From Clostridia bacterium (GTDB lineage Bacteria; Bacillota; Clostridia; Oscillospirales; QAKW01), in NCBI GenBank assembly GCA_017436525.1, contig JAFSCX010000038.1, positions 1 to 35,680 on the forward strand: DNA of 35,680 bases, read 5' to 3'. How positions within the stretch are numbered: position 1 is the stretch's first letter; each line of letters starts with the position of its first letter. The position numbers and the translations under genes are program-made. Under the pieces are notes generated by a model. The model did not search any database. It was not told where the DNA came from and saw only the letters and a program-made list of their open reading frames with translations. Positions 1-35,680 of the stretch are shown in pieces.

Positions 1-203
1 TATATTGATACGTCGAGAGGTTATTTTGGCGAAAAGCAGAAAATTTCAATCTAAATCCGCATCATCATGCGGATTTTTCCTTATAATAAGAAAGCAAGGA
101 AAAAGAGTAGGATTTCTTTTCCCTTGCTGATTTATTGAATCGGCAGAATTCTTTTATTCTTTTATTTTCTGCGGTCTGTGCCTTTTTTGACAGTCTGAAA
201 AAA
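1..203. repeat. Dispersed hairpin-rich intergenic repeat, copy A
   Basis: This sequence recurs nearly unchanged at about 13101-13300 and in part at 21671-21765. The core is bounded by GCAGAAAAT (36-44) and its exact reverse complement ATTTTCTGC (164-172). Inside lie a perfect 10-bp hairpin (53-62 with 67-76, loop CATC, then T-rich) and a longer imperfect one in which GCAAGGAAAAAGA pairs with TCTTTTCCCTTGC. The right side continues as GGTCTGTGCC, a T run and GACAGTCTG, and then runs into the terminator of the minus-strand gene next door. The left edge may lie outside the window. No coding capacity is seen. It may be a non-autonomous mobile repeat or a structured 3' element; which is not known. 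Confidence 0.75.
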
Positions 204-232
204 TGCATCGGTGAAAAAACCGATGCATTTTT
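199..232 (-). terminator. Terminator of the WYL-Dabb operon
   Basis: A 14-bp perfect stem (199-212 with 219-232) with a 6-nt loop lies directly after the Dabb stop codon. Read on the minus strand it is followed by a run of T residues. Confidence 0.85.
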
Positions 233-240
233 CATATGAT

Positions 241-537
241 TTATATTTCAAAGTCGAAGGAAAGGCGTTGGGAGACATTGGGCCGTACCAAGCCATCTGC
301 TATTGCTACATGGGCAGGGTGCTTTTGATAAGCGGAAAGGGCAGCCTCGCTTTCAAAAGAGGAATCCATCATCAGGTCTCCTGCAGAGCAGGGGAAGCCT
401 TCTATGAGGATCTTCATCTCCAGAAGGCCGTCGATCTTCCCGACCAAGCCTTCCAGCTCTTTTTTGATGGCCGCCTTAGTGGCGCAAGGGTCAGCAAGGC
501 CTTCTTTTAATTTCCAGATAATCATATGTTTAACCAT
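241..537 (-). CDS. Dabb (stress-responsive A/B barrel) domain protein
   Basis: A 98-residue protein made up of one Dabb domain, a small dimeric alpha/beta barrel fold. The N-terminal VKHMIIWKLKEG and the later FESEAALSAYQKHPAHVA and FDFEI follow the family pattern of a first strand, a central helix and a last strand. The family is found in stress proteins and in some small-molecule enzymes, so the reaction cannot be named. The ATG at 537 is preferred over the one at 543 because AAGGAG lies about 7 nt before it but only 1 nt before the other. The start overlaps the end of the upstream WYL gene by 8 nt, so translation is probably coupled and the two share one mRNA. A strong hairpin follows the stop. 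Confidence 0.85.
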   Translation of the reverse strand: MVKHMIIWKLKEGLADPCATKAAIKKELEGLVGKIDGLLEMKILIEGFPCSAGDLMMDSSFESEAALSAYQKHPAHVAIADGLVRPNVSQRLSFDFEI

Positions 538-1534
538 TTTCATTCTCCTTAATGATCGTTTTTAATGTATTAAGATAAGCGGTTTGCAATGCGGCGGGGG
601 CTTCTATTTTTACTTCCTCCCCCAAAGAAGTGAGCCATCCATAAAAGGGTAGGCTTGGGATGAGGTTTACATGGATGGTAAGGCGTCCGTTTTCGGCGGG
701 GTGGGGTGTGAGATTTTTGCCGAAGCGATCGATCATCACATCCAAAAGCCTTGCAGGGAAGGAGAGGGTAACCCGCTCTGTTTTTCCGCCAAACATACCG
801 AAAAGCCGCGCAGTATAATCCTCCATATGGATCTGCTCAAATTCCTTTTCTCCTTGGCGGGGCTGATCGGTGATGCGGATCCCGCCCATCCGATCCACCC
901 GATAGTGGCGGATGGTGCCGCTGCCGTGATCATAAGCGATCAGATAATAGAATTGATCCTGCCATAGAAGCTGCCAAGGGGAGCAGGTATAAAAAGCGCC
1001 GTTGCGGCGGGGGATTCGCTTGAGGAGCCCTTGATGGGGCATCCAATCAAAATAGCGAAATTCCACCGCCTTGCCTTGGGCGATGGCGCGGCCCAGATCA
1101 TCGATCAGATAGAGCACCGTTTCGTTCATATTCTTAATTCGATCTGCTACGTAGACCCGCCGCTTGAGATCGCCGCCTTGATGGCGGCTGGTAAGGGCGG
1201 TAAGCTTTTCGATCAGCTGCTCGGATTTTTTCTGGGTGATGAAGCGAGAGGAGGCAACCGCATCTGCCAAAAGACGCAGCTCCACCTCTTCAAAATAGGG
1301 GGGAAGGGCATAATAATAGGTGGCAGAGCCGATTCGCTCTTTTTGGATCTCCAGCCCGCAAAGGCTCAAAGTCTCCATATTTTCATAGATGCTTTTTCGC
1401 TCGGCGGAGATTCCTTCCTTTTCCAATGCGGAAATAATCTGCTCCATGGTCAGGCCATGGTTTTCATCGGTCTCCCGCAGGAGAATTTCCCGCAGGAGCA
1501 GGATCTTGCGTTGCTGATGAGGCTGTTTTGCCAT
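530..1534 (-). CDS. WYL-domain HTH transcriptional regulator (YafY family)
   Basis: 334 residues. The N-terminus (about 1-70) is a winged helix of DeoR/HTH_11 type (LREILLRETDENHGLTMEQI... RKSIYENMETLSLCGLEI). A WYL ligand-sensing domain follows at about 140-215 (VEFRYFDW, then WQLLWQDQFYYLIAYD, then IRHYRVDRM), and then a WCX-type C-terminal region. WYL regulators bind DNA and often sense nucleotides or single-stranded nucleic acid; the ligand here is unknown. The start is supported by AGGAGG 8 nt upstream. It is the first gene of a two-gene operon with the overlapping Dabb gene, and a TTGCCA-18-TATAAT promoter lies just before it. Confidence 0.9.
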   Translation of the reverse strand: MAKQPHQQRKILLLREILLRETDENHGLTMEQIISALEKEGISAERKSIYENMETLSLCGLEIQKERIGSATYYYALPPYFEEVELRLLADAVASSRFITQKKSEQLIEKLTALTSRHQGGDLKRRVYVADRIKNMNETVLYLIDDLGRAIAQGKAVEFRYFDWMPHQGLLKRIPRRNGAFYTCSPWQLLWQDQFYYLIAYDHGSGTIRHYRVDRMGGIRITDQPRQGEKEFEQIHMEDYTARLFGMFGGKTERVTLSFPARLLDVMIDRFGKNLTPHPAENGRLTIHVNLIPSLPFYGWLTSLGEEVKIEAPAALQTAYLNTLKTIIKENENG

Positions 1535-1557
1535 CGGGCATCCCTCCTTTTTTAATT

Positions 1558-1587
1558 ATTATATATTAGGAGGGCGCCTTTTGGCAA
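1558..1587 (-). promoter_or_regulatory. Predicted sigma-A promoter for the WYL-Dabb operon
   Basis: On the minus strand TTGCCA (1587-1582) and TATAAT (1563-1558) are separated by 18 bp, about 25 nt before the WYL start codon. The -35 box lies inside the last codons of the upstream acylase gene. Confidence 0.6.
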
Positions 1588-2546
1588 GGGGCGTTTTGAA
1601 TCATCGGGGTTTCTTGCAGGAGGGGATAGGAGATCAATCGGCTGCCGTCCAAATCTTCTTGATGAAGATCGATGCCGATGATCCGCTCATTTTGATGGGT
1701 GGTATAGAAATAGACGCCGTTTTCCAGATCGCAGCAGGCGGTATAGATGGTATGCTCCAATTGGCCGTCCTCTAAAAGGACGCAGCCCTTGACCTGCTCA
1801 ACGGTGCCAAGCACGCGAAAAAACTGCCGCACCTGATCGGACTTGCTCTCCCCTATGGTCGCTAAACGATTGGTAAAGGCGGCGCGGATGAAGCGGGAGG
1901 AAGAAGAGAGATCTCCCGGCAGCCCCATGCCGCCCATGCCGCGGCTGTAGGGCGCGCTTTCGGGGAATAGGGGATCGGCGCTTGCCGAGGCCGAAAGATG
2001 GGAAAATTCGCAGAGCTTTTGCAGGTGATAGGGAAAGGGGGGATTATTGGTCAGCACCCCGACGGGATTTTCATAGATTTGAAGCCCTTGGGCGGTGCTT
2101 TCCAAAACCACCGCCTGCTGCGTATCGGCAAAGATCCAATGAAGGGGAGAAGGGGGTAGATCTTGGCGGAACGGGGAATCGGTGATATTGAGGTTTTCAA
2201 TCAGCGCACGCAGCGCAGAAAGGGAGGCGCACCGCCCCAATAGATAGGGGATCAGCTCAAAAGAAGCGAGGTTCAGCGCACCTTTTCGGGGCGGGAAATA
2301 ATGGGCATTGCCCCCAAAGGCAAGGGCGGCACCGTATAGACCATGCTCGTTCATGGCATCATAATAAAGAGGGAAATCCTCTTGCACAAAGGCCATCCCG
2401 ATCAGGGCATGATGGGTTGAAAGATCCCCTTCATGCCGCAATGGGAGAAAAGCATTGCGGGGAAAGATGGTTCCCTCTTCGGTATAAGAAAATTCATAGT
2501 CCAACGTGCGGCCGCAATAAGGGCCGCGGCAGATGGCGGTACACAT
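1566..2546 (-). CDS. Choloylglycine hydrolase / penicillin V acylase family Ntn hydrolase
   Basis: 326 residues from the chosen start. This family cleaves amide bonds (conjugated bile salts, penicillin V, N-acyl homoserine lactones) with an N-terminal cysteine exposed by removal of Met1. The start is fixed by chemistry: MCTAICRG puts the nucleophile at Cys2, and GGAG lies 8-9 nt before this ATG. An in-frame ATG 33 nt upstream would bury the cysteine and is rejected. Other family residues are visible: Arg13 and Asp16 (GRTLDYE), Asn167-168 (VLTNNPPF) and Arg218 (GLPGDLSSSSRF). There is no signal peptide, so it should act in the cytoplasm. Bile salt hydrolase and penicillin acylase cannot be separated by reading alone. 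Confidence 0.9.
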   Translation of the reverse strand: MCTAICRGPYCGRTLDYEFSYTEEGTIFPRNAFLPLRHEGDLSTHHALIGMAFVQEDFPLYYDAMNEHGLYGAALAFGGNAHYFPPRKGALNLASFELIPYLLGRCASLSALRALIENLNITDSPFRQDLPPSPLHWIFADTQQAVVLESTAQGLQIYENPVGVLTNNPPFPYHLQKLCEFSHLSASASADPLFPESAPYSRGMGGMGLPGDLSSSSRFIRAAFTNRLATIGESKSDQVRQFFRVLGTVEQVKGCVLLEDGQLEHTIYTACCDLENGVYFYTTHQNERIIGIDLHQEDLDGSRLISYPLLQETPMIQNAPCQKAPS

Positions 2547-2583
2547 AGAATCAACTCCTTTCTTCTTTATTATAAACAAAAAA

Positions 2584-2608
2584 ATGACCCCAAATCATTT
2601 GGGGTCAT
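2584..2608 (-). terminator. Terminator of the XRE-GpsA gene
   Basis: A perfect 12-bp stem (2584-2595 with 2597-2608) around a single C, followed on the minus strand by seven T residues. It lies 5 nt after the XRE-GpsA stop. Confidence 0.9.
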
Positions 2609-2612
2609 AAAA

Positions 2613-3830
2613 TCAGAATTCATTTTTTAAGGAGCGGTCAAAGAGCTGCTCCAAAGCCATAAGGGCATCTGCTCCTTCATAGAGGATGCGATAGACTGCA
2701 TCGCAGATCGGCAGCTCAACGCCGTAGGCCTTGGAAAGATTATGAAGAGCTTTGACTGTATAATAGCCCTCCGCCAGCTTGGTATAGGGCGTTTTTTCAA
2801 CAACGCTCTTGCCAAAGGCTAAATTTTGAGAATGGGCGGAGAAAAGGGTTGCTTCATAATCTCCCAAATGGCAAAGGCCGTAGGCGCTCATGCTCTTGCC
2901 GCCCATGGCGGCGATCAGTTCGGAGATCTCACGGGTGCCGCGTGCCATCAGTGCACCCTTAAGGGAGCTGCGTCCGGCACCCTCCAGCATTCCCGCGGCA
3001 ATGCCGATAACATTTTTGGCTGCTGCACCGATTTCATTGCCGATCAGATCGGTGCCGTAATAAAAGCGGATCAAATCGCTGGAGAATAAGCGAATCAATT
3101 CATCTTTCAAAAATTCATCGGTACTATCAATGACCATACAGTTCGGAACGCCTTTATAAAACTCTTGCACATGCCCCGGCCCCAGCCAGACGGCAATGCG
3201 ATTGCTTTCCGGCAGAATATCGCTCACGACCTGAGAGAGGCGCCGCCCGCCTTCAATTTCCAGCCCCTTCATGCAAAGGACAATCCTTTTCCCCTCGATA
3301 CCAAGGGTCAAAAGCGCCTCTGCCACGCTTCGCAGCTGCTGGGCGCTTACCGAGATGATCAAAATGTCCGCCTCTTTCGCGCCCTGCAGATCATCGGACA
3401 GGACAATGGATTCCGGCAGGCGAATCTGGTCGTTGCGGCGGGTTTTTCGCAGGCGGGCAAGGTTTAGGGAACCTTTGCGGCCATAAAGGCAGACATGATG
3501 ACCGATCCGATCCAAATACCAAGAAAGAAAACTGCCCCATCGGCCGCAACCAACGACAAAGACCCGATGAGCTGCCCTTTCTTTTTTTTGAAAATGGATT
3601 TTTTTCCGCTTCCTTAAAGAATCGAGATCTGCTTTTAAGATCTCGTTGATGGTGATGTCGTAGATCTCTGAAAGCTTCAGCAGCATGGCGATATCGGGAA
3701 TAGAGGCGCCGGTTTCCCATTTGGAAATCGCCTGACGAGAGACCTGCAAGCGAGAAGCAAGCTCCTCTTGGGTGATCTTATAATATTTTCTGAGGGCCGA
3801 AAGGTAAAGCCCAATTTTTTTGCTGTTCAT
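2613..3830 (-). CDS. XRE (Cro/C1) DNA-binding domain fused to NAD(P)-dependent glycerol-3-phosphate dehydrogenase
   Basis: 405 residues with two parts. Residues about 5-60 are a complete Cro/C1 helix-turn-helix (LSALRKYYKITQEELASRLQ, SRQAISKWETG). After a basic linker (about 70-87), residues 88-405 form a GpsA-like enzyme with a Rossmann motif (VFVVGCGRWGSFLSWYL), a GPGHV variant of the usual GP(S/T)HA motif, the catalytic-lysine segment GNEIGAAAKNVIGIAAG, and MARGTREI. GpsA normally interconverts dihydroxyacetone phosphate and sn-glycerol 3-phosphate for phospholipid synthesis, and normally has no HTH. The ATG at 3830 has GAGGTG 6 nt before it; the GTG at 3839 lies on that RBS. Inference: a metabolite- or redox-responsive regulator, possibly acting on the 24-bp palindrome upstream. 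Confidence 0.9.
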   Translation of the reverse strand: MNSKKIGLYLSALRKYYKITQEELASRLQVSRQAISKWETGASIPDIAMLLKLSEIYDITINEILKADLDSLRKRKKIHFQKKERAAHRVFVVGCGRWGSFLSWYLDRIGHHVCLYGRKGSLNLARLRKTRRNDQIRLPESIVLSDDLQGAKEADILIISVSAQQLRSVAEALLTLGIEGKRIVLCMKGLEIEGGRRLSQVVSDILPESNRIAVWLGPGHVQEFYKGVPNCMVIDSTDEFLKDELIRLFSSDLIRFYYGTDLIGNEIGAAAKNVIGIAAGMLEGAGRSSLKGALMARGTREISELIAAMGGKSMSAYGLCHLGDYEATLFSAHSQNLAFGKSVVEKTPYTKLAEGYYTVKALHNLSKAYGVELPICDAVYRILYEGADALMALEQLFDRSLKNEF

Positions 3831-3919
3831 TCCATTCACCTCTTTTTTATTTTATCGCAAAAAGGGAAAAGAATCCAGCAACTTTTATTTGCATTATCCC
3901 CCAAAATGCAACCGCAGGC

Positions 3920-3943
3920 ATTTTGATATCATGATATCAAAAT
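3920..3943. promoter_or_regulatory. 24-bp perfect palindrome upstream of XRE-GpsA
   Basis: ATTTTGATATCA followed by its exact reverse complement, with no spacer. It lies about 90 bp before the XRE-GpsA start and is the only notable symmetry in that intergenic region. It is a candidate operator for the protein's own HTH domain (inference). A clear -35/-10 pair was not found beside it. Confidence 0.55.
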
Positions 3944-3960
3944 CCATTGAGGAAAAGAAA

Positions 3961-3982
3961 AAAGACCCTAAGAAGGGTCTTT
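3961..3982 (-). terminator. Terminator of the GpsA-like gene
   Basis: AAAGACCCT (3961-3969) pairs with AGGGTCTTT (3974-3982) around a 4-nt loop. Read on the minus strand it continues into a T run, 12 nt after the stop of the gpsA-like gene. Confidence 0.8.
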
Positions 3983-3994
3983 TTGAAGGATGCA

Positions 3995-5047
3995 TTATTT
4001 ATTATAAGTGAAGGTGAAGGCTTCCCAAGGGAGATCGACCGGCTTTTTCTCGGTGATGATCTCATCCACATGCATGAGCAGGGGGAAATCGGCGGGGTTC
4101 AGCTTACCCAGCTTTGCGGCGGTTTTGATGGCTTTGGCCACCCGCTCTGCAACAACGAGGGATTCGAGGGTTACGCCGTTGAGCTCTGCTTTGGCTTCGT
4201 CGATATTGAGGCCGCGGCCCAAGAGGATACCGACCAAACGGGTTCTGCCGCCATAGACGGTAACATAAAGGTCGCCGTAGCCGACGGACATATTCTCCAA
4301 AGTGGCTGCGCCCTGATAATCCAGCAGTTTATACATCTCTTTTACAGCCTGACCGAAGATGGCGGCCTGAGAGTTGAAATGGAGCTCGCTATCGATGCCA
4401 TGCTCTTTTTGGTTGAGGCCGATGGTCAGAGCAATGCCGAGGGCATAGCCGTTTTTGAGGGCAACGGCACTCTCGATGCCGGTTACATCGGTGGAGAGGC
4501 TGATATGATAATAATCGGTGGCCATGATGGATTTCATCTTTTCCAGAATCTTCATGTCGGTGCCGCAGAAGGCAACCTCCGATTGATCGTGGAAGACCAG
4601 CTCATAGCTGGTGCAGGGACCGCCGATGGCGTTGATGGAAAGCTTTTTGCCGATCTTTCTCATCATTTCATTCCATACATCGGGATAGGTCAGCAGTTTG
4701 CCGTCCTCCGTATTGACCAAGCCCTTGGTAACGCTCAATACAGGGATCTCTTCGGGGATCTTGGGCAGCACATGAGTGCCAAACCAATCCACACCGAAGC
4801 TGGATACACCGCCGATGATCATATCGGCGCCCTCGATGGCCTCTTCCATCTCTTCGATCTGATAATACTTCAGCCCTGCGGGGAAGGGACGGGTGAATTT
4901 GGGATGCTGATCGGTGGCCTTGCAAGCCTCGATGATCTCCCGATCCAAGTGGGTGCCTACCAAGCGCACCTCATGCCCGTTCTCTCTTGCGGGGAAAGCA
5001 AGAGCAGAGCCCATCATGCCGGAGCCGATAATGGTTACGATTGCCAT
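3995..5047 (-). CDS. GpsA-like NAD(P)-dependent glycerol-3-phosphate dehydrogenase (unfused paralogue)
   Basis: 350 residues from the ATG at 5047, which has GGAG about 8-9 nt upstream. The longer open frame upstream has no RBS and would start at the -35 box. It opens with a Rossmann motif (VTIIGSGMMGSALAFPARENG). NAIGGPCTSYE corresponds to the family GP(S/T) motif, and AVALKNGYALGIA carries the expected catalytic lysine. It is divergent from the fused GpsA next to it and slightly longer than usual, so its substrate could be a different sugar or polyol phosphate. A DeoR-type regulator, a family that usually senses sugar phosphates, is transcribed divergently and probably controls it (inference). 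Confidence 0.85.
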   Translation of the reverse strand: MAIVTIIGSGMMGSALAFPARENGHEVRLVGTHLDREIIEACKATDQHPKFTRPFPAGLKYYQIEEMEEAIEGADMIIGGVSSFGVDWFGTHVLPKIPEEIPVLSVTKGLVNTEDGKLLTYPDVWNEMMRKIGKKLSINAIGGPCTSYELVFHDQSEVAFCGTDMKILEKMKSIMATDYYHISLSTDVTGIESAVALKNGYALGIALTIGLNQKEHGIDSELHFNSQAAIFGQAVKEMYKLLDYQGAATLENMSVGYGDLYVTVYGGRTRLVGILLGRGLNIDEAKAELNGVTLESLVVAERVAKAIKTAAKLGKLNPADFPLLMHVDEIITEKKPVDLPWEAFTFTYNK

Positions 5048-5075
5048 AAGTTTATTCTCCTTTTTGAAAAAGTTC

Positions 5076-5104
5076 TTGCAAAATTTTTGCATAAATCCTA
5101 TAAT
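5076..5104 (+). promoter_or_regulatory. Predicted promoter of the DeoR gene
   Basis: TTGCAA (5076-5081), a 17-bp spacer and a perfect TATAAT (5099-5104). It overlaps the opposing promoter of the gpsA-like gene. Confidence 0.55.
5077..5091. promoter_or_regulatory. 15-bp palindrome in the gpsA-deoR divergent region
   Basis: TGCAAAA, a single T, then TTTTGCA. It overlaps the -35 box of the predicted deoR promoter and lies in the 5' leader of the gpsA-like gene. It is a plausible operator for the DeoR protein (inference). Confidence 0.45.
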
Positions 5105-5105
5105 C

Positions 5106-5134
5106 AGTCTATAAGAAACCCCAAAAACTGTCAA
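5106..5134 (-). promoter_or_regulatory. Predicted promoter of the GpsA-like gene
   Basis: On the minus strand a perfect TTGACA (5134-5129), a 17-bp spacer and TAGACT (5111-5106). The predicted start near 5100 gives a leader of about 50 nt. It faces and overlaps the deoR promoter. Confidence 0.65.
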
Positions 5135-5194
5135 GAGTTGGCGTCAAAGTTGAAAAAATGAAAGAACTTTTTCATGATTTTAGGAGAGCGCGGG

Positions 5195-5884
5195 ATGAAA
5201 AGAGAAGAAATCATCTTAAATTATTTAGAGGAGCGGCAGTTTGCCTCCATTGCGGAGCTTGCCAAAGCCATTTTTACCAGCGAAGCCACGGTGCGCCGTT
5301 GCGTCAAGGAGCTGGAGCGGCAGGGCTATTTGAAGGCGGTTTATGGCGGAGTAGTACGGGCAGAATATCAAAAACAGCCGGTTCCCATCGACCTGCGGGA
5401 CGGGGAAAACCATGCCGCAAAAGAACGCCTCGGCGCGCGGGCGGCGGCAATGATCGAGGATCATAGCACCATCCTCTTGGATAGCTCCACCACCGCCCGC
5501 CGCATCTGCAAGCATATTGGGGATCGGGAGGGGCTGACCGTGATCACCAGCTCCCTTCGGGTCTGCCGAGAGCTCAAAGACAGCCCCATTCGGGTGGTCT
5601 GCACCGGCGGAACGCTGCTGCCCCGCAGAGAGTGCTTTGCAGGGCATTTTGCGGAAGAGTTTGTAAGCAAAATCAAAGCCGATTATTTCTTTTTCTCCGC
5701 TCAAGGGCTCTCTCAAAACGGCGATATCACCGATAGCTCGGAGGAAGAGATCGCCCTGCGCAAGGCCATGCTCTCAGCTTCTAAAAACAGCGTTTTCCTC
5801 TGCGATCCTTCCAAAGAGGGAAAAGATTTTCCCTTCACCGTCTGCAATGTTTCGGAACTGACTGCTGTGCTGAAGGATGAATAA
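5195..5884 (+). CDS. DeoR/GlpR family transcriptional regulator
   Basis: 229 residues. Residues 1-57 are the DeoR winged helix (REEIILNYLEERQFASIAEL, SEATVRRCVKELERQGYL, then VYGGVV). The remainder is the DeoRC sensor fold related to sugar-phosphate isomerases (IEDHSTILLDSSTTARRI, VICTGGTLLPRRECFAG). AGGAG lies 8 nt before the ATG at 5195; an upstream in-frame ATG at 5174 lacks an RBS. The gene is divergent from the gpsA-like gene and shares overlapping promoters with it, so control of that enzyme by a glycerol- or sugar-phosphate signal is likely (inference). The stop is 3 nt from the -35 box of the glnS promoter, and no terminator separates them. Confidence 0.9.
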   Translation: MKREEIILNYLEERQFASIAELAKAIFTSEATVRRCVKELERQGYLKAVYGGVVRAEYQKQPVPIDLRDGENHAAKERLGARAAAMIEDHSTILLDSSTTARRICKHIGDREGLTVITSSLRVCRELKDSPIRVVCTGGTLLPRRECFAGHFAEEFVSKIKADYFFFSAQGLSQNGDITDSSEEEIALRKAMLSASKNSVFLCDPSKEGKDFPFTVCNVSELTAVLKDE

Positions 5885-5887
5885 TTA

Positions 5888-5916
5888 TTGACTTGTTTGA
5901 TTTTCTAAGCTATAAT
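5888..5916 (+). promoter_or_regulatory. glnS promoter
   Basis: TTGACT (5888-5893), exactly 17 bp, TATAAT (5911-5916). Transcription should start near 5923, leaving a leader of about 30 nt. That is too short for a T-box, and it rules out the upstream in-frame ATG at 5893. Confidence 0.85.
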
Positions 5917-5952
5917 ATAAAATTAAGAGAAGTCATAAGAAAGGCATTAAAA

Positions 5953-7635
5953 ATGGAAGAGAAAAGACAAGAGATTTCTAATTTTATAACCAACTTCATT
6001 AAAGAGGATCTGGCAGCAAATCCCGAGATGAAGATTCATACCCGCTTTCCCCCCGAGCCCAATGGCTATCTCCATATCGGCCATTGCAAGGCCATGGCCA
6101 TCGATTTTGGGATGGCGCGGCGCTTCGGCGGGATCTGCAATCTCAGAATGGACGATACCAACCCCGCCAAGGAAGAGACGGAGTTTGTAGATGCCATTCA
6201 AGAGGATATCCATTGGCTGGGCTTCGATTGGGAGGATCGCTTCTTCTATGGCTCCGATTATTTTGAGAAGGACTATGAATTTGCGGTTCGGCTCATTAAG
6301 AAGGGCCTGGCCTATGTCTGCGAGCTGAGCCCCGAGGAGATGCGGGATCCCAAATATTGCGGGGATGTGAATCATCCTGCCGTCTCCCCTTGGAGAGATC
6401 GGCCCATCGAGGAGAGTCTGGATCTCTTTGAGCGGATGAAAGCGGGCGAATTCCCCGACGGGAAATATACCTTGAGAGCAAAGATTGATCTTGCCTCCGG
6501 CAATTTCTGGCTCAGAGATCCTGCTATCTATCGGATCCGCCATGTGGACCATCATCGCCAAGGGTCCAAATGGTGCATCTATCCCCTTTATGATTTTGCT
6601 CATCCTATTCAGGATGCGCTGGAAGGGGTTACCCACTCCCTTTGCGATATCAACTATGAGATCCATCGCCCCCTTTATAACTGGGTGATTGAGAATGTAT
6701 TTGAAGAAGGGGAGCTTGCCTATAAGGGCTTCCCCCGCCAGATTGAATTTGCAAGAATGAATCTCACTTATACCGTCCTTTCCAAGCGTTTTCTTCGCGG
6801 ATTGGTCGAGGATGGGGTGGTAGACGGTTGGGATGATCCTCGGATGCCCACCCTCTGCGGCCTGCGCCGCCGCGGCTATTCCGGCGAGGCGATCCTCAAA
6901 TTTGTAGAAGGGGCAGGAGTTGCCAAGAGCGAGAATCTCATCGATATCCACCAGCTGGAGGCCTGCATCCGCGATGAGCTGAACGATACGGCCTATCGGC
7001 GGATCGCCATTCAGAAGCCCATCAAGGTGGTGCTGACCAACTATCCCGAAGATCAGAAGGAATTCTTTGATCTGCCCAATCATCCCCAAAAGCCGGAGCT
7101 GGGCACCCGCCCCGTTCCCTTTACCAGAGAGCTTTATATCGACGAGAGCGATTTTGCGGAAGTGCCCCCCTCGAAATTCTTCCGTATGAAGCCCGATGGC
7201 GAGGTGCGGCTGATGGGCGCCTATCTGGTTACCTGCAATGAGATCATTAAAAATGAAGATGGCTCTATCAAGGAGCTTCATTGCACCGCCGATCTGGAGA
7301 CCCGCAACGGCATGCCGGCCGATGGCCATAAGGTGAAGGGCACCATCCATTGGCTTTCTGCCGAGAATGTAATCCCTGCCACCCTGCGGCTTTATGAGCA
7401 GCTGACCACGCTGGAGGATCCTGCCGCTCTGCCCGAGGGCAAGACCTATACCGATTTCCTCAACCCCGAATCCTTAAAGATTGTGGACGGGGCGCTTTTG
7501 GAAGCCAATCTTGCGGAGGCGAAAGCCGGGGAGAAATTCCAGTTTGTGCGGGATGGCTACTATGTGAAGGATACCAAATATGAAAACACCTTCAACCGAG
7601 TAGTAGGATTGAAGGACAGCTTCCCGAAGAAGTAA
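5953..7635 (+). CDS. glnS: Glutaminyl-tRNA synthetase
   Basis: 560 residues, class I synthetase that charges tRNA-Gln with glutamine in the cytoplasm. The HIGH motif is in PPEPNGYLHIGHCKAMA (about residues 34-50) and is followed by NLRMDDTNPAKEE, as in GlnRS/GluRS. YEIHRPLYNWVIE and the KMSKS-type VLSKRFL follow. The distinction from GluRS rests on the domain order and the beta-barrel anticodon domain at the C-terminus (RLMGAYLVTCNE, then DGHKVKGTIHWLSAENVIPA). The start is supported by AAAGG about 8 nt upstream and by the promoter at 5888-5916. Possessing GlnRS suggests the cell does not depend only on the GatCAB transamidation route for Gln-tRNA. Confidence 0.97.
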   Translation: MEEKRQEISNFITNFIKEDLAANPEMKIHTRFPPEPNGYLHIGHCKAMAIDFGMARRFGGICNLRMDDTNPAKEETEFVDAIQEDIHWLGFDWEDRFFYGSDYFEKDYEFAVRLIKKGLAYVCELSPEEMRDPKYCGDVNHPAVSPWRDRPIEESLDLFERMKAGEFPDGKYTLRAKIDLASGNFWLRDPAIYRIRHVDHHRQGSKWCIYPLYDFAHPIQDALEGVTHSLCDINYEIHRPLYNWVIENVFEEGELAYKGFPRQIEFARMNLTYTVLSKRFLRGLVEDGVVDGWDDPRMPTLCGLRRRGYSGEAILKFVEGAGVAKSENLIDIHQLEACIRDELNDTAYRRIAIQKPIKVVLTNYPEDQKEFFDLPNHPQKPELGTRPVPFTRELYIDESDFAEVPPSKFFRMKPDGEVRLMGAYLVTCNEIIKNEDGSIKELHCTADLETRNGMPADGHKVKGTIHWLSAENVIPATLRLYEQLTTLEDPAALPEGKTYTDFLNPESLKIVDGALLEANLAEAKAGEKFQFVRDGYYVKDTKYENTFNRVVGLKDSFPKK

Positions 7636-7669
7636 GGGCTGTTAAAATTGCCTGAACCGCAAAGGGCAA
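7636..7669 (+). repeat. 3' stem-loop repeat after glnS (copy 1)
   Basis: Starts at the base after the glnS stop. About 32 of 35 aligned positions match the segment after the fakA stop (35354-35388). Both contain GTTAAAATTGCC and CCGCAAAGGGCAA, in which TTGCC (7648-7652) can pair with GGCAA (7665-7669). In both places an ordinary terminator whose stem begins with AAGAAACC follows about 70 nt later. Confidence 0.65.
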
Positions 7670-7738
7670 AAAGGACTTGTTTTAGTACATCATCAGCCTT
7701 GTTTTCTGTTTTTGTTTGCGGATTATCAATGAAAAAGG

Positions 7739-7776
7739 AAGAAACCCATCGAAAAGTCGATGGGTTTCTTTTTTTA
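7739..7776. terminator. glnS terminator, probably bidirectional
   Basis: A perfect 14-bp stem (7739-7752 with 7757-7770), loop AAAG, followed by eight T residues on the plus strand. It also lies just after the stop of the convergent metallophosphoesterase gene and has an A-rich left flank that reads as T residues on the minus strand. Confidence 0.92.
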
Positions 7777-7787
7777 ATGGCGCTCTA

Positions 7788-8618
7788 TTAAAATCTTCGC
7801 TTGAAAAAGCGGATGTTGCTGATCCGCTCTTCGTGATGAAGGGCGGGATCATGAGGGAGCGTGGTGGCAGGCTCGATATATTGCACCGCTACCCCTTCCT
7901 CGGAAAGGGTCAACTCGCAAAAGCCCCAAAGCTGCTCTTGGGGTTTGCCGGTATAGGAATAATTTCCATCATGGTAGATGGAGACCTCTGCACCGTATTC
8001 CGAAAGATCGGTGATCTTATTGAGATGATCGTGGCCGCAGAAAAGAAGGGTGATCCGCTTTTCCTTTTGGAGGAAATCGAAGAATTCTTGGGGCTCCTTG
8101 GTCAGTTCAAACCAATGGGAGAGCAAAATGGCGGGGGTATCGGGATAAAGCTCCATCTGTTCCTTGATAAAGGCAAGGTCGGTGGGGGTGTAGGTACCGT
8201 CGCTATGCTCGGTGGGGTCGAGATTCCCTGCAAAATTATCGCAGCCGATAAAGAGCCATCCGCCCACTTTCTTTGCCCATTTGCGGGAGTTTCCGGTGAG
8301 CTCTTGCCATTTTTCTTCCCCGTATTGCTCGTGATTGCCGGCCAGCATTTGATAGGGGGCGGGCAGGCGGGAAGCAAATTCTTTGATAAAGCGGGCGGTA
8401 TAGCTTTTGCCCTCGTTGAGATAGCAGCCCTTGATATCCCAAGCCCAGAAATCCAGAGAATAATCTCCCAACATGAAAACATGGCTATAAGGGCTATTTA
8501 CATAAGTTTTTTCCATGGCAAAAAGCCATTCCTTCAGCCGCTCTTCGCCGGTGGGGCCATACCAATCTCGATGGCAAAGATGCAGATCGGAGCAGATAAT
8601 AACGTGGTGATCTTTCAT
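7788..8618 (-). CDS. Calcineurin-like metallophosphoesterase
   Basis: 276 residues. The dimetal site of the calcineurin-like family is complete and in order: SDLHL, MLGDYSLDF, AGNHEQYG, LSHW and FCGHDHLN. There is no signal peptide or membrane segment, so it is cytosolic. Such proteins hydrolyse phosphomonoesters or phosphodiesters; the substrate cannot be inferred here. GGGAGG precedes the ATG by about 8 nt. It has its own promoter (8646-8674) directly behind the AraC gene and faces the glnS terminator, so it is monocistronic or weakly linked to the upstream regulator. Confidence 0.88.
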   Translation of the reverse strand: MKDHHVIICSDLHLCHRDWYGPTGEERLKEWLFAMEKTYVNSPYSHVFMLGDYSLDFWAWDIKGCYLNEGKSYTARFIKEFASRLPAPYQMLAGNHEQYGEEKWQELTGNSRKWAKKVGGWLFIGCDNFAGNLDPTEHSDGTYTPTDLAFIKEQMELYPDTPAILLSHWFELTKEPQEFFDFLQKEKRITLLFCGHDHLNKITDLSEYGAEVSIYHDGNYSYTGKPQEQLWGFCELTLSEEGVAVQYIEPATTLPHDPALHHEERISNIRFFKRRF

Positions 8619-8645
8619 AAAAATTCCTCCCTTGGTATTAAGTAT

Positions 8646-8674
8646 ATTTTAAGAAATAATGAAAGGAATGTCAA
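8646..8674 (-). promoter_or_regulatory. Promoter of the metallophosphoesterase gene
   Basis: On the minus strand a perfect TTGACA (8674-8669), 17 bp, TAAAAT (8651-8646). The -35 box begins at the base after the stop codon of the upstream PocR/AraC gene. Confidence 0.75.
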
Positions 8675-9433
8675 TCATCTTCTTTTTCGAAAATCCATGG
8701 GAGAACACCCTGCTTTTTTCTTGAAAAGACGGGAAAAATAAGCCGACTCCATGCCGCATTGTTCGGCAATTTCGCCAATGGAGAGGGCAGATTTTCGGAG
8801 CAGATTTTTAGCAAGCTCTACTCGTTTGGCAAGAATATATTCATTGATCCCTTGCCCGAAATGAGCAGAGAAGGCGCGATGGAGTGTGTTTTTGGATAGA
8901 TGAAAGCGATTGGAGAGATCCTCAACCCGAAGTCTTTCGCTAAGATGCTCATGAATAAAGGCGGCAAGTTCTTCTGCCAAGGAACTGATTTTTTCATGGA
9001 TGGCGCTATGGAAAAGGATATGGGGAAGAAGGTTATAAAGAGATTTGATTTGCTCTTCGCCCAGCTGAGGAAGGGCCTCATAAAGAGGATCGTTTCTTTT
9101 GGGGGATCGCTCTGACCGCACCTGACCCATCAAGATAAAGCCCGCCACGGAATCGCCTTTCATTATGGGCATAGCGGAATCATATAAACCTTGATGGCAT
9201 AAATGATGCTCTAATTTTTTGGTTTTACTGCATTTTTCCAAGAGAGCCGCATCGCTTTTTATGCATTTCTCGGCAGATCCGTTTTTTTGAATACAAGCGC
9301 AATAGTTTCCCTCTTGGCGGAAGCCCACCAAAAGGTGCCCCTTGGCATCCAGCAAGGAGATGGAAATGCCGGTCAGCTGATGAATATCCCCAATCAGCTG
9401 CTGTAATAGATGAAGATCATAGGTAAATTCCAT
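8675..9433 (-). CDS. PocR sensor domain - AraC-type transcriptional regulator
   Basis: 252 residues. Residues about 5-150 match the PocR ligand-binding domain, a PAS-like fold (LQQLIGDIHQLTGISISLLD, cysteine-containing NYCACIQKNGSAEKCIKSD, and a PIMKGDSVAGFILMGQV core). Residues about 160-252 are a two-HTH AraC domain (LRVEDLSNRFHLSKNTLHRA, then LSIGEIAEQCGMESAYFSRL, then GCSPMDFRK). PocR domains sense small polyols or hydrocarbons such as 1,2-propanediol, but cluster with many kinds of catabolic genes. AGGAGG lies just before the ATG. It is divergent from a DMT transporter-glycosidase operon, which is its likely target (inference). Confidence 0.88.
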   Translation of the reverse strand: MEFTYDLHLLQQLIGDIHQLTGISISLLDAKGHLLVGFRQEGNYCACIQKNGSAEKCIKSDAALLEKCSKTKKLEHHLCHQGLYDSAMPIMKGDSVAGFILMGQVRSERSPKRNDPLYEALPQLGEEQIKSLYNLLPHILFHSAIHEKISSLAEELAAFIHEHLSERLRVEDLSNRFHLSKNTLHRAFSAHFGQGINEYILAKRVELAKNLLRKSALSIGEIAEQCGMESAYFSRLFKKKAGCSPMDFRKRR

Positions 9434-9453
9434 AAGCCCCTCCTTTTTGCATT

Positions 9454-9482
9454 ATCATAGCACATTTGGTTCAAAAATGCAA
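9454..9482 (-). promoter_or_regulatory. Predicted promoter of the PocR/AraC gene
   Basis: On the minus strand TTGCAT (9482-9477), 17 bp, TATGAT (9459-9454), about 20 nt before the start codon. Confidence 0.6.
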
Positions 9483-9522
9483 GAAAATGGGAGGATATTG
9501 AATGGCAAAAACCGAAAAAGCG

Positions 9523-9531
9523 TGGTATAAA
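9523..9531 (+). promoter_or_regulatory. Possible extended -10 promoter of the transporter-glycosidase operon
   Basis: TGGTATAAA reads as an extended -10 element (TGn plus TATAAA). No good -35 box is present, which would fit a promoter needing an activator such as the divergent AraC protein (inference). Confidence 0.35.
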
Positions 9532-9563
9532 TAAAGCGTAACAAAAAAGAGAAGGAAAGATTT

Positions 9564-10409
9564 ATGAACGCACTTATTTTGAGTTCCATTATTTTAGGCT
9601 GCGCTGCCCAAGATCTTTTAAGAAAAGTTTTTGCCAATAAACGGGGGAGCCATGGCGCTTTTTTCTATGCCGCCATCAGCACCTTTTTTGCATTGCTTTT
9701 CTTTGCGGCAGGAGGCATTGGAAGGTTTCCTCTTGGGCTTTTGCCGTATGCTTTGGCCTTTGGCCTCTCTTATGGGGTGGCAGGGTTTTGCGCTGTATGG
9801 GCGGTGGGCTGCGGCCCCTTATCCCTTACCAGCCTGATGATCTCTTATTCTTTGATGCTGCCCACCCTTTATGGCTTGATCTTTTTGAAAGATCCTATGG
9901 GGAAAGGATTTATAGCAGGGCTTCTTTTGCTGGTACTTTCGCTATGGTTGGTCAGCAAAAAGGATGAGAAGGTGGAATTTTCCTTTCGCTGGGTGATCTT
10001 AACGTTTTTTGCCTTTTTGGGCAATGGTGGATGCTCCATCTTTCAGAAGATGCAGCAGGTTGCCTTTGAGGGGGCTTATAAAAACGAACTGATGGTTCTC
10101 GCCCTCGGCATCGCCCTTCCCATTCTTTTGGGAATCGCTCTTATTAGCGAGAAGGGCGAATGGAAAGAAAATTTTAAGGCAGGTACCCTTCCTGCCGCAT
10201 TGGCAGGTCTTGCCAATGGTGTGGTGAATCTTTTGGTAATGATCCTTTCAGGCAGAATGGCGGTTTCGGTGATGTTTCCGCTGATCTCTGCAGGAGGGTT
10301 ATTGGTCGTATTCTTCGTCTCTCGCTTCATTTTCAAAGAAAATCTGACCAAACGGCAGATGCTGGGCTTCTTTTTTGGAATGGGGTCCATTGTCTTATTG
10401 AGCATATAG
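9564..10409 (+). CDS. DMT-superfamily (EamA-like) membrane transporter
   Basis: 281 residues made almost entirely of hydrophobic segments, about ten of them, arranged as two halves of five as in drug/metabolite transporters. It ends in a Lys-containing loop and a last helix (KRQMLGFFFGMGSIVLLSI). The N-terminal helix (LILSSIILGCAAQDLLRKVFA) is typical. The substrate is unknown. GAAGGAAAG precedes the ATG. The next gene starts 11 nt after the stop, so the two form an operon, and the transporter may move the substrate or product of the glycosidase-like enzyme (inference). Confidence 0.85.
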   Translation: MNALILSSIILGCAAQDLLRKVFANKRGSHGAFFYAAISTFFALLFFAAGGIGRFPLGLLPYALAFGLSYGVAGFCAVWAVGCGPLSLTSLMISYSLMLPTLYGLIFLKDPMGKGFIAGLLLLVLSLWLVSKKDEKVEFSFRWVILTFFAFLGNGGCSIFQKMQQVAFEGAYKNELMVLALGIALPILLGIALISEKGEWKENFKAGTLPAALAGLANGVVNLLVMILSGRMAVSVMFPLISAGGLLVVFFVSRFIFKENLTKRQMLGFFFGMGSIVLLSI

Positions 10410-10420
10410 GAGGATAAAAG

Positions 10421-12310
10421 ATGTATAAAATTTCTGTTCCCGTTATGTTGCATACTTTGCATCGCAGCGATTTTAATCAATTGGTCGAAGAGTTGCGGGC
10501 GTTTGATTGCGATCGAGTTTTTCTTGCTTGGGGGCAATATGAGCAAAAGCCGGAGCGCCGTGAGGAAGGCCTCCGCCTTTTAAGGGAGTACTGCACGCGC
10601 TTTAAGGCGGAAGGGTTCGAGGTTGGGGTATGGAATTGGACCTTTTGGTTTTTGGAAGACCACCCCTTTGCCAATATGCGCTCCCTTTCCGGAAAAGAGA
10701 TCAAGCAATTTGCCTGCCCAACCGATGAGGCATTTTGCGATTTTGCCGCCGAGTATGTGAAAGATCTTGCTCAGTGCGGAGTGGATATCATCCAATTTGA
10801 TGATGATTTTCGCTATGGATATCTGGCAGATATCACCGCCTGCCTTTGCGATAACCATATCAAAAAAATCAATGCATTGGTGGGCGAAAATTTGGATCGG
10901 GAAACGCTTGCCGAGAAAATCCTTCAGGGCGGGAAGAATAAATATCGCTCCGCTTGGCTGAAAGTCAATGGAGATGCCTTGCGCCATTTTGGCAAAAGAA
11001 TGAGGGAGGCAGCGGATGAGATCAATCCCGCAATTCGCCTCAGCCAATGCACCTGCATGAGCACTTGGGATACCGATGGCACCGATGGTTTTGAGATAGC
11101 TAAAATTCTCGCAGGCAAAAATAAGCCGCTTATGCGATTGAACGGCGCTCCCTATTGGAGTGTTCATCAAAGTTGGGGAAATTCTTTGGCTGATGTGGTG
11201 GAGCTTTCTCGCATGGAGAGCGTTTGGAGCCGCCAAGGAGAGATTGAGATCGTAGCGGAAGGGGATGTTTATCCTCGCCCCCGTATCCAGTGCCCTGCAA
11301 ACTATCTGGAAGGCTTTGATACTGCCATCCGCGCATCCGGATGCACTGATGGTATTTTGAAATACGGGATGGACTATGTCTCTCCTGCCGATTATGAGAT
11401 AGGCTATCGAAAGCTTCATCAAAGAAATAGAGCGCTTTATCAAGAAATTGATGGGATCTTTGAAAATAAAAAAGCCTGCGGTGTTCGGGTCTATGAGGCC
11501 ATGAAAAAAGCAGAGGAAGCAGATCTTACCGCAAGAGCAAAAGAGCCCCTAAAGCCTGAGGATCTTTTCTTTTCAAAAGCGGCTCGCTCCTTGGCAGCTT
11601 GCGCAGTTCCAACAACTTATGAGGGGGATGGAATCTGCGGCATCGCCTTTGATGAAAATTGCCGTAATCTGCCCCTTGATACTTTGAAAAACGGCATGAT
11701 TTTGGATATTCGGGGAGCAGAGATTTTGCAGCAGCGGGGAGTAGACGTTGGCATTGATTCCATCGGTAAATGCCAATTTGCGGAAGAAGAAATTTTCACC
11801 GCCGATGAACTTGCCGTCCATGCCTATGGCGCCCCTGTTTTTGAACTCTCCCTTGCAAAAGGCGCCGAGATATTGAGCAAAATCAAAGTAGGCGATCAAA
11901 TGATTCCTTTCTCTTATCGCTATAAAAATAAAAAAGGGCAACGCTTTTTGGTGCTGAATATGGATACCCGCCATGAAAAATGCGACCGCCGCAAGCGCAG
12001 CGATGCTCTTTTGCGCCATTATGCAAGAGGGCGGCAATATGCGCAGGAGATCCAATGGCTTTCGGGCAAAAGCCTTCCCGCCTTTACCTGCGGCCATCCC
12101 GATCTTTATCTGCAAACCAAAGAGAAGGATGGGGTGCTTGCCATCGGTCTTTGGAATTTCTTTGCCGATCCTGCCATGGAGCCGGTGGTGGAGCTTGCTA
12201 AAGAATATTCCTCCGCTCGCTTTGTTAACTGCCAAGGAAAGCTGAAAGGGGATAAAATCATCTTGGAAGATATTTCGCCCTATGGGTTTGCTTTTATTGA
12301 ACTAACATAA
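10421..12310 (+). CDS. TIM-barrel glycoside hydrolase-like protein, family unassigned
   Basis: 629 residues, no signal peptide. The N-terminal half reads as a (beta/alpha)8 barrel: a conserved opening (VPVMLHTLHRSDFNQLVEEL), FDCDRVFLAWGQYE, the strand-end motif GVDIIQFDDDFRYGY (about 119-133) with acidic residues typical of glycosidase active sites, LSQCTCMSTWDTDG, and EIVAEGDVYPRPR (about 276-288) whose glutamate is a candidate nucleophile. The C-terminal part (about 430-629) resembles the trimerisation-like and beta-sandwich domains that follow such barrels, ending ISPYGFAFIELT. I cannot name a GH family. AGGAGG lies 8 nt before the ATG. It is cotranscribed with the DMT transporter and followed by a strong terminator. 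Confidence 0.7.
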   Translation: MYKISVPVMLHTLHRSDFNQLVEELRAFDCDRVFLAWGQYEQKPERREEGLRLLREYCTRFKAEGFEVGVWNWTFWFLEDHPFANMRSLSGKEIKQFACPTDEAFCDFAAEYVKDLAQCGVDIIQFDDDFRYGYLADITACLCDNHIKKINALVGENLDRETLAEKILQGGKNKYRSAWLKVNGDALRHFGKRMREAADEINPAIRLSQCTCMSTWDTDGTDGFEIAKILAGKNKPLMRLNGAPYWSVHQSWGNSLADVVELSRMESVWSRQGEIEIVAEGDVYPRPRIQCPANYLEGFDTAIRASGCTDGILKYGMDYVSPADYEIGYRKLHQRNRALYQEIDGIFENKKACGVRVYEAMKKAEEADLTARAKEPLKPEDLFFSKAARSLAACAVPTTYEGDGICGIAFDENCRNLPLDTLKNGMILDIRGAEILQQRGVDVGIDSIGKCQFAEEEIFTADELAVHAYGAPVFELSLAKGAEILSKIKVGDQMIPFSYRYKNKKGQRFLVLNMDTRHEKCDRRKRSDALLRHYARGRQYAQEIQWLSGKSLPAFTCGHPDLYLQTKEKDGVLAIGLWNFFADPAMEPVVELAKEYSSARFVNCQGKLKGDKIILEDISPYGFAFIELT

Positions 12311-12313
12311 AGA

Positions 12314-12343
12314 AATGCCTGATGATTTTAATCATCAGGCATT
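12314..12343. terminator. Bidirectional terminator after the glycosidase-like gene
   Basis: A perfect 14-bp stem (12314-12327 with 12330-12343) with a 2-nt loop and a T-rich stretch on the plus strand. The minus-strand side overlaps the stop codon of the short HTH reading frame. Confidence 0.88.
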
Positions 12344-12440
12344 ATTTTTTGGAAAATTCTTCTCTGGAAATATTCAGATCCATCGCAACCTTTTGCTGAT
12401 TCAGATTCAATTTTTTACGAATTAATTTTAAGCCAACCAT
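12342..12440 (-). pseudogene. Truncated Cro/C1 helix-turn-helix stub (32 residues)
   Basis: A 32-codon open frame begins 5 nt after the stop of the complete XRE gene upstream, in another frame. Its product (MVGLKLIRKKLNLNQQKVAM, then DLNISREEFSKK) matches the first three helices of a Cro/C1 domain and then stops, just where the next helix should start. There is no good RBS apart from possible reinitiation after the upstream stop. Most likely it is the left end of a second XRE gene whose remainder was lost when the terminator region became joined to it. A real microprotein cannot be excluded. Confidence 0.5.
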
Positions 12441-12445
12441 TTATC

Positions 12446-12658
12446 TTAAAACAAATTGTCATCGGGAATATGCTCCATGATCTCTTCAACACGGCAATTT
12501 AAGATATTGCAGAGTTTATCAATGGTATTGACCTCAACATTTTTATTTTTTCTCAAACGATCAAGTTGAGATCGATTTACATTAAAACGGGTATAGAGAT
12601 CATACTGAGAGATGCCGCGTTTCTTCATGGTTTGCCAAAGTCGGTCATAGCGTATCAT
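12446..12658 (-). CDS. Small XRE (Cro/C1-type) transcriptional regulator
   Basis: 70 residues forming a single helix-turn-helix domain: LWQTMKKRGISQYDLYTRFN, then VNRSQLDRLRKNKNVEVNTI, then DKLCNILNCRVEEIMEHIPD. This is the common compact Cro/C1 layout in Clostridia, with no sensor domain. GGAGGGG lies about 7 nt before the ATG. It is divergent from the small helical protein at 12758, with an inverted repeat between them that could be its operator (inference). Confidence 0.88.
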   Translation of the reverse strand: MIRYDRLWQTMKKRGISQYDLYTRFNVNRSQLDRLRKNKNVEVNTIDKLCNILNCRVEEIMEHIPDDNLF

Positions 12659-12720
12659 GTACGGCCCCTCCTATAAAAAAATTAACTTTTCTATATTATC
12701 GCCGTAAAATGAAGGAAATA

Positions 12721-12744
12721 ATAGTGTTCGTATAACAACACTAT
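12721..12744. promoter_or_regulatory. 8-bp inverted repeat before the small helical protein gene
   Basis: ATAGTGTT (12721-12728) and AACACTAT (12737-12744) flank 8 nt, immediately before the AAGGAGG ribosome site. It could be an operator for the divergent XRE protein or a leader hairpin. Confidence 0.4.
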
Positions 12745-12757
12745 AAGGAGGAGTAAT

Positions 12758-13021
12758 ATGGATTTTACAGAGAGAGTATATGAGAGTTTGTGTGGACAAT
12801 TGGTACATCCGCTTCCGGATGTGGAGGATGCTTTTGAAGAGGGAAAGCTTTGCGATCGGAAATATGCAGAAATGTTGGAGGCTTATCAGAGGCTTTGCGT
12901 GCGATTGGGCAAGCAAAATGCGGATGAAGATGTTGAGATTATCATTGGCGCATTCTTTGATATCCAGAGAGAACTTTGCAGAAAAATGTATGAGTACGGA
13001 GCGAAATTTGGCTTTCAATAA
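12758..13021 (+). CDS. Small helical protein of unknown function (DUF6809-like, tentative)
   Basis: 87 residues, acidic, mostly helical, no signal peptide or membrane segment. The ending FFDIQRELCRKMYEYGAKFG resembles the C-terminal helix of small Clostridia proteins grouped as DUF6809, but the match is from memory and weak. Start and reality are supported by AAGGAGGAG 6-8 nt before the ATG. It is divergent from a small XRE regulator. No function can be given. Confidence 0.65.
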   Translation: MDFTERVYESLCGQLVHPLPDVEDAFEEGKLCDRKYAEMLEAYQRLCVRLGKQNADEDVEIIIGAFFDIQRELCRKMYEYGAKFGFQ

Positions 13022-13100
13022 AAACTTGCTCACCCTAGACTTGAACCCGCCGCAAAGCGGTATATTTCGGTGCTTTTCACCCAATTTGTTCTCGCAAGGC

Positions 13101-13300
13101 ATAGGTACGGTAGAGAGCAGATCAACGGAAAGCAGAAAATTTCAATCAAAATCCGCATTGCCATGCGGATTTTTTCCTTATAATAAGAAAGCAAGGAAAA
13201 AGAGTAGGATTTCTTTTTCCTTGTGGATTTATAGAATCAGCAGAATTCCTTTATTCTCTTCTTTTCTGCGGTCTGTGCCTTTTTTGACAGTCTGGAAAAA
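13101..13300. repeat. Dispersed hairpin-rich intergenic repeat, copy B
   Basis: From about 13127 it is nearly identical to copy A (31-203), with the same internal hairpins. The first is 11 bp (13148-13158 with 13163-13173), and its loop differs from copy A (TGCC against CATC) while the stem is kept. It ends in the same GACAGTCTG joined directly to the terminator of a minus-strand gene. Similarity to the left of 13127 is weaker. Confidence 0.75.
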
Positions 13301-13335
13301 GGCTGTGAAAACCGAAAGGTCTTCACAGCCTTTTT
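13296..13335 (-). terminator. Terminator of the VWA surface protein gene
   Basis: A 14-bp stem (13296-13309 with 13322-13335) and 12-nt loop, with A residues on the left that become the T run on the minus strand. It starts 4 nt after the stop. Confidence 0.85.
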
Positions 13336-13338
13336 TAT

Positions 13339-16300
13339 TTAGCGGCGTGCTTTTTTGATTTGGAGAAATGTCATGATGCCGCCGCTTACAAACAAGAGTG
13401 CAAACCAAAGAGCAAGGTTTGAAGTATCGCCGGTTTGGGGCTGATGGGTTGCCTCATTCTGAGGCTCTTCGGGCTTTTGCTCTTCGGGCTGAGGCTCTAC
13501 GGGCTGAGGCTCTTTGATTGAAGGCTCTTCAATCGAAGGCACTTCCACTTCCGGCTCCTCGGGCTCGGGTTGGGGATCGGGCGTGTAGTCGTAGATATTC
13601 TCAAAGGCGGCGATAATCTGCTCTGCTGCACCGCTGTTATTGGTGAGGGTAGCAATCAGCTGATTATTTTCTCCCATAGAGATCGCCACGGTAATGAGAT
13701 ATTCTGCCGTGCTATAGGTTACATACTCTTTCCCCGTATTGATCTCGGAGAGTTTATAGGAATAGGTCTTGCCCAGATCCTCTTCTCCGTAGCCGAGAGT
13801 AAATACGGCCTTGCCCAATCCATCGGATTTCAAGGTAAATTTCTCATGGGTTTCGGTATTTTCCAGCAGGAATTCAAAGCCTTCGGGGCCGATGGTCTCG
13901 CTGCCCTTCTGGGTGATCTTCTTTTCCACTTGGAAATGGACCTTGATATCTTCGGGCTTGGGGGTATAGACATTGGTAAAGAGAATCTCTGCGGCAGGAT
14001 TCGCCTCGCCTACCTTTTGGATCAGGCGATTTTCTTCATAAAGCTTGCCGTTGAGATCGTCCTTGACCTCGATGATCAGATGATATACGCTCTGATCGTT
14101 GGTAACCCGCTCGGCGGTGGTAGCAGGATCTTCTGTTACCATAAACCGATAGGTGCCGGCTTTCGCGATGGTGATGGGGGTGAAACGGAAGCTGCCGTCT
14201 GCGGCATTGAAGGCCTCCAGAGGAGTAGCCCCATCGGGGATGGAGAAGCTCTCATCAACCGCATAGAGGAAGAATTTGAATTCTTTTTCTCCCAAGGTGC
14301 GGCCCGTGAGTTTTTTGGTGCCGCCGATCTCCAGCGGGAGCGTATCGGTATGATAATGATTGGAGAAGAGGATGGAGCTTGCTTCCGTGCGAACGGTTTG
14401 AGGCTGCTCGTTTTCATCCAATTCAATCGTCTCCTTAAAGATCTTGGTAGTAAGATCCAAAGCGCCCAAAAGATTATCGGTGGCGGTAACGGTTACATGG
14501 AATTTTGCAGGATCATAGACCACGCCTCCTGCAGTTCCCGCCTCCTCCTCGATGAGGAAATAGCGCTCGCCTGCAGCGGTGAATTCAACTTCGGGGAAGG
14601 CGATATTGCCATGAAGATCATTGGCAACCGTTGCACTGATGCCGCCGCTTATGGGGGTGGCAAAATCATTGGCGGTTTCCAAGATGGTGAATTGGAATTC
14701 TCCGTCCCGAAGCACACGGCCATGGAGTTCCTTGGTGCTGAAAAGGTTGGCGGCCTTTTTGGCGGGCTTATAGGAATTGGTGAAATGAATGGCGGTGGAG
14801 CCATCGCTGCTCTTTACAATCGATTGCTCGGTTGCAAGACCGCCGATGCCGTTATCCTTTACGACAACCTTTACAATATAATCGTTGGCCGCATAAGTGA
14901 TGCCCCGATTTTCTGCGCCCTTGATCTCTTCGATCTTATAATAATGCGTGCCTTCCTCGGTATAGGTGAGGGGGGCGAAGCGGAAGGGAGCGGTGTCTCC
15001 GTTTGTGATGCCGCTTTCTGCTTCCAGAATCAAGGGATTCTGCAGGGGAGCGCCGGTCTCATCGGCCACTTCGGTGAGGCGGAATTTGAATTCGCCGTTG
15101 AGAAGGGGCCGGCCCTTGAGGGTTTTGGTCCCTTGGATGATGGCATCAGCGCTTCCGCTGATGGTATAACGATTGTTGAAATTCAGAGCATTGGGAGCGA
15201 TCGTCCCTGCCGCACCGTAGGCGGTGATATGGGGATAGCCATCGGCAATCCGCAGGCGGGTAGTGCCGTCGTTATCAACGAATTTTTCAACCAAGACCGT
15301 GATATGATAGTGATTCTTATCGGAGGTGATGCCCTCTTTTTCAAGATGCTCCTCTTTTACCGAGAAGTAATAGAGGCCCGGTGCAGTAAAGGTGAGTTCA
15401 TTAAAGGTAATGGCGTTGTCGCGGTTGGTTACCTCTTGCAGCTTATCTTGCTGCTCATCTTGAATAACAAAAGCGGCAGTGGTTTTATAAAGATAGAAGT
15501 TGAAGCTTCTGCCGCCCAGATCCTGCTGCCCGTTGAGGGTCTTGGTACCGGAAAGGAGCAGAGTAGCTGCCACATTGGGCTCATAGGTGTTGGTATGGGA
15601 AATCTCTTCCCCTGCATAGGGAGAGGATACGCCGTTGGCGGGGGTATAGGCGGTAAGCGCCTCATTTTGGCCATCATCCCATTGGATTTGGAATTGGCCG
15701 ATCCAATCCTCATTATAATGCATTCCTACAACCCGATCGGCAGTGGGGGGTGCAATTTCGCGAAGATAATAGGTCTTGCCGGATGCGCCGAGAGAATCCT
15801 TGGTTACAGGGATGGCAAAGGTGGCCTTGCCGGCCTTATCGGTCATGACATAGTAGGCAGGTGCGGTAGCGTTTTGGGATTCAAAGAGACCGAAGGTGAT
15901 ATCGGCAAGATGGTCGGTATTGGGTGTGCCGGCATCATCCGCAACGGTTTTGCTCAAATGGATATAGACGATATCTTTGGTTACCACATTGGTGAAATTC
16001 TTAGTAATGGTAAGGCTGCCATCGAAGGCGGCTCCTTGCAGGGTGCGGATATCGGCGATTTCCAAAGCACCGTCGGCATTTGCATCTGCAATCGTTACAG
16101 CGAATAAACCATAAGAGCGGTCATAGGCCATATCGGGAATCCGATCTGCATCGGCGGGAATCTCTTCCGCCACGATGAAATAATAGGTGCCCGTCTTCTC
16201 AAAGGAGGAGCGGTTGATGGCAGGATCAGAAAAATCAAATTCATAATGGGGGTTGCTCTCGGTTACAACAGCAGCATTGCCCAATGCTACGGGATCAGAA

Positions 16301-19300
16301 TCCGAGAAATCGGAGATTTCATAAAGGCGAATGGAGAATTCTGCTCCTGCAGGCCATGTGCCCGCAACGGTTTTGGTGCCTTGCACCTTCAAATTAAGGT
16401 TGGCGGGAGCGGGCTCATAGTTATTGACCACATGGGCCTGATCGGTCTCGGAAGCGCCGATGACCTTTGCCGTATCGGAATAGCGAATACCATTTGTATC
16501 GAGCTGATAGCCTGCGGGCAGGGATCTCTCGCTTACCTCATAGGTTACCCCTTCGGGGATATTGCTGAAGGTGGCAGAATCGCCGTCTTTTAAGGTCAGG
16601 GTATAGGTGCTGCCGTTGGCAACGGCTCCGGCGGGAGGATTCATGCCGCCAAGATCTCCGGTGAAGGCAACATCAATGGTAAATTCTTTTCCATCATGCT
16701 GGGCGTTGGGCGTAAAGCCTTCGGGATAATTGACATCCTTGCTGATCACCAGATCGCCGCTTCCCAAAGGAGCGTTGGTGAATTCAACGGGGGTGATGGT
16801 TTGATTCTGCAAGGTCAGAGAAGCAACGCTTCCGGTAATCGGTGCATTGCCCACCAATACCTTTGCGACCCGATAGCCGCTGCCGCTCTTCTCGCTTACG
16901 GTATAGTCGCCGGCGGTAAGGCCGATGATATAAACCGTCTCGCCGCCTTTGAGGGTAATCTCACCGGTGGTGGGCAGGGCAGAGCGGCTTTCCTCTTGGC
17001 CGTTTGCATCCAAGCGAACCACCTGAGCACCGCTGTGATTGACATCGATCGTGAAGGTGAAGCTCTCATTCGTCTCATACCCTTCGGCAAGGGTCTTGGT
17101 CAGCTTGATGCCGGTGGCGGGGGCGAGGGTCAGCTTACCATTGTTGCCCAGAGTAGAATAGGTGTAATAAATATCGCCGTCTTTTTCTACAAACGGATGA
17201 TCGCTGTAGGGCATGGTTTGGGTATTTTCATCCCCTGCGCCGATGATCTTCGCAGTGCGTTCGTAATCATAATAGCGATGGATGACATCCTTGGGAATGA
17301 TCCAGCCGCCCGAAAGATTTTCATCGGCAACCGCGGAATCCAAAGCCTCTGCCGAGATGGGCTCCAGATGGTGATCATCTGCATGGATTCGAAGAGTGCC
17401 GTCGGTCAGCTTTTCATATACCTGCAGCTGATGGTAATAGCCGCTGCCTTGGGGCTTTGCGCCGGTATAGGGGGTGCCGTCGGCTTTCAATACGGGGGTA
17501 TTTTGGGTGTAATAATAGCGCTCGTTGCTGATGGAAGGCTCAAAGTGGCTGTAGGCATTGAGGGTATCCTCTGCCGCGGCCTTCCATTTATTGGTATAGA
17601 AGACATATTTGCCGTCTTCCTTGGGATGATCGGCAGGCAGATGCTCGGCAAGATTCCAATCCTGCAGCTCCTCTCTCAACTCTGCTTCATAGAGCAGGCG
17701 AACCGGCGCATAGGCATCGGTGCCGGTATCGGAGGCAAGCTGCAGATCCATCAGGCGGGTGATATTGCCATCGGAATCCACCTCGACCTCCACCTCATAA
17801 GTCAGGGTGGGGATCAGGGAGGCGGGGATCTGCCAGGTGAGGATCTGATCGCCGGTGGCAATCTCGGTGGCGATCCGCACGGTCATATACATCATATCCG
17901 TATTGGAAACGCCGGAAAGGACGGTGGTATCGCCCAAGAAGCCATAGGACTTCATATAATGGGTAGCGTTTGCGGGATATTGATCGGCAGAAATTCCTTC
18001 ATGCCAGAAATCAATAAAGTTGCCGCTCGCATCGGAGAACCAACCGATATAGTTGCTGAATTCGGAATCGGAGCGATAGTAGAGCTGCTGATGATCATAA
18101 GCGGCTGATACCAGCGCTTGGGCCACGGGGGTGCTGGAAATGCCCAGCCGCTCTTTGACCGATTGGATCAGAGAGTCGCCCATGGCGGTAGGCTGATCGG
18201 GGGTGCCCAGGGCATCATCGGAATCTCTCAGTGCGCTTGCCAAAGCGGCGCCGGAGAATAAGCGATTGCCGACCACCAAGCCCTTGACATCGGAAATCTC
18301 CATAAAACGGCCGATTTTATCCACAAAGGTCAGATAGCCGTCATGGTTATGGTTGCCCTCCACATAGGTAGGATAATAGCGGGATTGAAGGATGATTTCA
18401 TTGACGATGGCGGCAAAGGCCTGATTCATGGCATTATCATTATTTGCCGCAAAATAGCGATCGACATAATCCCGATCTGCTTCGCTCAAGCGGGCAAGGC
18501 CGCTTGCCGCATTTTGGACATAGAGCCGCTCGTTGGTGGCGGAGGCAGACCAGCCGTTTTGCCGATAAACCCGATAGATGGGGATATTCTCATCGTTTAG
18601 AAAATCAGACCAAAGATTATTCTGCACAGCGCTTGCATTGGTAGGATTCAATACACTGAGCGCCTCGGGGCGATTCAGCGCGGTAGAGCCATAGCCCAAG
18701 GTATAGAGCAGGGCCGGCTTTTCATAGTGATCGGTGATCTGCTTTTTGGCAAAGGCGGTAGTCAGGGAGGTAACGAAGGCGATGGAATCCCGATGGCCGA
18801 TGCCGTTGCGATCGGCGGTAGAGCCATCGTAATGCCACATGGTGCTCTGGCCCAGCTCCCAATCCCCGTTGCTTTGCTGGGCGCCGTCGTAGTCGGGGTT
18901 GGCAAGGGTGGGCTCGCCGTCGGTCATCAAAACCATGATGGGCAGGCGGTTGGTGCCGGCCTGCACCCCTTCTTTGACGACAGGATCTGCCTGAAGCAGA
19001 AGGTCCATGGCCTCATAGACACCGTCCTGCATAAAGGTGCCGGTAGATACATCGGTTTTAACGGTCGATACGAGGTCGCCTGCGGAATTGCGCACGCCGC
19101 TTGTTACCTGCAACGCATAATTCTCTACGCGATCATCGTTGCGGGTGGGATTGAGGAACTGCCCGTTTGCGGCGGGCGTATAGCTATCCAGCGGCATCAG
19201 AACGCGGGTGATTCCATCGGCGGCAGAGAAGGATTTATTGGTATTGCCTGCATAAAGCACCACTGCCACACGATTGTTCTTATTCAATGCCAGCAAGGAA

Positions 19301-19788
19301 GAAATGGCAGTATTGGCGGAGGCTGCCAGCTCATCCAAAGCGGAGCCGCCTCGATCGTCGGTATAGCGCATGGAGCTGGAAAGATCCAGAATAAAGACAG
19401 TATCGGTAGGCAGGGTGGAATAGCCCTTGATCTGCTTATTGGAAGCCATGGCCGAGAGGGCTACCAAGAAATTATCGCCCCGATCGGAGAGGGGGAAGGA
19501 TTGCTGATTGTATTTAGCATCCAGCAGCTGCTGAGGGATTTCCTCAGGATCAAAGACTGATTTATCGGTCCAGACACTGCCTGCATATTCGGTGGAAAGC
19601 TCCACATTATCGGGGTCGTTTTCCTTTACGCCGAAATAGAGCTTCCATTGATCCAAGGTATGGGGGTCTACCACCGTATTGTCCGGGCTTGCGGCGGCAA
19701 CGCTCCAAGCGGGCAGAGAAGAGAAAAGCAAAATGAAGCAAAGCAGGATGCTCATGATGCGGGTGGAAAGATTGATTTTTTTAGTCAT
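13339..19788 (-). CDS. Very large VWA-domain, pilin-repeat surface protein with a sortase-like signal
   Basis: 2149 residues, exported. Signal peptide at about 1-33 (basic KK, hydrophobic ILLCFILLFSSL, cleavage near AAAS). A von Willebrand A domain spans about 125-480 with a complete MIDAS: Asp135-Ser137-Ser139 (ILDLSSSM), a Thr near 251 and Asp290 (LMTDGEPT). A long unassigned region follows. From about 890 come prealbumin-like domains (near 892, 1014 and a SpaA-like one near 1276), and Spy0128/FctA-type repeats start near 1135, 1409, 1548, 1681, 1820 and 1945. Each has a GTK(T/K)L-type lysine start and a YYFxVxEE-type strand, the layout of self-made isopeptide bonds. A Pro/Glu-rich wall spacer (2067-2114), QPQTG (2116-2120), a membrane helix and KKARR end the protein. 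GGAGG precedes the ATG. Likely an adhesin or pilus-tip protein; no sortase gene is in the window. Confidence 0.93.
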   Translation of the reverse strand: MTKKINLSTRIMSILLCFILLFSSLPAWSVAAASPDNTVVDPHTLDQWKLYFGVKENDPDNVELSTEYAGSVWTDKSVFDPEEIPQQLLDAKYNQQSFPLSDRGDNFLVALSAMASNKQIKGYSTLPTDTVFILDLSSSMRYTDDRGGSALDELAASANTAISSLLALNKNNRVAVVLYAGNTNKSFSAADGITRVLMPLDSYTPAANGQFLNPTRNDDRVENYALQVTSGVRNSAGDLVSTVKTDVSTGTFMQDGVYEAMDLLLQADPVVKEGVQAGTNRLPIMVLMTDGEPTLANPDYDGAQQSNGDWELGQSTMWHYDGSTADRNGIGHRDSIAFVTSLTTAFAKKQITDHYEKPALLYTLGYGSTALNRPEALSVLNPTNASAVQNNLWSDFLNDENIPIYRVYRQNGWSASATNERLYVQNAASGLARLSEADRDYVDRYFAANNDNAMNQAFAAIVNEIILQSRYYPTYVEGNHNHDGYLTFVDKIGRFMEISDVKGLVVGNRLFSGAALASALRDSDDALGTPDQPTAMGDSLIQSVKERLGISSTPVAQALVSAAYDHQQLYYRSDSEFSNYIGWFSDASGNFIDFWHEGISADQYPANATHYMKSYGFLGDTTVLSGVSNTDMMYMTVRIATEIATGDQILTWQIPASLIPTLTYEVEVEVDSDGNITRLMDLQLASDTGTDAYAPVRLLYEAELREELQDWNLAEHLPADHPKEDGKYVFYTNKWKAAAEDTLNAYSHFEPSISNERYYYTQNTPVLKADGTPYTGAKPQGSGYYHQLQVYEKLTDGTLRIHADDHHLEPISAEALDSAVADENLSGGWIIPKDVIHRYYDYERTAKIIGAGDENTQTMPYSDHPFVEKDGDIYYTYSTLGNNGKLTLAPATGIKLTKTLAEGYETNESFTFTIDVNHSGAQVVRLDANGQEESRSALPTTGEITLKGGETVYIIGLTAGDYTVSEKSGSGYRVAKVLVGNAPITGSVASLTLQNQTITPVEFTNAPLGSGDLVISKDVNYPEGFTPNAQHDGKEFTIDVAFTGDLGGMNPPAGAVANGSTYTLTLKDGDSATFSNIPEGVTYEVSERSLPAGYQLDTNGIRYSDTAKVIGASETDQAHVVNNYEPAPANLNLKVQGTKTVAGTWPAGAEFSIRLYEISDFSDSDPVALGNAAVVTESNPHYEFDFSDPAINRSSFEKTGTYYFIVAEEIPADADRIPDMAYDRSYGLFAVTIADANADGALEIADIRTLQGAAFDGSLTITKNFTNVVTKDIVYIHLSKTVADDAGTPNTDHLADITFGLFESQNATAPAYYVMTDKAGKATFAIPVTKDSLGASGKTYYLREIAPPTADRVVGMHYNEDWIGQFQIQWDDGQNEALTAYTPANGVSSPYAGEEISHTNTYEPNVAATLLLSGTKTLNGQQDLGGRSFNFYLYKTTAAFVIQDEQQDKLQEVTNRDNAITFNELTFTAPGLYYFSVKEEHLEKEGITSDKNHYHITVLVEKFVDNDGTTRLRIADGYPHITAYGAAGTIAPNALNFNNRYTISGSADAIIQGTKTLKGRPLLNGEFKFRLTEVADETGAPLQNPLILEAESGITNGDTAPFRFAPLTYTEEGTHYYKIEEIKGAENRGITYAANDYIVKVVVKDNGIGGLATEQSIVKSSDGSTAIHFTNSYKPAKKAANLFSTKELHGRVLRDGEFQFTILETANDFATPISGGISATVANDLHGNIAFPEVEFTAAGERYFLIEEEAGTAGGVVYDPAKFHVTVTATDNLLGALDLTTKIFKETIELDENEQPQTVRTEASSILFSNHYHTDTLPLEIGGTKKLTGRTLGEKEFKFFLYAVDESFSIPDGATPLEAFNAADGSFRFTPITIAKAGTYRFMVTEDPATTAERVTNDQSVYHLIIEVKDDLNGKLYEENRLIQKVGEANPAAEILFTNVYTPKPEDIKVHFQVEKKITQKGSETIGPEGFEFLLENTETHEKFTLKSDGLGKAVFTLGYGEEDLGKTYSYKLSEINTGKEYVTYSTAEYLITVAISMGENNQLIATLTNNSGAAEQIIAAFENIYDYTPDPQPEPEEPEVEVPSIEEPSIKEPQPVEPQPEEQKPEEPQNEATHQPQTGDTSNLALWFALLFVSGGIMTFLQIKKARR

Positions 19789-19800
19789 GGTTTTTTCCTC

Positions 19801-20148
19801 CTATAATAATTTCTGCCGCTTGGGGCAGGAGCAGAGTCCGAATAATTCTTCTTGCTTGCGAAAGTGCACGCAATCGGCGCAGCTATCGCCGGATGAAGGG
19901 CCTTGATAGCCCTCGCAGATATCCTGCATGGCCGTAACAAAGGGCAGGCCGTCTTTGGTAAAGCGGGGGCTTTTCAAAAAATCGGGATAGATGGGAATGG
20001 GCTCATTGAATCGGCTGTGCCGCTCAAATTCCTCATAATATCCATAATAAAGATCAAAGGTGATGCCCTCGATGGTTACGCTCTTATAAAGAGTGCCCTC
20101 CTTGGGAGGGGCTTGAGAGAGATCCGAATTGAAAAGATTGGTAAGCAT
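19801..20148 (-). CDS. Small cysteine-rich protein of unknown function
   Basis: 115 residues from the ATG at 20148, which has AAGGA about 7-10 nt upstream; a longer frame to 20223 lacks an RBS. The N-terminal two thirds are rich in Tyr and Phe (ITFDLYYGYYEEFERHSRF). The C-terminus carries five Cys and a His (DICEGYQ, then DSCADCVHFRKQEELFGLCS, then CPKR), spaced like a small zinc or iron-sulfur site. There is no signal peptide. It lies 12 nt upstream of the giant surface protein in the same direction, so the two are probably cotranscribed, but a functional link is not shown. Confidence 0.7.
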   Translation of the reverse strand: MLTNLFNSDLSQAPPKEGTLYKSVTIEGITFDLYYGYYEEFERHSRFNEPIPIYPDFLKSPRFTKDGLPFVTAMQDICEGYQGPSSGDSCADCVHFRKQEELFGLCSCPKRQKLL

Positions 20149-20200
20149 ATGAAATCCTTTCCTTGGAGAGGGTCTCCGTTTTATTTTCGGCAAAAAGAAA

Positions 20201-20239
20201 ATCTGCCATACTGATTTTTCCAAAAACAGTATAGCAGAT
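20201..20239. promoter_or_regulatory. Inverted repeat overlapping the likely promoter of the surface-protein operon
   Basis: ATCTGCCATACTG (20201-20213) and CAGTATAGCAGAT (20227-20239) pair with one mismatch. On the minus strand the distal arm contains TATACT, a possible -10 box. The plus-strand side is followed by six T residues, so it could also act as a hairpin terminator, but no plus-strand gene precedes it. Confidence 0.4.
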
Positions 20240-20270
20240 CTTTTTTATTTTCGGTATTACCCGTTCAAGT

Positions 20271-20302
20271 AAAAATCGGCCAAAAATTCATGGCCGATTT
20301 TT
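20271..20302 (-). terminator. Terminator of the dual-HTH regulator gene
   Basis: A perfect 12-bp stem (20271-20282 with 20291-20302) ending in five A/T pairs, 20 nt after the stop of the regulator gene. Confidence 0.85.
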
Positions 20303-20322
20303 CCGAAAAACGGCTAAAAATT

Positions 20323-21561
20323 TTATAGAAAAGCGGCGAAATTTTCGCGGGAGGCACCGGTCTTTGCCGCCACATTGCTGATCGCCTGCTTGACCGCCGA
20401 GACCGACATATGCAGCTTTGCCGCAATCTCGCCGTTTTTCATCCCGAAAGCGGCAAGTTTTGCCACTGCCCGTTCCTTTTGGGAAAGGGTGGTAATAATG
20501 GTGCGCCCGCGGACCGATCCGCTCAGCTTCGACCAGCCTTCATTATAGATCCGATAAAGGCGGTTTACCTGCTCCCATGCAGAAGGATCGGCAAGGGTGA
20601 GCCGCTGCTCCAGCAGATGGGAAAGGACACGGCAATATTCTGCCAGCAAGCCATACAGCCGATCGGGGCGCGCAAGAGCGATGGCCCGATCAATATGATA
20701 GATGGCCTGCTCGTCATTGTCGCTGTTGTGGTATACGGTGGCGCAGGTAAGCCGCAGATAAATCTCGGAGATCAATGCTTTATCGGCCATTGCCTGAGAA
20801 ATCATGGGCTCAAGGGTGTTGGGGATCATCCCCATCAGAGAGAGGCCCTGTATGCCTTGAAGATTCATCTCTTTGGTGGCCACTGCATAAGCGGAGGCAT
20901 ATAAATATTTGGCATAAAAGACCTTGACCGCAGGCAGGGCATCATGGTGCAGCGGCTCAAAGCGCCCCATCTTAAACCATTCGGGGAAGGCGGAGACATC
21001 GTAAAGCATGCTATCCACCGCTGTAATGGAAAAGGCGGCAATATCCCGATCCTGATCGCTTTTTACCGGCGCTTCCGCAATATGGATCTTGGCCTTTCGC
21101 CAAAGAGCCAGATCCCCCCGCCAGATGGCGCAAAGGGCAAGGAGCATCCCTGCGGAAATCATGGCATAAAAGCCGCCTTTTTGGTTGAGAAGCTCATTGG
21201 CGACATCATATGCCTTTCCGATCTCTCCGCGGGAATAGGCGATCTCTGCTTGCAGCAGGATTTGGGCTTCGGGATTGGCGCTGAGGGCGGCAATGCACTC
21301 CTCGGCCTTGCCGGAGGCAGAATAAAGATCGGTCATATGCAGAAAAGGGGTCTTTCTCGGCATGGGGAGGTCGTTTTCAATGAGAGGGTGATTTTGCGCC
21401 TTTTTTCTGCCGTCGGCAGGGCGGAGGGCACCTTTTGGAATCATCCAATCTCGGCCCATGCGGCAAGCCCCCTCAATCTTTCCCTTTTGGCATAGGGCTT
21501 GAATGTAGCGAAGAGAAACCCCCCAAAGGGCGGCGGTCTCCTGAGCGGTATTCCATTCCAT
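20323..21561 (-). CDS. Dual-HTH regulator: N-terminal excisionase/MerR-like and C-terminal LuxR-type domains
   Basis: 412 residues. Residues 1-50 look like a MerR/excisionase helix-turn-helix (MEWNTAQETAALWGVSLRYI, QALCQKGKIEGACRMGRDWM, IPKGAL). Residues about 75-345 are helical with tetratricopeptide-like character (AEIAYSRGEIGKAYDVANEL, then LRLTCATVYHNSDNDEQAIY). Residues about 350-412 are a LuxR/GerE HTH (LSQKERAVAKLAAFGMKNGE, IAAKLHMSVSAVKQAISNVA). There is no receiver or kinase domain. It therefore carries DNA-binding modules at both ends, which is unusual. AAGGA precedes the ATG. Its promoter sits between two copies of CGCCATGGCG, a likely autoregulatory site. Terminated by the hairpin at 20271-20302. 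Confidence 0.82.
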   Translation of the reverse strand: MEWNTAQETAALWGVSLRYIQALCQKGKIEGACRMGRDWMIPKGALRPADGRKKAQNHPLIENDLPMPRKTPFLHMTDLYSASGKAEECIAALSANPEAQILLQAEIAYSRGEIGKAYDVANELLNQKGGFYAMISAGMLLALCAIWRGDLALWRKAKIHIAEAPVKSDQDRDIAAFSITAVDSMLYDVSAFPEWFKMGRFEPLHHDALPAVKVFYAKYLYASAYAVATKEMNLQGIQGLSLMGMIPNTLEPMISQAMADKALISEIYLRLTCATVYHNSDNDEQAIYHIDRAIALARPDRLYGLLAEYCRVLSHLLEQRLTLADPSAWEQVNRLYRIYNEGWSKLSGSVRGRTIITTLSQKERAVAKLAAFGMKNGEIAAKLHMSVSAVKQAISNVAAKTGASRENFAAFL

Positions 21562-21584
21562 GGATCAAACGTCCTTTCTAAGAA

Positions 21585-21637
21585 TTGTGCGCCATGGCGT
21601 ACACTATAAGAATAGTATACTACGCCATGGCGCACAA
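21585..21637. promoter_or_regulatory. Paired operators: perfect 17-bp inverted repeat with palindromic arms
   Basis: TTGTGCGCCATGGCGTA (21585-21601) and its exact reverse complement (21621-21637) flank 19 bp. Each arm contains CGCCATGGCG, itself a 10-bp palindrome, so the site offers two dyads 36 bp apart. One arm lies between -35 and -10 of the regulator's promoter, the other just after the transcription start. This is the geometry of a repressed, probably autoregulated, promoter. Confidence 0.8.
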
Positions 21638-21642
21638 TGCAA
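21614..21642 (-). promoter_or_regulatory. Promoter of the dual-HTH regulator gene
   Basis: On the minus strand TTGCAT (21642-21637), 17 bp, TATACT (21619-21614). The spacer is the distal operator arm. Confidence 0.7.
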
Positions 21643-21670
21643 GGGTTATTTCTTTAATTTGAAGAAGGCG

Positions 21671-21765
21671 GAGGAAAACGAGTAGGATTTCTTTTCCCTT
21701 GCCGATTTATAGAATCGGCAGAATTCTTTTATGCTCTTATTTTCTGCGGTCTGTTCCTTTTTTTC
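21671..21765. repeat. Dispersed intergenic repeat, copy C (right part)
   Basis: Matches the right two thirds of copies A and B from AGTAGGATTTC through GGTCTGT and the T run. It lacks the first hairpin and the GACAGTCTG tail. It contains a cleaner hairpin than copy A (CCGATTTATAGAATCGG). It lies directly at the stop codon of the SGNH hydrolase, with no separate terminator, so it may itself end that transcript. Confidence 0.7.
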
Positions 21766-22467
21766 TTAAAAAAGTATTTTTGCTGCCTCATTATAGATTC
21801 GCTCGGCGATGGCGCTCATGCCAAGATCGCCGGGATGGGCGGCAACGCCCGAATGTTCAAAAAGGCCGATCGCCTTCATCTGATCCTGCTCCCCTAAATC
21901 GCCAAGGTAAATGCAGGGCAGATTTTGCGCTTTGGCATATTCCATGATCCCCTCATCCCCCGGATGAGCCCAGAAGCCGGTGGTAAGGATGATTTTTGCC
22001 TTTTTGGAAGGATTCAGATAAGAAAGGAAGGCATCCAGCTCTTTGATAAAGAGGGATGAATCAAATTCCTTTTTGGGGCAATTTTCAATAAACCGCATGA
22101 TAATGAGATCGGCATCGAAATCGCGGGCGGATTGATAGAGGGGGTAGGTCTCCTCTCCCGTTTTATATTGCCGCTCCCAATCGGCTACCTGGCAGATGCA
22201 AAAGGCGCTTTTTGCATCCTTTTCTAAGATCGCTTCCATCAGCAGATGCGCATAATCCTTTTCTTTGGCAGAGGCGGCCATTCCCCATTCGCCATGCCAG
22301 CCGATATCGGCTTTAGGGCCATGGAGCGTAATGGAATTGCCGCAGAGGAGAATCCGCTTGCCCTCTCCCTCTAAATGCTCAAAACGCACCAAGGCGCTAT
22401 CCTTTAATTGGTTTTTGGAATCCACCGTATTTTGGTCCATTTGGGAAAACGATTGTTTGATAGTCAT
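21766..22467 (-). CDS. SGNH/GDSL-type hydrolase-like protein
   Basis: 233 residues, no signal peptide. KRILLCGNSITLHGP near residue 37 matches block I of the SGNH family (GNSIT in place of GDSIT, nucleophile Ser). ADLIIMRFIENC matches the block III region (Glu-Asn in place of the usual Gly-x-Asn), and the C-terminal GVAAHPGDLGMSAIAERIYN supplies the Asp/His block with HPGDLGM. Family members are esterases or lipases acting on acyl or acetyl groups, often on sugars. The ATG at 22467 has GGAG about 7 nt upstream; an ATG 27 nt earlier lacks an RBS. Its promoter is spanned by a 14-bp inverted repeat. Confidence 0.82.
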   Translation of the reverse strand: MTIKQSFSQMDQNTVDSKNQLKDSALVRFEHLEGEGKRILLCGNSITLHGPKADIGWHGEWGMAASAKEKDYAHLLMEAILEKDAKSAFCICQVADWERQYKTGEETYPLYQSARDFDADLIIMRFIENCPKKEFDSSLFIKELDAFLSYLNPSKKAKIILTTGFWAHPGDEGIMEYAKAQNLPCIYLGDLGEQDQMKAIGLFEHSGVAAHPGDLGMSAIAERIYNEAAKILF

Positions 22468-22496
22468 GGAAAACTCTCCTTTATTTTTTATCATGT

Positions 22497-22546
22497 ATTA
22501 TAGCATAAAATGAGGCGGGGGTAAAGACCTTTGCCTCATTTTATGC
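22497..22546 (-). promoter_or_regulatory. Promoter and operator of the SGNH hydrolase gene
   Basis: On the minus strand TTTACC (22525-22520), 17 bp, TATAAT (22502-22497). GCATAAAATGAGGC (22503-22516) fills the spacer, and its exact reverse complement (22533-22546) lies upstream of the -35 box. Confidence 0.65.
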
Positions 22547-22555
22547 TGTATTTTA

Positions 22556-22702
22556 TCAAAGATCGCGTTGCCACTTTTGAATCATAGATATGCTGTTGCT
22601 TTGTCTGTCGGGAATTTGAATTCTGTCGAACAGGACAGGGGTTACCGCGCCGATGAGCTTGCCGTTTTGCAGGATCGAGCTGCCGCTCACCGATGTGTTC
22701 AT
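22556..22702 (-). pseudogene. Remnant of a SpoIVB-like (peptidase S55) C-terminus
   Basis: A 48-codon open frame without an RBS reads MNTSVSGSSILQNGKLIGAV followed by TPVLFDRIQ. The first half matches the catalytic-serine end of SpoIVB in this same window (GMSGSPILQNGKIIGAVTHV at the end of the 25917-27050 gene), and the DNA is alike too (GCCGATGAGCTTGCCGTTTTG against GCCGATGATCTTGCCGTTTTG). The conserved part then runs into unrelated sequence. Upstream codons, also open, do not restore the rest of the protease. It is best read as a decayed fragment of a second S55 gene. Confidence 0.6.
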
Positions 22703-22725
22703 ATAGGGCCAACAAAGCAAGCATA

Positions 22726-23547
22726 TTAAAAATCGCTCAGCCCTTTTCTGTATTTTGCGGGGGAGAGGCCGGTTTTTTGCTTGAATATATTAGAAAAATA
22801 GTATTCATCCGCAAAGTTTAAGTGATCGGCGATCTGCTTTACCGATAGGTTGGTATTTATAAGCATATCCTTGGCAAGCTTGATTTTTTTCTCCAAGAAA
22901 TAGGCATAGGGAGTAATACCGTAGGCCTTTTTGAAGATTTTGATGCTCTGGGATTCGGAGCGGGAGATATAGCGGCATAATTCCTCCATTTTGAATTTAG
23001 AAGCGGCATGATTGCGAAGATATTCCCTCATTTTTTCAGCAATATCGAATGGGTGATCGATGCTCTTTATATGCTCTCTCATTTTTAGAAAGGCTCTATT
23101 GAGAATGCAGATGATTTCTTCGGTGCTGTCTTCCTTATTCTCTTTTGCTAAAGCTAAGATCATTTGCAGTTCATTGCTCAAATCAAGTCCTTTGAAATAA
23201 TAGATATTTTTAAGGCCGTAGCCCTCGATCAAGCTATCCGGCAAGCTGCCCGATACATTGATAAAGATTTTTTTCCAGGGGGTTTCTTTATCGCTGAAAT
23301 AGTGGTGAGTGGTGCCGACTTGCAAAAGATAGGTGTCGCCCTCCTCGGGATAAAAGGTCTGACCATCAATCCGGAGCACACCCATCCCTTTTTCGATATA
23401 TTCAAGGCAAGCTACATCGGAATTCTTTCGGCTGATCTCATAATTTTTATCGGGATAGGTGATGCCGCACATCTGGATCCTTAAAAGATCCCTGATGCCG
23501 CCGGTTTGATTTACATAGTATATTTCTTCGTTTCCGGCCCTTTTCAT
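22726..23547 (-). CDS. AraC family transcriptional regulator with cupin-like sensor
   Basis: 273 residues. The N-terminal half is a cupin-type arm (ACLEYIEKGMGVLRIDGQTF, then PEEGDTYLLQVGTTHHYFSD). The C-terminal 100 residues are an AraC DNA-binding domain (FKMEELCRYISRSESQSIKI, FKKAYGITPYAYFLEKKI, then LSVKQIADHLNFADEYYFSN and TGLSPAKYRKG). The ATG at 23547 is chosen because GAGGAAAA lies about 6-10 nt before it; the ATG 15 nt upstream has no RBS. Divergent from the GtaA-like gene, which it probably activates in response to a sugar or glycan (inference). Confidence 0.9.
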   Translation of the reverse strand: MKRAGNEEIYYVNQTGGIRDLLRIQMCGITYPDKNYEISRKNSDVACLEYIEKGMGVLRIDGQTFYPEEGDTYLLQVGTTHHYFSDKETPWKKIFINVSGSLPDSLIEGYGLKNIYYFKGLDLSNELQMILALAKENKEDSTEEIICILNRAFLKMREHIKSIDHPFDIAEKMREYLRNHAASKFKMEELCRYISRSESQSIKIFKKAYGITPYAYFLEKKIKLAKDMLINTNLSVKQIADHLNFADEYYFSNIFKQKTGLSPAKYRKGLSDF

Positions 23548-23582
23548 AACAGTTTTCCTCATTTTTTAGACGGTAATTTATA

Positions 23583-23611
23583 TTGTTTTTTGATTATTAT
23601 AACATTATAAT
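23583..23611 (+). promoter_or_regulatory. Predicted promoter of the GtaA-like gene
   Basis: TTGTTT (23583-23588), 17 bp, TATAAT (23606-23611), about 30 nt before the start codon. The weak -35 box fits activator dependence. Confidence 0.5.
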
Positions 23612-23640
23612 GCAAATAGTTCAATATTATTCGGAGGTTT

Positions 23641-25569
23641 ATGATGATGAAAAAAAGACCGGCGGCAGTCCCGCTCTTTACAGTAGACCCTTATTTTTCC
23701 ATCTGGTCCTGCGGGGATAAGCTTTACAACGGCTATACCAAGCATTGGACCGAAAAACCCTGGCCCATCTTCGCAGGGGTGAATATCGACGGAATTACCT
23801 ATAGCGTTGCAGGGGTGGATCAGGATTATAAGACCTTTTACAGCAGAATTGCGCAAACAGATCTGCAGATCACTCCCTTAAGCACCGTTTATACTTTTGA
23901 AAATGCGGTTGCCAAGGTGAAGCTCACCTTTACTACTCCGCTTTTGCTTGATCGGTTGGATATTATGACCCGCCCTGTCAGTTATATGGCTTATGAGGTG
24001 GAGGTGAAAAAGGAGGGTGCCGAGGATGTGCAGTTTATCTTCGGTATCAGCGCCCAAGGGTGCGTAAACAGCCACGATCAGAATGTTGCTTTTGAGAAGA
24101 CTCCGTTCTCCCTGCGCTGCGGCAATGTGGTGCAAAATCCCTTGGCGGAGGCGGGCGACAGAGTAACCATCGATTGGGGCTATCTGCATCTTTGCGATCA
24201 AGAGGCCTATATCGCCGCGCCGCCCACCATGTATGGCGGCATCAAAGCAATCGGGCGCACCACCGATGTGAGAAGAATCTCCCATCCCTATACCTTGAAT
24301 AAGATCTATAATCCCCATTCCGATATGCCCTATCTCTATACAGCAAGAGAGGAACTCTCCGGAGTTATCACCGTTGCCTATGACGAGATCAAGCCCATTG
24401 AATATTTTCATGAGCAGATGGACGAGTATTATACCAAGTATTTCGCAAGCTTTGAAGAGATGGTTCAGGCGTCCGTTCGGGAATATCCCGAGATCAAGAA
24501 ATTATGTGATGCATTCGATGAAAAGTTGATGGCAGAAGCCGGCAAACTTGGCGAAAAATATGAATATATTACCTCTCTTGCCTATCGGCAGGCAGTTTCT
24601 GCCCATAAGCTGATCGAAGATACGGAGGGCAATATCATCTTCCTCTCCAAGGAGAATGATTCCAACGGTTGTATCGGCACACTGGATGTAACCTATCCCT
24701 CCATCCCGCTCTTCTTGAAATATAATCCGGAGCTGGTGAAGGGAATGCTTCGCCCCATCATCAAATATGCCAATTCCGATGCATGGACCTTTGATTTTAC
24801 TCCCCACGATGTAGGCCGGTACCCAATCGCAAACGGGCAGGTCTATGGCAATAATAAGCTTAAATATCAGATGCCGGTGGAGGAAGCGGGCAATATGCTC
24901 CTTTGCCTTGCGGCGGTTAAGAAATATAAAAACGGGGATACCGAGCTGTTTGATGCCAATCGGGAGCTGATGAAGGGCTGGGTAAATTACCTGTTGGAAT
25001 ATGGCTATGATCCTGCGGACCAGCTCTGCACCGATGATTTCGCAGGGCGGCTGGCCCGAAACTGTAACTTGAGCCTCAAGGCCATCTTAGGCATTGCGGC
25101 TTATGCCGATCTCTCCAATGATGATTCCTTCATGGAAATCGCAAAGGATTGGGCGAAAAAATGGGAAAAGGATGCCAAGGCCAACCATGGAGCCACTGTG
25201 CTTGCCTTTGGCAACGAGGATAGCTGGAGCATGAAATATAATATGGTTTGGGATAACCTGCTGGGCTATCGTCTCTTCTCCGACGAAGTGAAGAAAAATG
25301 AAATGAAGGTCTATCGCGAGAAGATGAACCGCTACGGTGTTCCTCTGGATTCCCGCGCCACCTTTACCAAGATCGACTGGCTCATGTGGTCTACCTGCAT
25401 CTGGGAGGATCGGGAATATTTCGATCAAGTGTGTGAAGCGATCGCCAATATGCTCAACGAAACCTCCGATCGCGTTCCCATGACCGATTGGTATGATACC
25501 ATTTCGGCAGATTATAAATCCTTTATTAACCGTTCTGTTGTCGGCGGGTTGTTTATAAATCTTCTATAA
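23641..25569 (+). CDS. GtaA-like protein of the DUF4965/DUF5127/DUF1793 family
   Basis: 642 residues, no signal peptide. The order of motifs follows the glutaminase A-like family: an N-terminal DUF4964/5127 beta-sandwich (VPLFTVDPYFSIWSCGDKLY, then HWTEKPWPIF), the central DUF4965 region (AYRQAVSAHKLIEDTEGNII, then GTLDVTYPSIPLFLKYNPEL, then TPHDVGRYPIANGQVYG), and a C-terminal alpha-toroid (DDFAGRLARNCNLSLKAILG). Fungal members were described as glutaminases, but most bacterial ones are uncharacterised and resemble glycosidases; the reaction is open. Three ATGs in a row begin the gene; GGAGG ends 3, 6 and 9 nt before them, so 23644 or 23647 is spaced best. The gene is monocistronic and divergent from an AraC regulator. 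Confidence 0.88.
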   Translation: MMMKKRPAAVPLFTVDPYFSIWSCGDKLYNGYTKHWTEKPWPIFAGVNIDGITYSVAGVDQDYKTFYSRIAQTDLQITPLSTVYTFENAVAKVKLTFTTPLLLDRLDIMTRPVSYMAYEVEVKKEGAEDVQFIFGISAQGCVNSHDQNVAFEKTPFSLRCGNVVQNPLAEAGDRVTIDWGYLHLCDQEAYIAAPPTMYGGIKAIGRTTDVRRISHPYTLNKIYNPHSDMPYLYTAREELSGVITVAYDEIKPIEYFHEQMDEYYTKYFASFEEMVQASVREYPEIKKLCDAFDEKLMAEAGKLGEKYEYITSLAYRQAVSAHKLIEDTEGNIIFLSKENDSNGCIGTLDVTYPSIPLFLKYNPELVKGMLRPIIKYANSDAWTFDFTPHDVGRYPIANGQVYGNNKLKYQMPVEEAGNMLLCLAAVKKYKNGDTELFDANRELMKGWVNYLLEYGYDPADQLCTDDFAGRLARNCNLSLKAILGIAAYADLSNDDSFMEIAKDWAKKWEKDAKANHGATVLAFGNEDSWSMKYNMVWDNLLGYRLFSDEVKKNEMKVYREKMNRYGVPLDSRATFTKIDWLMWSTCIWEDREYFDQVCEAIANMLNETSDRVPMTDWYDTISADYKSFINRSVVGGLFINLL

Positions 25570-25575
25570 TATAAT

Positions 25576-25605
25576 AAAAGAGCAGGTCGCAGGACCTGCT
25601 CTTTT
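25576..25605. terminator. Bidirectional terminator between the GtaA-like gene and the antitoxin gene
   Basis: A perfect 13-bp stem (25576-25588 with 25593-25605), loop GCAG, with A residues before and T residues after. It is 7 nt after the GtaA-like stop. Confidence 0.9.
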
Positions 25606-25683
25606 CAGCTATAAGGTATATTTCCCGGTGCGCCGTTTACCGCTTGAATGGTGGCAGTCATCAGATCGGCGGGATCGATACTA

Positions 25684-25857
25684 TTATGCGGTAACACCTG
25701 CCTTTTCTTTTGCCATGGTGAGATATTCTTCCATGGTGATCTCTTTATTTAAGAGCCTGCGGCACCATTCTTTGGTTTGCTCATCCACCGAAAAACCTTC
25801 CATCTCTAAAGAGAAGGTGGCATTTTTGATGCAACGTTCAATTTGCTTTTCGCTCAT
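25684..25857 (-). CDS. VbhA-like antitoxin without an adjacent Fic toxin
   Basis: 57 residues from the ATG at 25857, which has AGGTG 6 nt before it; a GTG 9 nt upstream overlaps that RBS. CIKNATFSLEMEGFSVDEQT contains Ser-x-x-x-Glu-Gly, the inhibitory helix motif by which VbhA-type antitoxins block Fic AMP-transferases, and the rest (KEWCRRLLNKEITMEEYLTM) follows the VbhA pattern. Normally a Fic toxin gene follows. Here only about 80 nt separate the stop from the GtaA-like terminator, and no Fic motif (HPFxxGNG) occurs in the window. A palindrome on its promoter suggests autoregulation. Confidence 0.75.
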   Translation of the reverse strand: MSEKQIERCIKNATFSLEMEGFSVDEQTKEWCRRLLNKEITMEEYLTMAKEKAGVTA

Positions 25858-25878
25858 GCAAAACACCTGCCTTTATGT

Positions 25879-25909
25879 AGAGTATACCACACGCATAGGT
25901 GTGGTGCAA
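25879..25909 (-). promoter_or_regulatory. Promoter and dyad of the VbhA-like gene
   Basis: On the minus strand TTGCAC (25909-25904), 19 bp, TATACT (25884-25879). ACCACAC (25886-25892) and GTGTGGT (25899-25905) form an inverted repeat within the spacer and -35 region. Confidence 0.5.
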
Positions 25910-25916
25910 CTCTTTT

Positions 25917-27050
25917 TTATTCTGTTGCCGAGAGCATATTTTCAATAAAGATGCCGTAGCCGGCGGTGGGGTCGGAGATCAGAACATGGGTTACGGCGCC
26001 GATGATCTTGCCGTTTTGCAAAATCGGGCTGCCGCTCATGCCCTGCACAATACCGCCCGTTGCGGCCAGAAGATCGGGGTCGGTAACCTCGATGGAGAGA
26101 TTTTTATATTCCGATAAGTTATTATTGACCTTTGTTATACGAATTGTATAGGATTTCGGCGTATCTCCCTCTAAGGTGCAGAGAATTTGGGCTTCTCCCT
26201 CTTGGATTTCGTCCTTGAGCGCGATGGGGTAGGCTACGCCCTCAAAAGAGCGTTTGGCGGTGCCGAAAAGACCTGCGCCGCAGTTTTTCTCTACCGAGGC
26301 CAAGGTCTCTTTTTCCAAGGCACCCAAAAGCTCGCCGGGGGCATCCTTTTCTCCCGCTTTGATGCCGGTAATGCGGGCATCTACCATGGTGCCGCTATGG
26401 ACCGGCATGGTAAGGCCGGTGTCCACATCGGAGATGGAGTGGCCAAGGCCCGCAAGGGAGCCGGTTTCGGGGTCATAATAGGTGAGGGTGCCGAGGCCTG
26501 CGGTGCTATCCCGCACCCATAGGCCGATGGAATAATCTCCGTCCCGCAGGGAGGGAGTAACCCAGACTGTTTGTTCCCGTTGGTTGCGGAGAATCTCTGC
26601 CCGCTGTTTTTTGCCGCGGCAACGCTGCACCTGCTCTTTGAGCTCTTGATTGGAGCGAACCTCAACGCCGTTATAGGAGAGGATAATATCGCCCACTTGA
26701 ATACCGGCGTTAACGCCCGCGCTTTCCTTTTCTGCATCGACTACAATGACGCCTTTGGTATAAAGCTTGATCCCAAAGGGGGTGCCCAGTGCCACTAATT
26801 GCTTTTCCGCAATTTCCCGAATGGTGGCATCTTTAATAGGAAGAAGACCGAAAAGCTTGATCTTGGCGGTATAGGAATCCTCCGAAGCTTCTTTTTTATC
26901 GGTCTCAAAGGTATAAAAAACAGAGGATTCCGGCAGTTGATCGGGATAGCAATGATAGGTAGTGGGAATCCTTTGGATTCCATAGCCTAAAAGAGTTGCC
27001 ATCAGCCCGATCCCGACTACCAGACTAATGGCTTTGAACCATTTTTTCAT
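25917..27050 (-). CDS. spoIVB: SpoIVB peptidase (family S55), sporulation signalling protease
   Basis: 377 residues. In sporulating Bacillota, SpoIVB is made in the forespore, secreted into the intermembrane space, and cleaves SpoIVFA so that pro-sigma-K is activated in the mother cell. The N-terminus is a membrane anchor (about 8-26). A PDZ domain lies at about 85-160 (AGVNAGIQVGDIILSYNGVE). The S55 domain carries His204 (GLGHSI), Asp326 (VTDPDLLAA) and Ser341 (GMSGSP); the Asp-Ser spacing of 15 equals that of the B. subtilis enzyme. The chosen ATG at 27050 has AAAGG rather far upstream (about 12 nt); a longer open frame exists but encodes only the repeat array. An unusual palindromic array lies upstream. 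Confidence 0.93.
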   Translation of the reverse strand: MKKWFKAISLVVGIGLMATLLGYGIQRIPTTYHCYPDQLPESSVFYTFETDKKEASEDSYTAKIKLFGLLPIKDATIREIAEKQLVALGTPFGIKLYTKGVIVVDAEKESAGVNAGIQVGDIILSYNGVEVRSNQELKEQVQRCRGKKQRAEILRNQREQTVWVTPSLRDGDYSIGLWVRDSTAGLGTLTYYDPETGSLAGLGHSISDVDTGLTMPVHSGTMVDARITGIKAGEKDAPGELLGALEKETLASVEKNCGAGLFGTAKRSFEGVAYPIALKDEIQEGEAQILCTLEGDTPKSYTIRITKVNNNLSEYKNLSIEVTDPDLLAATGGIVQGMSGSPILQNGKIIGAVTHVLISDPTAGYGIFIENMLSATE

Positions 27051-27133
27051 CTTAAAAAACAACCTTTCAACGGTTATTTTTTGCGTCGACGAAAAAAAGA
27101 TACCAAGCAAAAAGAGTGAAAATTTCCATTTTT

Positions 27134-27237
27134 TTCTTTTCAACACAAATGATTTGTGTTGAAAAGAAGAGGATGGGGGATACAAATCATTTGTGTTGAA
27201 AAGAAAAGGCTTGGGGGGTACAAATGATTTGTGTTGG
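27134..27237. repeat. Tandem 37-38 bp repeats, each centred on a palindrome, upstream of spoIVB
   Basis: Three contiguous units each contain ACAAAT-(G/C)-ATTTGT, centred on 27151, 27188 and 27226, followed by GTTGAAAAGAA and a G-rich run in the first two. The first copy is part of a 35-bp perfect palindrome (17-bp arms, 27134-27150 and 27152-27168). They lie 85-190 bp before the spoIVB start codon and after the terminator of the preceding gene. They could be stacked binding sites for a dimeric regulator. Confidence 0.85.
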
Positions 27238-27254
27238 ATGAGGTAAAAGAAAAA

Positions 27255-27291
27255 AGGAACTGTCAAAAACTTGAAATTTTTGACAGTTCCT
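27255..27291 (-). terminator. Terminator of the sigma-like membrane protein gene
   Basis: A perfect 15-bp stem (27255-27269 with 27277-27291) with a 7-nt loop, followed by T residues on the minus strand. It is 17 nt after the stop. Confidence 0.92.
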
Positions 27292-27307
27292 ATCTTTAAT
27301 TAAGAAT

Positions 27308-28360
27308 TTACTTTAAGAAAGGATTTTCGGCAGAGCAGCGCTCTAAAATGACAGTGGAGAACAGTTTTTTTGCAAGGGCCTCATCAATAGGCTGTTCGCT
27401 TTTGGGAGCGGAGAGGGTAACTGTTACCCGATCCTTGCCGAAGGTATAGCTGAGGATATTCTTTGCCACTTCTCGCTTGGGGGTTTCCTGGCGGATGGCG
27501 GCGGTATAATCGCCGACCTCCATGGCAGTGGCGGGAAGGAAGGCATCTACCTTAAATTCCAAAAGATAAAGGGTCTTTTGATATTCAAAGCGGAAGGAAT
27601 AGGAATAATCGCCGCTTTGGGGGTAGAGATAGAGGCAGCGGAAGACTGCATCGTCCGGCAGGCGGGCGGGCAGAAGCAGCAGCGGGCGGGCATTATAATA
27701 GCTTTTGCCATAGCCTGCCGCCGATCTTTGCTCAATAGCCGCAGCAAACTCCGAAAGGGAGGGGAAGGTTACGCAGCTGCTGTTATTGATGATCTCCGGC
27801 GGAAGAGGATCCACTTCATTGGGTGCGGGGGCAGGGTTCTCTTGCTTTGGGGGATCTTGATTTTGCTCTTGCTCCTGCTGATTGGCCGGGGGCGCAAGCA
27901 GATCATCGGAGCCTTGCTCATCCATATAGGTTTTTCCCTTCCCGCCCAACAGCGCGACAATGGTGATGGCGATGATCAGAAAAACGCCTGCCGCAGAGAC
28001 GGCGATATAGAGGGGCTTTTTGCTCTTTTTTGGCTTTGAGAGGAGCCCTTCATGATCCCGCGCCTCCTGCATCAGGGCCAGCAGCTCATCTTCCTCTTCT
28101 TCCGAGAGGGGCTCTTGAAGGGGGAGATGGGAGGAATCCTTTGGATAGGCTTTGCAAAGCTTTTTGGTGCGCTCCATGAGCCAAGCCTCTTTGGTTTGAT
28201 TTTCTTTCAAAACAGGAGGAAAACAAACAAGCTCCAAGAAGACCTTTTGCAGAATCTCCAATGCATTTTCTTTATGATTGGTATGGGCCAGCGCGATTCC
28301 ATAGAGCTTTTGCCCATAAGCAGTCAGCAGAAAGCCGAGTTCCAGATCGGAATAGGCCAT
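27308..28360 (-). CDS. Sigma-70 region 2-like domain fused to a transmembrane anchor and an extracytoplasmic domain
   Basis: 350 residues. Residues 3-75 resemble region 2 of ECF sigma factors (FLLTAYGQKLYGIALAHTNH, KENALEILQKVFLELVCFPP, then EAWLMERTKKLCKAY), where the second segment is the usual DAEDxxQEVFL helix. No region 4 follows. An acidic stretch (86-103) and KKSKK lead to one membrane helix (117-139). Outside is a Gln/Pro/Asn-rich linker (150-195) and a domain of about 150 residues with the look of an anti-sigma or lipoprotein sensor. AGGAGG lies 8-9 nt before the ATG at 28360; an upstream in-frame ATG lies in repeat sequence. The likely role is a membrane-held, sigma-like regulator or decoy (inference). 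Terminated by 27255-27291. Confidence 0.75.
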   Translation of the reverse strand: MAYSDLELGFLLTAYGQKLYGIALAHTNHKENALEILQKVFLELVCFPPVLKENQTKEAWLMERTKKLCKAYPKDSSHLPLQEPLSEEEEDELLALMQEARDHEGLLSKPKKSKKPLYIAVSAAGVFLIIAITIVALLGGKGKTYMDEQGSDDLLAPPANQQEQEQNQDPPKQENPAPAPNEVDPLPPEIINNSSCVTFPSLSEFAAAIEQRSAAGYGKSYYNARPLLLLPARLPDDAVFRCLYLYPQSGDYSYSFRFEYQKTLYLLEFKVDAFLPATAMEVGDYTAAIRQETPKREVAKNILSYTFGKDRVTVTLSAPKSEQPIDEALAKKLFSTVILERCSAENPFLK

Positions 28361-28384
28361 GATGATTTCCTCCTTTCTTGGCGA

Positions 28385-28457
28385 TTGTCGAAAAAGGCAC
28401 TGACCGCAGGAAAACCTGCTTTCCGCCAAAACGACCGCTCCTAGTATCGCATACGAC
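28385..28457 (-). repeat. Dispersed intergenic repeat, copy D (inverted, internally deleted)
   Basis: Read on the minus strand this segment gives GTTTTGGCGGAAAGCAGG, then directly TTTTCCTGCGGTCAGTGCC, T residues and GACAATC. The two ends match the left (TTTTGGCGAAAAGCAG) and right (TTTTCTGCGGTCTGTGCC) ends of copy A, but the central 120 bp are missing. A second trace of the right end (TTTTTGGACAGTCTGAAAA) appears on the plus strand at about 28487-28505, joined to the proS hairpin just as copies A and B join their terminators. Confidence 0.65.
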
Positions 28458-28528
28458 TTCGGGTCGTTTTGCCAAAATCAGCATTCTTTTTGGACAGTCT
28501 GAAAATAAATTGCTGTTCTTTGATGCAA

Positions 28529-28553
28529 CGAGCCACTCTCAAGGAGTGGCTCG
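28529..28553 (-). terminator. Hairpin after proS
   Basis: CGAGCCACTC (28529-28538) pairs with GAGTGGCTCG (28544-28553). It lies 23 nt after the proS stop but lacks a strong T run on the minus strand, so termination may be inefficient. Confidence 0.65.
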
Positions 28554-28575
28554 ATATCTTTTGCTTTTTAGCCGT

Positions 28576-30012
28576 TTAGTATGCTTTGCCCCAATAGACC
28601 AATTTCTTGGCGGGCTTGCCGCAGCAAACGCAGGTATCTGCTACTCGCTCCTGATCCTCAAAAGGCATGCAGCGGGAGGAGATATCGGCCTCTTCTTTGA
28701 GCTTCAGCTCGCAGGCCTCCTCGCCGCACCACATGGCGCGGATAAAGCCGTTCTTTTGAGCGGAGGTCTCCTTGATTTCTTCCAAGGTGGTGGCGGTATA
28801 GGTCATCTCCTTGCGGCGGGCAAGGGCGCGATCAAAGAGATTTTGCTGAATCTCTTGGAGCAGCGCGGGGATCACGGTTTCCAGCTCGGAGAGCTGAACG
28901 GTGATTTTTTCGGCGGTATCTCTGCGGGAGAGGATGCAGACGCCGTTTTCAATATCCCGAGGCCCGATCTCCAAGCGGATGGGCACGCCCCGCATCTCAT
29001 GCTGGGCGAATTTCCAGCCGGGGCTGTTGTCGCTATTGTCCACCTTCACGCGGCAGACTTTTTTCAGCATGGTTTCCAACTCGGCGGCCTTTTCCAAAAC
29101 GCCCGCCTTATGCTGAGCAACAGGCACGATCATGACCTGAGTGGGCGCCACCTTGGGCGGCAGGACCAGACCATTATCATCGCCATGGGTCATGATCACC
29201 GCGCCGATCAGGCGGGTGGTACAGCCCCAGGAGGTCTGGAAGGGATGGGTCAGCTGATTATTTTTATCGGCGAAGGTAACGCCGAAGGCCTTAGAGAAGC
29301 CGTCCCCAAAGAAATGGGAGGTGCCGCTCTGGAGAGCCTTACCGTCGTGCATCAGGGCCTCGATGGTATAAGTGGCTTCAGCGCCTGCAAATTTTTCTTT
29401 ATCGGTCTTGCGCCCTTCTACAACGGGGATGGCAAGATACTCTCTGCAGAAACGGGCATAAACATCCAGCATATTCAGGGTCTCGGTCTCGGCCTCCTCG
29501 CGGGTGGCATGGAGCGTATGGCCCTCCTGCCAGAGAAATTCGCGGGTCCGCAGGAAGGGGCGGGTGGTCTTTTCCCAGCGCACCACCGACACCCATTGGT
29601 TATAAAGGAGCGGCAGATCGCGCCAAGAATGGACAATATCCTTAAAATGATCGCAGAAAAGAGTCTCGGAGGTGGGGCGGATGCAATAGCGCTCCTCCAG
29701 CTTCTCGCTGCCGCCGAAGGTTACCCAAGCGGCCTCGGGGGCAAAGCCCTCCACATGGTCCTTTTCAATATTCAGAAGGCTTTCGGGAATCAGCATGGGC
29801 ATGCAGATATTTTCATGGCCCAGCTCCTTAAACATTCCGTCCAGCGCGCTTTGCATCAGCTCCCACATGGCATAGCCGTAGGGGCGGATGATCATAAAGC
29901 CTTTTACATTGGAATAAGCGGCAAGATCCGCTTTTTTTACAATATCGGTATACCATTGAGCGAAATCCACATCCATTGCGGTAATTTCGCGCACCATCTT
30001 TTTATTTTCCAC
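28576..30012 (-). CDS. proS: Prolyl-tRNA synthetase, short archaeal/eukaryotic-like type
   Basis: 478 residues, class II synthetase charging tRNA-Pro. Class II motifs are visible: motif 1 near [20 protein letters not shown], motif 2 in [20 protein letters not shown] and motif 3 in [18 protein letters not shown]. It lacks the editing (INS) domain of the long bacterial form, has the TSE loop (IRPTSETLF), and ends in a zinc-type extension (CGEEACELK, then [18 protein letters not shown]) with a C-terminal Tyr, as in archaeal-type ProRS. The start is GTG at 30012, with GGAGG 7 nt before it; the next in-frame ATG is 15 nt further and too far from it. It has its own consensus promoter. Confidence 0.96.
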
Positions 30013-30044
30013 GATGATTCCTCCAACTACTTATTAACGCTACT

Positions 30045-30073
30045 ATTATATAGATTTTATTTCTTTAAGTCAA
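30045..30073 (-). promoter_or_regulatory. proS promoter
   Basis: On the minus strand TTGACT (30073-30068), 17 bp, TATAAT (30050-30045). The short leader leaves no room for a T-box. Confidence 0.85.
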
Positions 30074-30079
30074 GATGAT

Positions 30080-30108
30080 TTGACTTTTTCTCTCAGTACA
30101 GGTAAAAT
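30080..30108 (+). promoter_or_regulatory. Promoter of the yhaO-yhaN-type operon
   Basis: TTGACT (30080-30085), 17 bp, TAAAAT (30103-30108). It is back to back with the proS promoter, the two -35 boxes being 6 nt apart. Confidence 0.8.
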
Positions 30109-30128
30109 AATAAACGAGGTGATATGAA

Positions 30129-31145
30129 ATGAAACTGCTTCTGACAGCAGATCTCCATATTAAAAATCAAGAGAACCTTTCTCTCTTGCAAAGGATCATT
30201 GATACTGCAAAAGAGGATGGTTGCAAGGCCATTCTGATCGGCGGGGATCTTTTGGATTCTCCCTTCCCCGATGAGCAGACGGAGCGGGCTCTTCTTTCCA
30301 TGCTGGAAGGGGCGGGGCTTCCCATTTTGATGGTGGCGGGCAACCATGATCCCCTTGATCTGACCGATTGCTATGGAAAACTGCCCGAGAATGTAAAAAT
30401 ATTTCAAGAGACCCTCTCAAGCCTTTCCCTGGGGGAGGGGGTAGAGGTCTATGGCTTTTCCGATACCCGCGGCGGTAAGGCGCGGCATTTTTCAAAAGCG
30501 GTGGCCACTGATGGGAGCGGAGTCAAGATCCTGATGGCCCACGGCCAGCCGGACGGTGCTGACGGAAGTTATTTTCCCATCAGCACCGCAGCAGTGGCTG
30601 AGAGCGGCTTTTCTTTGGCGTTGCTGGGCCATGTCCATAAATGGGAGCAGCGCACGGTCGGCGGCTGCCGCATCCTTTTGCCCGGAATCCCCGAGGGGCG
30701 GGGCTGGGATGAGACCGGTGAGCGATTCATCTGGATTGCGGAAGTGAGAGATGGCGCGATAGAACTCTCTCCCAAAAAAATCGCCATCAAGACTTATATG
30801 GAATATGAGGTGGATCTGACGGATTGCGAGGAAGAGCAAGCCCTCGCCCGCATGGAGGCTCAAGAGATTCCCGCCGCCACCGAGGCGCGCTTGATTTTGA
30901 TCGGGGCCCCTGCCGCCGATCCCGATCCGGCCATTCGGCTTTATACCGAAAAATATGGACGGGCGGTGAAGGATTGCACCGAGCAGGCAAGCTCTATGGC
31001 GCTTCTGATGAAGCAAAATACATTGCAAGGCGCTTTCGCCCGCCGCGCCATGGCGGAGATTGAGCAGGCGGAAGGGGAAGAGCGGGCTCTTTTGGAAGAG
31101 GCCCTTCGCCTTGGCTTGCGGGCCTTGAAGGGAGGGAGACGATGA
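30129..31145 (+). CDS. DNA repair exonuclease, SbcD/Mre11-like metallophosphoesterase (YhaO type)
   Basis: 338 residues. The Mre11/SbcD phosphoesterase motifs are in order: TADLHIKN, IGGDLLDS, AGNHDP, MAHGQPDG and LLGHVHKW. Residues about 215-338 form the capping and ATPase-interacting part. Mre11-like nucleases act on DNA ends together with an SMC-like ATPase, which is the next gene. GAGGTG lies 7 nt before the ATG; an out-of-frame ATG lies 5 nt earlier. The stop overlaps the start of the ATPase gene (ATGA), so translation is coupled, and the pair matches B. subtilis yhaO-yhaN. Confidence 0.9.
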   Translation: MKLLLTADLHIKNQENLSLLQRIIDTAKEDGCKAILIGGDLLDSPFPDEQTERALLSMLEGAGLPILMVAGNHDPLDLTDCYGKLPENVKIFQETLSSLSLGEGVEVYGFSDTRGGKARHFSKAVATDGSGVKILMAHGQPDGADGSYFPISTAAVAESGFSLALLGHVHKWEQRTVGGCRILLPGIPEGRGWDETGERFIWIAEVRDGAIELSPKKIAIKTYMEYEVDLTDCEEEQALARMEAQEIPAATEARLILIGAPAADPDPAIRLYTEKYGRAVKDCTEQASSMALLMKQNTLQGAFARRAMAEIEQAEGEERALLEEALRLGLRALKGGRR

Positions 31146-33196
31146 AGCTTCAGAAGATTCGAGTGGATCACTTTGGCAAGCTGGAGGATTTCAGCATGGA
31201 TCTTTCCGACGGGCTGAATCGATTCTGCTACCCCAATGAATTCGGCAAAAGCACGTTAATGGCCTTCATTTATTTCATCTTTTATGGCTACGACAGCAAA
31301 TGGATGAAATCTTATTTCCCTTGGAAGGGCGGTCCTCTTTCGGGGAGCATCACCTTCTCTTTGGAAGGGAAGGAATGGCAGATTTTCCGCCACCATCCTC
31401 AAAAGGGCGCAGAACGGCAGCAGGTGATAGATCTTACTGCCGGCAAAGAGCTGGCAATGGCGGTAAGGGAAAAGCCGGGACCCAAGCTTTTGGGGCTGGA
31501 CGGAGAGACCTTTATGCGGACCTTTTTTGTGCGGCAGGGTGATCTCTTTTTTGATCGGACCGACGGGCTGGATACCGCTCTTAAAAATTTAGCCGCCACC
31601 GGCGATGAAAACGCCTCTTTTTCGCAGGCAATGGACCTTTTGACCAAGGAGCATAATCGCTATTGCTATACTACCCGCAAGATGGGGCCGCTCATTGATT
31701 TGAAAAACGCACTCTTGGAAAAGAAGGTGGAGCTTTCCCGCTTGGAGCAGGCCATCAATGGGCAGATTGCCAAAAAGCAGGAAATGGATGGCTTGGAGCA
31801 GGAAAAAGCGGCGCTGGAGGCAGAGCTTGAGGCGCTGGAGAAGCGCATGAAACAAGCGAAAAAGAATGATGCCGCCCGCAGGATTAAAAGCTTAAAGCAA
31901 CAAGAAAATACGGCGGCAGAGCCTAAAAGCCGAGCGGCAGATACCGCTCTTTTGGAGCAAGAGCAGGCGTTTATGAAAATAAAAGAGACGGAAAGTCTCT
32001 ATGCTTCTAAAAAAGAGCAAGCAGAGCAAATAGTAAGAGAGCGGCAGAATGAGCAGCATCGCTTGGAAGCCTTTTATCTGCCGGCTGATACCAAAGAAAA
32101 ATTGGAGCAATTAGAGAAGGGAAATAAAAAGAGCCCTATGGGAGGCATTTTATTATTGGTCCTTGCTGCCGGCTGCGGAGTCGGCGGAATCTTTTTGAAT
32201 CTTCTTTGGATGGGCGTTGCAATCTTCGGTGCTTTAGGGCTGTTGCTTTTGCTAAGACCCTTCCTCCTTCAAAATCAGCTTTGCCGCCATTGCGGCGTGG
32301 CAGATCTCAGAGGTCTTCGGGAGCGCTGGAATCAATATGATGCCGCAAAAACCCGCATTGCCGCCCTGGAGCAAGAGGCAGAGGAGGGAAATGCCCTGCT
32401 GAAGGAGCTGGAAAACCGCCTTTCTGCGGAGCGGGAGGCTTTGCAGAGAATGGCGGTCTCTACCCGTCTTTTTACCTTGGAGGAATTGAAGAAAGAGCAA
32501 TTTGATCGAGCGGTTTGGAAGCAGACGGCCGCCAATCAAGCAAGCCATCAAGAAGCCCTTTTGCAAGGCCGCACTTTAGAAGAATGGCAGGCGGAGGCCC
32601 AAGGAGGCGATCCGGAAGGGGAGCGCTATGAGCCCCTCTTTTTGAAAAAGCAAGAGGCTCTCTCCCGCTTGAGCCGGTTGATGGAGGCTTTGGATCAGAA
32701 GGACCTTTATCAGCTTTCCGCCCTTTGGAAGGAAGCGGAGGCGCTGCGGGCGGAGATCACTGCCGATGAGCGGCGGAGGCAGGAATGGGAGACCGCTCTT
32801 GCGGCGGTGCAGCAGACCATGGATTGGCTGAGAGAGGCCAATGAGGATATGTCCTTGCATTTTGCGCCCCGTCTTTGCAAAGGGGCAGGGGAGCTGCTCT
32901 CCTGCCTGACGGATGGCGCTTATGATGCGGTGCAGATGGACGAGCAATATAATATTCGGCTGGAAACAGCCGCGGGCTCTTATCCCACCGCCTCTTTTTC
33001 AAGGGGGACAAAGGATGCCATCTATTTCGCCTTCCGCTTGGCGGTAGGGGAGCTGATCAGCCCCATTGCATTGCCGCTGCTGCTGGATGATCCGTTTGTG
33101 AATCTGGATGATGAGCGGCGCGCTTTGGCGGAAGAAATGCTGGAAAAGAGCGCAAAAGGGCGGCAAATCCTTTATTTTACCTGTAGCGATCGATAA
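31142..33196 (+). CDS. SMC/Rad50-like ATPase with transmembrane hairpin (YhaN type)
   Basis: 684 residues. The N-terminal Walker A is YPNEFGKST (30-38); the usual first Gly of this motif is Tyr here. Coiled-coil segments (about 190-330 and 385-590) flank two membrane-spanning helices (about 332-376, GGILLLVLAAGCGVGGIFLN and beyond), a feature of YhaN and not of SbcC. The C-terminal signature (SFSRGTKDAIYFAFRLAVGE, about 617-636) and Walker B (LLLDDPFVNLD, about 642-652) complete the ATPase. It should work with the upstream nuclease in DNA-end processing, perhaps near the membrane. There is no zinc hook. No clear terminator follows. Confidence 0.88.
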   Translation: MKLQKIRVDHFGKLEDFSMDLSDGLNRFCYPNEFGKSTLMAFIYFIFYGYDSKWMKSYFPWKGGPLSGSITFSLEGKEWQIFRHHPQKGAERQQVIDLTAGKELAMAVREKPGPKLLGLDGETFMRTFFVRQGDLFFDRTDGLDTALKNLAATGDENASFSQAMDLLTKEHNRYCYTTRKMGPLIDLKNALLEKKVELSRLEQAINGQIAKKQEMDGLEQEKAALEAELEALEKRMKQAKKNDAARRIKSLKQQENTAAEPKSRAADTALLEQEQAFMKIKETESLYASKKEQAEQIVRERQNEQHRLEAFYLPADTKEKLEQLEKGNKKSPMGGILLLVLAAGCGVGGIFLNLLWMGVAIFGALGLLLLLRPFLLQNQLCRHCGVADLRGLRERWNQYDAAKTRIAALEQEAEEGNALLKELENRLSAEREALQRMAVSTRLFTLEELKKEQFDRAVWKQTAANQASHQEALLQGRTLEEWQAEAQGGDPEGERYEPLFLKKQEALSRLSRLMEALDQKDLYQLSALWKEAEALRAEITADERRRQEWETALAAVQQTMDWLREANEDMSLHFAPRLCKGAGELLSCLTDGAYDAVQMDEQYNIRLETAAGSYPTASFSRGTKDAIYFAFRLAVGELISPIALPLLLDDPFVNLDDERRALAEEMLEKSAKGRQILYFTCSDR

Positions 33197-33219
33197 AAAA
33201 ACAGCAGCCCAAAAACCCT

Positions 33220-33236
33220 ATTGCCATGCGGATTTT
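33220..33236. repeat. Possible trace of the dispersed repeat
   Basis: TTGCCATGCGGATTTT equals the loop and right arm of the first hairpin in copy B (13159-13173). The left arm is missing. It is too short to be sure. Confidence 0.25.
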
Positions 33237-33291
33237 GAGTTGCATTTATGATGGTGCGCTCTTTGGCAGAGGTCAAAATAAGAAAAAACTA

Positions 33292-33320
33292 TTGTAATTT
33301 TTGCAATTTTATTATAAAAT
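33292..33320 (+). promoter_or_regulatory. Possible promoter of the asp23-fakA operon
   Basis: TTGTAA (33292-33297), 17 bp, TAAAAT (33315-33320) in a very A/T-rich stretch. Confidence 0.45.
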
Positions 33321-33352
33321 AATAGTAACTATGTGAAGGAGGATGTTTCGCT

Positions 33353-33700
33353 ATGACCATTAATAATCATAACGGAGATATCAATATAACCGAAGCGGTT
33401 TTTGCCAATATTGTCGGCCATGTGGCCAATTCTTGCTACGGCGTGGTAGGAATGGCCGCTAAATCTGCAGGGGATGGAATCGTATCCCTGCTGAAAAAGG
33501 ATCACTATGAGAAGGGCGTTAAGGTCATTCCTGTAGAGGACGGTATTGAGGTAGAGATGCATATCGTCGTACTCTATGGGGTGAATCTGCCCGCAGTAAC
33601 CCGCAGCATTTCCAAGGAAGTAAAATATAATGTAGAGCAGATGACCGGCTTTACGGTGAAGAAGGTCAACATTTTTGTTGACGGAATGAAAGTAAACTAA
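33353..33700 (+). CDS. Asp23/Gls24 family protein (YloU type)
   Basis: 115 residues covering one Asp23 domain: INITEAVFANIVGHVANSCY, GVVGMAAKSAGDGIVSLLKK, then VEMHIVVLYGVNLPAVTRSI and VNIFVDGMKVN. The family includes the abundant alkaline-shock protein of staphylococci and the small YloU proteins that sit before yloV in many Bacillota. Its molecular role is not settled; membrane association and cell-envelope stress are reported for the family. GGAGG precedes the ATG. The fakA start follows 16 nt after the stop, so the two are cotranscribed. Confidence 0.92.
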   Translation: MTINNHNGDINITEAVFANIVGHVANSCYGVVGMAAKSAGDGIVSLLKKDHYEKGVKVIPVEDGIEVEMHIVVLYGVNLPAVTRSISKEVKYNVEQMTGFTVKKVNIFVDGMKVN

Positions 33701-33716
33701 GGAGAGAAGCATCGAG

Positions 33717-35351
33717 ATGATTACCGGTAAACAGTATTGCGAGATGGTGATTTCCGGATGTAACCATATCAGCAATCAAAAAGCGGCTATCAACGCGCTG
33801 AATGTATTCCCTGTTCCGGACGGAGATACCGGCACCAATATGTCGTTGACCATTTCAGCCGCTTCCAAGGAATTGAAAGCGCTTAGCGATCAATGCACTG
33901 TCGGAGAAGCCTCCGATCGGGCAGCAGGCGCGATGCTCAAGGGCGCAAGAGGCAATAGCGGCGTTATTTTGTCCCTGCTTTTCCGCGGGATTTCCAAGGG
34001 CTTAAAAGGAAAAGAGACTGCGGATGCCAAGGATTTGGCCGCAGCATTGGATCTGGGCGTAAAGGCAGCCTATCGGGCGGTCATGAAGCCTACGGAGGGC
34101 ACGGTCCTGACCGTATCCCGTGTGGCCTGCGAGCGGCTGCTCCGGTATGTGGAGAGCAGCGTATCTGCAGTTGAGGCGCTGGAATACTATGTAAATGAAG
34201 CCAATAATGTATTGGCAGAAACCCCCGAAATGCTTCCTCAGCTGAAGCAGGCAGGGGTGGTTGATGCAGGCGGTAAGGGTTTTGCTGTCGTAATGGAAGG
34301 TGCTCTTTCTGCGCTGAAGGGTCAGCCCATTGAGCCCGCCGAGGTTGTAGAGGCAGTCGAAGATACCATTGTTGATGATGTGGCTCTTCGGGAAGAGGAC
34401 ATTAAATTTGCTTATTGCACCGAATATATCGTTACAGTAGACGAGACCGCCAAAAAGCATAATCCCGCCGAGTTGCGCAGCTATCTGGAATCCATCGGCG
34501 ATAGCGTGGTCTGTGTCCCCGATAATGATATTATCAAGGTCCATGTGCATACCAACCATCCCGGCAAGGCCATCGAAGAGGCCATTCGCTATGGGATGCT
34601 GGTCAATTTGAAGATCGATAATATGAAGGAAGAATTCCGCGCGCGCCAAAAGGAAGAGGCCGCTAAAGGCCCTGTCATTGCCGAGAATGAAAAGCGCTAT
34701 GGCTTTGTATCGGTGGTGGCAGGCGCAGGCCTTGCAGATCTTTGCAGAGAGCTGGGCGTTGATACGGTGGTAGAAGGCGGGCAGACCATGAATCCCTCCA
34801 CCGCAGATATTCTGGCGGCAGTAAATGCCACCCCCAGCGAGATTGTATTTGTCCTTCCCAATAATAAAAATATTATCATGGCCGCCGAGCAGGCCAAGGA
34901 GCTTTCTACCGCCAAGCAGGTGATCGTGATTCCTACCAAGACGGTTCCGCAAGGCATCAGCGCCATGCTGGGCTTTGATGAGAGCATGGAGCCTCAGGAG
35001 ATCCAAGAAGCCATGGCCGGCCAGATCGAGATGGTGAAGACTGCGCAGGTAACCTATGCCGCAAGAGATTCGGTCTATGACGATCAAGAGATCAAAGAGG
35101 GCCAGCTTTTGGGCCTTATGGAAACCAAGGTAACCTTTGTTGAGGATGAGATGCAGACTTTGGTCGGCAAACTCTTCGAGCAGTTGACTCAAGAGGGCGG
35201 CTCCTATATCAATATCTACTACGGTGAGGATGTAACCGAAGAGGATGCCATGAAGGTGCAGGAGCAGGTGCAGGCGATGGTTCCCGATGCAGAGGTTATT
35301 TGCCTTGCAGGCGGGCAGCCGGTCTACCACTATATCTTCTCCGTAGAATAA
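33717..35351 (+). CDS. fakA: DAK2-domain fatty acid kinase subunit (FakA/YloV)
   Basis: 544 residues. The N-terminal DhaL/DAK2 domain (about 1-200) carries the nucleotide-binding VFPVPDGDTGTNMS and AGAMLKGARGNSGVILSLLF. A middle domain and a C-terminal FakA-specific domain follow (YGFVSVVAGAGLADLCRELG, VDTVVEGGQTMNPST, then VFVLPNNKNIIMAAEQA). FakA phosphorylates fatty acids bound to a separate FakB protein, feeding exogenous fatty acids into phospholipid synthesis; no fakB is in the window. AAGGAGAG lies about 10 nt before the ATG. It forms an operon with asp23, and carries after its stop the same 3' stem-loop as glnS. Confidence 0.93.
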   Translation: MITGKQYCEMVISGCNHISNQKAAINALNVFPVPDGDTGTNMSLTISAASKELKALSDQCTVGEASDRAAGAMLKGARGNSGVILSLLFRGISKGLKGKETADAKDLAAALDLGVKAAYRAVMKPTEGTVLTVSRVACERLLRYVESSVSAVEALEYYVNEANNVLAETPEMLPQLKQAGVVDAGGKGFAVVMEGALSALKGQPIEPAEVVEAVEDTIVDDVALREEDIKFAYCTEYIVTVDETAKKHNPAELRSYLESIGDSVVCVPDNDIIKVHVHTNHPGKAIEEAIRYGMLVNLKIDNMKEEFRARQKEEAAKGPVIAENEKRYGFVSVVAGAGLADLCRELGVDTVVEGGQTMNPSTADILAAVNATPSEIVFVLPNNKNIIMAAEQAKELSTAKQVIVIPTKTVPQGISAMLGFDESMEPQEIQEAMAGQIEMVKTAQVTYAARDSVYDDQEIKEGQLLGLMETKVTFVEDEMQTLVGKLFEQLTQEGGSYINIYYGEDVTEEDAMKVQEQVQAMVPDAEVICLAGGQPVYHYIFSVE

Positions 35352-35353
35352 GA

Positions 35354-35388
35354 GGGATGTTAAAATTGCCCGAAACCGCAAAGGGCAA
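35354..35388 (+). repeat. 3' stem-loop repeat after fakA (copy 2)
   Basis: Nearly identical to 7636-7669 after glnS. TTGCCC (35366-35371) can pair with GGGCAA (35383-35388), a stem one base pair longer than in copy 1 because of a C for T change on the left. Confidence 0.65.
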
Positions 35389-35449
35389 GGAGAAAAGAAT
35401 TTCTAAGAATTTCTCTTGAAAATAAATTTTAGAGACGACTAATAAAAGG

Positions 35450-35481
35450 AAGAAACCTATTGCAGGAGCAATAGGTTTCTT
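35450..35481 (+). terminator. fakA terminator
   Basis: A perfect 14-bp stem (35450-35463 with 35468-35481), loop AGGA, then T residues. The base of the stem (AAGAAACC) is shared with the glnS terminator. Confidence 0.9.
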
Positions 35482-35485
35482 TTTA

Positions 35486-35680
35486 TGCCCTTTGCTGCTC
35501 CGATTCGTGCCACTCGGCGTACCGTTGTACGCCTTCGGGTAAGCAAACACGAATAATCCGAACCTGCCTAAAATGGCATGATTTCAGCGCTTTTTAGTTT
35601 ATCGAAGGTTTGTAGGCGACAGCCTTACAAACTTCTCTGCACCAAAAATCATCTGAAATTCTGCTCATTTTAAGGTCGAA
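35486..35680. other. Non-coding right end of the window with two hairpins
   Basis: No supported gene. GGCGTAC (35516-35522) pairs with GTACGCC (35527-35533) around CGTT. GTTTGTAGGC (35608-35617) pairs with GCCTTACAAAC (35622-35632) with one bulged T. The segment may belong to an element continuing beyond the window. Confidence 0.45.

Follow-up and report, generated by a model that had tools for sequence, protein, structure and literature searches.

The window, by which is meant the whole stretch of 35,680 nucleotides that was analyzed, carries on its minus strand the gene for a regulator with two putative DNA-binding heads, a gene for a small protein with four cysteines and a gene for a giant surface protein. 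Coordinates of the genes and of the promoter elements and proposed binding sites are given in Table 1. The giant protein contains VWA, FctA/Spy0128-like isopeptide (six stretches) and SpaA-like folds according to Pfam, and its C-terminus carries a QPQTG-type sorting signal of the sortase type, a make-up resembling that of pilus or adhesin proteins. Next to the locus an AraC-type regulator gene (22726-23562, minus strand) is divergent from a gene of 642 amino acids (23641-25569, plus strand), possibly a sugar-utilization pair adjoining the locus. A cluster of overlapping perfect inverted repeats of 13-18 bp was seen at 27134-27291, around the mechanical start of the open reading frame 25917-27266 (minus strand). 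No Rfam match was found within the window.

Table 1. Features of the regulator locus, with their positions in the window and the basis of each assignment
Feature	Position	Strand	Basis
-35 element TTGCAT, regulator promoter	21637..21642	-	sequence; 17-bp spacing to -10
Candidate operator A (TGTGCGCCATGGCGTAGT), fills -35/-10 spacer	21619..21636	-	orthologue sites also centered 11 bp upstream of the -10 center
-10 element TATACT, regulator promoter	21614..21619	-	sequence
Candidate operator B (TGTACGCCATGGCGCACA), 33 bp downstream of A, over presumed transcription start	21586..21603	-	site downstream of -10 in 81/89 orthologue promoters
Two-headed regulator gene, 412 aa	20323..21561	-	Pfam; AlphaFold secondary structure; orthologues across the order
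N-HTH recognition helix, residues 17-25	21487..21513	-	helix 17-25 in model; four of the seven most informative columns
C-terminal LuxR/GerE-type HTH, residues 357-412	20326..20493	-	Pfam; PDB sequence matches; class tracks box 20253-20281
Output box (GGCCGATTTTTACTTGAACGGGTAATACC), proposed C-HTH site	20253..20281	-	aligned in 84 loci; fixed distance from -10
Extended -10 (TGC TATACT) of downstream operon; no TTGACA-type -35	20228..20236	-	alignment
Predicted read-through terminator hairpin, followed by TTTTCTTTTT	20191..20246	-	-23 kcal/mol, z -5.5; 5' arm contains next promoter's -10
Small protein with four cysteines (115 aa counted from the conserved ATG); candidate for the first output gene	19801..20148	-	homologue beside regulator in 106/117 loci
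Giant surface protein, 2149 aa	13339..19788	-	Pfam; C-terminus read from sequence; homologues follow small gene in many loci

The regulator is built from an N-terminal HTH_17/MerR-like winged helix, a flexible linker, a TPR-like helical body and a C-terminal LuxR/GerE helix-turn-helix (HTH). A sequence-only reading of this DNA had placed a MerR/excisionase-like HTH and a LuxR-type HTH at the two ends, with a helical region between them. Both domains were found above their Pfam cut-offs, the HTH_17/excisionase-like domain at residues 5-46 (PF12728, 29.7 bits against a cut-off of 27, E 8e-7) and the GerE/LuxR domain at residues 358-403 (PF00196, 29.6 bits against 23.5, E 5e-7), and the helical region was present in the secondary structure of the AlphaFold model. 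The N head was modelled as a winged helix (strand 3-5, helices 6-13 and 17-25, strands 33-35 and 38-42) with a pLDDT of about 85. The arrangement of the heads in the model is uninformative because the pTM was 0.46. The best PDB sequence matches of the C-terminal HTH were NarL, VpsT and DevR. Foldseek against the PDB gave no match below E 0.001; MalT domain III, NprR and Rap were among the fold matches of the TPR-like body, none of them significant. No STAND ATPase domain was matched by Pfam across the 412 residues. The TPR-like body may serve as a sensor or as the dimer core.

Orthologues were collected by protein searches, which covered the genus, the order and one large family within that order, and by an alignment-based scan of named genomes. 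A single-protein query returned 0 loci in the scan of genome contigs and the alignment query returned 80. Together the searches gave about 120 regulator orthologues of 39-69% identity, found across the order; a search for the architecture in other species had been proposed. The 80 named orthologues belong to metagenome-assembled Oscillospiraceae/Clostridia, and where titles state a source it is the ruminant gut. Most of the genomes used here are metagenome-assembled.

The promoter TTGCAT-17-TATACT that had been read in front of the regulator gene is present on the minus strand (-35 at 21642-21637, -10 at 21619-21614). Both palindromes of the form CGCCATGGCG were also found on it as described, one in the -35/-10 spacer and the other downstream of the -10. 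The reported dimensions had to be corrected. The exact inverted arms are 18 bp and not 17 bp long (21584-21601 and 21621-21638, 19 bp between them), and the center-to-center distance, given before as 36 bp, is 33 bp for the inner palindromes and 37 bp for the arms. Further perfect arms of 17-18 bp occur near 27134-27199; such long arms are no rarity in the window, and arm length alone is therefore little proof. Genome-wide work on the source genome consisted of pattern searches. Allowing up to three mismatches, TGTRCGCCATGGCGYACA was found in the window pair and at one further site with three mismatches, and the relaxed pair TRCG-N6-CGYA, twice, matched the genome solely at the regulator promoter. 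Pairs of the CGCCATGGCG type, for which a genome search had been suggested, are thus unique to this promoter.

Operators were counted in 88 orthologues of at least 38% identity, in the 150 bp upstream of the start codon, with dinucleotide shuffles as the control. The strict definition was an inverted repeat NNNCG-N5/6-CGNNN of 15-16 bp. Two or more such repeats were observed in 60 of the 88 orthologues compared to 1% of the shuffles. Neighboring centers stood 22-25 bp apart in 32 cases and 32-36 bp apart in 48, with three outliers. The sites kept fixed registers from the -10 center: the position at -11, inside the spacer, is followed by sites at +14 and about +38 in one series and by sites at about +21 and about +55 in another. 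The window pair at -11 and +22 belongs to the 33-bp register. In many orthologue promoters three or four equal copies followed one another at a single period. The sequence CGCCATGGCG itself was considered as a conserved element and rejected; of the earlier expectation that the inverted repeat would be conserved upstream of orthologues, the architecture stood and the sequence did not. By the strict definition 28 of the 88 orthologues had one site or none, in part because of asymmetric half-sites. Asymmetric operators of approximately ACGGCG-N6-CGAAC-AATA, in two or three repeats and with a one-sided ATA extension, were seen at L186, L201, L203 and L081 and were missed by that definition. No comparable arrays were found in distant homologues of about 27-30% identity.

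The position of the sites relative to the promoter points to repression. A site downstream of the -10 was present in 81 of 89 orthologue promoters and sites upstream of the -35 were nearly absent, the few far-upstream values being due to one locus, L174, which is cut inside the gene. The spacer site is where MerR proteins act and the N-terminal fold is MerR-like, which could mean that the N head activates from the spacer as MerR does. MerR activation uses a -35/-10 spacer of 19-20 bp. The window has a 17-bp spacer, as do 85 of the 89 orthologue promoters, so that assignment to the class of MerR-type activators was rejected by its spacer length; since further copies of the site lie over the start site and leader as well, activation in the MerR style is judged unlikely. 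Since many of the sites are positioned downstream of the -10, where the transcript could pair with itself, the arrays might act as hairpins of the 5' leader and not as DNA operators. Sites in the untranscribed -35/-10 spacer, the one in the window included, are at odds with this, as are the tight bimodal spacing and the fact that the half-site tracks a DNA-binding helix, and this explanation is regarded as extremely improbable.

The outer bases of the half-site vary by clade (TTCG, TAGCG, ATGCG, CAGCG, TGTCG and others), and this variation was compared with that of the two heads. As the CG core is fixed by the site definition, only the outer bases are tested. Among 98 regulators, operator distance correlated with distance in the N recognition helix (r 0.44) and in the N-HTH (r 0.24), compared to 0.065 for the C-HTH. 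The partial correlation was 0.24 for N given C (P 0.001) and -0.02 for C given N (P 0.64), although Mantel P values, like those of the sign tests, overstate independence because the regulator sequences are related. The seven columns most informative on the half-site, 26, 17, 7, 29, 25, 19 and 22, all lie in the N-HTH. When the two domains pointed to different relatives, the array resembled that of the N relative in 36 of 38 comparisons, among which partners are shared between focal regulators. A longer N-terminus accompanies operators whose center is 5 bp and not 6 bp: at least 16 residues stand before Trp13 in 13 of the 14 regulators with N5 operators, compared to 0 of 84 with N6 operators. 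The fourteenth, L187, has an in-frame ATG upstream and its start is probably further upstream.

Natural variants behave in the same way. The N helix SQRQVQHLC is combined with three different C-HTHs (L066, L129 and L115), all with TAGCG operators. Across seven genomes, each of the 15 TAGCG sites sits at a regulator's own promoter, as judged by contig and position. L126 has nearly the same C-HTH as L066 together with another N-HTH, and its operators are different. In L133 the N-HTH is lost and the array is absent, with the downstream gene kept. It is well supported by this comparison of sequences that the array at the own promoter would be read by the N head and not by the C head.

These data bear on the earlier proposal that one protein clamps the two palindromes of its own promoter together by its two different ends. 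The protein does have two DNA-binding ends, and there are two sites at a fixed spacing. Both palindromes are, however, copies of a single element that varies with the N-HTH only, and the three or four equal copies spaced by a single period in many promoters are not explained by two unlike heads. The C head, moreover, has a conserved candidate site of its own at the next promoter, described below. Bridging in this form is therefore considered very improbable, and assignment of the array to the N head is preferred.

Paired arrays of the TTCG type were also seen away from the regulator, at L261 (3046), L262 (2920), L264 (3156) and L265 (2270). The genes that they precede encode large, lipoprotein-like secreted proteins; cysteine-rich repeats occur in several of these and leucine-rich repeats in one. 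This suggests secondary surface-protein targets of the N head in some genomes. Other matches to TTCG pairs (G030, G555, G408, G533 and G492) are near-identical dispersed sequences, for example TTCGCGACCGCGAACAAGCAAACTTGCGATTTCGGCTTGCCGAA, and are probably unrelated repeat elements.

Of the 117 loci with more than 600 bp of downstream sequence, 106 have a homologue of the small gene, which nearly always comes directly after the regulator gene on the same strand; in L082 and L084 it is upstream and on the other strand. Its four cysteines are conserved in the alignment of homologues. No Pfam or NCBIfam match was obtained for the protein, and ten loci of the distant homologues, whose identity is about 27-30%, yielded a single weak match to the small gene. 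The promoter of the small gene is strikingly conserved: its consensus ggcC.AAAAA....TTTT.GGTAATAcc is separated from TATACT by about 19 bp, the last of them TCTGC. The box in it has the form ACCT…AGGTAATACC and lies at a fixed distance from the extended -10; with its ACCT...AGGT ends next to the promoter core, we take it to be lux-box-like. In 65 of the 84 loci the GGT core of the box keeps the same distance to the -10, which was picked with a score rewarding an upstream GG motif; such a score favors the register and does not fix it. In the window's own box the left half is weak and overlaps the terminator-like repeat of the regulator gene at 20271-20302.

Variation of the box followed the C-terminal HTH (r 0.67) and not the N-HTH (r 0.22), with partial correlations of 0.65 for C given N and -0.03 for N given C. 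Comparisons in which the domains were discordant showed a box resembling that of the C relative in 41 of 44 cases, again with partners shared among focal regulators. With the latter half of the TPR body controlled for, the partial correlation of box and C-HTH was still 0.52 (P 0.002, with the overstatement of independence noted above for related sequences), and the 12-bp spacer adjoining the box was a much weaker control. The box/-10 pattern occurs once in the genome of the window, at 20228-20261, and in 42 orthologue-bearing genomes nearly all matches fall where the regulator gene meets the small gene. One stray box in G716 (L275) is followed by no recognizable copy of the small gene.

The C-terminal HTH might also be a module for dimerization or for contact with RNA polymerase only, the box then belonging to another factor or to a strong unregulated promoter. 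This would agree with the closeness of the box to the polymerase contact region and with the persistence of the small gene beside L133, where the N head is lost. Against this, the box follows the C-HTH beyond general divergence, as the partial correlation and the 41 of 44 comparisons indicate, and its matches are concentrated at the one junction. Such a role without DNA recognition is rated as rather unlikely. That the box at the small gene would be read by the C-terminal HTH is well supported by the sequence comparison.

The promoter of the small gene also appears to be embedded in a terminator. In 75 of the 85 orthologue loci, among which 25 different 5' arms occur, the -10 lies inside the stem of a hairpin that precedes a T-rich tract. 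As the -10 of the operon forms the 5' arm of the terminator, transcripts continuing past the regulator gene should be ended at the hairpin, leaving the box-driven promoter alone to serve the operon. Small-gene transcripts would start within the hairpin and escape termination. This mode of action is inferred from structure.

Taken together, the preferred interpretation is a one-component regulator whose two heads have independent specificities, with the N head repressing the regulator's own promoter and the C head activating the neighboring operon, to which a probability of about 0.72 is given. The assignment of heads to sites, the geometry of the arrays and the conservation of the locus are well supported by comparison of sequences. 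A dimer of the N heads would bind the NNNCG-N5/6-CGNNN repeats in the -35/-10 spacer and/or over its own transcription start, and from the position of the arrays over the start site this should result in negative autoregulation. The C head would bind the lux-box-like element, which lies a short distance ahead of an extended -10 that has no -35; from this position it should activate the small four-cysteine gene and the giant surface-protein gene. The dimer state and the signal are likewise inferred. By position alone the signs could also be reversed, the regulator activating itself or repressing the operon. A further idea is that one dimer occupies the array with its N heads and the box, about 1.4 kb away, with its C heads at the same time, forming a DNA loop. 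This is thought to be quite unlikely; if true, shut-off of the regulator's own gene would be coupled to switch-on of the surface-protein operon.

Each head belongs to a known family. With the LuxR/GerE regulators of the NarL/FixJ superfamily, including the closest PDB sequences, the regulator shares the C-terminal four-helix HTH. Unlike them, it has no receiver, acyl-homoserine-lactone or STAND domain and carries a second, unrelated N-terminal HTH with a different candidate operator. The N-terminal winged helix and the operator in the -35/-10 spacer are common to the MerR/excisionase (HTH_17) proteins, from which the regulator differs by its 17-bp spacer, its operator arrays over the start, the TPR body and the second HTH. 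A helical repeat body beside an HTH is also found in MalT/LAL regulators and in the TPR-bearing RRNPP sensors Rap and NprR. The present regulator differs from these in being without an ATPase domain and in having HTHs of two families at opposite ends. Membership of the MalT/LAL group was rejected, as Pfam gave no STAND ATPase match in the 412 residues.

Lambda integrase is one protein with two DNA-binding domains (arm and core) of different specificity. Xre-RES is a multi-site autoregulator with a palindromic autoregulatory repeat, according to PMC12204516. Both resemble the regulator in having two DNA-binding surfaces on one protein or complex; unlike both, it is a transcription regulator whose heads apparently serve two adjacent promoters and evolve independently. 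The open-access literature searched contained no description of this domain combination or of a two-headed autoregulator, and nothing on parallels to lambda integrase and AtxA/Mga. The combination and the division of labor are thus undescribed in that literature.

With HTHs of different families on two promoters, "control yourself" and "control your target" would become exchangeable modules. The HTH_17 fold is poorly studied, and the differing auto-operators form a collection for it: the natural swaps, the loss of a head in L133 and about 100 pairs of head and operator make up a data set for the DNA-recognition code of HTH_17. Design rules are open to testing, namely the spacing, which is about 25 or about 33 bp at set registers from the -10, and the promoter inside a terminator stem. 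Surface proteins would be the proposed output of the regulator, and the gut bacteria concerned are a large, uncultured group.
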